Shown here piece by piece: positions 1 through 47,907 of a stretch of DNA of 47,907 bases (position 1 is the stretch's first letter; every line of letters starts with the position of its first letter). This stretch comes from a bacterium (lineage in GTDB: Bacteria > Armatimonadota > UBA5829). A model generated the notes under the pieces. The model was given only the letters and a program-made list of their open reading frames with translations. It searched no databases and had not been told where the DNA came from. The stretch covers positions 1-47,907 of the forward strand of contig JAJFTD010000187.1 in NCBI GenBank assembly GCA_021373255.1, read 5' to 3'. The translations under genes and the position numbers were made by a program.

Positions 1-108
1 CGCGAAGCTCTTCATCTGTCCAAGGATGTCCGTAAACCACAGCCGGATGAACTCGACACCCTTGTCTCTGCACTCCTTCAAGACCCATTCTTTGCCTCTG
101 TCGGACAT
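1..108 (-). CDS. glnA: Glutamine synthetase, N-terminal fragment
   Basis: Only the first 36 codons lie in the window; the gene runs off its left edge. The peptide begins MSDRGKEWVLKEC and contains VEFIRLWFTDILGQMKS, the conserved start of the beta-grasp domain of type I glutamine synthetase, which makes glutamine from glutamate, ammonia and ATP. The ATG at 108-106 has GGAGG at 120-116. The gene follows the stop of the upstream response regulator by only 15 bases on the same strand, so the two are probably one operon. Class and activity cannot be judged from this fragment. Identification as a GS-family N-terminus is fairly secure; a GS-like ligase is the alternative. Confidence 0.8.
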   Translation of the reverse strand, partial: MSDRGKEWVLKECRDKGVEFIRLWFTDILGQMKSFA

Positions 109-123
109 TCTGTTGCCTCCGGA

Positions 124-846
124 CTAACCGATAAACTTGTAGCCTACGCCATGCACTGTCTGGATCAGGTTTTCGTGTTTGAGTCCCAGCTTGGCGCGAA
201 TCCGCCTCACGTGCACATCCACCGTCCGCAGACCGCCGAAATACTCGTAGCCCCAGACCTGGTTGAGAAGCGCTTCGCGAGTGTGCACCCGCCCGGGATG
301 CGCCGCCAGGAACCTTAGTAGTTCGAATTCCTTGAACGTGAGTGACAACTGCCTGCCGTCTATCGTCACTTCAAAACTCTCAGTGTCGATAACAAGGCCG
401 TCTGCATTGATCTGATTACCACTCTTCACGCTCTGGTTGCGGCTGAGCAAGCGTGCCAGACGCAGAGCCATCTCGGATGATTCGTAGGGGTAGAGGATGA
501 AGTCGTCCAGATACTTGGTCTGCAGGTCGCTGCCCTCGGCGGCCTCGGTAACTGCAATCCGAGGCGCTTCCGCGACCTGGTCGTAGTTACCAACTAAATC
601 TTTGGCGTAAGCCATCGCAGCATCACCACTGCGCAGATCGATAACCACAACCTCCGGGCTGCCGTTAGCAACGGCGTCAGAAAGCGAGTTAACATCCCAC
701 GCAGACGTGACGAAATGGCTCAACCCCGCGACTGAGGCAGCAAGCGAAGATAAGTCGCGTTCATTCTGTCCGAGAACAAGTATCCTGGGCATAGCTAGCT
801 TGAGGAACTTATACGCTCCTCCAGGACCATTATATATACGATCCAT
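124..846 (-). CDS. GlnR-like atypical OmpR-family response regulator
   Basis: Two-domain regulator of about 240 residues. Residues about 19-135 form a receiver-like domain and about 145-240 an OmpR/PhoB winged helix (FKEFELLRFLAAHPGR, VWGYEYFGG, RTVDVHVRRIRAKLG, GVGYKF). The receiver keeps an Asp in VVVID (D70). It lacks the usual acidic pair after beta-1 (ILVLGQNE replaces ILVVDDE) and the late conserved Lys, so it probably does not use classical phosphotransfer. Such orphan receivers and this winged helix are typical of actinobacterial GlnR, the nitrogen regulator of glnA. The neighbour 15 bases downstream is glnA, which supports a role in nitrogen control. No histidine kinase is adjacent. 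An internal ATG at 792-790 (MPRILVLG) starts exactly at the domain and is an alternative start; neither start has an ideal Shine-Dalgarno. Confidence 0.85.
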   Translation of the reverse strand: MDRIYNGPGGAYKFLKLAMPRILVLGQNERDLSSLAASVAGLSHFVTSAWDVNSLSDAVANGSPEVVVIDLRSGDAAMAYAKDLVGNYDQVAEAPRIAVTEAAEGSDLQTKYLDDFILYPYESSEMALRLARLLSRNQSVKSGNQINADGLVIDTESFEVTIDGRQLSLTFKEFELLRFLAAHPGRVHTREALLNQVWGYEYFGGLRTVDVHVRRIRAKLGLKHENLIQTVHGVGYKFIG

Positions 847-878
847 TATCGTGTCCAGTGCAACTCACAAGGAGTGTC

Positions 879-884
879 ATTATA
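879..884 (-). promoter_or_regulatory. Probable -10 box of the GlnR-like gene
   Basis: TATAAT reads on the minus strand at 884-879, about 33 bases before the upstream start codon at 846. No convincing -35 hexamer lies 16-18 bases further up, so this could be an activator-dependent promoter. Confidence 0.35.
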
Positions 885-1132
885 CCGCTGAAGCATTAAT
901 CTACTATAGATCAACCGTTGTTTCAACTGCGTTACGGGGTGGTTAATGGTATGTTTCGGTTGGCGAAAGTAACTATGGCATATTGCTTTATTAATTAATC
1001 TAACGTCTTAACAAAGAGGGGAATTGGTGCCAATACCGAAATGGTATACAACGAGCGATCTAATATTACTGACACATATTCATGTAATATATCAGGGATT
1101 ATTTGATAGAGTGCTGTGTAGGAGGGGTCAAT

Positions 1133-1795
1133 ATGCATAACCAAGCTGATTCAGACTTTTTGAATGGTATGATGACTATCACTATTATTATCTTTCTGCT
1201 TGCTACAGGAAGCCGCCTCCTAAGAAATCTTGTACGCAGGAACGGTATGACTATCAGGCGGTACGTATTTGAGGACACATTAGCTTTTACCCTCCTTGGT
1301 CTGTTCATTGCTATACTTTACTCGTTTAACACTCATCCATACCGTATACCTAGGCTTGTCAGTTGCAGTTATTTTTCGTTTTCATTTTCTTCATTTGCTT
1401 GGGGAACGCTCATAGCAGTGCTCTGTTTTCGCCCTGGAATAATGTCATTATTTTTATGGTTGGCGGAATTTGCCTTACAAATGATATCACCTGTAATAAC
1501 TGCTTTCATCTTACAGGTATCTATTATAGATATGTGGAAGCTAACAGCAGCTTATTATGACGGATTTTCTCTTCCAGTCTTGCTGCAATCTCATTGGTTT
1601 GCATGGTTAATGTTTGCTTCTCTCCTTATGGGCTTTCTAAATGGCTACCGAATTATATTGGCCTACAGCCGTCCCCAAAACAATGAGCCAGCGACAGTTC
1701 TGGATTACTTGACTGAAGATACACTCCACTCAGAGGAATATGACAAGCAGAAGAGGTGGTTTGATGAGCCCAAAGAGCGTGATCAGCGACGGTAA
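1133..1795 (+). CDS. Polytopic membrane protein, unknown function
   Basis: Encodes about 220 residues with several hydrophobic segments (for example MMTITIIIFLLATGS, FTLLGLFIAILYSF, SPVITAFILQVSII, WLMFASLLMGFLNG) and a charged cytoplasmic-looking tail of about 45 residues. The ATG at 1133 is chosen because GGAGGGG lies at 1121-1127; an in-frame start 30 bases upstream lacks a ribosome site. I recognise no family. The tail ends KRWFDEPKERDQRR, closely resembling KRWFPDGPQQSERR in the next gene, also a membrane protein. The two genes are 42 bases apart on one strand and probably cotranscribed. Base composition is AT-richer than in the flanking housekeeping genes. Confidence 0.75.
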   Translation: MHNQADSDFLNGMMTITIIIFLLATGSRLLRNLVRRNGMTIRRYVFEDTLAFTLLGLFIAILYSFNTHPYRIPRLVSCSYFSFSFSSFAWGTLIAVLCFRPGIMSLFLWLAEFALQMISPVITAFILQVSIIDMWKLTAAYYDGFSLPVLLQSHWFAWLMFASLLMGFLNGYRIILAYSRPQNNEPATVLDYLTEDTLHSEEYDKQKRWFDEPKERDQRR

Positions 1796-1837
1796 TTGCA
1801 TGAGTAAGCAACACTAGGTCTTTTTAGGAGAGCTAAT

Positions 1838-2383
1838 GTGTGGTTAACTGAAAACGAACGGCGAGTGATCAGTAGTGTGTGGATACTGATTGCTATTTAC
1901 CTTAGCTTGACATTTATCCTGTGTGTGATATACCTGCTCACCGGTGGCTCACGATATGTGCAAGGGATGCTTTTTCAGATAATAGTGAGTGGTGTGATAA
2001 GTCTCGGGCTATTTATTCTCGGCGTAATAGTGATGCTTCTGATCAAGTGTGCATATCTACTGGCGCGTGCGGTGTGGCGGTTATGGTTGATGCTGTTGTT
2101 CCTTTGCTTTTTCCTTGCATCTCTTATGATTGGTCTAGGACCGATAGGCTTGTTAATGAGTGCTGTAGCGTTCTTGGGTTGGCCGCTCCTTCTGATCATG
2201 AGCTTAGCTGCGATGATATTTGGGTTCGCTTGTGGGTCAAAGTTTGCTGATGATCTGGAGCCAACCTGCAAGGAGCCGCGAATTAAGACTACCACTGATG
2301 AACAGCCCAAGAGATGGTTCCCCGATGGTCCGCAGCAGTCCGAACGTCGTCCGAATCGCCATCCTAATGATCGTGAATCATAA
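1838..2383 (+). CDS. Polytopic membrane protein, unknown function
   Basis: A 181-residue protein with about four hydrophobic segments (VWILIAIYLSLTFILCVIYLL, IIVSGVISLGLFILGVIVML, LWLMLLFLCFFLASLMIGLG, LLLIMSLAAMIFGFACG, each written in part) followed by a hydrophilic tail of about 40 residues. Translation starts at GTG 1838 behind AGGAG at 1826-1830; the overlapping ATG at 1836 runs into a stop after three codons. The tail motif PKRWFPDGPQQSERR parallels the tail of the preceding membrane protein. No family is recognised. Shared strand, short spacing and shared tail suggest that the two proteins act together or bind the same partner; that is inference. Confidence 0.75.
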   Translation: MWLTENERRVISSVWILIAIYLSLTFILCVIYLLTGGSRYVQGMLFQIIVSGVISLGLFILGVIVMLLIKCAYLLARAVWRLWLMLLFLCFFLASLMIGLGPIGLLMSAVAFLGWPLLLIMSLAAMIFGFACGSKFADDLEPTCKEPRIKTTTDEQPKRWFPDGPQQSERRPNRHPNDRES

Positions 2384-2392
2384 ATGAGAAAA

Positions 2393-2455
2393 GCGCGGAT
2401 CATCAGTTGAATTCACTGACAGCACAAAGTCACCGCGTTCAAGGCCCGAAACACC
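2393..2455. repeat. Intergenic repeat, copy 1
   Basis: About 63 bases starting GCGCGGATCATCAGTT and ending GGCCCGAAACACC. It matches the centre and right arm of the element at 3124-3208 with scattered substitutions. This copy lacks the left outer arm, so it is a partial or eroded copy. Confidence 0.6.
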
Positions 2456-2526
2456 AATCACTGGAGGGTCAGATATAAGGTCTACGGTGATTCACGCTTG
2501 CGTCTTTGGAGCTAGAATGAATACCC

Positions 2527-2551
2527 GGGAGGCTGCCGAAAGCGGCCTCCC
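2527..2551 (+). promoter_or_regulatory. Hairpin just upstream of lipoprotein ribosome site
   Basis: GGGAGGCTGC and GCGGCCTCCC pair as a 10-bp stem (one G-T) with loop CGAAA. It ends six bases before the GGAGG that serves the lipoprotein gene. No U-run follows, so it is more likely an mRNA stability or translation element than a terminator. Confidence 0.4.
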
Positions 2552-2571
2552 AGTTATGGAGGCGATCTGAA

Positions 2572-3111
2572 ATGCGAACATGGGTAGGTGTTCTGCTAAT
2601 AGTTGTCATTATAGGAACTGGGATTCTTGTAGCATCTTGTAGCAAGAATTCTACCTCGTCAATCGTGACAGCTCCGGGCGCTCCTCGCCCAGGTGAGCCC
2701 ATAAGTAAGCATTTTACATCGGTAGTGGAGAGACTGTCGAACAATACGTTTAAAGTCACAATCAAGCCGATACCTCCTACTGATCCTGAGATATATATAC
2801 CTTCTGATGGTGCTGCGACTTTGATTCGTCCAATTATATTGGATGCCAAAGATAATGATATCTACTTCCATTTGCCAGACAGAACCTTTATGGCAAGATA
2901 CTGCAGCCTTATACCCGATCAGGATGGCAAGCTACGACATTTCACACGCATAATGATAATTGACCTAACAAAAGTACCTAAAGGAACTTACACTATAACT
3001 GCACGAGTTGAGGTTGGTGAGGAAGGCAAGAGAGCTGAGTTTAGTAAGCACAACTTTCTTGGTGCAATGACAACAACTGTGCGAGGTCGTTATAAGTTAG
3101 TAGTCAAGTAA
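2572..3111 (+). CDS. Lipoprotein, unknown function
   Basis: A 179-residue secreted lipoprotein. The N-terminus MRTWVGVLLIVVIIGTG is a signal peptide and LVASC (Cys24) is a lipobox, so it should be anchored by a lipid after cleavage by signal peptidase II. The linker is Ser/Thr/Pro-rich; the remainder has a beta-rich pattern ending in alternating hydrophobic strands (GTYTITARVEVGEE, TTTVRGRYKLVVK). No domain is recognised; an immunoglobulin-like fold would fit. GGAGG at 2558-2562 sets the start. It sits between two membrane proteins and the slipin gene, and is flanked on both sides by copies of the same intergenic repeat, which may mark an inserted or rearranged segment. Confidence 0.75.
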   Translation: MRTWVGVLLIVVIIGTGILVASCSKNSTSSIVTAPGAPRPGEPISKHFTSVVERLSNNTFKVTIKPIPPTDPEIYIPSDGAATLIRPIILDAKDNDIYFHLPDRTFMARYCSLIPDQDGKLRHFTRIMIIDLTKVPKGTYTITARVEVGEEGKRAEFSKHNFLGAMTTTVRGRYKLVVK

Positions 3112-3123
3112 GGTATTAGTGTT

Positions 3124-3208
3124 CCGGTGTTTCGGGACTTCCGGCGCGGATCATCAGTTTACACAATAGCCACACAAAGCCACCGCGCCTCAAGTCCCGA
3201 AACACCGG
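3124..3208. repeat. Long palindromic intergenic repeat, copy 2
   Basis: Outer arms CCGGTGTTTCGGGACTT (3124-3140) and AAGTCCCGAAACACCGG (3192-3208) are perfect 17-base inverted repeats. Inner arms GGCGCGG and CCGCGCC add seven more pairs around a loop of about 33 bases. The centre and right arm match 2393-2455. It carries the GTTTCGGGA/TCCCGAAAC core seen in other intergenic hairpins of this window. No U-run follows. Confidence 0.75.
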
Positions 3209-3222
3209 AAAAAGGGCAGCTG

Positions 3223-3251
3223 TGGCAACCACTCATTAATAATGTTATAAT
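3223..3251 (+). promoter_or_regulatory. Probable promoter of slipin leader RNA
   Basis: TATAAT at 3246-3251 is preceded, after 17 bases, by a weak -35 TGGCAA at 3223-3228. Transcription would start near 3258, giving a leader of about 209 bases before the slipin start codon. Confidence 0.5.
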
Positions 3252-3257
3252 CGCTCT

Positions 3258-3433
3258 GAGAGTAATCAAGCAGCCTGACCGGTATCACCTGTGAGGCTAT
3301 GCATATGGCTCTCTCCTTAGGTCTGTCACAACAGATAGGGTTCAACTCCCTAAGTCGACGAGCCGAAGAGTCAGCGTTTACGCAGCAGGCAGATGACTAT
3401 GTAGGTTAAGACCTCCGTTATCTGCTTGTGATT
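3258..3433 (+). ncRNA. Candidate structured leader RNA, family unknown
   Basis: Several nested complementary segments occur between a TATAAT box and the slipin gene. AATCAAGCAG (3264-3273) can close with CTGCTTGTGATT (3422-3433). AGCCT and AGGCT form a hairpin at 3272-3298. GGCTC/GAGCC (3307-3311 with 3360-3364) encloses CTTAG/CTAAG and the small hairpins TCTGT-CACA-ACAGA and GGG-TTCAACT-CCC. Further on are GCG-TTTA-CGC (3374-3383) and GCAGAT/ATCTGC (3389-3394 with 3420-3425) enclosing AGGT-TAAG-ACCT. The last stem competes with the closing stem, which would allow switching. It does not match the motifs I know for tRNA, tmRNA, SRP RNA or the cobalamin riboswitch. A small standalone RNA is possible too. 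Folding was done by eye. Confidence 0.35.
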
Positions 3434-3466
3434 CTTCGGTTCGGAGACATTATTAAAGGAGTAAAC

Positions 3467-4249
3467 ATGTTTGATGCAATCAGTTTGCTTATTTTGCTGG
3501 TTATGCTGGGGGTGCTTGTTGCTCTGGTCTGGCCATACAAGAAGATTAGGGTTCGCGAATACGAACATGGGCTCAAGTATGTAGGAGGTCGCTTTGTAGC
3601 TATTCTTCCGGCTGGTGATCATTGGATTAATAAACGGACTACTAACATAGAAAAAGTAGATACCAGGCTTTGTGCGGTTTCTATACCTGGACAAGAGGTA
3701 TTAAGTTCAGATGGTATTACTCTGAAAGTGAGTTTAGCGGCAGACTTCGAGATATCAGATCCTGATACGGCAGTAAACAAGATCCAGAACTACATGAATT
3801 CTTTCTACCTTGCGATGCAGGTTGTTTTGCGAGAAGTTGTTGGGTCATCGACAATCGAAGATCTGCTCGCTCAACGTTCCGAACTTAGCCAGCAGATATT
3901 TGATACAGCCGGTAGTGAAGTTGAGAAACTAGGTTTGAAGCTAGTCTCTGCAAATATAAAGGATATAATGTTTCCGGGAGATCTTAAGAAGGTCTTTGCA
4001 CAAGCTGTGAAGGCGCGTAACGAAGGACTCGCCTCGCTAGAAAAAGCACGAGGAGAAACTGCGGCACTGCGCAGTCTTGCTAATGCGGCAAAGATGATCG
4101 AGAGCAATCCGGCACTTATGCAGCTTCGAATGATGCATTCGATGGGTGATTCTTCAGGAAACACCTATGTTGTCGGTCTGCCTGCAAGTGTTGTGCCGTT
4201 ATCTGCATCATCAAAGCAGGCCAGTGATGCTGTGGCTGACGTGGAGTGA
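3467..4249 (+). CDS. Slipin/stomatin-like SPFH (band 7) membrane protein
   Basis: A 260-residue protein with one N-terminal membrane segment (ISLLILLVMLGVLVALVWP) followed by an SPFH/band 7 domain (residues about 25-200): RVREYEHGLKYVGGRF, an early GDHWI turn, the DGITLKVSLAADFEI strand and the STIEDLLAQRSEL helix. The C-terminal helix is rich in Ala/Glu (KARNEGLASLEKARGETAALR), typical of stomatin/slipin oligomerisation coils. Such proteins scaffold membrane microdomains and often partner with NfeD; no NfeD gene is present here. AAAGGAG at 3455-3461 supports the ATG at 3467; an earlier in-frame start at 3428 lies inside the structured leader. The long structured leader suggests post-transcriptional control. 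Confidence 0.88.
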   Translation: MFDAISLLILLVMLGVLVALVWPYKKIRVREYEHGLKYVGGRFVAILPAGDHWINKRTTNIEKVDTRLCAVSIPGQEVLSSDGITLKVSLAADFEISDPDTAVNKIQNYMNSFYLAMQVVLREVVGSSTIEDLLAQRSELSQQIFDTAGSEVEKLGLKLVSANIKDIMFPGDLKKVFAQAVKARNEGLASLEKARGETAALRSLANAAKMIESNPALMQLRMMHSMGDSSGNTYVVGLPASVVPLSASSKQASDAVADVE

Positions 4250-4266
4250 AATCTACTGCTATATGA

Positions 4267-4764
4267 GTGAATGTGAGTGTAATGGACAGCAATGACTCGC
4301 AAGATAGGATAAAGTTTATATGGTCAGATATCTGGCTTTTGCAGGCAATAGCGACGGCTGCAGGAGAGCAATCTACGGAACTTACTAAAGTGATCTCTGC
4401 AGGTGATGCCATTATGCACGCCATCTTAAACTATGAAGAGGTTGAGTTTGGGCTAAGCAAACTGATAGATGCAGGATATGTGATCGTAGAAGCTGGCAGA
4501 CTGAGTATATCACCTCAGTTCTACCCAACGTATAAGAATCTGACCAGGCGCTCCAGGACTTGGATGGGAGTCAACAAAAAATTAGAGGAATTCCTACAAG
4601 CCGAACCTTACCCAGCAAGAAATCCATCGAAAGAGCTAGTTGCTCCTATCTTCAGCCCTGAGGAATACGTGGAAGCAATTCAACAGTATTGCAAACAGAC
4701 GTGTGAGATCTTTCGCTCAATGTTTTGCTCAAAGAAGAAGTCGAAGCAGCGCCCCAAGGAATAA
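4267..4764 (+). CDS. Hypothetical protein, possible winged helix
   Basis: A 165-residue protein 17 bases downstream of the slipin gene. Residues about 20-105 have a helix-helix-helix-strand pattern (VEFGLSKLIDAGYVIVEAGRLSIS) resembling a winged-helix DNA-binding or protein-docking fold. Residues 105-145 are basic and proline-containing, and the end is highly basic (CSKKKSKQRPKE). I do not recognise a family. Candidate starts are GTG 4267 and ATG 4282, none with a strong ribosome site, so translation may be coupled to the slipin gene. A link to slipin function is only positional. Confidence 0.6.
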   Translation: MNVSVMDSNDSQDRIKFIWSDIWLLQAIATAAGEQSTELTKVISAGDAIMHAILNYEEVEFGLSKLIDAGYVIVEAGRLSISPQFYPTYKNLTRRSRTWMGVNKKLEEFLQAEPYPARNPSKELVAPIFSPEEYVEAIQQYCKQTCEIFRSMFCSKKKSKQRPKE

Positions 4765-4769
4765 GTTGC

Positions 4770-4799
4770 AAAAAGGCGCGGACCCCAAAAGCCCGCGCC
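4770..4799 (-). terminator. Rho-independent terminator of the parB-like gene
   Basis: GGCGCGG (4775-4781) pairs with CCGCGCC (4793-4799). Read on the minus strand the hairpin is followed by TTTTT (4774-4770). It lies just past the stop of the ParB-like gene. Confidence 0.75.
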
Positions 4800-4829
4800 C
4801 CAGCAATATTAACCTTGTTAGAACTTCCC

Positions 4830-5981
4830 CTACGCCGCCGCCTGCACATCGAATGTTGGTAGGTAGTGCTCACATTTATATGATTGTGAGCCTTCTTCCG
4901 GGCTTTCGGCGTCGGACATGTATACTGCATATCCCGTCTTTGTGCACTTCTGATAGCTCTGGTCGTAGTTGGAGCAATCCAGACAGCGTCTTAGCACTGT
5001 CCAGCATACACTGCACCGTAGACTTCCGACCAACTCTATTCTGCCGCACAGTGGACAGTGGATATAGACTTCTTTGAACGAGTGATCAGCGCCATTCAGG
5101 GAATCGCGCATAGTCTTATTGAACTTATTAAGCTGTTCCGCAAGGTCCGCTGTGGCACTGAGCATTTGGTTCATCTCAGTGATATCCAGATACTGGCTTA
5201 CGCGGTCGTCGAGCAGGTCCAGCACGGATGTGCACGCCTTCTGCACCAGCTTGAGGTGTGACTGCGCGGTCTTGGGCTTATATTCAGTCTTCTTCTTGGC
5301 CTGTCTTGCCATACTGCGCAGGATTTCTTCAGTTACGTGCAGCGGCACTCGAATGAACGCTTCGGTTTTAGCAGGCACTTCCATTATGGCGCTGATGACT
5401 TTTCTCAGATCATCGACTGACAGCCGTTCGGTTTTCACTTTTTTCGCTAATCTCACCTGCACGCGGGGGTTGTCGTTGAGCTGCCTTAATTGCAGCGCGT
5501 GACCCTCGAGAAATTCTCCCTCACCAGGACCGGGCTTGGTGTTGAGCTCTCTAAGCACGGCGTCCGGCAGGTCGAGCAGGTCCAGGTAGCGGCGCATAGT
5601 AGAGTCCGCAACCCCGAGCGTTTTCAAGCATTTATCCCAGCTCATAAACTCCAGCAGCTTTTTGATTGCCACAGCTCGTTCTACGGGGCTGAGGTCTGCT
5701 CTTTGGAAGTTTTCTAAAAGGGCGTCGGTACTTGCATCCTCATCACTGAGTTCTCTTATAATTGCAGGTATTTCAGTAAGGCCGGCTAGCTGGCTTGCAC
5801 GCCAGCGGCGTTCTCCCATAACGATCTCATACCGCCCGTCAGCGACAGGCCGCACGACTATGGGTTCAAGCACTCCCCGTTCTTTTATAGACATCGCCAG
5901 TTCGGCAAGTGCCTCTTCATCAAAAGATTTCCTGGGCTGATCAGCCGCTGGCTGGATCTTAGAAATGTCAAGAAGTTCCAT
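4830..5981 (-). CDS. ParB-family protein with cysteine-rich C-terminal tail
   Basis: About 383 residues. The N-terminal ParB/Spo0J domain shows QPRKSFDEEALAELA, VLEPIVVRP and the CTP-binding signature GERRWRA near residue 57, followed by the second box (ALLENFQRADLSPVERA) and a helix-turn-helix (WDKCLKTLGVADSTMRRYLDL). This is the architecture of CTP-dependent DNA clamps such as ParB and Noc. The last 75 residues instead carry about nine cysteines (CPLCG, CSVC, CLDC, KC, KCEHY), consistent with one or two zinc ribbons where ParB usually dimerises. There is no parA in the window and no parS site was seen. ATG 5981 is preferred because AGGAG lies ten bases upstream; a TTG at 5990 almost touches the same site. 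Could be a chromosome-organising or regulatory paralogue. Confidence 0.85.
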   Translation of the reverse strand: MELLDISKIQPAADQPRKSFDEEALAELAMSIKERGVLEPIVVRPVADGRYEIVMGERRWRASQLAGLTEIPAIIRELSDEDASTDALLENFQRADLSPVERAVAIKKLLEFMSWDKCLKTLGVADSTMRRYLDLLDLPDAVLRELNTKPGPGEGEFLEGHALQLRQLNDNPRVQVRLAKKVKTERLSVDDLRKVISAIMEVPAKTEAFIRVPLHVTEEILRSMARQAKKKTEYKPKTAQSHLKLVQKACTSVLDLLDDRVSQYLDITEMNQMLSATADLAEQLNKFNKTMRDSLNGADHSFKEVYIHCPLCGRIELVGSLRCSVCWTVLRRCLDCSNYDQSYQKCTKTGYAVYMSDAESPEEGSQSYKCEHYLPTFDVQAAA

Positions 5982-6188
5982 TTCTGCCAATCTCCTATAG
6001 TGTTACGCATCATGTTTTATTATGGCATTTGGGGCTTGGCATTGTATGGCATGATGATCTTTTTTGCTGCGAAGACGAGTGCTGGGTGTGAGTTCACGCT
6101 AAGTTAACATCATGCTATCAACGCCCGGCACCGGCATTTACACTGCCGGAGATGAGGCATACAAGCCCAGAATTCTTAAGATTAAGGC

Positions 6189-7070
6189 TTAATGCGAAGC
6201 CCCATAGGAGTGCACTTCTACTGTTTCGCCGTCAGTGGTGATGCTGACGGCTCCGTCGCGGTCTGTACGATATACCCTGGCTCCTGAGGATTGCAGCCGA
6301 TTGACGACTTCACGTGAGGGATGCCCATAATCGTTGTTCCATCCGCAACTTATGATTGCTGCCGACGGCTTCACAGCGGCTATCCAAGAGGCCGATGACG
6401 AATCGTGCCCGCCATGGTGCCCGACTTGCAATACCTGCGCGCGCACAGGCAGGTGAGATGCCAGTATCTCATTTTCAGCTTCTTCACCAGCGTCGGCAGC
6501 TAACACAATCGCTGCATGCTTGTAGACTACTCGGAGCACAATAGACCGGTTGTTGAGGTCACAATAACGCTTGCCGGGGGTGGGGCTGAGCACCTGCACA
6601 ATCGTGCCTCCTCCCATATCAATCGTCTGACCGCGCTTTGCAATGCGATAGGACGCTTTACATCTTTTCACGGCCTTGAGAAACCGCTTATATTGCGGCG
6701 ATCTGCATCTGGCTCCGGTATCTAAAACGAGCTTCGCCGGAATCTGCTTGAGCAGCCCTGCGTATCCGCTGACATGATCGGCGTGCGGGTGGCTGAGCAC
6801 GGCGACATCGATCGAACCTTTCCCCATCCGCTGAAGATAGGGCGCTACCACACTCTTTCCCACGGATTCGCTCCTGCGCCAACTCCCGGTCCCGCAGTCC
6901 ATCACCATCACCTTACCAGACGGTGCCCGCATAACCACACACAAGCCCTCGCCCACGTCCATTACGGTTAATTCAAGGGTCCGACCAACGGGCAGCAGCG
7001 CGTAAGCCCACACGCTCAGCGCCACCAATGCGACAACCGATATGACGATCAGCCGCCTATCTCTTAACAA
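6189..7070 (-). CDS. ComEC-type metallo-beta-lactamase-fold protein
   Basis: A 293-residue protein with an N-terminal membrane anchor (LIVISVVALVALSVWAYALL) and a metallo-beta-lactamase domain: MDVGEGLCVVM, the metal motif SHPHADHVSG, later ligands in LAADAG and QVGHHGG. It matches the C-terminal hydrolase part of ComEC/Rec2, the inner-membrane DNA uptake channel that can also cut DNA. The start overlaps the end of the upstream ComEC channel gene by 14 bases in another frame, so ComEC is encoded as two translationally coupled polypeptides. All main metal ligands appear present, so nuclease activity is plausible. Confidence 0.85.
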   Translation of the reverse strand: MLRDRRLIVISVVALVALSVWAYALLPVGRTLELTVMDVGEGLCVVMRAPSGKVMVMDCGTGSWRRSESVGKSVVAPYLQRMGKGSIDVAVLSHPHADHVSGYAGLLKQIPAKLVLDTGARCRSPQYKRFLKAVKRCKASYRIAKRGQTIDMGGGTIVQVLSPTPGKRYCDLNNRSIVLRVVYKHAAIVLAADAGEEAENEILASHLPVRAQVLQVGHHGGHDSSSASWIAAVKPSAAIISCGWNNDYGHPSREVVNRLQSSGARVYRTDRDGAVSITTDGETVEVHSYGASH

Positions 7071-8607
7071 ATTTGGACCTCGCGTAGCAAAGCGCTGAAT
7101 AAAGCATCAGATAATAACCCAAGATAGCCAACGACCCCGGTGAGGCCACAGGCACCGACGCGTGCTCCCAGGCTCCAAGATAATTGACGATCCCCAGCAT
7201 GGCGTGTGTGACCACGCCCCCAATCCATCCAATGGCTGTCCCGACTGGACCAAGCATTGCCGCGACTGGTGCGGCGATCCCCACGGCGAAGATCACGGGC
7301 ACTCCAATAGCCAGCGCCATGTTCGCTGGTATCGAAACTAGTGAAAAGTAGTTAAAACAACACGCCACCACCGGGGCTGTAAACAACGTAACGGTCACAG
7401 TAGCTACCCCTGCCGCCGCAGCCTCTCTGGACACAAATCTCCCCACCACTCGCAAAACACCTGTCTTGATTTTGCGGTCCTGTTTGACCGGTCTTGCGGC
7501 CTGCAACGCCGCTTCGATTATCGGTGCGCTGTATATCAATGCCCACACCGCCAGGAACGATAGCTGGAACCCGACATCAAACAAATACTCCGGGCCCATC
7601 GCAAGCACGATCAGCCCCGCCGTAAAGAACAAATTCCTCGTATTAGGCACGCGCCTCAGCAGTGGCCCAATTAACCACAGCGACGACATAATCGAAGCCC
7701 GCAACAGTGACGGTTTCGCCCCAACCATCAGCAGATACATGAACAACAGTCCAAGTATGATACAACTCCTCCACTTGGGCGTTACGCGCATCAACTTCAG
7801 CACGGGAGTCGCAAGGAACAACAAAATGAAGCAGTTATAGCCCGATGCCGCCAGCAGGTGCAGTGTGCCAGTTCGCCCGAAGTTCTTGAACGTCTCTGCC
7901 GGAAGATATGAATAAGTCCCAAGCACCATTCCGATGATCACCGACGCTTCCCGCTTCGGGCTGATTCTCTCGATACTCCCAGCAATCCAATCCTTCGCCG
8001 CCAGCGCCGCTCTCACAAGGGCATTTCCTCGATTTCCAGCCAGCACTTCAACTTGATCGCTACTTCTGACATAAGCACACGAGTATATGCCCTGCCTGGC
8101 GAGGTAATCTTTCCACGAGAATTGCCCGGGGTTGGTTGGATCTCTCGGTGGATAAGCCGGAGCTGCGACCCTTATCCGATCACCGTATTCCAGGCGAGGG
8201 GGTGGGGAATCATTATTCTGATAAAGGTTGACAAGCACCCTCCCGCTTGCTCGCTTCCATCGTCCGCCGATCTTCACACTATCGACCCTGCAAGTAACCC
8301 TCACGCGGTCTGCCGTCGTCTCCGGGTCTGAGGCCACCAACCCCCGGAACTCGAAGACCCTTGTGCCGATGCGGGATACATCATCGGACGGAACCTCGCG
8401 GCTATTGGCATATCGCGCTCCACCCAATGCGAAAACTACAGCGGTCACGCATATCACAGCCCGCTTAGGCCCTGTCATAAACCCCATTGCAAATGCAACA
8501 GCCCCAACCGCAACTGCCAGCCACACCATCACCGGCATATATGCGGCTGCAAGTATCCCTGCCGCGAATGAGATCGCTATCACGGCCATTCTTGTCTCAG
8601 GCATCAT
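7057..8607 (-). CDS. comEC: ComEC/Rec2 DNA uptake channel, membrane part
   Basis: A 516-residue membrane protein. Two N-terminal hydrophobic segments are followed by a DUF4131 OB-like domain (residues about 50-190: SRIGTRVFEFRGLVAS, ASGRVLVNL, YGDRIRV, GQFSWKDYLARQGI) and then the multi-spanning competence domain (KREASVIIGMVLGT, LHLLAASGYNCFILL, SLLRASIMSSLWLIG, FDVGFQLSFLAVWALIYS). This forms the channel importing single-stranded DNA during transformation. The usual C-terminal hydrolase domain is on the next gene. The AGAGCACGCTCCCC region upstream gives GGGGAG eight bases before the ATG. No comEA is seen nearby. Confidence 0.9.
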   Translation of the reverse strand: MMPETRMAVIAISFAAGILAAAYMPVMVWLAVAVGAVAFAMGFMTGPKRAVICVTAVVFALGGARYANSREVPSDDVSRIGTRVFEFRGLVASDPETTADRVRVTCRVDSVKIGGRWKRASGRVLVNLYQNNDSPPPRLEYGDRIRVAAPAYPPRDPTNPGQFSWKDYLARQGIYSCAYVRSSDQVEVLAGNRGNALVRAALAAKDWIAGSIERISPKREASVIIGMVLGTYSYLPAETFKNFGRTGTLHLLAASGYNCFILLFLATPVLKLMRVTPKWRSCIILGLLFMYLLMVGAKPSLLRASIMSSLWLIGPLLRRVPNTRNLFFTAGLIVLAMGPEYLFDVGFQLSFLAVWALIYSAPIIEAALQAARPVKQDRKIKTGVLRVVGRFVSREAAAAGVATVTVTLFTAPVVACCFNYFSLVSIPANMALAIGVPVIFAVGIAAPVAAMLGPVGTAIGWIGGVVTHAMLGIVNYLGAWEHASVPVASPGSLAILGYYLMLYSALCYARSKFVKR

Positions 8608-9252
8608 AGAGCACGCTCCCCAGACTTATAATAGCGCCGATTTTTTCTTCTATCAACTTATGATTGGTTTATCCGAGTTTATGTGGGGGTACATATCTCA
8701 CGGTTGACAATTGAATAACAAGACGACTTTGTCCGGGCTGATCCACGAGCCCCCTACAAAGTGCCAGAGTATGAAAGTGCATTGGGGTTATGTAAGGGGT
8801 TAGCGGACGGCGAGTAGATGAACCTGGGGACAGTTTCCTTTAGGGGATTTGAAAGTCGAAAGCTACATCGGACTCACGGCGTCTTCGCGATTTGTTATTG
8901 CGAGGTTGAGAGACTTCCAGGATAGATACGCGACACGCAAGCGTGAGATGCGATGACCGAGCTAAGGCCCGGACATTTTGACGTCTGCTACGCTGGAGAT
9001 TACTGTAATTGGGTGCTTTATCTAACACTTATCTAGCAATATAAATGGTCGGCCAAGAGTTGAAACGCGAACCGCTCTACGTTTTTCAGAGCCGTTTTCT
9101 ATTGTCGATGCCGCATCGGCCACTCATCTATGACCAATATGATCCTATGATTTCGCGCGCTGATCGAGGATCGGTCTGGGCTGAAGGAAAGAATATCGTA
9201 TACTTCCTGGATGCGCCCGTCCGCAAAGCGACTCAGCGCATATCTTGATCCA
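8608..9252. other. 645-base intergenic stretch without convincing genes
   Basis: Short open frames on both strands have no ribosome site and no recognisable family. The string CCTGGGGACAGTTTCC at about 8823-8838 resembles debris often seen near decayed transposases, but there is no transposase. A small palindrome CACGC-AA-GCGTG lies at 8934-8945. A promoter for comEC would be expected near 8620-8720 but none is clear. Confidence 0.4.
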
Positions 9253-11040
9253 TCAGAGCGAGTGGTTCTGGCGGCGGGTTCTGCGCAAGGTGATTGCCAT
9301 GACAATCATCGCTACCAGGAAGCCTGCTGCCATCATGATCAAAGGGTAGTACGCGCTCGCTCCAATGTGATGTAGTTCCTTCTCTTTCTCAGATGGCTCA
9401 AAAAACGGCATCACGAGAAACATCACGATAGTCGAAATTCCGAGGATGATTCCTACGAGCGACTTGACGCGGTTGTGTCTGTCGGCGGTTAAGCTCTGAG
9501 CCGATGGTGTTTCTTTAGGAATGAAAACTTTGCGCGCGGCCTCCAAGTCGCCTCGGAGGAAGCAGTTCAACGCATATCGAACCACTCGACACGCATTGTC
9601 TTGCAGTTCCGCTGCTTCAACGCTGGGATCAACGAATAGTTTCCGGATGGATTTCAAATCTTTGGCGCTCATCGTCGCGGTGCAAGTGCCGTCCCAGGTG
9701 ATTGTGACCCTCTTGGAAGCGCCAGCGAACAGTATAATTCCGTCGGAGCGCCATCTGAAGTCATTCACCAGCCAGAGTCCGCCCAGAAACTTTGCGAACG
9801 AGAGAAGTTCCGTCCTGGTTAGCCTGCGTCCCAGCGATTGATCATCCTCGAAGTCTCCGAAGATGCCCATCGCACTGCCCGTGAACAGATTGAAGCCAAA
9901 TCTTTGGGGCATTTTCTGATCGGTGAAGTAGCCTATTATGCTCGTCAACAGGGCCGCTATAAAAAGCAGCCAGAACGACGCACCGAAAGCAATCGCGACA
10001 ACGGCAATGGAGATGATCGTCATTCTGAGCGTCACTCCGATCAGCACTGCGCCCGTGTTTACTCGAAGTTGTTTGAATAATCGCCACATCACATAGGCAC
10101 ATCCGATGCTCACAATGATCATCTCAATCCGGAGCAACTTGCTCAGCATGCTTACTTCGCGGTGTGAAATCAAGTGTAAAATCAGCGGCATGATCACAAG
10201 GAAAGTTACGAACATCCAGGCTACACCTTTCATGTAGCCGCGTCTGATCAACGCCTTGAGTGGCCGATTTTCCGGTGTGTCCTCAAGGCTGGCCTGATCC
10301 AGCTTGGAATACATCGTATACATACCTAACATCAGTAGTATCGAAGCCACTGATATCCACAATGAGAATGAGATGCCTGCGAACAGCTTGCCGAACATGG
10401 CAAGCGCGCCACCTGCTCCAATTGCGCCCTTGGGAGTCATCGGGAGAAGAACGAGCACGGAGCGTGTGAAACCCTTGCTGGGCTGCAGGTCGGCCAACGA
10501 TTCCTCAAGCATCTGCTCAAGCTGAGCGCGCAGCGCCGTCCTTGCCCGGTGCAGTCTTGTGCGCATGGTTTGTTCGGCTATTCCCAATGCCGCCGAAGCC
10601 TCAGCTATACTCTTACCTTCCACATAGAAGAGAGTCAGCGCCTCGCGGTGGATGGCCGGCAGTTTAGCAAAGGAATCCCAGAGTTGCTGTGATAGAGACT
10701 CGCGGTCCTCTTCTTGCGGCCTGGCCTCTGTGGATTCAAGAACAGCCCATCTATTGTGGAAGGCATTCTCACGCTTTATCCCACGTCCCAGCGAACCGCA
10801 GACATTTCTAGCAATTCTTGCCAGCCAGCCCGCGAATTTGTCAGGTTCGCGCAACGTGCCAAGGTAGGTATACGCCTTGACGAATGTTTCCTGGGCAGCG
10901 TCTTCAGAAAGGTCGGGATCTCCAAGATGACTCCATGCAATACCGTAGACCATCTTCTTATATTTATCTACGAGTTTCTCGTAGCCGTCTTTGTCGCCAT
11001 GCAGAACAGCGCTCACTGTCTGATAATCGTCTGTGTGCAT
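9253..11040 (-). CDS. ECF sigma factor fused to a membrane domain
   Basis: A 595-residue protein. Residues about 1-90 are sigma region 2 (YEKLVDKYKKMVYGIAWSHL, DLSEDAAQETFVKAY, KFAGWLARIARN) and 120-175 region 4 (LPAIHREALTLFYVEGKSIA, LGIAEQTMRTRLHRAR). The remaining 400 residues hold about seven hydrophobic helices (WISVASILLMLGMY, WMFVTFLVIMPLIL, ISIAVVAIAFGASFWLLFI, two more at the end) and a soluble middle part rich in charged residues. ECF factors are normally about 190 residues with a separate membrane anti-sigma. Here sensor and sigma may be one polypeptide, released by proteolysis or held at the membrane. GGAGGTG lies four bases before the ATG. No separate anti-sigma gene is adjacent. 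Confidence 0.9.
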   Translation of the reverse strand: MHTDDYQTVSAVLHGDKDGYEKLVDKYKKMVYGIAWSHLGDPDLSEDAAQETFVKAYTYLGTLREPDKFAGWLARIARNVCGSLGRGIKRENAFHNRWAVLESTEARPQEEDRESLSQQLWDSFAKLPAIHREALTLFYVEGKSIAEASAALGIAEQTMRTRLHRARTALRAQLEQMLEESLADLQPSKGFTRSVLVLLPMTPKGAIGAGGALAMFGKLFAGISFSLWISVASILLMLGMYTMYSKLDQASLEDTPENRPLKALIRRGYMKGVAWMFVTFLVIMPLILHLISHREVSMLSKLLRIEMIIVSIGCAYVMWRLFKQLRVNTGAVLIGVTLRMTIISIAVVAIAFGASFWLLFIAALLTSIIGYFTDQKMPQRFGFNLFTGSAMGIFGDFEDDQSLGRRLTRTELLSFAKFLGGLWLVNDFRWRSDGIILFAGASKRVTITWDGTCTATMSAKDLKSIRKLFVDPSVEAAELQDNACRVVRYALNCFLRGDLEAARKVFIPKETPSAQSLTADRHNRVKSLVGIILGISTIVMFLVMPFFEPSEKEKELHHIGASAYYPLIMMAAGFLVAMIVMAITLRRTRRQNHSL

Positions 11041-11479
11041 TGTCCACCTCCGGTGTCTTTGACTTAATGACGCCGGACATCATCAAAGGTTACCGGCACG
11101 ATTATATCATTTCCACGAAGCTTAGTTGCGTGGATGACACATGGAAAAGTCTGCCGGAAAGGTGTACCATAATCACATTCGATCCAGTGTACTACATAAG
11201 CGACAACACTCGAGTTTCGAAATCATCCATGCTATTGCAAGCAGAATGAACGAACAGGCAACAATTGCAGGTTCGGATGGGAGGTCCAGTTATAGAGTCA
11301 CAAACAGCTGGATTATAATCGCGAAAAGGGCTCAGATCAGGTTTGCCTCTGCTGTTGACTGAGGTCAGCCGAGTCCTCATGTAGAGAAAGCTCTGACAAG
11401 CAGAGAAAATGTGGGGCAAATTCGAGTCACAAGGGGCAAGGGGCAGAGTAGGATAGAGAGAACGGTTCAAAAGAGGAAG
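11041..11479. other. Intergenic stretch upstream of the ECF gene
   Basis: 439 bases between the ECF gene and tRNA-Pro. Apart from the promoter element at 11101-11109 I see no gene, repeat or clear RNA; open frames here have no supporting ribosome sites. Confidence 0.35.
11101..11109 (-). promoter_or_regulatory. Extended -10 promoter of the ECF gene
   Basis: TGATATAAT reads on the minus strand (11109-11101), an extended -10 with no good -35. It lies about 60 bases before the start codon. It looks like a housekeeping promoter, not an ECF-type one. Confidence 0.45.
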
Positions 11480-11556
<77 letters not shown>

Positions 11557-11568
11557 AGGTTACGAGAG

Positions 11569-11598
11569 ATTATAGCATAACCCTCAGTCGCATTGCAA
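11569..11598 (-). promoter_or_regulatory. Promoter of tRNA-Pro
   Basis: On the minus strand, -35 TTGCAA (11598-11593), 18-base spacer and -10 TATAAT (11574-11569), about 13 bases from the mature tRNA 5' end. Confidence 0.7.
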
Positions 11599-11724
11599 GA
11601 AATTCGATTATGCCGCTTTGTGAAAACTGACGGCGTTCCGCAGCTTGCTAAAGCCGAAGGATTTTTCACGTGCCGGGTATAAGATAACAGTGCCGGCGGT
11701 TAGCGCGGCTGAGCGGAGGCTTGG

Positions 11725-12042
11725 ATGCATAGAAATGATCTTTTTGGCCGAGTAATGGGAATGGCCATATTCATTGCGGGTGTGGGCATATTGGTGTTCG
11801 TATTCGTGATGTCTTATTTATACTTCACATCCAATCCCGTCGGGGTGCCTGCATCCGCCAAGCCTGGCGTGGGACCTTCCGCTGCGGGTCAGCTTGGTGC
11901 GTCCGCTGTGGCAATGTTCGGTAGAATTGCACTGCTCATCGTGATGGCGATTACGGGGTCGATTATAGCCGCGAGGGGAATCCAACTCTACTTCGCCGCC
12001 TCAGATATCCGGCGTGGCTCGCTTTCACGGAATGACGATTAA
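11725..12042 (+). CDS. Small two-helix membrane protein
   Basis: A 105-residue protein with two hydrophobic helices (residues about 12-33, MAIFIAGVGILVFVFVMSYL, and 64-90, MFGRIALLIVMAITGSIIAA) joined by a Pro/Ala/Gly-rich loop, and a short charged tail. GGAGG at 11715-11719 lies five bases before the ATG, which makes expression credible. No family is recognised. It converges with the polymerase gene, whose stop is 15 bases away, so it is a single-gene unit. Confidence 0.7.
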   Translation: MHRNDLFGRVMGMAIFIAGVGILVFVFVMSYLYFTSNPVGVPASAKPGVGPSAAGQLGASAVAMFGRIALLIVMAITGSIIAARGIQLYFAASDIRRGSLSRNDD

Positions 12043-12057
12043 CCTAAATAGCGAGTA

Positions 12058-14205
12058 TCAGTCAAACAACCCCAACGTCTGCTGCCCTGCTGCTTCTGAT
12101 CGGGTCTTTGCCGATGGCTTGGGGAACATCATATCGAAATCTTCACCAAACGCCTCTCGCAACCGGCTGGCGAACTTGTAGAGCTTGTCCAGCAGGTGGT
12201 TTTTGTCCTCATCGCCCTTATAGTCATTTGCGAGACCGATTGTGCCGTCGGCGCGTTGGTAGATCATCACATATTCCCCGACCTTCGCGCTTCCCGCAGC
12301 CTGGGCTATGCGCTTTTTGCTTGTGCTGGTGAAGGTCTTCTCAGTGATGCGTTCCCTGCGTGCGAATTTATCCACACCCAACTCCCCAGCGTCGATCTTT
12401 CGCGCAATAGCCTGGTAGAGTTCCTTCACCTTGTCCCTACGCCCGTCCAGCAGGTAATCGGCCGCCTTGGATATAAACTCCAGCCCGAACGGCTCGTCCG
12501 AGCGAGATCGCAGCGCCGAACCCCTGAATATCTTCTTGCCGTCGTAAGAAGCCAGCACATAATTCTTCATCTTCAGCGAGATCATCGACTTATACCTGCC
12601 GTCGTGCGCCAGGCGAATACCTTCAGGCAGCGACGAGCCGATCATGTCGATATATCCGACTTCTTTTTTCTCGCTGTCCACCTCCGCAGGCGGGCTGAAA
12701 TAAACCCCATCCGTGTCCACCTCCACCACCACGCTGCCGTGCGTCTCCAATTCTTCAATAATTTTCTTCACAATTCTCTGGCCCGTGGTAGTCACGCGTG
12801 CACCGGCTTCATAATCGTTGAAGTTGAACGGCCCGGCCAGGTAGCCGTAGAAAGAGTTTATGAGTATCTTAAACGCACCCTGCAAGCCATCCCAATATGC
12901 ATGTTCGCGACCTTGATTCTCTTTCGCCATCCTCTTCGCGCTGAACCTGCGTTTGGTCAACTCTTCGAGTGCCGGGAGAAACACTCCCAGGCTGTCGTTT
13001 TGGGGTTGAATCTTCTCCGTAATCATGATGCTGGGATAAAGGCTCTCCACATCGCACTTTACAATGTGTTCGATCACGCCCGTGTTGCGGACCTCGGTGT
13101 AGCCACCCGGCAGCGGCCTGGGTTCAGACTGCTGCGGTATAGCGCGCCCGTGCCTGAGATACTCCCTGATGAACAACGAATTGATCTTCTCGCCCGTCCC
13201 CGTGGTGGCGGCGCGGGAGTAGGTGTCCGGGACCATTTGAGTGAGGTAGAACTCCGGCGGGCAGACTATTTCCGCCAGTAGCCGCGTCTCACGCACATCC
13301 TGCGTGGCGTATTTCTTAACACGTTCGGGGTTGATCTTCCACTCGCTGGCGATCTGGTTATGAGGAATAAGCTCGCGATCATCTTCTGCAATGCCAAACT
13401 CACGTGCTACTGATTTCAAAGCATAACTCGATAGGCTTGCCCTGGCGACATCGTAACGCTGCACTGATAACAGCGTGTCGCTCACCTGTCGCCCGTGGAT
13501 ATGCGCTGGAGTAAATGGTCTTGAGTAATAGCCGATAGCGCAGTTCTGCTGGGAGCTGAAGCTGACCTCCGAGCCATCCCGCCCGAACGCAAGCCTGATC
13601 CCGTGCATCTTGGCGCGCACAGCGAGGTAGTTGAGGTCGAAGTCATATATATTATGCCCTTCGATGATATCGGGGTCACGTTCACGGATGCATGCGATAG
13701 TCTGCCTGAGCATCTCCGGCTCATCACCGGCAACGATGGTCTCAAAGCCCCGATTATCGCTGATCGCGACCATCAGTATCGTGTTCTCGGGCTGATTAGG
13801 GCTGAGCGCGGCCGTCTCGATATCGAGCTGCATCCTCACTACATCGTCAAACGCCATCCCCTTAAACAGCGTCTGTCCCGACCTAGTAAGATACTGCTTC
13901 GCCGCGCTTGGCAAGGTGATATGTTCTGCATGCGAGTCTCTGAGCCAAAATCGAGCGTTCTGATAAGCATTGTTGGTAGGAAACTCAGCCAGAAACCTGA
14001 ACCCATCACCCTCAAGCTCAGTCCACGTGGCATCAGCGATATTATGCTTCTCAGTGGTAAGCATCCACCTGCTGAACGGCCTCTGCTCAGTGACCATTGC
14101 GCCGTCCACTCTGCGATACAAAGTCACCGACTCCGCCCCGGCCTCAATCGCCACAATCCCCTGAGTCTCATCGCACCCAAAAAGTATCTGTTTCGTGTTA
14201 GTCAT
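12058..14205 (-). CDS. polB: Family B DNA polymerase (Pol II-like)
   Basis: A 715-residue polymerase. Proofreading motifs are intact: ExoI DIE (128-130), ExoII in IEGHNIYDFD (181-190) and ExoIII YATQD (299-303). Polymerase motif A is DVESLYPSIM (385-394), motif B KILINSFYG (446-454) and motif C VDTDG (496-500). The C-terminus ends QQTLGLFD, a good beta-clamp-binding motif like the one ending E. coli Pol II, so it probably works with the replication clamp in repair or restart synthesis. It is about 70 residues shorter than E. coli Pol II. No obvious ribosome site precedes the ATG. No lexA or SOS box was recognised upstream. Bacterial PolB genes are patchily distributed, so horizontal origin is possible. 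Confidence 0.92.
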   Translation of the reverse strand: MTNTKQILFGCDETQGIVAIEAGAESVTLYRRVDGAMVTEQRPFSRWMLTTEKHNIADATWTELEGDGFRFLAEFPTNNAYQNARFWLRDSHAEHITLPSAAKQYLTRSGQTLFKGMAFDDVVRMQLDIETAALSPNQPENTILMVAISDNRGFETIVAGDEPEMLRQTIACIRERDPDIIEGHNIYDFDLNYLAVRAKMHGIRLAFGRDGSEVSFSSQQNCAIGYYSRPFTPAHIHGRQVSDTLLSVQRYDVARASLSSYALKSVAREFGIAEDDRELIPHNQIASEWKINPERVKKYATQDVRETRLLAEIVCPPEFYLTQMVPDTYSRAATTGTGEKINSLFIREYLRHGRAIPQQSEPRPLPGGYTEVRNTGVIEHIVKCDVESLYPSIMITEKIQPQNDSLGVFLPALEELTKRRFSAKRMAKENQGREHAYWDGLQGAFKILINSFYGYLAGPFNFNDYEAGARVTTTGQRIVKKIIEELETHGSVVVEVDTDGVYFSPPAEVDSEKKEVGYIDMIGSSLPEGIRLAHDGRYKSMISLKMKNYVLASYDGKKIFRGSALRSRSDEPFGLEFISKAADYLLDGRRDKVKELYQAIARKIDAGELGVDKFARRERITEKTFTSTSKKRIAQAAGSAKVGEYVMIYQRADGTIGLANDYKGDEDKNHLLDKLYKFASRLREAFGEDFDMMFPKPSAKTRSEAAGQQTLGLFD

Positions 14206-14296
14206 AACAAGAATATTATACCACTGGGAGATGGGGGGCGGCAGATAGGGATTGGGGATGGTTAGTCGCTGATTATACTGTTCCTAGAGGCCTAAC

Positions 14297-15841
14297 CTAT
14301 TTGTGAATCGACCTAGCCTCTGTGTCGTAGGCGGCTTCCTGAATTACTTCGCTGAGAGTGGGGTGAGCGTGGATGGCAGCCATTACTTCATCTACTGTGA
14401 GTTCATTGGCGATTGCGAGGACAGCTTCGGCGATGAGGTCGGTGGCGTGGGGGCCGACTATGTGGACTCCCAGGATTTCTCCATATTTTGGATCAACTAT
14501 GAATTTGACGAATCCCTGGGTTTCTCCGATGCCCATGGCTTTACCGTTGTGGGTGAATGTGAACTTGCCCACGCGCACGTTGTGGTAACTCTCTCGCGCC
14601 TGAGCTTCGGTGAGGCCGACGGAGGCGCACTCTGGGGTTGTATAGACACATGCGGGGAATGCTTTATAGCTCATCTTTGAGTCCATTCCCATCGCGTGCT
14701 CGACGGCTACTATGCCCTCAGTCCACGCCACGTGCGCCAGCATAGGTTCACCTATTACATCACCAATGGCATAGATGTTGGGCACATTCGTCTGCATGTG
14801 CTCATTTACGAGGATCCTGCGTTTGTCGCGCTCGATACCGACTTCTTCCAGCCCGATTCCGTCCATAACAGCACGTCTGCCGGTAGCCATCAATATTTTT
14901 TCGGCTTCTACAGCCTCTTCCGAATCACCGGACACTACAATACAATTCTTTCCAACGCTGGTGTCTTCCGCGCGGGCGACGGTGGAGTTGAGCCGGAACT
15001 TGATCCCGGCCTTTTCAAGTTCTTTTTGGAGAGCATTGGCCGTCTCGGTGTCCGCTGCGGGCAGAATCTGGGACATCATCTCAACAACGGTCACATCAGT
15101 CCCCATCCGCGCGAACATATATCCCGCTTCAAGCCCGATTGCACCTGCACCGATTATGAGCATGCTCTTAGGGACAGCGTCGAACTCAAGGCTTTCAGTG
15201 CTTGTCCACACATTCCCGCCGATCTCAAGCCCTGGTATGGGTATGATGGCGGACACAGAACCGGTGGCGATGACTATATTGTTGGTTTGTATGACCTCAG
15301 GTTCACCGGCTGTTTCGATGGTGACTGTATGCGGATCGGTGATACGCCCGGTTCCCCTGATGAGCTTGACTTTGTTCTTCCGCAGCAGTCCTTCAACACC
15401 AGATGTGAGCTGCTTTACGATTTTGGTCTTGCGGTCCATTATCGTGGGGATGTCGAGGCTGTAATTAGGGACTTTGACACCAAACTTTGCGCTGTCCTTT
15501 ACATGATCGAGGACAGCTACAGAGGATAGGATGACTTTTGTGGGAATGCAACCGATGTTGAGACAGACGCCACCCACATCGCCTTTTTCGACAATCACCA
15601 CACGCGCGCCGAGCTGTCCGGCTCTTATCGCCGCAACATAACCGCCCGGTCCCGAACCGATGATCACAATATCTGTATCATACTCAGACGACCGGGAAAG
15701 CTGCTCTTTGATACCAGCCTGGATCAGATTAGATGCGTCGTAAGCGGACGTTCCCTTGAGGAAATCAGGGACTTTGGTGAAGGGCGGAAGCACAAACGAA
15801 CCGCCGCGAGACAGGTTGATCGGTTGATCTTTATCTAGCAA
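14297..15841 (-). CDS. lpdA: Dihydrolipoyl dehydrogenase
   Basis: A 514-residue flavoprotein disulfide reductase. It has the FAD motif GSGPGGYVAAIRAGQLG, the redox disulfide GGVCLNIGCIPTK, the NAD motif GAGAIGLEAGYMFARMG, the second FAD motif YAIGDV and the C-terminal active-site HAHPTLSE. It reoxidises lipoyl groups of 2-oxo acid dehydrogenases or the glycine cleavage system with NAD. About 55 extra residues precede the FAD domain (FVLPPFTKVPDFLKG and a helix); they contain no lipoyl-lysine signature. The start is TTG 15841 behind GGGGGT. No E1, E2 or glycine-cleavage genes are nearby. Confidence 0.94.
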   Translation of the reverse strand: MLDKDQPINLSRGGSFVLPPFTKVPDFLKGTSAYDASNLIQAGIKEQLSRSSEYDTDIVIIGSGPGGYVAAIRAGQLGARVVIVEKGDVGGVCLNIGCIPTKVILSSVAVLDHVKDSAKFGVKVPNYSLDIPTIMDRKTKIVKQLTSGVEGLLRKNKVKLIRGTGRITDPHTVTIETAGEPEVIQTNNIVIATGSVSAIIPIPGLEIGGNVWTSTESLEFDAVPKSMLIIGAGAIGLEAGYMFARMGTDVTVVEMMSQILPAADTETANALQKELEKAGIKFRLNSTVARAEDTSVGKNCIVVSGDSEEAVEAEKILMATGRRAVMDGIGLEEVGIERDKRRILVNEHMQTNVPNIYAIGDVIGEPMLAHVAWTEGIVAVEHAMGMDSKMSYKAFPACVYTTPECASVGLTEAQARESYHNVRVGKFTFTHNGKAMGIGETQGFVKFIVDPKYGEILGVHIVGPHATDLIAEAVLAIANELTVDEVMAAIHAHPTLSEVIQEAAYDTEARSIHK

Positions 15842-15903
15842 GGGTACCCCCTGTACAATATCACAGCGTCATTTTATGCTAGCACGGTACGGCCCTACTG
15901 TCA

Positions 15904-16072
15904 ATTAGTAGTGACAGCTCACTCTTGATGAGTACAACGTGAGCATGCTGAGCGTGTCGAAGCGTGCAACTCCGAAGTGACATGTGACTAAACTTGACCG
16001 CACCCTTCGACTGAGCTCAGGATGCTGATTTGTACTATCATTCTCACGAACCCTGAGCTGTTACAATTAGTA
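15904..16072. repeat. Long imperfect inverted repeat, REP/MITE-like
   Basis: The outer arms share GTGACAGCTCA (about 15911-15921) with the complement of TGAGCTGTTAC (16054-16064). The inner arms share GCTGAGCGTGTCGAAGCGTG (15947-15966) with the complement of CACCCTTCGACTGAGCTCAGG (written in part; 16001-16021). The TGAGC...GTCGAAG core recurs in REP-like repeats of many environmental genomes. It fills the space between lpdA and the DUF697 gene. Confidence 0.5.
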
Positions 16073-16092
16073 TCGAACATAACGTTTATCTA

Positions 16093-17040
16093 CTAAACTT
16101 TTCCACCTGTCTTGAGCCGTTCGGCAGTCTCCTTGATCTTATTGTAGATCGACTCCGCGTTAGCCCGGCCCTTGGTGAGAGCTGTGTTGAAGCGTTCCTT
16201 TAGCTGCTCATTGGTAAGTTTTTTGCCGGTGGAATAGTAATAGGATATGCCCTCACCTATAGCCCACGTGCCCGCGAATGCAATCGCCGCCTTAGGCACT
16301 ATTCCTCCACCCAGAGGTATCATTCCCACGGCTTCCCGTGCAAGTGCGCGCCAGCCAAATGCACTGCCTACTATAGAAAGCATCTCCGGCGCAAGGACTT
16401 TATATCCCATTTCCTTGTCATACGCCCCAGCCAGCATGAACAGCATTCGCAACTGGTTAGCAGTGAGCACCACCAAATCTCCCAGCGCCTCTCCCACGGA
16501 TGATAACACCTGCAGTGGATTCGGAATCACATTTCCGAGTGATGTCGATACCACAAATATGGCATTCTCTACACTCACGGACTGGGTAATACTTACCGCG
16601 ACTTCAGACCGGAACGCTGGTAAGGCTCTGGCAAGTGGAAGACGTGCATATTTGAGTTCCGGGTCATATACTATATCCCGTATCACGTTCTCCAGCTCAC
16701 CAGCCGTGGAAAATGAGAACACACGTCCGGTAGCGATCTCCGGCAAATGCGTCGAATAGCCCGACCACTTCAGTGCGAGGTCGCAGTTCTTCAACAAGCG
16801 GCCAGCATCCGGGTCCAGCGGCAATGGAAGCAGGATCAGCACATCGGCAGCCCTGTCATAAGCCTCGATATTATCTTTCAAAAGATAGGCAGCCGCATCC
16901 TGAATGGTTTCCGTAGGCCCGATAATCGCTACACGTACTTGCCTTTCAGCCTCTTTTCGGACGTTTTCCGGGTTAAGCTGCTTAAATGCTTTCCATATTT
17001 GAGAGAGTGTGCGGGTGCTGAATGTTAAACCGGCTCCCAT
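16093..17040 (-). CDS. DUF697 membrane-associated protein
   Basis: About 315 residues. The first half looks like a degenerate P-loop-less alpha/beta domain (VRVAIIGPTETIQDAAAYLL, ADVLILLPLPLD). The second half matches DUF697: a hydrophobic helical domain with LRMLFMLAGAYDKEMGYKVL, MIPLGGGIVPKAAIAFAGTWAIGEGI (in parts) and YYYSTGKKLTNEQLKERF. DUF697 proteins are often linked to small GTPases; none is adjacent here. AGGAGG nine bases upstream supports ATG 17040; the longer frame starting at 17121 has no such site. Precise role unknown. Confidence 0.8.
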   Translation of the reverse strand: MGAGLTFSTRTLSQIWKAFKQLNPENVRKEAERQVRVAIIGPTETIQDAAAYLLKDNIEAYDRAADVLILLPLPLDPDAGRLLKNCDLALKWSGYSTHLPEIATGRVFSFSTAGELENVIRDIVYDPELKYARLPLARALPAFRSEVAVSITQSVSVENAIFVVSTSLGNVIPNPLQVLSSVGEALGDLVVLTANQLRMLFMLAGAYDKEMGYKVLAPEMLSIVGSAFGWRALAREAVGMIPLGGGIVPKAAIAFAGTWAIGEGISYYYSTGKKLTNEQLKERFNTALTKGRANAESIYNKIKETAERLKTGGKV

Positions 17041-17139
17041 CAGCGTAATCCTCCTACAGAACAATCGGTTATTAACACAGGTTCGGCAACTGTGATCAAA
17101 TTCCTCCTCTGGTATACCCATTTATGTCGGAATTGGGCC

Positions 17140-17169
17140 TTGACAAACGTTCATACACGTTCATATACT
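17140..17169 (+). promoter_or_regulatory. Promoter of the S1 protein gene
   Basis: -35 TTGACA (17140-17145), 18-base spacer, -10 TATACT (17164-17169). The spacer holds two direct ACGTTCATA repeats 11 bases apart, one helical turn, which might bind a regulator. Confidence 0.7.
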
Positions 17170-17218
17170 GAGGCAGGGGTAAGGCAAAACGTGACCAGGA
17201 GGAATCCGCCCGTTTGCT

Positions 17219-17641
17219 ATGACTATCGAAATCGGTAGTAATGTAAAGGGCACCGTGCTCAAGGTCGCAGATTACGGTGCCATAGTGCGTCTCCCCGAGG
17301 GACAGACCGGCCTGATCCACATATCGGAAGTTGCGAATACTTATGTTCGCGATGTCCATGATTATGTGCGTGAGCAGGACGAGGTTGACGTAAAGGTCCT
17401 TCGCTTGAATGCCAAAGGTCGTTATGAGCTGTCGATGAAGCAGCGCGAAGCTGGTGAACAACCGGGTGTGGTCAGACAACCCAGGCATCACATCGAGCGC
17501 GAGTTGCACGTCGCTGAACCGGCATTCGCGGCAAAATCGCCCGTGACGTTCGAGGACAGATTGTCGCGCTTCATGAAAGATAGTGAGGAGCGGCAGCACG
17601 ACCTAAAGCGTCACATGGAATCCAAGCGAGGTCGCAAGTAG
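17219..17641 (+). CDS. S1 domain RNA-binding protein, YabR-like
   Basis: A 140-residue protein. Residues 1-75 form an S1 OB-fold (IEIGSNVKGTVLKVADYGAI, GQTGLIHISEV, VDVKVLRLNAKGRYELSMKQ). The C-terminus has FEDRLSRFMKDSEERQHDLK and a basic end, a tail typical of YabR/YugI-type S1 proteins of Gram-positive bacteria, which bind RNA or ribosomes. It has a strong sigma-A-type promoter and AGGAGGA, but that site lies 15 bases from the ATG, longer than usual. It is followed on the same strand by the DNA methylase gene 37 bases later. Confidence 0.85.
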   Translation: MTIEIGSNVKGTVLKVADYGAIVRLPEGQTGLIHISEVANTYVRDVHDYVREQDEVDVKVLRLNAKGRYELSMKQREAGEQPGVVRQPRHHIERELHVAEPAFAAKSPVTFEDRLSRFMKDSEERQHDLKRHMESKRGRK

Positions 17642-17678
17642 CTGCCTTAGCTAATAAGTAATAGCCTCGGGGTCAATA

Positions 17679-20000
17679 TTGGTGAGAGAAAATAGACGTT
17701 CCGGCGCGGGCATGGGGTCGCTGCAGGGGTTCGTTGCGCGATGCTGCTGCGCGCTTGAGGCAACGTATAATGCCGCGCGCGTGGCCACAGAAGCCGGGAA
17801 GGCAGAGGTTTATTCCGAGTCTGTAAGAAGCCTTGTCGGTATGCTCGCGGTCCTTGTAGCAGGTGAAAGTATCCCCGCTGCCGCATCTGCATCCAAGTCT
17901 CTCAAAACCGCTGCTCAAGCCGCGATTGATGCCGCCTCTAATCAAGGCAATTCATCTTATAAAGTATACGAATCAGCCTGCCGGGAAGCACGTGCATCCA
18001 GTGGGCTTGCGATATTTCACGTCAGCAACAGCCCCACCGCATTTGATGCAGCCGCACATGCGCTGCTTCAACCGATGCCCGATGCCCCAATTCCCACCAT
18101 ATATTTCCAGACCATGCCCCTGTCATGGCTCGGCTGCGCGTACCAAAGCCTGCTTGCTTTGCGGCCATCAGCTACGGGTGAGATCCTGGAGCGGAATCGC
18201 ACGTGGCGGAAGGATGCCGGAGTCTACTTCTCCCCACCAAGCCTGGTGAATTATATAATTGAAAGCGCCGTGGAGCCTATCGCGAATTCAGTGTTGTGCG
18301 CATTAGACACCCGCGCGCCGATTGAGCGAATTGCGAACCTGCGAGTAATGGACCCGTCGATGGGTGGAGGTGATTTCCTCTGCCGCACGGTTGAGCACGT
18401 GTGCGGAAGAATGACATTGCCCAATAGTGACGAATCGCAGCACCTGCGAGCAAGTATCGCTAGCGAGTGTGTGTATGGGGTGGATATCGATCCGCTGGCT
18501 GTAGAAATATCGCGATTCTGTGTGTGGGCGGCATCGGGTTATGCCGATGGGCTTGCTGATGCTCTTAACACTCATCTGCTGTGTGCTAATGCCCTGGGTT
18601 CCAATGACGGTCAATTCGACTGGCACGCCGCATTTCCTAAGGTATTCGCCGATACCACCGCTCCCGGTTTCCACGCGGTGGTGGGCAACCCACCTTACAT
18701 TGCATGCAAAAACGGTTTGGACTTCAGCCCCGCACGGTCTACCAAGGGGCAACCGGACGCATATCTGATGTTTCTCTCAACAGCTATGGACAACAGTCTC
18801 GTGAAGCCTGGTGGAATGCTCTCGATGGTGCTGCCTGACCCTATGCTGGTGCGCGCCAACGCAGCCTCTATCAGGCGCAGGCTGATGTCAGACTGGACCG
18901 TCGTCTCTATTCTGCATATATCGGGCGCATTTCCTGACGCTGGCGTCGCTAATGCAGTGCCTGTGTTCAAGAATGCCAAATCCTCGGGAGGGACATTCCA
19001 GGCCGCGCGCATTGAGCGTGCCGGAGACCGAAAGAGTTTTCTCCAACGTCCCGCCAGGACCGCCGGTGATGCCGCACACAGTGTGCGAAGCGAAACGGTA
19101 CTGTCTCAGCCCAGGTGTGAATTTCTTTATCTGCTTGAAGAGGGCCCGTTCGGCGATATTATCCGCCGCATACATGGCGAGAACGCTTCGCTGGCCGAGT
19201 ATCAGCCACCGTTCACTCCACTGCGCTCTCTTAATGTAAAATCGGTCTACCGTGGCGAAGAGATTGGCAAGGCGGCTATCAGCCGTGAGACCGGCGAGGA
19301 ACGAATATTGCTCGGTGGGCAGAGCATTCAACCCTACGAGATCGAATGGGAAGGACGCAGGACCGATCGCTCGCGGGTAGTTAAACCTATCGAACGCTAT
19401 CACAGCTCTAAGATTCTCATACAAAAGAGCTCCGCGAGGTTGATTGCGGCGCTGGATATCGTCACCCCGAGCCATCCTGGCTATGTTTTTCCACAGTCCG
19501 TATATGGCATCGAACTGCGCCAGCCTGGGATTGACGAGCACTTTCTTCTCTGCATACTCAATTCTCAAGTAATGAACGAATACATCCGGCGCACTGTTAC
19601 GGGGTATAAGCTGGTTCAGCCGCAGTTGGAGATCGAGGACATTCGCGCCCTGCCTGTCAGGCGGATCGAGTTCACTACGCCGTACATTGAGCGTGAGATA
19701 GAAGTAGAACACGGACTGGAAATATTCGAGCGCGAGTCCCTGCGAGCCGACCACGCCTCGCAGTTCCCCGAGTTGACTAACTTCGCTGCAGGATGCCTCA
19801 CCGGCAACCCCGAGCGTTCGGATGTGGTCCACGATCTGCTGGTGCACCTGGGGAAGATGGTGATTGATCTCACCGCCCGCTCGCACACGTCTCCCGGGCC
19901 TGATACAACACAACGTCTGGAATCAGCCCGGGCCGCGGTTGAAGCTCTCGTCTGGCGGCTATATTCTAGTGAGCCCGCACAAATGGCCCTGACCTGGTGA
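17679..20000 (+). CDS. Orphan DNA adenine methyltransferase, type IIG-like
   Basis: A 773-residue protein. Residues 1-170 are helical with no visible PD-(D/E)XK nuclease motif. A gamma-class N6-adenine methylase core follows: RKDAGVYFSPPSLVNYI (about 177-193), SAM motif I VMDPSMGGGDF (223-233), YGVDIDPLAVEI (266-277) and catalytic NPPY (337-340). Residues about 480-690 resemble a TaqI/Eco57I-type target recognition domain (ILLGGQSIQPYEI, ILIQKSSARLIAALD, LLCILNSQVMNEYI, GYKLVQPQLEIEDI). It should methylate adenine in a specific site. No restriction endonuclease gene is adjacent. The start is uncertain: TTG 17679, GTG 17682 or ATG 17712. Confidence 0.85.
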   Translation: MVRENRRSGAGMGSLQGFVARCCCALEATYNAARVATEAGKAEVYSESVRSLVGMLAVLVAGESIPAAASASKSLKTAAQAAIDAASNQGNSSYKVYESACREARASSGLAIFHVSNSPTAFDAAAHALLQPMPDAPIPTIYFQTMPLSWLGCAYQSLLALRPSATGEILERNRTWRKDAGVYFSPPSLVNYIIESAVEPIANSVLCALDTRAPIERIANLRVMDPSMGGGDFLCRTVEHVCGRMTLPNSDESQHLRASIASECVYGVDIDPLAVEISRFCVWAASGYADGLADALNTHLLCANALGSNDGQFDWHAAFPKVFADTTAPGFHAVVGNPPYIACKNGLDFSPARSTKGQPDAYLMFLSTAMDNSLVKPGGMLSMVLPDPMLVRANAASIRRRLMSDWTVVSILHISGAFPDAGVANAVPVFKNAKSSGGTFQAARIERAGDRKSFLQRPARTAGDAAHSVRSETVLSQPRCEFLYLLEEGPFGDIIRRIHGENASLAEYQPPFTPLRSLNVKSVYRGEEIGKAAISRETGEERILLGGQSIQPYEIEWEGRRTDRSRVVKPIERYHSSKILIQKSSARLIAALDIVTPSHPGYVFPQSVYGIELRQPGIDEHFLLCILNSQVMNEYIRRTVTGYKLVQPQLEIEDIRALPVRRIEFTTPYIEREIEVEHGLEIFERESLRADHASQFPELTNFAAGCLTGNPERSDVVHDLLVHLGKMVIDLTARSHTSPGPDTTQRLESARAAVEALVWRLYSSEPAQMALTW

Positions 20001-20013
20001 GAAAGGACACACT

Positions 20014-20523
20014 ATGAGACTGATCGATCTATCGCATTCGATAACCCGTAAGCAAATCACTGCCGAAACTATCCCTGTAGTTGTTCGTTCGGTTGACCCC
20101 ATACACCTAATCCCGCTGGACAGCCTGGTCACACTGGCTACTGTTGTCGACCTGACAGATCGCCGCAACGCCGCAGAAATCAGCCGCACAGACATTGCCC
20201 AACACGGCGTATCAGACATCCAGGGTTGCATCCTACGCACGGACTGGTGCGACCACTACCACGCAGGCCTGCGAACTCCTCCACCAGTGCTGACCATCGA
20301 AGCCGCCACTTATCTGCTCCAGGGTGGAGTCCGCACAATAGCCGCCGATTTCCCGCTCACCACCGATGCCGGTGACCTCCTTCTGCACAACAACTGCATC
20401 CTGATCCACTGCCTTACCAACATCGCAGACCTCTCCAAGACCATCGTCCGAATGGTCGCCCTGCCTGTGAAGTATGATGATACTTTTAGTGCTGAGGCCA
20501 GGGTGATTGCGATGGAGGAGTGA
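20014..20523 (+). CDS. Cyclase-family (KynB-like) protein lacking metal motif
   Basis: A 169-residue protein beginning MRLIDLSHSI, the hallmark start of the cyclase/kynurenine formamidase family, with later family features (ATVVDLTD, GVSDIQGCILRTDW, YHAGLRTPPPVLTIEAATYL, RTIAADFPLTTDA, LLLHNNCILIHCLTN). Active members have HxGTHxDxPxH before the VVDL strand to bind the metal; here that segment is absent and the protein is about 40 residues shorter than usual. It may be inactive, a binding protein, or use other residues. AAAGGA upstream supports the ATG. It follows the methylase by 13 bases. Confidence 0.75.
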   Translation: MRLIDLSHSITRKQITAETIPVVVRSVDPIHLIPLDSLVTLATVVDLTDRRNAAEISRTDIAQHGVSDIQGCILRTDWCDHYHAGLRTPPPVLTIEAATYLLQGGVRTIAADFPLTTDAGDLLLHNNCILIHCLTNIADLSKTIVRMVALPVKYDDTFSAEARVIAMEE

Positions 20524-20576
20524 TATAAAGATAGTCGCTGGCTTATATCGGGTCGCAGATCCAGAAAGGTTATCAT

Positions 20577-21614
20577 ATGAAAACAATATGGGTTGTGGCG
20601 TTCCTTTTCACTTGCAATGCTTTGGTTGTTGCCGATGATGGCGGTGTTCATGGGGTCGGCGGTTCTGCTGAGCTGATCAAGCCAGAGCACAGTAGTATCC
20701 GTATGATACGCGAACAAGTAAATGCACAAGTACTTCGCAGTTGGCGCACTCCGCCCAGAGTTCGATGCGAGTTCGTTTTCAAGAATGAAGGCAAAGCTAC
20801 GACAGTTAAAATGGGCTTTCCAGAGATGTCCGCAGGTGAACTTGCGCCAATTCCCGACAAGAATGTCACTGCCCTGGATGGATATCTATCGTGGGTTGAT
20901 GGAAAGCCGGTGAAGACGCGTATTGTGCCGTCGAGGAACAATGGTGATCAGAATTACCAAGCTTGGCATATTAAAGATGTCTCTTTTGCTGCCGGACAAA
21001 CAAGAACCATTGTGGACTCATACAGTGGCGGAATGGGGGGAGACGTTGATGGAAACCGTTGGTTCAACTACATCCTCAAGACCGGTGCAAGCTGGAAAGG
21101 GCCTATCGGAAAAGCAGCTATAAAGGTAAACATCAAAGACATGCTCCACACTTACAAAATAGATAGGATAGAGCCGCAGGGTTATAAAAAGAATGATGGT
21201 ATTGTATCTTGGACATTGACTAATATTGAGCCTAAACAGAACATATCTATAGCATTCTCTCCATTGGTGATCATTATGATCAATGATACACCGATGGGGC
21301 CTCTACTTTATGAACGGATTAATAATACATCAATGGCATTAGCCAGCGAATTGTCCAATGCGTTAGCTGCCGATTTTGCCATTAATCGAGGAGTTTATAT
21401 AATCAGCAAGGCGCATCACAAGCTGAAAATGACTGCCGAATCAAAGACTGCAACTCTGGATAGCAAGAGATTAACTTTACCTGTTGCACCATATGTCGGG
21501 CGTAATAACGAGAACAAACCAGACCTGGTTGTCCCAGTGGCGACAGTTATCAAAGCCTTGGGTGGAATGGTCAAGCTCTCAAAAGACGGTCAATTTCTGA
21601 ATATCAAAATATGA
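20577..21614 (+). CDS. Secreted protein with C-terminal stalk-like domain
   Basis: A 345-residue protein with a signal peptide (MKTIWVVAFLFTCNALVVA). Residues about 30-235 are beta-rich (RVRCEFVFKNEGKATTVKMGFPEM, AAGQTRTIVDSYSG, IKVNIKDM, each in part), recalling DUF4424-like secreted domains. Residues about 265-345 resemble the copper amine oxidase N-terminal-like repeat common in Firmicutes and Armatimonadota surface proteins (RLTLPVAPYV, LVVPVATVIKALGGMVKLS). It probably acts outside the cytoplasm. AAAGG precedes the ATG and a terminator follows. No enzymatic motif is seen. Confidence 0.7.
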   Translation: MKTIWVVAFLFTCNALVVADDGGVHGVGGSAELIKPEHSSIRMIREQVNAQVLRSWRTPPRVRCEFVFKNEGKATTVKMGFPEMSAGELAPIPDKNVTALDGYLSWVDGKPVKTRIVPSRNNGDQNYQAWHIKDVSFAAGQTRTIVDSYSGGMGGDVDGNRWFNYILKTGASWKGPIGKAAIKVNIKDMLHTYKIDRIEPQGYKKNDGIVSWTLTNIEPKQNISIAFSPLVIIMINDTPMGPLLYERINNTSMALASELSNALAADFAINRGVYIISKAHHKLKMTAESKTATLDSKRLTLPVAPYVGRNNENKPDLVVPVATVIKALGGMVKLSKDGQFLNIKI

Positions 21615-21704
21615 TGAGTCACTAACATGAACCGCGTCACAGACCCGGAAGAGGTGCGTCGCGGATAGCACATCCGGGACGATCGTGTTTCCAACCCTCA
21701 TCTC

Positions 21705-21742
21705 TTATCCACCACCTCTAGTGGGATAATATTTTTGTTTTT
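21705..21742 (+). terminator. Rho-independent terminator
   Basis: TTATCC/GGATAA plus CAC/GTG form a hairpin (21705-21729) followed by a T-rich tail. It ends the secreted-protein gene. Confidence 0.7.
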
Positions 21743-21784
21743 GGTATTTCTGGGATTTCCACTCTTCTCAGATCCCGAAATACC
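21743..21784. repeat. Imperfect GTTTCGGGAT-type hairpin
   Basis: GGTATTTCTGGGAT (21743-21756) and ATCCCGAAATACC (21772-21784) pair with one bulged T. It resembles the other TTTCGGGA/TCCCGAAA intergenic hairpins in the window. Confidence 0.5.
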
Positions 21785-21834
21785 TGGAATGTACTTACAC
21801 AGGAAGCCAGACAATATCCCCAGTGATCAACTCC

Positions 21835-21863
21835 TTTACAACGAATCTATTCCCTTATATAAT
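21835..21863 (+). promoter_or_regulatory. Promoter of the small helical protein gene
   Basis: -35 TTTACA (21835-21840), 17-base spacer, -10 TATAAT (21858-21863), about 50 bases before the start codon. Confidence 0.65.
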
Positions 21864-21912
21864 GACTCCAGGCTACTCGCGGTGATTACAGCGCGGGTAT
21901 AAGGGGTTTGGT

Positions 21913-22311
21913 ATGGATAAGGAAGTAGCAAAGGAAATCATCCAGAGATACGCCAGAGTCCTTAGTGAGACAGAGCAGTTGGTTGCAGGGGTCCCAGAGT
22001 CCAAACTTCCTTGCGATAAGGAACTGATCAAGGAAGCTATTAAACTCTACCTGAAGGACATCCCGGAGGGTTCGGACACATACCATAAGCTCAGGTCTGT
22101 TTATCCGCTCCTCGCAGGGTTCATCCCGGATGATCAAGCGAGGCGGTCGGCTATGGCCGAAGAGGCAATGATGTCGATGGATGTTACCTCCGAGGGGTTC
22201 AAATATCTCGATGAGCATGCGTCTATCCTGAAGCAAATTCAGGAAGACATGTATGTCCTCCAGCAGGAGCTTTACGCGTATATAGAGAGTCTTGCCACGG
22301 CTAAGAGCTAA
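21913..22311 (+). CDS. Small helical protein, unknown function
   Basis: A 132-residue acidic protein predicted by eye to be almost entirely helical (KEVAKEIIQRYARVLSETEQ, DKELIKEAIKLYLKDI, SILKQIQEDMYVLQQELYAY), with possible coiled coil at the end. There is no signal peptide, Cys motif or membrane segment, and I recognise no family. A good promoter upstream supports expression; the ribosome site (AAGGGG) is moderate. It precedes the fabZ leader hairpin. Confidence 0.65.
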   Translation: MDKEVAKEIIQRYARVLSETEQLVAGVPESKLPCDKELIKEAIKLYLKDIPEGSDTYHKLRSVYPLLAGFIPDDQARRSAMAEEAMMSMDVTSEGFKYLDEHASILKQIQEDMYVLQQELYAYIESLATAKS

Positions 22312-22341
22312 ACAAAATATTACCTACCACCAGGGAATCGC

Positions 22342-22387
22342 CGATGAACCTTCTCGCACCGCAGTAGCGGCGCTGTCATGTTCATCG
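22342..22387 (+). promoter_or_regulatory. Two-tier hairpin in the fabZ leader
   Basis: Outer arms CGATGAAC (22342-22349) and GTTCATCG (22380-22387) are perfect. Inner arms GCACCGC and GCGGCGC pair except one A/C mismatch around loop AGTA. A symmetrical 6 by 6 internal loop lies between. It ends about 38 bases before the fabZ start and could be a leader element or a terminator of the preceding gene; no U-run follows. Confidence 0.45.
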
Positions 22388-22425
22388 CGAAGGGACGAAC
22401 ATATCCTATTTTCCGAGGAGATATA

Positions 22426-22857
22426 ATGATAGACATAGAGCAAATCCGTGATACCATCCCGCACCGTTACCCGTTCCTTCTTGTGGACCGGATATTGGAA
22501 GTAAGTGAGGACGGTACGGGTTGTGTAGGCATAAAGAATATTACGGCAAACGAGAAGATTCTACAGGGGAACCTCCCGGGCCAAGCGGTTTTTCCCGGCG
22601 CGCTGCTGGTCGAACACATGGCGCAGGTCGGGTGCTATCTCCTGATGACTAAGCCGGAAGCTAAAGGCAAGCTGGCTTACTTTGCTGCCATAGATAACGT
22701 TCGGTTCAAGCGTTCCGCAGTGCCTGGAGACACGGTAGTGACCAGGGTTGACCTCATCACCGGGCGACGTGGTATATGGAGAATCAAAGCTGTGTCACGT
22801 GTGGATGGTGAGCTGGTCTGCCGTGGCGACCTCACTTGCGCCCTGGTCTCATATTAG
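22426..22857 (+). CDS. fabZ: 3-hydroxyacyl-ACP dehydratase FabZ
   Basis: A 143-residue hotdog-fold protein. IPHRYPFLLVDRI carries the catalytic His and FPGALLVEHMAQVG the catalytic Glu; GRRGIWRIKAVSRVDGELVC completes the fold. It removes water from 3-hydroxyacyl-ACP in fatty acid synthesis. The ATG at 22426 follows GAGGAG; an in-frame ATG 48 bases upstream overlaps the leader hairpin region and has no such site. No lpx or other fab genes are adjacent, unlike the usual fabZ-lpxA arrangement. Confidence 0.93.
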   Translation: MIDIEQIRDTIPHRYPFLLVDRILEVSEDGTGCVGIKNITANEKILQGNLPGQAVFPGALLVEHMAQVGCYLLMTKPEAKGKLAYFAAIDNVRFKRSAVPGDTVVTRVDLITGRRGIWRIKAVSRVDGELVCRGDLTCALVSY

Positions 22858-22869
22858 TGTTATCCAGCT

Positions 22870-23379
22870 ATGAATTATCTTAAGGTCAGGCTGATAAAAG
22901 AACTAATCGCTCACTTCGGTGACGACGACCGCCGCATAGATCATGCCCTCACTGTAACATATTGGGCTGAACGTATATTAGATGTGGAGGGTGGCGACCG
23001 CGACATCGTGCTCGCTGTCGGATTGCTGCACGACGTGGGCATCAAACCCGCCGAAGCCGAACACGGTTACAACAACGGCAAGCTCCAGGAGCAATACGGC
23101 CCACCGATTGTCCGCGAGATAATGCAGCGCATCGGCTACACTCAAGATAAAATCGATGAAGCGTGCGCTATCGTCGGCTCACATCACACCCCCACAGGAG
23201 TCCCTGGCCGCAACTTTCCCATACTCTGGGACGCCGACATGATCGTGAACCTCGGCGACGAAATGCCCGATGCCGCCCCTGAAAAGCTGGCGTCGGTCAT
23301 AGAAAAGAGCTTCAAGACCGCCGCCGGTAGAGAGCTTGCGAAAGGCGCTCTCTCCCTTCCCCACCATCAAACCATTTAA
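22870..23379 (+). CDS. HD-domain phosphohydrolase
   Basis: A 169-residue protein with HD-superfamily metal ligands: H25 in DHALTVTYWAERI, the HD pair in GLLHDVGIKP (H54, D55), SHHTPTG and WDADMIVNL. Such proteins hydrolyse phosphate esters, often nucleotides. The substrate is not evident. It starts 12 bases after fabZ with no ribosome site of its own, so translation is probably coupled. The end is hydrophobic-poor and unremarkable. Confidence 0.85.
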   Translation: MNYLKVRLIKELIAHFGDDDRRIDHALTVTYWAERILDVEGGDRDIVLAVGLLHDVGIKPAEAEHGYNNGKLQEQYGPPIVREIMQRIGYTQDKIDEACAIVGSHHTPTGVPGRNFPILWDADMIVNLGDEMPDAAPEKLASVIEKSFKTAAGRELAKGALSLPHHQTI

Positions 23380-23403
23380 CCATCCGACCATCCAACTCTT
23401 CGA

Positions 23404-23433
23404 TTGACACTATTGCGCACGTTTACGTACAAT
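23404..23433 (+). promoter_or_regulatory. Promoter of the flavodiiron protein gene
   Basis: -35 TTGACA (23404-23409), 18-base spacer, -10 TACAAT (23428-23433), about 40 bases before the start codon. Confidence 0.7.
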
Positions 23434-23473
23434 GGTGGATGAGAAGTGTTATTGAAATTGCTGGGGGCAAACC

Positions 23474-24682
23474 ATGCAACCTGTTGAGATTAAAAAGAAC
23501 ATATTTTGGGTTGGCGCTGTGGATTGGGATATCCGTGAGTTTCACGGCTACTCCATTCCGAGCGGCACCACATATAACGCGTTCCTGATTAGGGATGAGA
23601 AAATCGCACTTGCCGATACAGTAAAGGCTTGTTATAGTCAGGAACTACTTGGTCGGATCAAGCAATTAGTTGATCCTGAAAAGATTGATTATTTGATCGT
23701 AAACCACGTTGAGATGGATCACTCGGGCGCATTGCCTGAGATAGTGGACATCGTCAAGCCCGAGAAGATACTTTGTTCAGCTAACGGCAAAAAGGCCATG
23801 ATCGCTCACTTCCACCGCGAGGATTGGCCTTATGAAGTGGTTGCCAATGGCCAGGAGATTAGTCTGGGCGAGAAGACTGTTAGGTTTATCGAAACCAAGA
23901 TGCTGCATTGGCCGGACAGTATGTTCTCATACATTGTCGAGGACAAGCTACTGATCTCCCAGGACGCATTCGGGCAGCACTGGGCGACCAGCGAGCGCTT
24001 CGATGACCAGGTTGATCAGAGCAAACTGATGTATGAGGCGGCCAAGTATTACGCCAATATCCTGATGCTATACTCGCCGCTTGTCCGAAAGCTGCTTGAG
24101 AACATCAAGGCTATGGGCTTGGAGGTCGATATGATCGCTCCCGACCACGGCCTTATATGGCGCAGCAATGTGGGCGGTATAATAGAAGCCTGGGATCGCT
24201 GGAGCAAAGGTATTACCACCAATAAGGCCCTGGTTGTTTATGATACGATGTGGCACAGCACCGAGGCTATGGCTCACGCTGTTGCGGACGGGCTTTCGGC
24301 CGAGGGTGTCTGTGTGAAAGTGATGAGCCTGCAATCCAGCCATCGCAGTGATGTGGTTACCGAATTGCTCGATGCAAAGGCTATGGTCCTCGGCTCACCC
24401 ACTCTCAATAATGGCATTCTCCCACAAATGGCTGATTTGCTCTGCTACGTGAAGGGCCTCCGACCCACGGGCAAAATCGGCGCTGCGTTCGGTTCTTATG
24501 GGTGGGGCGGGGAGTCTATTAAGCTGCTGACTGTCGCCTTGGAGGAGATGAAATTCCAGATGGCGGATTCAGGACTCCGGGTGAACTACGTGCCCACGGC
24601 TGACGATCTCGCCGCTTGTACCGAACTGGGCCGCAAAGTGGCTGCGGCTATGAACAGTGCATCTGACCAGGTGAATTCATGA
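23474..24682 (+). CDS. Class A flavodiiron protein (FprA-like)
   Basis: A 402-residue flavodiiron protein. Residues 1-245 are the metallo-beta-lactamase-like diiron domain with HVEMDH (H78, E80, D82, H83), ETKMLHWPDS, SQDAFGQH and APDHGLIW. Residues 252-395 are a flavodoxin domain (ALVVYDTMWHSTEAMAHAVA, MVLGSPTLNNGILP, AFGSYGWGGES). Class A proteins reduce oxygen to water or nitric oxide to nitrous oxide with electrons from rubredoxin. No rubredoxin domain is fused here. With the rubrerythrin at 46.9 kb this suggests a life with low or varying oxygen. GGGGG precedes the ATG. Confidence 0.93.
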   Translation: MQPVEIKKNIFWVGAVDWDIREFHGYSIPSGTTYNAFLIRDEKIALADTVKACYSQELLGRIKQLVDPEKIDYLIVNHVEMDHSGALPEIVDIVKPEKILCSANGKKAMIAHFHREDWPYEVVANGQEISLGEKTVRFIETKMLHWPDSMFSYIVEDKLLISQDAFGQHWATSERFDDQVDQSKLMYEAAKYYANILMLYSPLVRKLLENIKAMGLEVDMIAPDHGLIWRSNVGGIIEAWDRWSKGITTNKALVVYDTMWHSTEAMAHAVADGLSAEGVCVKVMSLQSSHRSDVVTELLDAKAMVLGSPTLNNGILPQMADLLCYVKGLRPTGKIGAAFGSYGWGGESIKLLTVALEEMKFQMADSGLRVNYVPTADDLAACTELGRKVAAAMNSASDQVNS

Positions 24683-24695
24683 TTGGAGTGGCGCA

Positions 24696-25475
24696 GTGTT
24701 GAGAATAGCTAGTTTTAACGCAAACTCTATCCGCAACAGACTTGAGGTCATACTCAACTGGATGCGGGACAACGATGCCGACGCAGTCTGTGTGCAGGAG
24801 ACAAAGGTTCGGGACGAAGAGTTCCCCTTCCAGCCCATTCTCGATGCGGGTTATCATTGCGCGTTCAAAGGCCAAAAGTCGTTCAATGGTGTCGCCATAA
24901 TCACAAAACAGCCCCCGGAAGAAGTGCATATAGGCACCGGCAACGAAGTGTGGGATGAGGAAGCCCGGCTGATCAGGGTGCGGGTTGATGGGGTAAACAT
25001 CGTCAACACCTACATTCCGCAGGGCACATCTCCCGACTCCCCCAGGTTCACCTATAAGCTGGAGTGGATCAAGGCTATGCGGGACTATTTTGACCGCAGC
25101 TTCACACCGCAGGACCCGATTGTGTGGGTTGGTGACTTCAATGTCGCCCGAGAGTCGATTGATGTTTATGACCCTGAGGGTTTGGCTGGCTGTGTTTGTT
25201 ATCATCCTGCTGAACATGAGGCGTTGGACTACGTAACATCCTGGGGTTTCAAGGACATCTTCCGCAAACACCACGATGGCGAATCCAACTTATACACATT
25301 TTGGGACTATCGTGTGCCCAACGCTTTGAAGCGACGCATAGGTTGGCGTATCGACCATATATGGGCTACACAACCGTTGGCGGATAAGTCGACTAACTGC
25401 TGGGTCGATACAGCCCCGCGTCTCCTTGAAAAGCCATCAGACCACACATTCATAGCTGCGGATTTTGACAATTAG
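24696..25475 (+). CDS. xth: Exodeoxyribonuclease III
   Basis: A 259-residue AP endonuclease/3'-exonuclease of the ExoIII family. The motifs are RIASFNANSIRNR, VCVQETKV (metal Glu), NTYIPQG, GDFNVARESID, RIDHIWATQPL and SDHTFIAADF (catalytic Asp-His). It repairs abasic sites and blocked 3' ends in base excision repair. It starts at GTG 24696, 13 bases after the flavodiiron gene, so the two are probably one operon. Length is normal. Confidence 0.95.
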   Translation: MLRIASFNANSIRNRLEVILNWMRDNDADAVCVQETKVRDEEFPFQPILDAGYHCAFKGQKSFNGVAIITKQPPEEVHIGTGNEVWDEEARLIRVRVDGVNIVNTYIPQGTSPDSPRFTYKLEWIKAMRDYFDRSFTPQDPIVWVGDFNVARESIDVYDPEGLAGCVCYHPAEHEALDYVTSWGFKDIFRKHHDGESNLYTFWDYRVPNALKRRIGWRIDHIWATQPLADKSTNCWVDTAPRLLEKPSDHTFIAADFDN

Positions 25476-25493
25476 CCTCGATTGGCATAGAAT
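25465..25493 (+). promoter_or_regulatory. Promoter of the secreted propeller gene
   Basis: -35 TTGACA (25465-25470) overlaps the end of xth; 17-base spacer; -10 TAGAAT (25488-25493). Confidence 0.6.
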
Positions 25494-25535
25494 TCGCACT
25501 GTATCCCAGGGGCAATAGACAGGCGCAACGCTACT

Positions 25536-25559
25536 GAGAACGGCAAGGCTGCTGTTCTC
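25536..25559 (+). promoter_or_regulatory. Hairpin directly upstream of ribosome site
   Basis: GAGAAC-G-GCA pairs with TGC-T-GTTCTC around AGGC, ending immediately before AAAGGAG. The position recalls the hairpin at 2527-2551 before the lipoprotein gene. Confidence 0.4.
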
Positions 25560-25572
25560 AAAGGAGATTCAC

Positions 25573-27453
25573 CTGTCTACTCACACTACCTTTCGGCTGT
25601 TTATATTGGGTGCAATCCTGCTGGTGGCTTCCCCGATGCATGCGGGGGTGCTCTCACAGACCGTCCTGCTTACAAAGTGTAAGAACATCACCGTTTGGCA
25701 GCGCTTTGATCGGTGGTTGATGGTTACGGAGGACCAAACCGACGGCCGCGTCTGCTACTTCTTTGACCCCGTTACCCACTCCAGACTTAATTTTAAGAAT
25801 GCTCTCCCCGGTGCATGGATTCCAATGGGTTCGGCCATAAAGTGGCTGATGTATGTAGATCATTACCAAGGTTTCGACCGATTGATGGCGCATGATGTCG
25901 ATTGGCAGACTTACCATGTTGTGAGGGAAGTATCGCGGAACCAGATCCCATGTGGAATGGTGGGCAACAAGTGCTTTTTCGGCGAATACCGCGCTGCCAT
26001 GTCCGGCGACCACTACCCGGTTGACATCTATTGGGCCGATCTTGAGCGTGGTGGCTGCTATCTGTTCTGTGCCAGCGATTCAGATAAGAGCCAGTTCGCG
26101 CACGATGGCAATCTAATGGTTTACAGAGCTTATAACGAGCCGGGGGATGTCCGTATATGTGGATACTACTTCAATGGCACCGGTGAATTTGAGATCGTGC
26201 GGCGCGATGGCATAGAGCCGTCGGTATGTGGCAATCTTGTTGCGTGGGCTGAGGCCAACGGGTCCGGCTGGAACATAGTTGCTAAGGACCTCTCCACTGG
26301 CGAACTGCGCACCATCACCTACACCACCGCCAACCCTCCAAGGCCGGAAGCAGGCAAAGGAGCGATTTTCTGGCAAGCCAGTTCCTCCACCACCGGTTTG
26401 GATATATACGGCTACGATTGGGCGACCGGCACACAGTTCACCGTCACCAGCGCGTCCGGCAACCAAACAAGGCTTCGCGTCTGCAATGACCTCGTTACAT
26501 GGGTGTCAGGTCTATCGCCCAGCGAGATTTTGTATGGTGCTTATATTGCATCTCCCAGCCAGATCACCGATCTTCGAGCGTCTGCCATAACAGATTCGTC
26601 AGTATACCTCACATGGACCTCTGTCGGTGCAGGCACATCTTATGACCTTCGCATGAGAACAGACGCGCCTATCACCACTGATAACTGGGCCACATCGACT
26701 CCTATAAACGGACTTCCCGCGCCAGGCGCAGCGGGACAAACCGAGAAATTCATAACGCAGCCCCTTAGCCCCGAATACCATTATTTTGCCCTTAAAGCAA
26801 CGCTCAGCAGTGGCGTCACAACGCCGCTCTCAAATAGCATTTGCGTTTACATTCCAGAGCATTTGGAGCTTCCAAATACGTGTGACGGGGTGTATGTTAG
26901 CTTTACCGGAGTAGTAAGCGGCATCGGATCAGATGGGGCAGTATACTGTCAGCGGGATACCGGCGTCGGCGCGGTCCGAGCAGTGCCGCTGGCTGTTCCT
27001 ACGTCGGTCGGCATTGGTGATAATGTAATAGTGACCGGCAAACTTATTCGCGACGATGGACTGTGTGGTCCCGTTCTTGCTGGATGTGAGATCACCCCGC
27101 TTGGGTCTACTGCACCCGTTCGATGCCTAGCGATGAGCAACAAGTGCGTGGGTGGGGCGGTATCTATTGTGGATGGCAATCATGAGTCAGGCCCGCTTGC
27201 TAATTTGTTCGCTCTCACAAAAACGTGGGGCAGAGTGTCCGGGTTTAGCAAGGGGATAGGCTGCTCGTTTTATATCAACGATGGCTCAATTAGTGGAGAA
27301 CCCGGAGCCCATGTAATATGCCCTTATGCTCCACCCACTGGCCTTACCGATGGTTCGTTTGTGGTTGTGGAAGGCATACAGCGCGTTTCACGCTCTGATG
27401 GGCGAGAGATAGAGGTGGTCAGGCCAGGCGCTATTGCATTATATGCCGAATAA
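25573..27453 (+). CDS. Secreted propeller, Fn3 and OB-like domain protein
   Basis: About 626 residues. The N-terminus (TTFRLFILGAILLVASPMHAG) is a signal peptide. Residues about 30-325 contain repeated strands with WY/FD patterns (RWLMVTED, KWLMYVDH, NLMVYRAYNEPG, GNLVAWAEANGSG, DLVTWVSGL), suggesting a TolB-like beta-propeller. Residues about 330-425 are a fibronectin type III domain (QITDLRASAITDSSVYLTWT). Residues about 440-625 are OB-like, with IGDNVIVTGKLI and DGSFVVVEGIQ. The ribosome site GGAG (25563-25566) fits a CTG codon at 25573, giving a complete signal peptide; the first conventional start is TTG 25606, with no ribosome site. Probably an extracellular binding protein; ligand unknown. 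Confidence 0.75.
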   Translation: MSTHTTFRLFILGAILLVASPMHAGVLSQTVLLTKCKNITVWQRFDRWLMVTEDQTDGRVCYFFDPVTHSRLNFKNALPGAWIPMGSAIKWLMYVDHYQGFDRLMAHDVDWQTYHVVREVSRNQIPCGMVGNKCFFGEYRAAMSGDHYPVDIYWADLERGGCYLFCASDSDKSQFAHDGNLMVYRAYNEPGDVRICGYYFNGTGEFEIVRRDGIEPSVCGNLVAWAEANGSGWNIVAKDLSTGELRTITYTTANPPRPEAGKGAIFWQASSSTTGLDIYGYDWATGTQFTVTSASGNQTRLRVCNDLVTWVSGLSPSEILYGAYIASPSQITDLRASAITDSSVYLTWTSVGAGTSYDLRMRTDAPITTDNWATSTPINGLPAPGAAGQTEKFITQPLSPEYHYFALKATLSSGVTTPLSNSICVYIPEHLELPNTCDGVYVSFTGVVSGIGSDGAVYCQRDTGVGAVRAVPLAVPTSVGIGDNVIVTGKLIRDDGLCGPVLAGCEITPLGSTAPVRCLAMSNKCVGGAVSIVDGNHESGPLANLFALTKTWGRVSGFSKGIGCSFYINDGSISGEPGAHVICPYAPPTGLTDGSFVVVEGIQRVSRSDGREIEVVRPGAIALYAE

Positions 27454-27455
27454 AA

Positions 27456-27485
27456 AAGTGAAGGGGCACGCCGAAGCAGTGCCCC
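27456..27485 (-). terminator. Bidirectional terminator hairpin
   Basis: GGGGCAC (27463-27469) pairs with GTGCCCC (27479-27485), between convergent genes. On the minus strand a TTCACTTTTTT tract follows, so it best serves the isomerase-like gene. Confidence 0.6.
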
Positions 27486-27495
27486 ATATAATAAT

Positions 27496-28248
27496 CTACT
27501 TATTGCCTTTAGCCAGACCCTTGGAAGTGAGATATTCATAACTCTTCTTCACTGCTTCCAGCATATCAGTGGCGCACTCGTCGAGTTCAACAATTACCCA
27601 CTGCAGCGTGTTCTCATCAGCCGCACCGATGATAGATGGGATATCCATTACGCCTGAGCCCACTGCTGTGTGCGGTTGGCCTTTCACGCCGGGCCCATCT
27701 TTGATGTGGAGTAATGGCATTCTGGAGCTATACTTGGATACTATTTTAGCTGGGTTAGCGCCTCCGACCTGCGTCCAGTAGACATCCAACTCGCTGTAGA
27801 TCTCCGGTGCATTCTCCATCAGAATATCAAACACATATCGACCATCTACTTTGTCAAACTCCCACCAATGGTTATGGATCGCAAAATCCATTCCGTGAGG
27901 TTTGATCAGTTCCGCCGCCATGTTGAACTTATCCGCCGCGACACACACAGCGTCCATGGTGCCGAATGCATCAGGGCCGAATCCCGTGACTACCCACTTA
28001 TTTCCAAGTGCAAGCTCGACATTTACTATATCCTTCACACTTTCCTTCGTAGGAAGGCCGGTGTGGCTGCTGGATACCCTCAGCCCAAGATCGTCGACCA
28101 ATTTAGCGATCTCTTTGGGGTCATAGCCATGTAACCCCGCAAACTCAACGCCTACATAGCCTATATCGGCCACTGCCTTGAGGACTCCAGGGAAATCTTT
28201 TGCTGCTGCTTCACGCAATGAATAGAGCTGGATTGCAACTGGTTTCAA
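27496..28248 (-). CDS. Sugar phosphate isomerase/epimerase-family TIM barrel
   Basis: A 250-residue xylose isomerase-like TIM barrel: AIQLYSLREA at strand 1, YVGVEFAGLHGYDP, LRVSSSHTGLP, FAIHNHWWEF, YSELDVYWTQVGG, LLHIKDG and WVIVELDE. The Glu/His/Asp/Glu metal ligands of the family appear to be in place. It probably isomerises or epimerises a sugar or inositol derivative; substrate unknown. Start is TTG 28248 behind AGGAGAG. No transporter or kinase is adjacent. It is a single-gene unit. Confidence 0.85.
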   Translation of the reverse strand: MKPVAIQLYSLREAAAKDFPGVLKAVADIGYVGVEFAGLHGYDPKEIAKLVDDLGLRVSSSHTGLPTKESVKDIVNVELALGNKWVVTGFGPDAFGTMDAVCVAADKFNMAAELIKPHGMDFAIHNHWWEFDKVDGRYVFDILMENAPEIYSELDVYWTQVGGANPAKIVSKYSSRMPLLHIKDGPGVKGQPHTAVGSGVMDIPSIIGAADENTLQWVIVELDECATDMLEAVKKSYEYLTSKGLAKGNK

Positions 28249-28671
28249 ATCTGCTCACTCTCCTACTTTAAACGGCATTTCCGGCATTTTTCCGCGCAGC
28301 CGGACAACGCGATATATCCTGTTAATGATAAGAGACAGCCACCCCATAATCCTCCCCCTTTTTTCAGTTTTCCAATACTGCTTTCCACGTAAATGTCTGC
28401 AAGCTATTCTTTGCTAAATATTAAGAAACTAACACATAGCCACCACGCTGTGTTCTTTAGATTTGTGTGCTTGTCACGTGTGTGTAACATTTATGCCGGG
28501 TAACACTTCGTTCGTATAGGCGTGATAGGCGTGGCAGGACGGCTGACTTCGCATTCTGACAGAGTGGGGAAAGGAGGTAGGCTGCTCACGGCACACAAGT
28601 GAATAGGCCGTGCCAACACGCGATATTACTGCTTATAAAGACTACCCGAAAACATGTTTTGACAGGGGGTA
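28249..28671. other. 423-base divergent intergenic region
   Basis: It lies between the isomerase gene (minus) and a secreted protein gene (plus). A hairpin CACGGC/GCCGTG occurs at 28587-28612, and a direct GATAGGCGTGGCAGG-like G-rich patch near 28520. No clear -10/-35 pair, tRNA or open frame was found. Confidence 0.35.
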
Positions 28672-29526
28672 ATGGGGAAAATGACGTATCTCAAACCATT
28701 CTACAGATTGCTCTTTGTAGTTATGCTGCTTGGCCTGTTGGTCGCAGTGCCGTATCGAGTAGGCTGTGCTCAAGTAAGTTGTCCTCCGATGTCGGATGGC
28801 GTCCATGGTGTGCAGTGCCAGGTGCCGGTGACATTTACGAGCGATGGCTGGGTCTATTTCAGTAATCCATACAACGGCATCATCCCTAATGGGGTGTTGT
28901 ACAATCGCTTCCCAATAGTGTTTAGAGATTTCTACTTCTTTGGGAAACTCTATCATAATCAGATCTTGGTAGGTGCGCCACTTAACGTTTACAATCGTGG
29001 ATACCATTCGATTCAGTTCGATGGAGTTGCATTTGGCCTGAGCCAGCTTGTGAATATTCTTGCCGGCAGCGGGCCTTGTGATCGCCTATTCCTTGCATAC
29101 AAGAACCCGAGCTACCTGCTTAACAAATATGGACAAAAGACCTACAACGATCTAGCCTCTGAAACTCTGGCGCTGACACTCAATATCGCCTACAACGATA
29201 TGCGCCAGATGCCCAGGACTCCTGGCTACGACCTTGAGTGTTTTGTTGTAAAATATGGCATTCTCAGGGGTAGGACTGTTGGTGATGTACTCAAGATCGC
29301 AAACAAGGTCCTTGCTGGTGTAGCCCCGTGTACTCTGGGCTTGAATCCTCCGGATGATCCGAGCAATATGGAACAGGGATGCGAAAATCTGGAGGAAATC
29401 CTTGAGGCAATCAATGCGAATTACGAATTCATTAATTATGGCCTTACAGTGGATCGTGGCTACCTGAAACCAAATGTTGCGTTTGGCCTCCCCGGTACTC
29501 CGCACCCTGCTGTTGTGGCCTATTAG
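28672..29526 (+). CDS. Secreted protein, unknown function
   Basis: A 284-residue protein with a signal peptide (FYRLLFVVMLLGLLVAVPYR) and mature cysteines (SCPPMSDG, CQVPV, GPCDR, LECF, APCTLG, GCENLE), six or more, suggesting disulfides in an extracellular setting. The middle contains aromatic-rich strands (YNRFPIVFRDFYFFGKLYHNQ) and the end helical segments. No family recognised. A GGGGG site precedes the ATG and a strong terminator follows, so it is monocistronic. Confidence 0.7.
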   Translation: MGKMTYLKPFYRLLFVVMLLGLLVAVPYRVGCAQVSCPPMSDGVHGVQCQVPVTFTSDGWVYFSNPYNGIIPNGVLYNRFPIVFRDFYFFGKLYHNQILVGAPLNVYNRGYHSIQFDGVAFGLSQLVNILAGSGPCDRLFLAYKNPSYLLNKYGQKTYNDLASETLALTLNIAYNDMRQMPRTPGYDLECFVVKYGILRGRTVGDVLKIANKVLAGVAPCTLGLNPPDDPSNMEQGCENLEEILEAINANYEFINYGLTVDRGYLKPNVAFGLPGTPHPAVVAY

Positions 29527-29547
29527 TTACAGATCGCTGATATTTGA

Positions 29548-29584
29548 CAGGGTCCGGAGCAAGAAAACCCGGACCCTGCTTTTG
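29548..29584 (+). terminator. Rho-independent terminator
   Basis: CAGGGTCCGG (29548-29557) and CCGGACCCTG (29569-29578) form a perfect 10-bp stem followed by CTTTTG. Confidence 0.8.
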
Positions 29585-29647
29585 TATTTAATCGCGACAA
29601 CGCGAATGAGCGAAAACGCGAAAAGATACGAAGAAATAACGCAAGTT

Positions 29648-29674
29648 GTTTCGGGAAACCCTTTTTCCCGAAAC
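29648..29674. repeat. GTTTCGGGA-type intergenic hairpin
   Basis: GTTTCGGGAAA (29648-29658) and TTTCCCGAAAC (29664-29674) are perfect 11-base inverted repeats. Same core as at 3124-3208, 41065-41090 and 41152-41177. Confidence 0.6.
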
Positions 29675-29767
29675 CGCCCCTCGGGCAACAGTGGTTCTGA
29701 AAGAACTGCGAGAGCCGGACGCACTCTCTTCTTCAGCGTCTTAATATCTCCTTAGTGTTTAAGCGAT

Positions 29768-31216
29768 TCAAAGACTTGGCGTAATCTCCTCTTCTTCCTC
29801 GATTTCCACTTCTTCTCTATGTGCTCCAAGGTAGCTGATAACCGGCACCGCTGCGGCTGCGACGGCTGCGGTGGCCGCCAGGCTTTTGAGTAGTGTGCTT
29901 GCCTGAGCTGGTTTCCCTGCCTCGCCGGTTAGTTTGCCTCTCATTGTCGTGGCCATTTCGTACATCCTCAGACCTGGCTCATAAAGTGACCCAAATCCCA
30001 AGGATTCTACCATCTCATGCTGCATATACGATTGTGGCACCGGGTTACCAGGCACGAACTTTACCCTGGGATCATACTTATATTTGTCTTTTGCGGAGTC
30101 GTCCAGGACTATATATGGCCCCTCGCGCAGATGCTTTTCAAAGAGTGGGTCTTCCGCCTCACCGAACATAAACGTGGGTGTCCCCTTGCTCGTAAACAAA
30201 TCCCACAATCCGGCTTTCAGCCATGCGTCGGCGATGGTCTTCCAATGGCCGAGTGTGCCCTCAATAATCCCTCCAGACCCACTGCCGACTATCACGTTGC
30301 ATGGGTATCGATGCACCCCAGGGTCAGCGGGTTTGACCTGTACGGTGGCTTCGGCTAACGGCACGCCCTTTATGTCCGTTCTTGCCAGGTCATAAATCCC
30401 AACTCCCATCTTTTCCGCTTCTTTAGCCATCCGAATATGCTGCCAGTCCAGCGAGAACAGCTTTGTGACCGTTACATCTGCAGCCACCGGATCATCGGAT
30501 GCAATGATATAACCCCACCAAAACGCGTCGTTGGACCCCGGGCCCTGCCCTTCGCCTGCAACCATTCCATCAAACACAGTTAGCGCGGGGCGATAACGTT
30601 TGAGCAACTCAGCGTTCCCCTGGTAATATGGGTCCACATCTTTCTGGGTATGCAGCCTGAAGCTCATCGGCATAAGCCCGACCCAGTTCTTGCATGCCCC
30701 CGATATCGGGTCCACAAAATGAGTCTTGGCTTTCGGACAGTCGATGAACACATCCACACGTTCCAGTGCCTCGGCTACCGGCATATACCGCACGGGCGCA
30801 TCTTCGCCGAAGTCCACCACAGTGTGAGAAACCTCGTCGAGATATATCATAAATGCTCCCATGTCTTTGATCGCAGTCGCCATTCCTGTGATGCTCATTA
30901 CCCTGCGTGTGGACTGCGCATGGCCTGCCGACTCAACCACCCAAACTTCTTTCGCTCCCGCGTCCTTGCACATCTTGATCAATGAGATTACCATACGTGG
31001 TGACGTGGTGGAACCGTCGGTGTCCAGTTTGAAAAGTGTCTGGTTTGGCTTGATGGCTACAATCTGTCCATTTTTCACGAACGCGCCAATGCCTCCCAGC
31101 AGGCCGACAGCATCTTTCACAGCTTTGTCTACCGATCCCTGTCGCATTTTCTTGTCATTGACCTTTACAATGCCTACAGTCGCCCTTTCTTTTTGGACCT
31201 CGGGTATAGGGCTCAT
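29768..31216 (-). CDS. DUF362 family protein with acidic C-terminal tail
   Basis: A 482-residue protein. Residues about 10-300 match DUF362: VAIKPNQTLF, SPRMVISLIKMCKDAGAKEVWVVES (in parts), PKAKTHFVDPISGACKNWVGLMP, TVFDGMVAGEGQGPG, IIASDDPVAADVTVTKLF. Members that bind iron-sulfur clusters have extra CxxCxxC motifs, which are absent here. The C-terminus has an Ala-rich hydrophobic segment (LAATAAVAAAAVPVISYLG) and ends EEVEIEEEEEITPSL, so it may be tail-anchored. Function unknown. GGAAG upstream supports the ATG. It diverges from the glycosidase gene across a nested palindrome. Confidence 0.85.
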   Translation of the reverse strand: MSPIPEVQKERATVGIVKVNDKKMRQGSVDKAVKDAVGLLGGIGAFVKNGQIVAIKPNQTLFKLDTDGSTTSPRMVISLIKMCKDAGAKEVWVVESAGHAQSTRRVMSITGMATAIKDMGAFMIYLDEVSHTVVDFGEDAPVRYMPVAEALERVDVFIDCPKAKTHFVDPISGACKNWVGLMPMSFRLHTQKDVDPYYQGNAELLKRYRPALTVFDGMVAGEGQGPGSNDAFWWGYIIASDDPVAADVTVTKLFSLDWQHIRMAKEAEKMGVGIYDLARTDIKGVPLAEATVQVKPADPGVHRYPCNVIVGSGSGGIIEGTLGHWKTIADAWLKAGLWDLFTSKGTPTFMFGEAEDPLFEKHLREGPYIVLDDSAKDKYKYDPRVKFVPGNPVPQSYMQHEMVESLGFGSLYEPGLRMYEMATTMRGKLTGEAGKPAQASTLLKSLAATAAVAAAAVPVISYLGAHREEVEIEEEEEITPSL

Positions 31217-31248
31217 ATATCCACTTCCTTTCGTTGTTTTGCCGGTGT

Positions 31249-31316
31249 CGCATTATTCACCACCGATGAATACCGCAAGCATTAGTGCGGTATTCAGTTT
31301 CATCACGAATAATGCG
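31249..31316. repeat. Nested palindrome between divergent genes
   Basis: Outer arms CGCATTATTC (31249-31258) and GAATAATGCG (31307-31316) and inner arms GAATACCGCA (31268-31277) and TGCGGTATTC (31286-31295) are all perfect 10-base pairs. It lies between the DUF362 and glycosidase genes. Confidence 0.7.
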
Positions 31317-31474
31317 AGCTGGTGTTGTGTCCCGCTGTTATTACCCCAAAAGCCCCACCGGTTATGTCGGTTTGTTGGTTGTTTGCCGAGATCGGCTCCC
31401 GGGTAACCAAACTTTGACACTCGCTCAATCAGGCTGGAAGCAGTGCAATTGGTTGTATTTGGAGGCTAGATAGC

Positions 31475-34051
31475 GTGAATATTATCGGGACTGCGATGGA
31501 TTGGGCTGAGGCGCTTACGGAAACTGTGTTTGATCCGGAGTCCCGCCCGGCGGGATTTGCTGAGCCGCACTACCACGTCTCCGAAAAGGTCACCGTGTCC
31601 CGTGACCATGGTATTTACGTCTATCACCTGCCTGACGACCAACTAGGGCAAGGATCCTCATTGGGTAATGGGAATGCGTGGGCGGAGACAAAGGGTAATG
31701 GTGACATGCTCAGCTTCTTTAGCATTGAAGCGGGTGCCCGGGTGATGGGCGGCATGTCCGTTACATATAATATTCCATTTACCGACCTTTCCACATATGG
31801 AGCTCCAGCCCCACAGCCCAATCATACCAAACCAGCCAAGTTTACTCGTACAATGCCATCTGCTGTTGGATCAATCCATCTTCATCCAGCCTATCAACAG
31901 CGGGAGTTTGTGATAGGGGACGGAGTACAAATACTTGAGACATTTTATCTCCCGCGCACCGGTCTGGATGATCCTGCTGCTGCGTGCGAGGTTGTGCTGG
32001 TGCGGAATCGTACCCCGCACCCGATTGGACTGACGCTTGTTGCAAGTTTGGACCCCAGAGGCCACAGTCCCCTTGATATGGTTGCAGAAGCGGACGAGTC
32101 ACGAAGTGCGATTATCGCATGGAACCAATCTCAACCAAATTGGGTGCGGGTGTTCGGTGGGGTGGGATACACCGACGGCTATTGGGCTACTACCGATCAT
32201 GAGGAAGCCTACAGCCCGCGCTGCCCACTTCCGAACCGGGTGGATGGCAGTGGGGATTTGATCGCATCGGTGCAGTTCGACTTGCTTGTGCTCCCATATC
32301 AGCAGCGCAAGGTGCGAGTGGTGGCGGCATTTTCACCAAACGGTAAGGCCGAAGCCGTTCGCGCTTATGATAGAATCATTGCCCACGGTTCAGCTCTCAA
32401 GGACACCGTCGAGCACTACAACTCGCTCCTGCAAACAGCCGTGGTCGATATGCCGGACCATCTTCTCAGCACCGGCGTGCAGTGGGCGAAGGCGTGTGTG
32501 CTCCGCCCGGTCTCTCGCTACAAAATAGGGACAGCAGTTACCAACGACCCCGGCAGGTCCACTCACCTGGTCGGGCGTGACACGGCGTGGTATGCCCACG
32601 GATGTGACTTCATCAAACCCGAATTATCGTGTGATCTACTCGAGGTGTTCGCAAAGAATCAAAGGGGGGATGGTCTCATTGCCGAGTACATCGACGGCAA
32701 TACCGGCAAGAGTGAAGACTATGGCTTCAATATCAACGATAATACCCCGCTATACCTGCTCGCGGTCGATCACCACATAAAGCTCACCGGTCACCACGGC
32801 TGCCTCGAATACCTTTACGATAGCGCCCGCCGCGCGGCTGAGTTGATCCTGAGAGAGCGAAATGAGCAGGGGCTAGTGAGGTGCAAGGCCGACGGCATGG
32901 GCGGCAGGGGTGTATGTGGGTGGCGGAATGTCCTGGAGCACGACCGGATCAGCGGAGTGGTAACGGAAGTAAACGCTGAGTGCTATGCTGCACTTCGTGG
33001 CATGGCAGATCTTGCGGAAATTCGCGGCTACCGTGAAGAAGCCAGGCGCTATCTGCAGGAGGCTTCCGACCTCCGTGAGCAAATCAACAAGCACCTGCTG
33101 AATCCTGACAATGGCCTTTATCTCCTTAATATTGACCTGGATGGCGACCGCAACACCCAAGTCACGTGTGATCAGGTTTTTCCACTTATGTTCGGTGTCG
33201 CCGATCCTGAGACGGCTGAGATCATCACCGCTCGTCTTTCCGAACACGACTTCAGGACTGCAGGTGGTATCAGGGTTGTTCCATCGGAAGATCCGCGTTA
33301 CGATCCATCCTTTGAGGCCGGATGCATGGGTGGTGTGTGGCCGGGGGTTACGTGGTGGTACGCAATGAGCGCGTCGAAGACCAACCCCAGGACCGTATCA
33401 GACTCCTTGCGCAGAGCTTATGAGCACTATGTGTCGGACCCAAAGGTTTATAACACCGTGCCCGGCCAGTTTAGTGAGTGGTCGGATGGCCAAACACTGG
33501 TCAATCGTGGAATGCGCCTGTCACCATGGGATTCACCGCGTTTTCTGTGGGCGGCTGTGGAGGGTTTGGCCGGTATTAAATTACGCGCGAATGGTGTGGA
33601 ACTGGACCCGCGTTTCCCAAGCGATTGGCGATGGCTGCGTGTGCATAAAGTGGCGTACCGGGATGGTTGGTTGTCTTTCTTTCTCACCAGGCAAGTCGAT
33701 GGGCTGCACGTATATACAATCAACTCTTTGGGCTGCGAGCATACCTGTCACGTCTACACGGACGAATTGGACGAGGGGGCGGAGGCAATTACCACCGGCA
33801 TCAGCACATCGGCATTCAGGCGTGAAGAGGAAACGCTCATCTGCCTTGGAAACAGCCTGACCGAGCCCATCCTCGGTCCATTTCTTACCCACCACTCGCT
33901 GTGTTCTTATTCGCATTACAAGGTGATGACGCTGAGCAGTCACCACGACTCTTGGGTTGATATGGGTGTGATGACGGGATTAAATCTCCAACGCCTGGTA
34001 GTTCGCGTAGAGCCAAAGGGATACGCGCTATATCGATTTATCAGACAATAG
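31475..34051 (+). CDS. (alpha/alpha)6-barrel glycoside hydrolase
   Basis: An 858-residue protein without a signal peptide, so probably cytoplasmic. Residues 1-290 are beta-rich. From about 310 a helical barrel begins with GRDTAWYAHGCDFIKPELS, NQRGDGLIAEYIDG, EDYGFNINDNTPLYLLAVDHH, ARRAAELILRERNEQGLVR, VTEVNAECYAALRGMADLAE and WPGVTWWYAMSA. This is the pattern of amylo-alpha-1,6-glucosidase, GH63 and related debranching or trimming enzymes. Acidic catalytic candidates lie in GRDTAW and in EWSDGQ. Substrate not assignable. The start is GTG 31475 with GGAGG nine bases upstream. Its stop is three bases from the convergent hydrolase gene. Confidence 0.82.
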   Translation: MNIIGTAMDWAEALTETVFDPESRPAGFAEPHYHVSEKVTVSRDHGIYVYHLPDDQLGQGSSLGNGNAWAETKGNGDMLSFFSIEAGARVMGGMSVTYNIPFTDLSTYGAPAPQPNHTKPAKFTRTMPSAVGSIHLHPAYQQREFVIGDGVQILETFYLPRTGLDDPAAACEVVLVRNRTPHPIGLTLVASLDPRGHSPLDMVAEADESRSAIIAWNQSQPNWVRVFGGVGYTDGYWATTDHEEAYSPRCPLPNRVDGSGDLIASVQFDLLVLPYQQRKVRVVAAFSPNGKAEAVRAYDRIIAHGSALKDTVEHYNSLLQTAVVDMPDHLLSTGVQWAKACVLRPVSRYKIGTAVTNDPGRSTHLVGRDTAWYAHGCDFIKPELSCDLLEVFAKNQRGDGLIAEYIDGNTGKSEDYGFNINDNTPLYLLAVDHHIKLTGHHGCLEYLYDSARRAAELILRERNEQGLVRCKADGMGGRGVCGWRNVLEHDRISGVVTEVNAECYAALRGMADLAEIRGYREEARRYLQEASDLREQINKHLLNPDNGLYLLNIDLDGDRNTQVTCDQVFPLMFGVADPETAEIITARLSEHDFRTAGGIRVVPSEDPRYDPSFEAGCMGGVWPGVTWWYAMSASKTNPRTVSDSLRRAYEHYVSDPKVYNTVPGQFSEWSDGQTLVNRGMRLSPWDSPRFLWAAVEGLAGIKLRANGVELDPRFPSDWRWLRVHKVAYRDGWLSFFLTRQVDGLHVYTINSLGCEHTCHVYTDELDEGAEAITTGISTSAFRREEETLICLGNSLTEPILGPFLTHHSLCSYSHYKVMTLSSHHDSWVDMGVMTGLNLQRLVVRVEPKGYALYRFIRQ

Positions 34052-34054
34052 AGA

Positions 34055-34699
34055 TTAATCCGGTGCAAGATACCGCGCAAACCATTCCGCTGCGAGCTGC
34101 GCCACCTTCTCAAGAGTGCCGGGTTCCTCAAAGAGATGCGTAGCCCCAGGCACTATCACGATCTCCTTTTGCCCACCCAGCAGTTCGTAAGCCTGCTGGT
34201 TAAGCGGGATAACAGGTATATCGTGACCACCGACAATGAGCAGGGTAGGGGCTTTTACCGCCGGGAGATATTCCATTGCCAGGTCCGGCCGACCTCCCCT
34301 CGACACCACCGCGCCGATCTCAGGATGCGCCGCCGCCGCCCGCAACGCCGCCGCCGCACCAGTGCTGGCCCCGAAATAGCCAATTGCAAGATCACGCGTA
34401 GTTTCTTCATCCCGAAGCCAATCCGTGGCGCTCAAAAGCCGACTCGCGAGAAGTCCAATATCGAATACCTTGATCCTGTCATCAGATTCCTGAGGTGTCA
34501 AAAGATCAATAAGCAGCGTGCCCACACCCTCTTCACGCAACCGCCCTGCCACAAACTGATTCCTGGGACTAAACCGCCCACTACCGCTCCCGTGCGCAAA
34601 CAACACAACCCCCTGCGCACCCGCCGGCACCGCAAGCATCCCCTCCATCCACACCGTTTCCGATTGAATCCGCACCAACCGCTCAACTGCGCTCTTCAT
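34055..34699 (-). CDS. Dienelactone hydrolase-like alpha/beta hydrolase
   Basis: A 214-residue alpha/beta hydrolase: VVLFAHGSGSGRFSPRN at the oxyanion turn, nucleophile elbow GYFGASTGAAAA (Ser in GASTG), acid in LLIVGGHD and His in PGATHLFEE. No signal peptide or membrane segment. It is probably an esterase or lactonase of unknown substrate; similar proteins are often found near phosphoribosyltransferase or stress genes, none of which is here. Convergent with the glycosidase gene. GGAG-like site near the ATG is modest. Confidence 0.85.
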   Translation of the reverse strand: MKSAVERLVRIQSETVWMEGMLAVPAGAQGVVLFAHGSGSGRFSPRNQFVAGRLREEGVGTLLIDLLTPQESDDRIKVFDIGLLASRLLSATDWLRDEETTRDLAIGYFGASTGAAAALRAAAAHPEIGAVVSRGGRPDLAMEYLPAVKAPTLLIVGGHDIPVIPLNQQAYELLGGQKEIVIVPGATHLFEEPGTLEKVAQLAAEWFARYLAPD

Positions 34700-34846
34700 A
34701 ATCCCGCGCTCCTCTCACCTGTTTTCGTACACATTCCCTGGGGGGGAGGAGTCGAAACGGAGAATGGACAGAGGGATAGGGTTGGTTGCTACTACCTGGG
34801 TGGCGATCTCTAGAGTTGTACTCAACGCATTAGGTCCAGTATCTGC

Positions 34847-35017
34847 GATCAGTACTGTCGAAAGTTGCTCTTTTCGAGTCCCCGTAGGGGGACTTTGTGC
34901 TGTTGTTGCCGCGACTTTAGTCGCTCGGTAAATGAATTTGCTGCAACAAATGCACGAAGTCGACCTTCGTCGACTGGAAAAGCAGGAAGCATAAATGAAC
35001 TTTCGACAGCACTGATC
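34847..35017. mobile_element. 171-bp element with 20-bp terminal inverted repeats
   Basis: Left end GATCAGTACTGTCGAAAGTT (34847-34866) and right end AACTTTCGACAGCACTGATC (34998-35017) are inverted repeats with one mismatch. Inside are three hairpins: GTCCCC/GGGGAC (34878-34893), GCGACT/AGTCGC (34911-34924) and AGTCGA/TCGACT (34959-34976), plus the pairing GTGC..TTGTTGC with GCAACAA..GCAC, so the whole element can fold as a branched cruciform. There is no open frame, so it would be non-autonomous (MITE- or REP-like). No target duplication was evident at the ends. Confidence 0.6.
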
Positions 35018-35229
35018 TGCAATTTCGGACTTAGTTCTTCCGGATCTATGATACGGCTAATTAGAAAATAGAGCCCACTCTATTAAGTGCACTCAAATAC
35101 ACCTACAAGAGTACGGTAATAGAAAGCGAGCTTTAGTATTTCCAGTCAGCCGATTTGCCGATATATCCCATTTGAACCGGATTGTTATACGTTTGGGCGC
35201 GAATGTATCAATCCTACTGTATATGTAGA

Positions 35230-36402
35230 TTAATCGCAAGATATACCTAGCGACTGAAGCTGTTTTAGTTGATTACGAACCAATGTCATGAACCGCTTAA
35301 TTGTTTCTTGATCGGCTTTCCACAAAGGCGCTTCCATATCTTCATCAGCCCATACAGCAAGGCCTAAATCGTTAGGATCAACTTTCAATAGCTCTTTAAG
35401 ACCAACGTATAATGAATGCACGTCCCGTGTGTAGAGAACATAAATACGCTTCCACTCTTCCTCGTGTGCTTCGTTGATTGGCTTACGTGGATAGATAGGG
35501 CCTTCATTGTTCACGGCTAGTAACCAGTAATGAATCGTGCCATCGGAGTCTTTCCAGTGGAGTTCGACGCGCCGAACGCTAATGGCGCTGTTCCCTACAT
35601 TGCGCACCGAGACTGAAACGCATATCGGATGATGCACCTTCCGCGTCTTCGGATCCACAACTGGGAAATTAATGGAAGTCAGACGACCAATGGTTACATC
35701 AGCCTGCGGCTTTAGCCTCTCTGTCTCTTCTGTGATGACACCTTGACTTTCGGGATATTCTTTTCTGATAACTGCCTCAAGATAACGCCTGAGCGTCTGG
35801 TTTGCCTCTGTGAGCACTTGAACTTGGGCTGACAGCGAAGCTAATTGCTGCTGGCTAGCGCGATCACGAAGCATATCACGGAAGCGTCCGGCCCATTGTT
35901 CACGGAGCCATTCTTCAATATCTGTTGGGTGTTCAAATGTTTGAATTGGGTTGTTCCTGTGCTGTGCTAATATGCGCTCGATGCATCGGAAGACCCGTGT
36001 GTCGTCAACGTGGGCATACTTAATATCTACATTATCTTTGTTTTTCTTGTAAGTCTCATATTCCACGTGCACAGCTCTCTCCACCAGTATATACACGGGA
36101 ATTCCTTTGCTTACAGCTGTGCGATACTCGTGTTCAGTAATACTCTCACTCTCATCTTCGCATAGAGCGTGTGTACTCACTGCACATCCGTATCGGCGGC
36201 CGATCAGCAGCACGAGTATGTCACACTGTTCAACCTCATGGTAGCACGATTCATCTAGCGGCATGGTGTGATCGTAAGATACATCGCCACGTTCAAACAG
36301 GACAGGCTCGTAACCCAATGCAGAGATAAAGGTCTCCAGGCTCGATCTTAGATATTTCAGATCATGGTAGGTTGAACTAACAAATATCCGTGGTCGTGCC
36401 AT
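35230..36402 (-). CDS. DUF4062 domain protein, possible defence effector
   Basis: A 390-residue protein. Residues 1-110 match DUF4062, a TIR/STIR-like domain: RPRIFVSSTYHDLKYLRSSL, ISALGYEPVLFERG, CDILVLLIGRRYG, ESITEHEYRTAVSKGIPVYI. Residues about 160-205 are helical with a short coiled coil (QQLASLSAQVQVLTEANQTL). Residues about 225-330 form a beta-rich domain (CVSVSVRNVGNSAISVRRVE). DUF4062 is often the N-terminal effector or sensor of anti-phage and signalling proteins, usually fused to an NTPase; no NTPase is seen here. AGGGG nine bases upstream fits the ATG. It stands alone next to the 171-bp element. Confidence 0.82.
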   Translation of the reverse strand: MARPRIFVSSTYHDLKYLRSSLETFISALGYEPVLFERGDVSYDHTMPLDESCYHEVEQCDILVLLIGRRYGCAVSTHALCEDESESITEHEYRTAVSKGIPVYILVERAVHVEYETYKKNKDNVDIKYAHVDDTRVFRCIERILAQHRNNPIQTFEHPTDIEEWLREQWAGRFRDMLRDRASQQQLASLSAQVQVLTEANQTLRRYLEAVIRKEYPESQGVITEETERLKPQADVTIGRLTSINFPVVDPKTRKVHHPICVSVSVRNVGNSAISVRRVELHWKDSDGTIHYWLLAVNNEGPIYPRKPINEAHEEEWKRIYVLYTRDVHSLYVGLKELLKVDPNDLGLAVWADEDMEAPLWKADQETIKRFMTLVRNQLKQLQSLGISCD

Positions 36403-36503
36403 TTCGCAAACCCCTATTTCAATGTATTGAGGTTTGATGAGCAGAGGTTAACTTTCGGCAAACATGACACACTCATCAGCACTCAGATCGAAGATACAAT
36501 AGC

Positions 36504-36535
36504 CTCCCCCGCCCGAAAACAACCGGGCAGGGGAG
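36504..36535 (-). terminator. Strong hairpin after the pseudoprotease gene
   Basis: CTCCCCCGCCCG (36504-36515) and CGGGCAGGGGAG (36524-36535) form a 12-bp stem with one mismatch on the plus strand (a wobble on the minus). It ends the htrA operon; the following U-tract is poor. Confidence 0.5.
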
Positions 36536-36544
36536 ACATTAAAA

Positions 36545-37357
36545 CTATTTCGCAGCTTCCGCAGTCTTCTCGGCGGGAGCCTCTGCTGCCTGCGCCGCTG
36601 CCTTGATAATGGTGGAACAAGGCATTACCACATAGATTGAGTCGCTATAGCGTGAAGACATTGAGTCGTCGTCGCGGCTGTCGCTCTTATTCGATTTGTT
36701 GACAACAACCCCAACTGCTTTACCGTCTATAGTGAATGCCGGTGCCCCCACACCCTGGATACCGCATATTACATACATCGTTCTGGGTTTTGTGATTACG
36801 GCCTCTACTCGGTCTATCTCTGCTGCCAGAGCCCGGTTTGCCACAGGTCCGAGGCGGGAGAGGGTGACCAGTTCATCCAGCAGTTGAGGATTACTGGGCT
36901 GAGTGAGATCGACATAAGCAGCCGGTGCCGCCAGCGCCTGTTTTGGCTTGATAAACGCCAGGTCCAGGTCGCGGTCACGCAGAACGATATCCGCGGGAAT
37001 CTCAGTGCCGTCCGCCATCTTCAGCTTCGCATCTATGACATCAATGGTCATGCTGAAGCCCTCCATCTGATCCATTGGGGCGGATGCCGTGGGATCGATC
37101 TCTGAGAGCGATGCTACCGCCAGACCCGACGGGTCGATGATCGTGGCAACCGTTGTCACCTTGTGCTCCTGCTTCTCGGTGTTGCCCTGGTAAGATATCT
37201 TACCTTCAAGTACAAGTGCTACAGTGACAACGGCGTCTTTATGTGCATCGGCTATTTTGCGCCCTTCCTCGGCGGAGTCCGCCCAGCATCCGGTGCTCCA
37301 AAGCAAAGCCGCAGAGCACATCGCGGCGATAACAACTGCTCTTGTCTTTTTGAACAT
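36545..37357 (-). CDS. Catalytically dead HtrA-like secreted protein
   Basis: A 270-residue exported protein (signal MFKKTRAVVIAAMCSAALLW, with a Cys after STG that might be lipidated). The body follows a trypsin-like fold in the HtrA pattern: VTTVATIIDPSGLAVASLSEID aligns with the His-containing strand (in parts), RDRDLDLAFIKP with the Asp region, and GIQGVGAPAFTIDGKAVGVVVN with the Ser region. Where His belongs is Ser-Leu-Ser and where GNSGGP belongs is GVGAPAF, so only the Asp is kept. It has no PDZ domain. GAGGG five bases upstream supports ATG 37357. It starts 14 bases after the active htrA gene, so it is probably a cotranscribed partner: substrate-binding or regulatory pseudoprotease. 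Confidence 0.8.
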   Translation of the reverse strand: MFKKTRAVVIAAMCSAALLWSTGCWADSAEEGRKIADAHKDAVVTVALVLEGKISYQGNTEKQEHKVTTVATIIDPSGLAVASLSEIDPTASAPMDQMEGFSMTIDVIDAKLKMADGTEIPADIVLRDRDLDLAFIKPKQALAAPAAYVDLTQPSNPQLLDELVTLSRLGPVANRALAAEIDRVEAVITKPRTMYVICGIQGVGAPAFTIDGKAVGVVVNKSNKSDSRDDDSMSSRYSDSIYVVMPCSTIIKAAAQAAEAPAEKTAEAAK

Positions 37358-37371
37358 GTATCCCTCTCTCA

Positions 37372-39426
37372 TTATAATGTAGGCCAACTTGGTTCGACTT
37401 CCTGATACATTGTGTGGATTCCTCTATCTACTTTGAAAACCACAACCTTGGGCTTTTGCTTCGCGATAGCTGTCATCGCCTCTTTCAAACCATCGAGCCC
37501 GGCAATTGCTTTGCCGCCTATCTCCGTGATAATGTCTCCAGACCTGAGACCACCCAACGCAGCCCAGCCGCCATCGGCAACCGATTCTATATAGACACCC
37601 TGCGCTTTGTCATCGACATTGCCATCCGCTTTATCTGAGAACGCAATGTCTCTGGCGGTGAACTCAAAGTAGTCGTCGTTGTACTTAGGATAATCACGCG
37701 GCATTTTTGGCGAGGTATTCAGCTCGATTTCCAAGTCCATTGGCTGGCCGTTTCTAATCACTCCCAAAGTAACCTTGCTGCCGGAATCATATTGCCTTAT
37801 AAGGCTTGGCAGGACTTCTTCGTCACCAATCTGGTCAGCCGGGATGTTTTCGCCATCCAGCTTAACAATCAAGTCACCTACCTGCAGCCCCGTCTTCTGA
37901 TCCGAGCCGTCAGCATATACCTGCGTGACCCGGACTCCTGTCTTCCCCGGCACGCCAAGGGCTTGCGCAAGGTCGTCCGTCAGCACCTGCATATCAATAG
38001 GAAGCCAGGTCTTTCTGACCTCCATCCCGGACCGGCTGCTCTCTCTCTTGCCGATCTTGACGACAGTGGCGTAGTTCTTTTTGCCTCGCTCAAAATCGAC
38101 CATTACGGGCACGATTCCGTCTTGACCATCAAGCAGCTTCTTTGTCAGTGTGCTAAGGCTCTTGACGTTGGTGACCGGCTGTCCGCCAACACGCCGTATA
38201 ACATCGCCCTCGCGGATTGCCGGTTTCGCTGACCCTGAAGGCCCGCTCGGAAGCACACCGCTCACAAGCACACCCTCTCGCGAGTCCAACTGAGCTTCCT
38301 TCTGCATCAGATATGTAATGTTCGATCCGCAAATGCCCCACGTTTTCAACTCGTTCTGCCTGTCCTCGGCACTTTGGCGCTCCACAGTGGTCACCTTAAG
38401 GGTGACTACCTTACCAGCTCGAAGCACAGTTGCTTTAACAGTTTTTCCGACCGGTATATCAGCCACAAACTGATTGAACAATGGAACCTCTTCTCTGAAC
38501 CTTGCAGATACGGCGCGCCCATTCAGACCGGTGAGTACATCGCCGGATTTGAACCCGGCTTTCTGCGCAGGGGAGTCGTCCATTACACCACTGACCAGGA
38601 TACCTTTCTTGATCGTGGACGATTGCAACAGTGGCTGCACTTCCAGCCCCATCCAACTCCTGCTTACTTTGCCGTGCTTAATAAGTTGCACAGATACTTC
38701 TTTTACAAGATTGCTGGGTATGGCGCCTGAGAGCCCGAAGCTGATCTCGTTGATTCCCACGATCTCGCCACTGCGGTTTACCAGCGGCCCACCGGAATTC
38801 CCCGGTCTTATTAACGCATCGTGACCGACCCACCGGACAATGGAACCCACATCTTCGCCCGCAAGTTTGAAATCGTCTGCCGACATAAAGCTGGGCATTA
38901 CCATCTCGGTGTTGCTGACTATGCCCATAGTAACGGACTGCGACAGCGCCAGTGGGCATCCCATGGCGAAGACTCTATCCCCGACTTCCAGCTTTGATGA
39001 ATTGCCCCATGGGGCTGTCGGGAATGGCTTGCCGTCCGGTGAAACCAGCTTGATTACGGCAACATCAGACAATGGATCGGTGCCGATCAGCTTCGCATCC
39101 ACCTCGCGCTTATCGGCAAGTGTGCAGACAATACGCTCAGCGTCGGCTGCCACGTGATGATTAGTGACCGCGTAGCCTTCTCGTGATACAATCACGCCGC
39201 TTCCTGCTGATTCTGCTTTAATCTCCCGGCCCTGCTGGTAGTCTGCAGCCACGATATATATTCTGATAAGTGCTGGTCGTACTGCTTCCACGGCTGCGGT
39301 GGTTTCACGTTTTATATCATCGCCAGCGCACATCCCTACGCCTGCGACAGCCATTAGAATTGACACCATTAGTGCAATTGTCAACAAACTGGTGTCGCGA
39401 AATCCGATGCTAAATCTTCTGAACAT
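37372..39426 (-). CDS. HtrA/DegP serine protease with four PDZ domains
   Basis: A 684-residue exported protease. Signal or anchor at 12-34. The protease domain (about 40-250) has an intact triad: TNHHV (H91), DPLSDVAVIKL (D121) and RPGNSGGPLVN (S211). Four PDZ-like domains follow, at about 255-350, 365-455, 470-570 and 585-670 (each with a GDVL/GDVI/GDLI/GDII loop). Most HtrA proteins have one or two PDZ domains. It should degrade or hold misfolded envelope proteins. GGAGGG precedes the ATG. A dead relative lies directly downstream in the same operon. Confidence 0.93.
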   Translation of the reverse strand: MFRRFSIGFRDTSLLTIALMVSILMAVAGVGMCAGDDIKRETTAAVEAVRPALIRIYIVAADYQQGREIKAESAGSGVIVSREGYAVTNHHVAADAERIVCTLADKREVDAKLIGTDPLSDVAVIKLVSPDGKPFPTAPWGNSSKLEVGDRVFAMGCPLALSQSVTMGIVSNTEMVMPSFMSADDFKLAGEDVGSIVRWVGHDALIRPGNSGGPLVNRSGEIVGINEISFGLSGAIPSNLVKEVSVQLIKHGKVSRSWMGLEVQPLLQSSTIKKGILVSGVMDDSPAQKAGFKSGDVLTGLNGRAVSARFREEVPLFNQFVADIPVGKTVKATVLRAGKVVTLKVTTVERQSAEDRQNELKTWGICGSNITYLMQKEAQLDSREGVLVSGVLPSGPSGSAKPAIREGDVIRRVGGQPVTNVKSLSTLTKKLLDGQDGIVPVMVDFERGKKNYATVVKIGKRESSRSGMEVRKTWLPIDMQVLTDDLAQALGVPGKTGVRVTQVYADGSDQKTGLQVGDLIVKLDGENIPADQIGDEEVLPSLIRQYDSGSKVTLGVIRNGQPMDLEIELNTSPKMPRDYPKYNDDYFEFTARDIAFSDKADGNVDDKAQGVYIESVADGGWAALGGLRSGDIITEIGGKAIAGLDGLKEAMTAIAKQKPKVVVFKVDRGIHTMYQEVEPSWPTL

Positions 39427-39570
39427 TGTCCCTCCGTGTGTTTATCGGCTCCAATGGGGCAGCCAGGTCACATCTGCGTTCGGTTTGTGGTCCAGTATAG
39501 CATTCGCCACGCCTGCCCGGCACTCCTCTTGCATCATTTTCAGTAGTTCTTTATTACGTGTGCTTGATTG

Positions 39571-39600
39571 TTGCCAGGTGTTGCACTGATATGGTATAAT
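39571..39600 (+). promoter_or_regulatory. Promoter of rpmE
   Basis: -35 TTGCCA (39571-39576), 18-base spacer, -10 TATAAT (39595-39600). The leader of about 100 bases can form CGGTGC/GCACCG (39645-39650 with 39681-39686), a possible L31 autoregulatory element. Confidence 0.65.
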
Positions 39601-39708
39601 TCATCGTTACGAGTGGAATATGTGTGTAAATAAGCAATCCGGCTCGGTGCTATCGCGGAGATTAATGAGAATTTCTAGCCGCACCGGCATTATTGGAAAG
39701 GTGATACA

Positions 39709-39924
39709 ATGAAGGCGGACATCCATCCGAAATATGTGAAGTCAAAAGTGACTTGTGCTTGTGGCAACACTTTTGAGACCCGATCTACAAATCCTGATAT
39801 ACATGTGGAAATTTGTTCCGCGTGCCACCCGTTCTTCACTGGAAAGCAGAAGATTATGGACAGAGAGGGCCGCGTTGAGAAGTTCCTCTCCAAGTATGGC
39901 ATGAAGAAAGCGGACGAGCAATAG
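39709..39924 (+). CDS. rpmE: 50S ribosomal protein L31
   Basis: A 71-residue L31 of the zinc-binding (C+) type: [12 protein letters not shown] and [14 protein letters not shown] give the CxC...CxxC set. It binds the large subunit near the central protuberance. AAAGGTG precedes the ATG. It heads the translation gene cluster but has its own terminator. Confidence 0.97.
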
Positions 39925-39949
39925 CTCATTTATTTTTAAGTAAATTTGG

Positions 39950-39997
39950 GGAAGCGATCTAACGGTCGGGGATATTCGACTGTTGGGCGCTTCCTTT
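39950..39997 (+). terminator. Two-tier terminator after rpmE
   Basis: GGAAGCG (39950-39956) with CGCTTCC (39988-39994), and inside it AACGGTCG with CGACTGTT; TTT follows. Confidence 0.6.
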
Positions 39998-40025
39998 GCT
40001 TTATGTCAGGATTGGCAGGTGTAGT

Positions 40026-41027
40026 TTGGCGGATTCAAAGAAAACGCAGTTCAATTACGGTGGTCAAGCCATAATCGAGGGCGTTATGATGCGCGGGCCG
40101 AAAGACTTCGGTATTGCGGTCAGAAAAGCCGATGGCGAGATTGTAACCAAGAAAGAAGACGTTGAGTCCATATTGGGCAGATTAAAGTGGCTCAACAAGC
40201 CGCTGCTGCGCGGCACACTGGCTTTGATAGATTCTATGGCTCTCGGGATTAAGGCGCTGATGTACTCCGCCGATATCGCGATGAGTGACGCCATGGCTTC
40301 CGAAGCCGGGGATAAACCCGTCGAGGGTGACGCGCCCAAGAAAGCCGGCAGCATCAACGATATTACTATCGGCGCAATGATGGTGGTGGGCCTGGTTATG
40401 GGCCTGGCGCTGTTCTTCTTCGTCCCGATCGTCCTCACCAAGCTATTGAACTCGTCCATAACCGTCCCATGGCAGCTCACCGCTGTTGAGGGTTTGATCA
40501 AGATAGGTATATTCGTGGGATACGTGCTGGTCATCTCGCAGATGAAAGATATCAAGCGGGTGTTCCAATATCACGGTGCGGAGCATAAAACCATCAATGC
40601 CTACGAGGCCGGTGTTGAGCTTACGGTAGATAATGTCAAACGCTATAGCAAAGTGCACGTGCGCTGCGGGACCAGTTTTATACTTGTGGTTTTGGTTACG
40701 AGCATTATTGTTTTTGCACTGATTGCCGATTATTTGCCGCATGGCAGCCTTGCTGAGCATGGAAAGATAAGTTACCTGTTCAGGTGGCTGTATAAACTGG
40801 CGCTGCTGCCGTTGGTAGCCGGGATCGCTTACGAGGTGATCAAGTTCGCAGGAAAGTTCAAGGACTCGTTCTTGACCAAATTGCTCACATTCCCTGGCTT
40901 GTTGATGCAGAAGATCACCACTCGCGAGCCTGACTCGGATATGATAGAAGTTGCCATTACGTCGCTGGAGTGCGTGCTCGAAAAAGAAGCCGCACGCGAC
41001 GAAGAATGCCCCCAGGCGAACGTCTGA
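40026..41027 (+). CDS. DUF1385 (YqhQ-like) membrane protein
   Basis: About 333 residues. It matches DUF1385: FNYGGQAIIEGVMMRGP at the start, PLLRGTLALIDSMALGIKAL (in part), four to five membrane helices (IGAMMVVGLVMGLALFFFVP, IGIFVGYVLVI, FILVVLVTSIIVFALI) and the conserved QYHGAEHKTINAYEAG. Role unknown; it is widely found beside rpmE and prfA in Firmicutes and relatives, as here. Start TTG 40026 is preferred because an AGGTG site precedes it and because the family begins at this point. Confidence 0.9.
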   Translation: MADSKKTQFNYGGQAIIEGVMMRGPKDFGIAVRKADGEIVTKKEDVESILGRLKWLNKPLLRGTLALIDSMALGIKALMYSADIAMSDAMASEAGDKPVEGDAPKKAGSINDITIGAMMVVGLVMGLALFFFVPIVLTKLLNSSITVPWQLTAVEGLIKIGIFVGYVLVISQMKDIKRVFQYHGAEHKTINAYEAGVELTVDNVKRYSKVHVRCGTSFILVVLVTSIIVFALIADYLPHGSLAEHGKISYLFRWLYKLALLPLVAGIAYEVIKFAGKFKDSFLTKLLTFPGLLMQKITTREPDSDMIEVAITSLECVLEKEAARDEECPQANV

Positions 41028-41064
41028 GAACGGGTGGCACTTATAGGATTTACGGCAAGAGGTT

Positions 41065-41090
41065 GTTTCGGGATACCCCTATCCCGAAAC
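41065..41090. repeat. GTTTCGGGA-type intergenic hairpin
   Basis: GTTTCGGGAT (41065-41074) and ATCCCGAAAC (41081-41090) are perfect 10-base inverted repeats; first of two in the DUF1385-prfA gap. Confidence 0.6.
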
Positions 41091-41151
41091 CCCTTAGTAT
41101 GCAGTGGGAGTATCGAGAAAAGGGTTTCCCGATACAACGCTACAAAAAATT

Positions 41152-41177
41152 GTTTCGGGACGCCCTCGTCCCGAAAC
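41152..41177. repeat. GTTTCGGGA-type intergenic hairpin
   Basis: GTTTCGGGACG (41152-41162) and CGTCCCGAAAC (41167-41177) are perfect 11-base inverted repeats; second in the same gap. Confidence 0.6.
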
Positions 41178-41245
41178 CCGATGTAGCTGCTTCGTATGCT
41201 TGATATACACAAAGGTGGATGGCGCTTGCAGGAAGAGGAAAATAA

Positions 41246-42313
41246 TTGTTCGAGAAGTTAGCCGAAGTTGAAGAAAGATTTGAAGCGCTGGAAGAGCGAC
41301 TTGCGGACCCGGATGTAGTCCGGGATCTCAAGGAATACCAACAGATCGCGAAGGCACACTCGGATCTGTCGGAAATAGTCGCTAAGTGGCGTGAATATAA
41401 GCAGGTAAAGCAGCAGTTGGCGGATACTGAGGAGATGCTGCACGACAAGCTGGACCCGGAACTCCGTGAGTTGGCTCAGATTGAATTGGACGAACTCAAG
41501 GGGAAGATTCCACCCCTCGAAGAAGAACTCCGCGTAATGCTGCTGCCAAAGGACCCCAACGACGAGAAAGACGTTATAGTCGAGATTCGTGCGGGCACAG
41601 GTGGGGACGAGGCGGGCTTGTTTGCCGCCGACCTGCTGAGGATGTATACGCGCTATGCCGAGCGCCAGGGTTGGAGAACTGAACTCATTAGCGCAGAAGA
41701 GTCCGGCATTGGCGGCTTCCGCGAAGCCGTGATGGAAATCAAAGGCCATGGCGCATACAGCAAGCTGAAGTTCGAGGGCGGCGTGCATCGTGTCCAGAGG
41801 GTGCCGGTGACAGAGTCTGGTGGCCGCATCCACACTTCCGCTGCAACCGTAAGTGTATTAGCTGAGGCTGAAGAAATAGATGTGCAGATCAATGATGACG
41901 ATCTCGAAATAGATACCTACCGCTCCGCTGGTGCTGGTGGGCAGAACGTTCAGAAAAACGAGACCGCCATCCGAATTACGCACAAACCCACTGGTATGGT
42001 TGTAACATGCCAGGACGAACGTTCACAGCTCCAAAACCGCTTACGCGCGATGCAGATACTTCGCTCCAGGCTGCTCAGCATGGAAGAGGAAGCACAGCGC
42101 CAGGAAATGGACAGCGCAAGGCGGTTGATGGTTCGCTCAGGCGACCGCAGTGAGAAAAGCCGCACTTACAACTATCCTCAGAACAGAATAACCGATCACA
42201 GGATCGACTTCACACTCTACAACTTGCCTGCCTTTATGGATGGCGAGTTGGACGAGATGATCGATAGACTGATCGCGGCTGACCAGGCTGAAAAGCTGCA
42301 GGCTGTTAGCTAA
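41246..42313 (+). CDS. prfA: Peptide chain release factor 1
   Basis: A 355-residue class I release factor recognising UAA and UAG. It has a coiled N-terminal domain, GTGGDEAGLFAADLLRMY, the codon-reading region HRVQRVPVTESGGRIHTSAA (anticodon-like tripeptide PVT at 187-189, RF1-type), and the catalytic GGQ at 231-233. It starts at TTG 41246 behind GAGG. The glutamine of GGQ is the substrate of PrmC, encoded immediately downstream with no spacing. Confidence 0.96.
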   Translation: MFEKLAEVEERFEALEERLADPDVVRDLKEYQQIAKAHSDLSEIVAKWREYKQVKQQLADTEEMLHDKLDPELRELAQIELDELKGKIPPLEEELRVMLLPKDPNDEKDVIVEIRAGTGGDEAGLFAADLLRMYTRYAERQGWRTELISAEESGIGGFREAVMEIKGHGAYSKLKFEGGVHRVQRVPVTESGGRIHTSAATVSVLAEAEEIDVQINDDDLEIDTYRSAGAGGQNVQKNETAIRITHKPTGMVVTCQDERSQLQNRLRAMQILRSRLLSMEEEAQRQEMDSARRLMVRSGDRSEKSRTYNYPQNRITDHRIDFTLYNLPAFMDGELDEMIDRLIAADQAEKLQAVS

Positions 42314-43174
42314 TTGGCAAGCGTGGCGCGAGTCGGCGAGGAGCTTAGTGCATCCATAACCCGCCTGGCTCAGGCAGGTGTAGACTCACCGGCGCTGGAT
42401 GCGCAACTGTTGATGGCGCATGCGCTCAATTGCTCGCGTCTTGATGTCATCGCACACCCCGAACATGAGCTTTCTGATATAGAACTCCAAGGGTTTGCAC
42501 ATATGCTCGACAGCCGCGCAGACCGCTACCCACTGGCCTACATTCTCGGCTATAGGGAATTCTATGGCTTGGACTTAATAGTCAGCCCAGGCGTCTTAAT
42601 CCCCCGACCGGACACGGAGACACTTGTCGAAGCTGCTATACAACGGCTATCCCGCCTTTCCCATCCTCCAACAATTGCCGACATAGGCGCAGGCAGCGGA
42701 GCTATTGCTATCGCCATCGCTGTTGCTGTCCCGAACGCGCAGGTCTACACCACAGAGATATCCCCGCAGGCCGCGAAGGTTGCAAGGGCTAATATAGAGA
42801 AGCATGCAATGGGGGATCGGGTGAAGCTCATCGAGGGCGATATGCTGGAGCCGCTCTTGGGAATGGAGTTCGATGCCATAGTTTCCAACCCGCCCTACAT
42901 ACCCACAGCTGATATCGATACCCTCGAGCCGGAGGTTCGTTTATATGAGCCTCGTGAGGCTCTTGACGGTGGCACAGACGGCTTAGATGCCTACCGGGTG
43001 CTGCTGCCAGGAGCACTGCCGCTGTTGCGTGCGGATGGATTCGCGGCGATGGAGGTTGGTGCAGGCCAAGCCCGGGCGGTTGCTGAGATGGCCGGTGATG
43101 TGGGATACTTGAGATGTGAAATTGAACCGGATTTGGCCGGTATTGAACGTGTGGTGGTTGCCTGGAAATGCTAG
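42314..43174 (+). CDS. prmC: Release factor glutamine methyltransferase
   Basis: A 286-residue SAM-dependent methyltransferase: helical N-terminal domain, YILGYREFYGL, LIPRPDTE, SAM motif DIGAGSGAIAIAIA and catalytic NPPY (192-195) followed by IP. It methylates the GGQ glutamine of RF1 and RF2. Start TTG follows directly on the prfA stop, so translation is coupled. It overlaps tsaC by seven bases. Confidence 0.95.
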   Translation: MASVARVGEELSASITRLAQAGVDSPALDAQLLMAHALNCSRLDVIAHPEHELSDIELQGFAHMLDSRADRYPLAYILGYREFYGLDLIVSPGVLIPRPDTETLVEAAIQRLSRLSHPPTIADIGAGSGAIAIAIAVAVPNAQVYTTEISPQAAKVARANIEKHAMGDRVKLIEGDMLEPLLGMEFDAIVSNPPYIPTADIDTLEPEVRLYEPREALDGGTDGLDAYRVLLPGALPLLRADGFAAMEVGAGQARAVAEMAGDVGYLRCEIEPDLAGIERVVVAWKC

Positions 43175-43815
43175 TTATAAAGGTTGATACGGTCAATCCC
43201 GAGCTTGGCGCGATAAAGACAGCGGCTGACGCCATTCGGCGCGGCGAACTGGTGATATTTCCGACAGAAACCGTCTACGGGCTAGCTGCCGATGCGCTGA
43301 ACGAAAGCGCTGTAAGACGTGTGTTCGAGGCCAAGGACCGTTTCGAGGGCCACCCACTGCCGGTGCAGGTTGCTGGTGTGGAACAGCTTCATACAGTCGC
43401 TGCATCCATACCCGAAAGTGCCCGGTTGTTGGCGGAGAGATATTGGCCGGGACCGTTAACCCTAGTCCTGCCCAAGACTGATGAAATATCCGATCTCGTG
43501 AGCGGGGGTAGGGATACCGTGGGTGTGCGCGTGCCTGATCATCCGGTGGCGTTGGCTCTTCTTAGAGAGCTCAACTCCCCGATTGTAGCCAGCAGCGCGA
43601 ACATCTCCGGGAAAGACGCTGCGACAGATGCCACTGCGGCAGCCAGAGAGCTTGAGAAATGGGTGTCTGTGACGCTCGATGCGGGTGAGAGCAAGATTGG
43701 GGTGGCATCTACTGTGATTGATGTCAGCGTGACCCCGCATGTTATCCTTCGCCAGGGAGCCATCAGCCGCGCTGAAATTGTTGAAATGATTGGAGACGTA
43801 GAGATTGCCGACTAG
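43168..43815 (+). CDS. tsaC: Threonylcarbamoyl-AMP synthase
   Basis: A 215-residue Sua5/YciO/YrdC protein: IRRGELVIFPTETVYGLAADAL, EAKDRFEGHPLPVQV, YWPGPLTLVLPK, GVRVPDHPVALALL, SPIVASSANISG and STVIDV (some written in part). It makes threonylcarbamoyl-AMP for the t6A modification of tRNAs reading ANN codons. It lacks the extra C-terminal Sua5 domain. The overlaps with prmC upstream and rfaE2 downstream indicate one operon. Confidence 0.94.
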   Translation: MLVIKVDTVNPELGAIKTAADAIRRGELVIFPTETVYGLAADALNESAVRRVFEAKDRFEGHPLPVQVAGVEQLHTVAASIPESARLLAERYWPGPLTLVLPKTDEISDLVSGGRDTVGVRVPDHPVALALLRELNSPIVASSANISGKDAATDATAAARELEKWVSVTLDAGESKIGVASTVIDVSVTPHVILRQGAISRAEIVEMIGDVEIAD

Positions 43816-44317
43816 TGAGATTTCCTTCAGAGCCGCCGAAACCAAGGTTCAGACCCGTTCGGACCTGCAGAAGATCGTTGAGGAAGCGAAAGGGCAGGGG
43901 AAGACCGTCGTCTTTACAAACGGCTGCTTCGACATCCTGCACATAGGTCACGTCCGCTACCTGCAGGACGCGCGAGCGCTGGGGGATATGCTTGTAGTCG
44001 GTGTGAACAGCGATAGCAGTGTCAGCAGGCTCAAAGGCCCCGAGCGCCCCGTTGTGCCCGAGGACGAGCGCATGGAAATTCTAGCCGCGTTGGAGTGTGT
44101 TTCCTATGTGACTCTCTTCAATGAAGACACGCCCGTCGAACTCATAACCGCCATCAAACCCAACATACACACCAAGGGCGGCGATTATAATCCTGACGAT
44201 CTTCCAGAGGCGGACACAGTGCGAGCCGTAGGAGGCCGCATAGAGCTGATCCCACTAAACAAAACCGAAACCCACGGCCGCTCCACTACTCGACTGATTG
44301 AAAAACTTAGAAGTTAA
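43805..44317 (+). CDS. rfaE2: D-glycero-beta-D-manno-heptose 1-P adenylyltransferase
   Basis: A 170-residue nucleotidyltransferase corresponding to the C-terminal half of E. coli HldE: VVFTNGCFDILHIGHVRYLQ with the HIGH motif, LVVGVNSDSSVSRLKGPERP, VTLFNEDTPVELI, HTKGGDY and a late GRSTT loop that binds the nucleotide. It activates heptose phosphate for LPS or surface-glycan synthesis, suggesting a diderm envelope. No kinase half (RfaE1) or gmhA is in the window. Start TTG 43805 overlaps tsaC by 11 bases with GGAG nine bases upstream. Confidence 0.92.
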   Translation: MPTSEISFRAAETKVQTRSDLQKIVEEAKGQGKTVVFTNGCFDILHIGHVRYLQDARALGDMLVVGVNSDSSVSRLKGPERPVVPEDERMEILAALECVSYVTLFNEDTPVELITAIKPNIHTKGGDYNPDDLPEADTVRAVGGRIELIPLNKTETHGRSTTRLIEKLRS

Positions 44318-44466
44318 CGTGCGAAGTGGAGAGAATAAACCTACAATATTCATGTATGCTCTACGTGGTGGCATCAGAGACGCCATTTTACCAATGCGGG
44401 CCACATCAGAGATGTGCCCGAACCTTTCTTTTGGCTGTCTTTCTATCCCCTTCCCAACCATCAGAC

Positions 44467-45132
44467 CTAAATGTCCGTAATGCCAGGCCAGCCGTGGGGG
44501 GCGCAGGAGATTTTTCGCTTGATGCGAGCCAGGGCATTATCCACAGACTTGGTCTTGCACCTCAGCTCACATGCGATTTCGCGGTAGCTCTTGCCGACCT
44601 GATAACCGGAGAGCACCTGCCACTCGAAGTCGGACAGAAGCCTTCTGAGCATGTCCTGCAGACGGGTGTTGTCCTCACGCCTGAGCACCAACTCCTCCGG
44701 GTCCACAGTGTCGTCCGATACTAGTATATCGGCAAGGTTCCACTCGGAGTCGCTGTCCTCGGATGGATACTCCAGCGAGACTGATGTATTCAGCGGGGTC
44801 TGTTTGCGGCGGGTGGCGGTCTTGATCGCCGTGATCACATGGCGCTCAATACAGATGCGCGCAAAAGACAGGAAAGATATGTCCTTCTCGGGCCGATAGT
44901 CGACGATCGCTTGCCACAGCCCGATCATTCCGATCTGCAGCAAGTCTTCTTTTTCCGCGCCCATAAGGAAGTATGATCTAACCTTGGTTCTCACCAGGCT
45001 GCGATATTTATAGAGCAGGAATTCGGAGGCTCGCTCATCGCCATACTGGGCAATCTCGACGATTTCCTGATCAGACAGGGTTGCGTAGCGCGACTGGGTT
45101 AGACTTCGCTCTTCCTGGAACTGGTCCTGCAC
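44467..45132 (-). CDS. sigH: SigH-like RNA polymerase sigma factor
   Basis: A 221-residue sigma factor: SDQEIVEIAQYGDERASEFL, LVRTKVRSYFLMGAEKEDLLQ (in part), IGMIGLWQAIVDYRPEKDISF and FARICIERHVITAIKTATRRK (in part) for region 2; LLSDFEWQVLSGYQVGKSYR, EIACELRCKTKSVDNALARI for region 4. It matches the sigma-30/SigH family of Firmicutes, which controls early sporulation and competence genes. GTG 45132 is chosen because AGAGGTG lies five bases upstream; the length then equals B. subtilis SigH closely. A comEC pair elsewhere in the window fits a competence role. Confidence 0.92.
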   Translation of the reverse strand: MQDQFQEERSLTQSRYATLSDQEIVEIAQYGDERASEFLLYKYRSLVRTKVRSYFLMGAEKEDLLQIGMIGLWQAIVDYRPEKDISFLSFARICIERHVITAIKTATRRKQTPLNTSVSLEYPSEDSDSEWNLADILVSDDTVDPEELVLRREDNTRLQDMLRRLLSDFEWQVLSGYQVGKSYREIACELRCKTKSVDNALARIKRKISCAPHGWPGITDI

Positions 45133-45227
45133 GCTTTCACCTCTCCGCATAAGTGATCTGCTTCGGTATCGATGGGGTGACAACAGACCACCGCCTCGCA
45201 TCGCCCAAGCCTGATGTATTCTTTCGA

Positions 45228-45246
45228 GATTGACGTGTCGTCAATC
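45228..45246. promoter_or_regulatory. Palindrome upstream of sigH
   Basis: GATTGACG and CGTCAATC are perfect 8-base arms around TGT. It overlaps the stop of the DUF4342-like gene, about 95 bases before the sigH start, and could be an operator or a weak terminator. Confidence 0.4.
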
Positions 45247-45531
45247 CTCGCTTACTACTTCAATGGTCAACTTTGTCAATAACACAGCAGTCAACCCTAT
45301 GGCAACGGCTGTAGCAGCGGTGAGCGCCACGGGTAATTCGGCGACAGTTTTGTTCCCAAGCCTGATTCTGACTGCTTTAGGTCGTCCACCCGCCATTGTT
45401 TTCTGGAAATCATCCAGCACGCCTACAGCTACATCCAGGATATTTGCCACACCCTCAGCCGCACTGCAGCACGGGATGGCCGCTGCCTGGTTTGTTTGAC
45501 GGTCTTGTAGACTGCTTGGTTCCTGATTCAT
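45241..45531 (-). CDS. DUF4342-like small membrane protein
   Basis: About 96 residues. A helical N-terminal part (ILDVAVGVLDDFQKTM) is followed by AVRIRLGNKTVAELPVAL and a hydrophobic helix (TAATAVAIGLTAVLLTKL) ending IEVVSED. The order of a short strand segment with KTVAELP before a membrane helix recalls DUF4342, found in Firmicutes. ATG 45531 is chosen because GGTGA precedes it and because the promoter at 45548-45577 excludes the longer frame. Same strand as sigH. Function unknown. Confidence 0.7.
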   Translation of the reverse strand: MNQEPSSLQDRQTNQAAAIPCCSAAEGVANILDVAVGVLDDFQKTMAGGRPKAVRIRLGNKTVAELPVALTAATAVAIGLTAVLLTKLTIEVVSED

Positions 45532-45547
45532 GAGCTTCACCGCAAGG

Positions 45548-45577
45548 ATTATATCGCAATTCACGAACGCTTGGCAA
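45548..45577 (-). promoter_or_regulatory. Promoter of the DUF4342-like gene and perhaps sigH
   Basis: On the minus strand, -35 TTGCCA (45577-45572), 18-base spacer and -10 TATAAT (45553-45548). This is the same hexamer pair and spacing as the rpmE promoter. Confidence 0.65.
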
Positions 45578-45652
45578 GGATTACAAGCTCAAGTGCTTAA
45601 AATTCCACGTATAAACTGGCTTCGCGGCAATACACTTCGCAAATAACGCTGG

Positions 45653-46225
45653 TTAGTCAAAGTAGTAGTCGGTTTTTCTTGCCCAGTCGCTGCTTGGATG
45701 ATCGGCTCTGAGCTTCTGCCATTCATACTCGAGTTCCTTGATGTCACCAGTGACTTGATACTTTGCTACCCCAAGCCAATAATGGTTCTCCGCATTGCGT
45801 ACAGAGTCGACCGCTGTGTAGATCCTGGCACGTTCCAACACATCAATCGCTTCGTTAACGCGTCTTGTATTGAGTAAAAGCAATCCGTAGCCTACCCAAA
45901 ACTCAGCCAGGAACTGCTCAACACTCAGCACACCGTATGAGCGCCGGTGCTCATTGTCATCGATGTCACTGAGTATAATGCATGGGGTCCAAAACGCATG
46001 GTATCTGATTAATGCTCCCGGGTCTTCCTTTAGGTCGAAGCGCACTGGGATAACGAACTCGTCAACAAAACGGTGCACTCGTGGATCAGTATAAGTGTGT
46101 TCCTGCATATAACGTGATCCAACCAATGTTGGATTATAGAGGTCGATGAGAATCTGCCTATTTCTCTCCCGGGCCTCCATTCGTGCTTCTTCAAGTGAGA
46201 GACGCCAGGTAATAGTCTGAATCAT
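45653..46225 (-). CDS. Thioredoxin-fold protein without active-site cysteines
   Basis: A 190-residue protein. Residues 1-110 follow the thioredoxin-like pattern of DUF255/Thioredoxin_7 proteins: WRLSLEEARMEARERNRQIL, IDLYNP, SRYMQEHTYTDPRVHRFVDE, FVIPVRFDLKED and the cis-Pro region FWTPCIIL. Where CxxC is expected stands NPTLVGS, so it cannot do dithiol chemistry. Residues about 125-190 are helical and TPR-like (TRRVNEAIDVLERARIY, HYWLGVAKYQVTGD). Probably a binding or scaffold protein. GAGGAGG eight bases upstream supports the ATG. Confidence 0.78.
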   Translation of the reverse strand: MIQTITWRLSLEEARMEARERNRQILIDLYNPTLVGSRYMQEHTYTDPRVHRFVDEFVIPVRFDLKEDPGALIRYHAFWTPCIILSDIDDNEHRRSYGVLSVEQFLAEFWVGYGLLLLNTRRVNEAIDVLERARIYTAVDSVRNAENHYWLGVAKYQVTGDIKELEYEWQKLRADHPSSDWARKTDYYFD

Positions 46226-46401
46226 TGTTATGGCCTCCTCTATATAGCTGAGAGCCCGGATTTACTACCGCTTAGGAAATTATATTGTGTTATGTAGTAT
46301 CTGCTGTTCTCATGTTTCCCGCACAGCAGCCTACACTACTCATCGCAGCGAAATGCTGTGGGTTAAGTAGATAAATCCGCAGAAATCTTTCTGTAAAGCC
46401 A

Positions 46402-46430
46402 TTGACAAAGACAAATTGTAAAGCTATACT
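46402..46430 (+). promoter_or_regulatory. Promoter of the Fur/PerR-type gene
   Basis: -35 TTGACA (46402-46407), 17-base spacer, -10 TATACT (46425-46430); transcription would start near 46437, inside the palindrome described next. Confidence 0.8.
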
Positions 46431-46433
46431 TGC

Positions 46434-46457
46434 TAATAATAACTATTCCTATTATTA
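46434..46457. promoter_or_regulatory. Probable Fur/Per-box operator
   Basis: TAATAATA and TATTATTA are perfect 8-base arms around an 8-base centre, at the transcription start. The AT-rich half-sites are like those of Fur and PerR boxes, suggesting autoregulation. Confidence 0.6.
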
Positions 46458-46468
46458 AAAATGATCTA

Positions 46469-46861
46469 ATGGCAGATAAACAGCTCAGGACATCCCGGCA
46501 GCGCCGGGTCATACTTGATGAACTTAGAAAAGTAACTTCACATCCCACAGCGGATGAAGTTTATGAGATGGTGCGCAAGAAGCTGCCGCATATTAGCCTG
46601 GGCACAGTTTATCGCAATCTTGAGGTTATGTCGGAGTCTGGAATCGTGCTTAAGTTGCACGTCGGAGAAGCCCAGAAGAGATTCGACGGAAACCCAGCCA
46701 ACCATTACCACGTTAAGTGCTCACATTGCGGGCGAGTGGATGATGTTGATATGGCGATGCTCTCCAATATTGAGAAAGCTGCGGAAAGTGCGACGGGTTA
46801 TGAAATCAACTCACATAATGTAGAGTTTATTGGTGTCTGTCCACATTGCAGGTGCCCTTAA
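46469..46861 (+). CDS. Fur-family regulator, PerR-like
   Basis: A 130-residue Fur-family protein: LRTSRQRRVILDELRKVTSH winged helix, PHISLGTVYRNLEVMSESGI recognition helix, dimer domain with RFDGNPANHYHVKCSHCGRV and the C-terminal zinc pair CPHCRC. It senses metal or peroxide. The gene downstream is rubrerythrin, a typical PerR target, so PerR is more likely than Fur, though the sequence cannot settle it. ATG 46469 is chosen because the promoter places the transcript start after the upstream in-frame TTG; it lacks a good ribosome site. Confidence 0.9.
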   Translation: MADKQLRTSRQRRVILDELRKVTSHPTADEVYEMVRKKLPHISLGTVYRNLEVMSESGIVLKLHVGEAQKRFDGNPANHYHVKCSHCGRVDDVDMAMLSNIEKAAESATGYEINSHNVEFIGVCPHCRCP

Positions 46862-46913
46862 ATAATTTCGGGCATTGGGCCCAAACATATACTGTTTTTC
46901 GAGGAGGACAAAC

Positions 46914-47489
46914 ATGTCTAAGCTAAACGGAACCAGGACAGAGAAGAATCTTCTTGCGGCGTTCGCGGGTGAGTCGCAGGCACGCAATCGCTACACTTAC
47001 TTTGCCAGCCAAGCCAAAAAAGATGGTTATGAGCAGATTGCTTCGATTTTCGAGGAAACGGCCAATCAGGAGAAGGAGCATGCCAAGCGATTTTTCAGCA
47101 TGCTGCCTGGCGGTGATGTCGAGATAGTTGCAGCTTATCCTGCCGGTGTTGTCGGCACTACCCTTGAAAACCTTAGGGCTGCAGCCGCTGGTGAAGGGCA
47201 TGAGTGGGGTGAGCTTTACCCGGGCTTCGCTGCTGTCGCCAGGGAAGAGGGTTTCGATGGTGTAGCAAACATGTTCGATGCTATCTCGGTCGCGGAGAAG
47301 CAGCACGGTAAGCGTTATGCCGATCTAGCTGACAACATTGAAGCCGGTCGCGTTTTTGCTCGCACTGGTGCAGTTAAGTGGCGCTGCCGCAACTGTGGCT
47401 ATGTGCACGAGGGAACTGATGCCCCAAAGGTCTGCCCGGCATGTGCGCATCCACAGGCTCATTTCGAACTCTTGGGTGAGAACTGGTAA
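46914..47489 (+). CDS. rbr: Rubrerythrin
   Basis: A 191-residue rubrerythrin. The ferritin-like diiron domain has ESQARNRY, ETANQEKEHAKRF, REEGFDGVANMF and AEKQHGKRY, giving the Glu and His ligands; the C-terminal rubredoxin domain has CRNCGYVHEGTDAPKVCPAC. It reduces hydrogen peroxide in microaerobic or anaerobic cells. GGAGG six bases before the ATG is strong. It follows the PerR-like gene by about 50 bases and is probably under the same operator. Confidence 0.96.
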   Translation: MSKLNGTRTEKNLLAAFAGESQARNRYTYFASQAKKDGYEQIASIFEETANQEKEHAKRFFSMLPGGDVEIVAAYPAGVVGTTLENLRAAAAGEGHEWGELYPGFAAVAREEGFDGVANMFDAISVAEKQHGKRYADLADNIEAGRVFARTGAVKWRCRNCGYVHEGTDAPKVCPACAHPQAHFELLGENW

Positions 47490-47502
47490 TCTTTTATAAT
47501 TA

Positions 47503-47534
47503 AAAGGGGGCGCGGTTCACATCGCACCCCCTTT
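47503..47534. terminator. Bidirectional terminator
   Basis: AAAGGGGG...GCG (47503-47514) pairs with CGC-A-CCCCCTTT (47523-47534), between convergent rubrerythrin and UroD-family genes. Confidence 0.7.
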
Positions 47535-47540
47535 CGATAA

Positions 47541-47907
47541 TTAACTTCTGAGTATCTCGCGGCTTATCTCAATGCCGTGGTCTACAAAGTATCGCATCGT
47601 TTCGTAATCAACTTCCGGCGGCTCCGAGTGGTCGGAGTGCAATATATAGCTGCCGCCGTTTTTTAGAACATAGGCCATTTTGCGCATCAGTTCGTCGTCT
47701 ATTGCCTGACGATTATTGCTGATCAATGTCCTAACATCAAGCCCGCCAAAAAATGCGATCTTATCTCCGAACTTATCAAACAGCGTCGGCAGATCCATCC
47801 CCGCCTTCACTTCCATAGCCTGGAGGCAGTCTATTCCAGCCTCGATGAGGCCCGGCAGCAGGGGTTCCACATAGCCGCATGAGTGGACAATCACCTTGCA
47901 TCCCAGC
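47541..47907 (-). CDS. Uroporphyrinogen decarboxylase-family protein, C-terminal part
   Basis: The 5' end lies outside the window; about 122 codons are present. VIVHSCGYVEPLLPGLIEAG carries the Cys-containing motif of the MtaA/CmuA branch of the UroD superfamily, and KIAFFGGLDVRTLI, GGSYILHSDHSEPPEVDYE are typical of its C-terminal barrel strands. True UroD lacks the HSCG Cys, so this is more likely a corrinoid-protein methyltransferase-like or unknown enzyme, a group abundant in Armatimonadota and related genomes. Substrate unknown. Confidence 0.82.
   Translation of the reverse strand, partial: LGCKVIVHSCGYVEPLLPGLIEAGIDCLQAMEVKAGMDLPTLFDKFGDKIAFFGGLDVRTLISNNRQAIDDELMRKMAYVLKNGGSYILHSDHSEPPEVDYETMRYFVDHGIEISREILRS

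What the first reader, a model, noticed from the sequence alone, without database searches (positions are those of the whole stretch)
34847..35017. 171-bp non-coding element with terminal inverted repeats and internal hairpins
The 20-bp ends match in inverted orientation with one mismatch and the interior folds into three further hairpins. It has no gene and sits beside a DUF4062 gene. It looks like a non-autonomous mobile element or a structured DNA site.
Basis: partly seen in the sequence, partly recalled or inferred. Interest (0 to 1): 0.55.

Follow-up and report, generated by a model that had tools for sequence, protein, structure and literature searches.

The report
Nested palindromic miniature mobile element
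A 170-base gene-free piece of DNA in an uncultured bacterium is one of several copies of a small jumping element that lands in the middle of other DNA hairpins and carries a second, independent repeat hairpin inside it.

Summary
In detail: 19 of 20 end bases match in inverted orientation, the interior folds strongly (z = -8.9), no gene overlaps it, and a DUF4062 gene lies beside it. It is one of nine complete copies in its own genome (Armatimonadota) with unrelated flanks, so it is or was mobile. Two layers can be separated. The outer shell has inverted ends (ATC-N5-TGTCGAAAGTT) and is flanked by direct repeats, 11-12 bp as read, or 5-6 bp if ATC...GAT belongs to the element. It inserts at the centre of palindromes, mostly inside a second, RAYT-linked repeat family. 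The same shell occurs with other interiors here and in another family of the order. The core is an inverted pair of two-hairpin modules that also occur without the shell and flank IS200/IS605-type (HuH) transposase genes in four other genomes, i.e. it is REPIN-like. The shell's transposase was not found, so its class (DDE) is inferred. Each layer is of a known kind; the palindrome-in-palindrome build with two apparent mobilisation systems is the new variant.

The parts
34843..34847 (+). left copy of the short direct repeat (CTGCG) in the 5-bp reading; in the 11-bp reading the repeat is 34840-34850 (TATCTGCGATC)
   Evidence: 4 of 5, or 8 of 11, identical to the right copy
34848..34866 (+). left terminal inverted repeat of the shell, ATCAGTACTGTCGAAAGTT
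   Evidence: the same end pattern occurs 38 times in the own genome at <=1 mismatch, control 3
34867..34876 (+). left spacer between shell end and core
   Evidence: alignment of 9 copies and of shell-free cores
34877..34924 (+). first core module: hairpin 34877-34894, conserved linker 34895-34910, hairpin 34911-34924
   Evidence: 38 distinct modules, both stems kept through paired changes, linker conserved
34928..34975 (-). second core module, inverted: hairpin 34928-34941, linker 34942-34957, hairpin 34958-34975 (the tip of this last hairpin carries an extra 36 bp in six of nine copies)
34976..34997 (+). right spacer between core and shell end
34998..35016 (-). right terminal inverted repeat of the shell, AACTTTCGACAGCACTGAT as read on +
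35017..35021 (+). right copy of the direct repeat (CTGCA); in the 11-bp reading 35014-35024 (GATCTGCAATT)
34828..35036 (.). target halves on either side of the element (outermost 15 bases each side plus repeat); joined, they form a decayed palindrome centred on the direct repeat (9 of 15 positions paired)
   Evidence: >=9 of 15 in 0.8% of 20,000 random window positions

Best explanation
The 171-bp block is a non-autonomous, MITE-like element built of two nested mobile layers. The shell (inverted ends ATC-N5-TGTCGAAAGTT) was moved by a transposase supplied in trans that cut a palindromic target at its centre and left a short direct repeat; inverted ends plus duplication point to a DDE enzyme. 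The core is a REPIN-like inverted pair of two-hairpin modules, a repeat family with its own IS200/IS605-type HuH transposase, and would move as single-stranded DNA. In the window the shell landed in a palindrome between a hydrolase gene and a DUF4062 gene. Shown: repetition, ends, direct repeats, palindromic targets, separability of shell and core, association of core with HuH genes. Inferred: the DDE class, HuH mobilisation of the core, and which layer came first.
For: Nine complete copies with unrelated flanks. Direct repeats in 14 complete shell copies: 11 of 11 in 7, 10 of 11 in 3, 11 of 12 in 2, window 8 of 11, L006 7 of 11. Because the repeat is an imperfect palindrome (GATCAGAGATC), its orientation shows that it is direct, not part of the inverted arms. 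Reconstructed targets pair at >=8 of 15 positions around the repeat in 10 of 14 copies, window 9; background 3.6% for >=8 and 0.8% for >=9. Eight of eleven complete copies in the own genome sit with both ends in palindromes of the B repeat family, of which uninterrupted copies exist. The same ends enclose other interiors in the own genome and in G017. The core occurs without this shell in the own genome and in G002, G003, G004 and flanks HuH genes on both sides in G016, G020, G029 and G031. TnpA of three of these scores over the IS200/IS605 cut-off. Stems covary: hairpin 1 fully paired in 29 of 32 modules against a mean of 10.3 (maximum 20) in 2000 shuffles; hairpin 2 in 36 of 38 against 15.5 (maximum 25).
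Against: No transposase with these ends was found. In G017 all five copies of one interior run off contig ends, and the IS1182-type loci examined do not share the ends. The window's own direct repeat is imperfect. L003, L004 and L006 have irregular junctions that need recombination or deletion. The own genome's core tnpA is split over two frames, so the core may no longer move there. No exact empty site exists for the window: in all four same-genus genomes the whole 34700-36540 stretch, DUF4062 gene included, is missing. The shuffles do not correct for relatedness.
Confidence: 0.78

Rival explanations
1. The whole 171 bp is simply a REPIN/BIME moved by the HuH transposase, and the shell is part of that REPIN.
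For: The core is REPIN-like, and a HuH gene with the same modules exists in the own genome.
Against: Shell and core separate: cores without this shell, shells with other interiors. Direct repeats flank the shell; IS200/IS605-type single-strand transposition is not known to duplicate its target (recalled).
Confidence: 0.12
2. It is a structured RNA or regulatory site (terminator, attenuator, operator) of the neighbouring genes.
For: Strong fold, intergenic, covarying stems.
Against: Multicopy with unrelated neighbours, flanked by direct repeats, absent at this gene pair in four same-genus genomes, no Rfam match. A copy could still act as a terminator secondarily.
Confidence: 0.05
3. The shell grew by recombination or template switching at hairpins rather than by transposition, and the direct repeats are traces of hairpin-dependent copying.
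For: Shell, B element and the 36-bp insert all sit at hairpin tips, and L004 and L006 are hybrid.
Against: The shell ends are constant across different targets, two interior types and two families, as expected of transposase sites. Exact 11-bp repeats recur at distinct loci.
Confidence: 0.08

Closest known systems
MITEs of bacteria (DDE-type, IS-derived non-autonomous elements)
   Same: short, non-coding, inverted ends, direct repeats, multicopy
   Different: no parental transposase found; interior is itself a REPIN-like repeat; target is a palindrome centre
IS elements that insert into REP sequences, e.g. ISRm22 (IS4 family), IS1397/ISKpn1 (IS3), IS621 (IS110) (PMC1525189, passages)
   Same: insertion into REP palindromes; hybrid copies with two different direct repeats are described there for ISRm22 and resemble L006
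   Different: here the inserted element is non-autonomous and carries another REP-like pair; its family is unknown
IS1272 (IS1182 family), inverted-repeat-targeting transposition (PMC5678879; abstract, sections 22 and 24, passages)
   Same: targets inverted repeats of differing sequence
   Different: IS1272 replaces the target and leaves no duplication; here the target centre is duplicated, an outcome the authors only draw as a possible pathway
REPINs and RAYTs (PMC3116915, passages)
   Same: core and B family are inverted pairs of hairpin modules beside Y1 transposase genes
   Different: each module has two hairpins; the canonical GT[AG]G foot is not seen before the first stem of the core in the rows
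Class 3 TnpA-Y1 with atypical structures (PMC6006769, sections 12 and 27 read)
   Same: IS200-like enzyme whose gene is flanked by multicopy atypical hairpins, between an IS and a REPtron
   Different: class 3 profile not available to test; a CnGA foot (CCGA) occurs before the stem only in some modules

Membership tests
MITE (non-autonomous DDE element) | terminal inverted repeats shared by copies | tested here: met
MITE (non-autonomous DDE element) | target-site direct repeats | tested here: met
   12 of 14 complete copies with at most one mismatch; window 8 of 11 or 4 of 5
MITE (non-autonomous DDE element) | short, non-coding, multicopy | tested here: met
   171 or 207 bp, nine complete copies; window copy without ORF overlap
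MITE (non-autonomous DDE element) | ends match an autonomous element with a DDE transposase | tested here: inconclusive
   no autonomous copy seen in 291 phylum genomes or in the genome-contig scan; bodies run off contigs in G017
IS1182/IS1272 family | target replaced, no duplication (IS1272 mode) | tested here: not met
   direct repeats present
IS1182/IS1272 family | IS1182 transposase with these ends | tested here: not met
   12 loci examined of the 30 fetched, none carries paired ends within 3 mismatches
IS4 family | about 10-bp target duplication | tested here: inconclusive
   11-12 bp in one reading, 5-6 bp in the other; L004 and L006 junctions favour the shorter
IS4 family | DDE transposase with YREK motif | not testable with these tools
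   no transposase recovered
REPIN (core) | inverted pair of REP-like hairpin modules | tested here: met
REPIN (core) | cognate Y1 (HuH) transposase gene flanked by the same modules | tested here: met
   5 of 13 tnpA loci, all five with >=54% identity to the query; both sides in four, one side in the own genome
REPIN (core) | canonical GT[AG]G foot before the stem | tested here: not met
   not seen directly before the first stem in the 38 rows (read by eye)
REPIN (core) | TnpA scores as REP-associated tyrosine transposase (NF047646) | tested here: not met
   3 of 3 orthologues score as IS200/IS605 (NF033573); below cut-off or absent for NF047646
RAYT system (B family, the usual target) | RAYT gene inside B-type ends | tested here: met
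   L050: 182-aa protein, NF047646 97.5 bits over cut-off 80, between B ends 755 bp apart

The most novel reading that the evidence does not exclude
Palindrome tips are the shared landing site for several unrelated repeat systems in these genomes, so that elements stack tip-in-tip: a RAYT-linked palindrome receives a transposon shell, the shell holds an IS200-linked hairpin pair, and one hairpin tip of that pair receives a further 36-bp hairpin. The shell would be a carrier whose interior is exchanged for different REPIN-like cores, giving one 170-bp element two ways to move (double-strand cut with duplication, and single-strand HuH transfer).
Probability: 0.3. Interest if true: 0.65.

Novelty: new variant of a known kind. 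Interest (0 to 1): 0.5.

Why it matters
It gives a clear natural case of palindrome-centred insertion with duplication of the centre, the counterpart of the IS1272 replacement mode, and shows what look like two different mobilisation systems combined in one tiny element. It also documents REP-like repeats and their transposases in Armatimonadota, where none of the papers listed by the searches (15 of 79 listed; 20 of 51 listed) held the phylum's name, and it offers an explanation of how long compound palindromes in intergenic DNA arise.

Tried and rejected
Structured RNA: rejected as the main reading (no Rfam match; multicopy with unrelated flanks). IS1182 parentage: ends of 12 of the 30 loci fetched examined, no match. 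Autonomous parent: looked for in G017 by the 133-bp interior, in viral contigs (0 stretches), in 291 phylum genomes and in genome contigs. The hit in a Bacteroidales contig lies inside a predicted gene and has no partner end, and the hit in G122 has no partner end; both are taken as chance. Single exact 13-mers in G003 and G010 have no visible partner in the stretch printed and are taken as chance. First idea of a 3-bp duplication (TGC/TGC) for the window: given up because other copies show the longer repeat. PADLOC on the DUF4062 protein and the B-family TnpA: nothing. Y1-transposase loci C174, C82, C102, C118 and C124 carry no core modules at E <= 0.01.

Full report
Observation. The ends 34847-34866 and 34998-35017 match in inverted orientation at 19 of 20 positions. 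Such a pair is found once in the window and in none of 20 shuffles. As single-stranded DNA the block folds to -48.7 kcal/mol, z = -8.88. It contains four short hairpins joined by two linkers that partly pair with each other. No ORF of 100 aa or more overlaps it. It lies between a hydrolase gene, 34055-34699(-), and the DUF4062 gene, 35230-36402(-).

Copies. The genome in which the window lies (G000, 4.19 Mb, 201 contigs) holds nine complete copies and one truncated copy (L011). Three of the nine are about 171 bp and six have 36 bp more, inserted at the tip of the last hairpin. The flanks differ between copies. The phylum is Armatimonadota: G017, placed in the same order, has contigs of the same lengths as JACPPP01, 'Armatimonadetes bacterium'.

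Outer layer, the shell. A pattern for its end (ATCNNNNNTGTCGAAAGTT, one mismatch allowed) occurs 38 times in the own genome; the reversed control pattern occurs 3 times. Some of these belong to a second type with the same ends but a different, also palindromic, interior (L209, L225). In G017, another family of the order, the 13-mer ACTGTCGAAAGTT occurs 25 times (control 0), again around other interiors. It is absent or single in the other 14 genomes of that call (single in G003 and G010).

Direct repeats. For 14 complete shell copies (11 in G000, 3 in G017) I compared the bases just outside the ends. Seven have an exact 11-bp direct repeat, three have 10 of 11, two have 11 of 12, the window has 8 of 11, and L006 has 7 of 11 with two different targets. 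The repeat is an imperfect palindrome such as GATCAGAGATC, so one can see that it is repeated directly and not inverted. In most copies it has the form GAT-N5/6-ATC. This can be read as an 11-12 bp duplication, or as a 5-6 bp duplication if ATC...GAT belongs to the element. The left junction of L004, where the native target would read ATG but ATC is found, and that of L006 favour the second reading. In that reading the window has CTGCG at 34843-34847 and CTGCA at 35017-35021.

Target. When the flanks are joined with one copy of the repeat, 10 of 14 targets pair at 8 or more of 15 positions around the repeat; random window positions do so in 3.6%. The window's target pairs at 9 of 15 (0.8% of random positions). 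The four below 8 are L003, L004, L006 and L225. In G000 eight of eleven complete copies have both ends in one particular palindrome family (B; read). Its end GTTCGGGCAGATCTCTGATC occurs 80 times at up to 3 mismatches, control 0. Uninterrupted B elements of about 138 bp and a solo 29-bp palindrome are present; they serve as empty sites. One B-type unit (L050) encloses a 182-aa gene that scores as REP-associated tyrosine transposase, so the usual target is itself a RAYT-linked repeat.

Inner layer, the core. It is an inverted pair of modules of about 48 bp, each hairpin - linker - hairpin. I collected 38 distinct modules from the loci fetched. Stems change on both sides while pairing is kept: hairpin 1 is fully paired in 29 of 32 (six modules with the 36-bp insert set aside), against a shuffle mean of 10.3; hairpin 2 in 36 of 38 against 15.5. 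The linker is nearly constant. Shuffles do not allow for relatedness. The core occurs without this shell in the own genome, and in G002, G003 and G004 it sits in a different palindromic surround. Modules flank Y1 transposase genes: of 13 loci found with the own genome's transposase piece, the five with 54% identity or more carry strong module matches (both sides in G016, G020, G029, G031; one side in G000), two others have weak partial matches and six have none. Three of these transposases pass the IS200/IS605 cut-off of NCBIfam. The own genome's copy is split over two frames, by mutation or assembly error. The nearest description in print that I read is class 3 of the TnpA-Y1 survey, IS200-like enzymes flanked by multicopy atypical hairpins (PMC6006769, sections 12 and 27); I could not test class membership.

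Locus history. In all four same-genus genomes the hydrolase gene is next to the trypsin-like gene that in the window occupies 36545-37387; the DUF4062 gene and the element are both missing. The stretch 34700-36540 is therefore specific to G000 among these, but this does not provide an exact empty site for the element.

Mechanism. Inverted ends with a short duplication of the target centre point to a DDE transposase acting in trans on the shell. This is inferred: no such enzyme was recovered, partly because in G017 the element bodies run off contig ends. Insertion into REP palindromes is known for IS of five families, including the IS4-family ISRm22 (PMC1525189, passages). Palindrome-directed insertion is known for IS1272, which however replaces its target (PMC5678879). 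IS4-family elements duplicate about 10 bp and the related emerging families about 5 bp (PMC2266710, passages), so both readings of the repeat fall within that group, which is a lead and not a test. The core would be moved by its HuH enzyme as single-stranded DNA, as proposed for REPINs (PMC3116915, passages). Whether the core entered the shell or the shell captured the core cannot be told from these data.

Verdict. A real mobile element, ordinary in its parts but unusual in its assembly: a palindrome-targeting MITE-like shell around a REPIN-like core. It is a new variant of known kinds rather than a new kind.

Noticed in passing
window 44365-44423 (-): Half of a B-family repeat (one two-hairpin module ending GTTCGGGCACATCTCTGATG on the minus strand), a second palindromic repeat family with about 80 ends in the genome.
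   Followed up: partly
L050 about 1179-1933 (G000:C124:4678-5432): B-family ends 755 bp apart enclosing an intact REP-associated tyrosine transposase gene.
   Followed up: yes
L209, L225 and contig ends L204, L214, L215, L224, L227, L229: Second shell type of about 215 bp with the same ends and another palindromic interior; several copies run into contig ends.
   Followed up: partly
window 34700-36540: DUF4062 gene and element are absent at this gene pair in four same-genus genomes; the DUF4062 gene may be a recent acquisition.
   Followed up: partly
L054:870-2126: In G020 the core modules form arrays with about 128-bp spacing on both sides of the IS200-type tnpA gene.
   Followed up: no
L029, L030, L031: In G004, G003 and G002 the same core sits inside a different palindromic surround (TGCGGATTA ... 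TAATCCGCA or close to it).
   Followed up: partly
L047:1466-1999 (G000:C82): A further REP-associated tyrosine transposase (88.3 bits, cut-off 80); no core module beside it.
   Followed up: no

What the first reader, a model, noticed from the sequence alone, without database searches (positions are those of the whole stretch)
36545..39426. Active four-PDZ HtrA paired with a dead paralogue
The upstream gene has an intact His-Asp-Ser triad and four PDZ domains; the downstream gene, 14 bases away, keeps the fold but lacks His and Ser and has no PDZ. A protease/pseudoprotease operon suggests a hetero-oligomer or a dedicated regulator, which to my knowledge is not a standard HtrA arrangement.
Basis: partly seen in the sequence, partly recalled or inferred. 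Interest (0 to 1): 0.6.

Follow-up and report, generated by a model that had tools for sequence, protein, structure and literature searches.

The report
Conserved protease–dead-protease gene pair
Next to a cell-envelope quality-control protease sits a gene for a dead copy of that enzyme; the two have been kept together across many bacterial phyla and have exchanged domains between them, which suggests they work as one two-part machine of a kind known so far mainly as a single fused plant protein.

Summary
Window 37372-39426(-) encodes an HtrA with an intact His-Asp-Ser triad and four PDZ domains. After 14 bases, 36545-37357(-) encodes a 270-aa HtrA-fold protein with a signal-like N-terminus (AlphaFold pLDDT 91; best match DegQ, Z 21.5), without catalytic His or Ser and without PDZ.

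The pair is conserved far beyond this organism. In 201 genomes of the phylum, all 53 with the four-PDZ HtrA also have the pseudoprotease. A scan of about 85,000 species' genomes with an HtrA segment alone found the pseudoprotease directly downstream in 70 of 74 testable loci, under 16 phylum labels. No other neighbour is shared.

A second arrangement, near-universal in the Hydrogenedentota sample, divides the same parts differently: active protease + PDZ1-2, then pseudoprotease + PDZ3-4. Trees group the two kinds of pseudoprotease, and group PDZ3-4 of both arrangements. So the PDZ tandem moved between partners, which argues for one physical complex.

Closest known: plant Deg7, where the same parts are fused and the degenerate domain mediates trimerisation; MamE/MamO is a second precedent.

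Verdict: a real, apparently undescribed family of split active/dead HtrA pairs. Complex formation is inferred, not shown.

The parts
37372..39426 (-). active four-PDZ HtrA gene (684 aa, ATG start, N-terminal hydrophobic export/anchor helix)
38752..39204 (-). trypsin-like protease domain of HtrA, triad H91-D121-S211 intact
38374..38664 (-). PDZ1 (residues 255-351)
38035..38370 (-). PDZ2 (residues 353-464)
37705..38028 (-). PDZ3 (residues 467-574); its counterpart lies on the pseudoprotease in the type II pair
37381..37698 (-). PDZ4 (residues 577-682); its counterpart lies on the pseudoprotease in the type II pair
37358..37371 (-). 14-base intergenic gap with Shine-Dalgarno-like GAGAGAGGG
   Evidence: sequence
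36545..37357 (-). pseudoprotease gene (270 aa, signal-peptide-like N-terminus, HtrA protease fold, no PDZ)
37103..37105 (-). codon of S85, aligned to the catalytic His (0 of 67 orthologues have His)
36749..36751 (-). codon of V203, aligned to the catalytic Ser (mostly Leu in the family)
36782..36790 (-). KPR motif (residues 190-192), nearly invariant in the family, placed where active HtrA has the regulatory L3-loop region
   Evidence: loop naming from general HtrA knowledge
36502..36537 (-). terminator-like hairpin after the two-gene unit

Best explanation
The two genes encode the two subunits of one envelope protease complex. The first supplies catalysis and four PDZ domains for client or peptide binding. 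The second is a catalytically dead HtrA barrel that acts as a structural and allosteric subunit, most likely nucleating or capping the oligomer and holding the protease in a switchable state, as the degenerate protease domain of plant Deg7 mediates its trimerisation. Shown here: homology, dead active site, near-strict co-occurrence, adjacency, grouping of the dead partners in one tree, and relocation of PDZ3-4 between the polypeptides. Inferred: physical binding, stoichiometry, effect on activity, and the envelope protein quality-control role.
For: All 53 genomes of 201 with the HtrA have the pseudoprotease; 144 have neither; 4 show the pseudoprotease alone at the threshold, and 2 of those carry an HtrA cut by the contig end (Fisher p = 3e-44, not corrected for shared ancestry). 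Pair adjacent in 70 of 74 testable loci found by an HtrA-only scan, under 16 phylum labels; two of the exceptions keep the pseudoprotease elsewhere in the genome. No other conserved neighbour. Both genes retained when unlinked in G003, G004, G019. Type II pair: active protease + PDZ1-2 and pseudoprotease + PDZ3-4. Trees: all pseudoproteases on one side of a branch, SH-aLRT 100; PDZ3-4 of both types together, SH-aLRT 99.7. Deg7 precedent: PMC3473262 and PMC4754418.
Against: No direct evidence of binding: no co-fold and no experiment. The pseudoprotease evolves faster than the HtrA (branch lengths). For MamE/MamO no physical interaction could be detected and activation needed MamO's TauE domain (PMC4794232), so a functional pair need not be a complex. 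The tree of protease domains contains long branches that meet.
Confidence: 0.6

Rival explanations
1. The dead partner is a dedicated regulator or adaptor that binds transiently: an inhibitor, an activator like MamO, or a client-delivery factor using its degenerate cleft, without being a stable subunit.
For: The pseudoprotease evolves faster than HtrA. Tandem duplication to two or three copies, some fused, in Lentisphaerota and elsewhere would fit client diversification. MamO promotes MamE activity without detected binding.
Against: PDZ3-4 are carried by the dead protein in type II and by the active one in type I, which fits a stable shared architecture better than transient regulation; co-occurrence is near absolute.
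Confidence: 0.27
2. The dead protein has taken a separate job (for example ligand or metal binding, chaperoning) and is merely co-expressed with the protease as part of the same envelope stress response.
For: Conserved KPR and G-x-P-x-F motifs that are not catalytic could form a new binding site; the window protein lacks PDZ.
Against: No conserved His or Cys column for metal binding. Co-regulation alone does not explain exclusive retention with one HtrA subfamily when unlinked or the PDZ relocation.
Confidence: 0.1
3. The second gene is a decaying pseudogene of an HtrA duplication.
For: Catalytic residues are lost.
Against: Open, conserved in position and in motifs over many phyla, with a confident fold.
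Confidence: 0.01

Closest known systems
Plant Deg7 (PD-PDZ-PDZ-PDia-PDZ-PDZ)
   Same: [quoted passage not shown] the order in the bacterial type II pair is identical to Deg7's. The degenerate domain is reported to mediate trimerisation (PMC3473262, PMC4754418).
   Different: Deg7 is one polypeptide, chloroplast-stromal. The bacterial pair is two genes with export-like N-termini; in the window type PDZ3-4 sit on the active protein and the dead protein has no PDZ. Specific orthology with the Deg7 degenerate domain was not tested (no sequence to hand).
MamE/MamO of magnetotactic bacteria
   Same: Active HtrA (MamE) with a dead HtrA-like partner (MamO) that promotes its proteolysis (PMC4794232).
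   Different: MamO has a C-terminal TauE transporter domain and a di-His metal site and belongs to the magnetosome genes. None of these is seen here, and the MamO model was not listed for any of 67 members.
DegP/DegQ/HtrA (Do family)
   Same: Upstream protein: HtrA protease plus PDZ; TIGR02037 392 bits.
   Different: Four PDZ domains; below the Do-family cut-off of 416 bits; conserved stretch GEDVGS-x-VRWIGHDA before the catalytic Ser; near-obligate dead partner.
Yeast Nma111/Ynm3 (from memory, not tested)
   Same: Fused tandem HtrA-like repeats, one of them inactive.
   Different: Single eukaryotic chain.

Membership tests
HtrA/Do serine protease (upstream gene) | trypsin-like domain with His-Asp-Ser triad | tested here: met
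   H91, D121, S211 invariant
HtrA/Do serine protease (upstream gene) | C-terminal PDZ domain(s) | tested here: met
   four PDZ stretches
HtrA/Do serine protease (upstream gene) | score above the curated NCBIfam Do-family cut-off (TIGR02037) | tested here: not met
   392.2 vs 416.2 bits; an HtrA, but outside that curated subfamily
HtrA/Do serine protease (upstream gene) | trimer-based oligomer | not testable with these tools
   no multimer prediction or biochemistry
HtrA protease fold (downstream gene) | HtrA-type double beta-barrel | tested here: met
   pLDDT 91.3, Z 21.5 to DegQ
HtrA protease fold (downstream gene) | catalytic triad | tested here: not met
   His 0 of 67, Ser 1 of 67
Deg7-type architecture | one active and one degenerate protease domain plus four PDZ | tested here: met
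   met across the pair of proteins
Deg7-type architecture | all domains in one polypeptide | tested here: not met
   two genes in the loci examined
Deg7-type architecture | degenerate domain orthologous to that of Deg7 | not tested
   no Deg7 sequence at hand
Deg7-type architecture | oligomerisation through the degenerate domain | not testable with these tools
   literature on Deg7 only
MamO | C-terminal TauE transporter domain | tested here: not met
   270-aa protein, only Trypsin_2 found
MamO | di-histidine metal motif | tested here: not met
   no column with His in over a quarter of 67 members
MamO | match to NCBIfam MamO model | tested here: not met
   not among the nine families listed for 67 members at E <= 0.01

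The most novel reading that the evidence does not exclude
A bacterial HtrA class spread over some 15 phyla is an obligate hetero-oligomer of an active and a dead subunit. It arose once by tandem duplication, and PDZ3-4 later moved between the subunits. Fused eukaryotic Deg7/Nma111-type proteins may descend from the split bacterial type II pair.
Probability: 0.45. Interest if true: 0.75.

Novelty: new variant of a known kind. Interest (0 to 1): 0.62.

Why it matters
Bacterial HtrA proteases are usually treated as homo-oligomers. A conserved dead partner in many phyla, without a Pfam or NCBIfam family of its own, would add a trans-acting subunit to their regulation and could explain how Deg7-like proteins arose. 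It makes the role of degenerate HtrA domains testable in a simple two-gene system with two natural ways of dividing the same domains, and gives a likely role to genes now annotated, at best, as trypsin-like.

Tried and rejected
Pseudogene: rejected because of conservation over phyla. MamO membership: rejected (no TauE, no conserved His, MamO model not listed). Larger conserved operon: clustering of neighbours in 80 loci found only the pair; other clusters were antisense ORFs or scattered genes. A genome scan with the broad pseudoprotease alignment failed, because it has no conserved 7-10-column stretch, so an HtrA sub-region was used; this also made the test of adjacency independent. Natural HtrA-pseudoprotease fusion in bacteria: none seen among open frames; the long frames in L117 and L184 are overlapping ORFs. 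A KPR(pseudoprotease)-GED(HtrA) contact was considered and not adopted: type II active partners lack GED while type II pseudoproteases keep PR. The original Deg7 oligomerisation paper is not held; a plant-Deg inventory and a review were used. No paper describing this bacterial pair was found, but subscription journals are not covered.

Full report
What is there. The window lies in a genome of the Armatimonadota: contigs of same-genus and same-phylum relatives coincide with records titled Armatimonadetes/Armatimonadota, e.g. G002:C156 (8867 bases) with L073 and G013:C303 (19060 bases) with L076. On the minus strand, 37372-39426 encodes a 684-aa HtrA with one Trypsin_2 domain and four PDZ domains, preceded by a good ribosome-binding site. 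Fourteen bases after its stop, a 270-aa protein with a signal-like N-terminus begins at ATG 37357 and ends at 36545, followed by a terminator-like hairpin at 36537-36502.

Is the second protein an HtrA barrel? Yes. The window protein alone scores slightly below the Pfam cut-off (23.0 vs 27.6 bits), but all 30 orthologues scanned match Trypsin_2, the family profile finds HtrA structures in the PDB (best E 5e-10), profile-profile comparison with the partner HtrA gives 96.7% probability, and the predicted structure (pLDDT 91.3, pTM 0.86) matches DegQ, DegS and DegP at Z 20-21.5. The catalytic Asp is mostly kept; the His position is mostly Ser, Thr or Ala and never His; the Ser position is mostly Leu. 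One of 67 has a Ser at that column, but no member has a His at the other. Invariant or nearly invariant positions are instead Gly78, Asp128/130/132, Arg168, Pro-Arg 191-192 (usually Lys before), Gly204-x-Pro-x-Phe208, Gly212 and Gly216. NCBIfam has no family for it.

Is the pair conserved? In 61 relatives the pseudoprotease is found in 32 genomes, and the long HtrA in the same 32, counting one fragment at a contig end. In 201 genomes of the phylum at 85% completeness or more, 53 have the four-PDZ HtrA and all 53 have the pseudoprotease; 144 have neither. Of four apparent pseudoprotease-only genomes, two carry HtrA truncated by the contig end, one has the pseudoprotease next to a contig end, and one is unresolved. 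Fisher p = 2.7e-44 before correction for shared ancestry; related genomes are not independent, but genera that have both and genera that have neither occur side by side in several families (f1, f2, f3, f5, f7, f9, f16, f27). The order is HtrA then pseudoprotease, adjacent in 48 of the 53 (my count from the coordinates). In G003, G004, G019, G099 and G216 the two are not adjacent, yet both are present.

Beyond the phylum. A single scan of about 85,000 species' genomes with a conserved HtrA sub-region, which contains nothing of the pseudoprotease, gave 267 confirmed relatives, of which the best 80 were kept. The pseudoprotease lies directly downstream in 70; six are cut by a contig end. Of four without it, two have it elsewhere in the genome (L140, L149), one is an interrupted HtrA near a contig end (L081), and one is a short HtrA that is not of the four-PDZ kind (L106). 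The carriers are labelled Armatimonadota, Verrucomicrobiota, Hydrogenedentota, Caldifarciminota (WOR-3), Stahliibacteriota, Planctomycetota, Myxococcota, Acidobacteriota, Lentisphaerota, Nitrospirota, Pseudomonadota, Bacillota, Omnitrophota, Hinthialibacterota, Fibrobacterota and Kiritimatiellota. They are metagenome bins, so single labels may be wrong. Neighbour clustering shows that only these two genes are shared.

A second arrangement. Searching the exceptional genomes uncovered another tandem pair: an active protease with two PDZ domains followed, usually with overlapping reading frames, by a pseudoprotease with two PDZ domains. In a sample of 60 genomes of the phylum of G069 (a Hydrogenedentota bin), the second gene occurs in 55 and the first in 56, side by side in nearly all. 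In 25 pairs examined, the active partner keeps His, Asp and Ser in all 25; the pseudoprotease has lost Ser in all 25 (Val, Ile or Leu) but keeps His in 20 and Asp in 25, so it is less degenerate than the window type. Domain profiles place its PDZ tandem with PDZ3-4 of the window-type HtrA: for the last PDZ, the PDZ4 profile scores 67-76 bits against 17-29 for PDZ2; for the first, PDZ3 71-77 bits against 58-67 for PDZ1. A tree of tandems puts PDZ3-4 of both types on one side of a branch with SH-aLRT 99.7. A tree of protease domains puts all pseudoproteases together (100) and the two active types together (99), with the caution that long branches meet.

Reading. One duplication produced an active and a dead HtrA-like gene. 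In one line the PDZ3-4 tandem sits on the dead copy, in the other on the active copy. The direction is not resolved, though the type II order and its less degenerate active site suggest that it is nearer the ancestral form. That the same parts are divided differently between the two chains while staying together is the strongest sequence argument for one complex. It remains an inference.

Comparison with what is known. Plant Deg7 has the arrangement PD-PDZ-PDZ-PDia-PDZ-PDZ in one chain; its inactive protease domain is reported to mediate trimerisation (PMC3473262; PMC4754418, both citing Schuhmann et al. 2011). The bacterial type II pair is this architecture cut in two, and the window type is a re-partitioned form. 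MamE/MamO is a second, functionally tested active/dead pair, where MamO promotes MamE's activity without detected binding; dead copies arose three times in magnetotactic bacteria (PMC4794232). Thus the principle is known, while this family, its breadth and the two partitionings appear not to be described in the papers I could search.

Limits. Orthology to Deg7 was not tested. Envelope location rests on N-terminal hydrophobic segments and on general knowledge of HtrA proteins.

Noticed in passing
L165, L166, L167, L168, L171, L177-L196: Type II pair (Hydrogenedentota and relatives): active HtrA with PDZ1-2, then pseudo-HtrA with PDZ3-4, usually with overlapping reading frames; Ser lost in 25 of 25, His kept in 20 of 25.
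   Followed up: yes
L113, L133, L142, L150 (Lentisphaerota): Three pseudoprotease units behind one HtrA, in three of the four loci with two of them fused in one frame.
   Followed up: partly
L047, L078, L064 (Armatimonadota): Tandem duplicated pseudoprotease genes after one HtrA.
   Followed up: partly
G003, G004, G019 (L040, L041, L059, L162, L163, L164): HtrA and pseudoprotease unlinked but both retained; G003 and G004 belong to the window's own genus, where other members keep them adjacent.
   Followed up: partly
window 35230-36402 (-): Stand-alone DUF4062 protein (PF13271, E 2e-21) downstream of the pair, beyond the terminator-like hairpin; role unknown.
   Followed up: no
G047:C1 (L070): Single contig of 3,437,861 bases carrying the pair; from memory the size resembles the cultured Chthonomonas calidirosea, which would be a host for experiments; identity not verified.
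   Followed up: no
G064:C325:15830-17358: Two tandem open frames of about 400 aa with weak pseudoprotease matches in a Planctomycetota genome; possibly a third arrangement.
   Followed up: no
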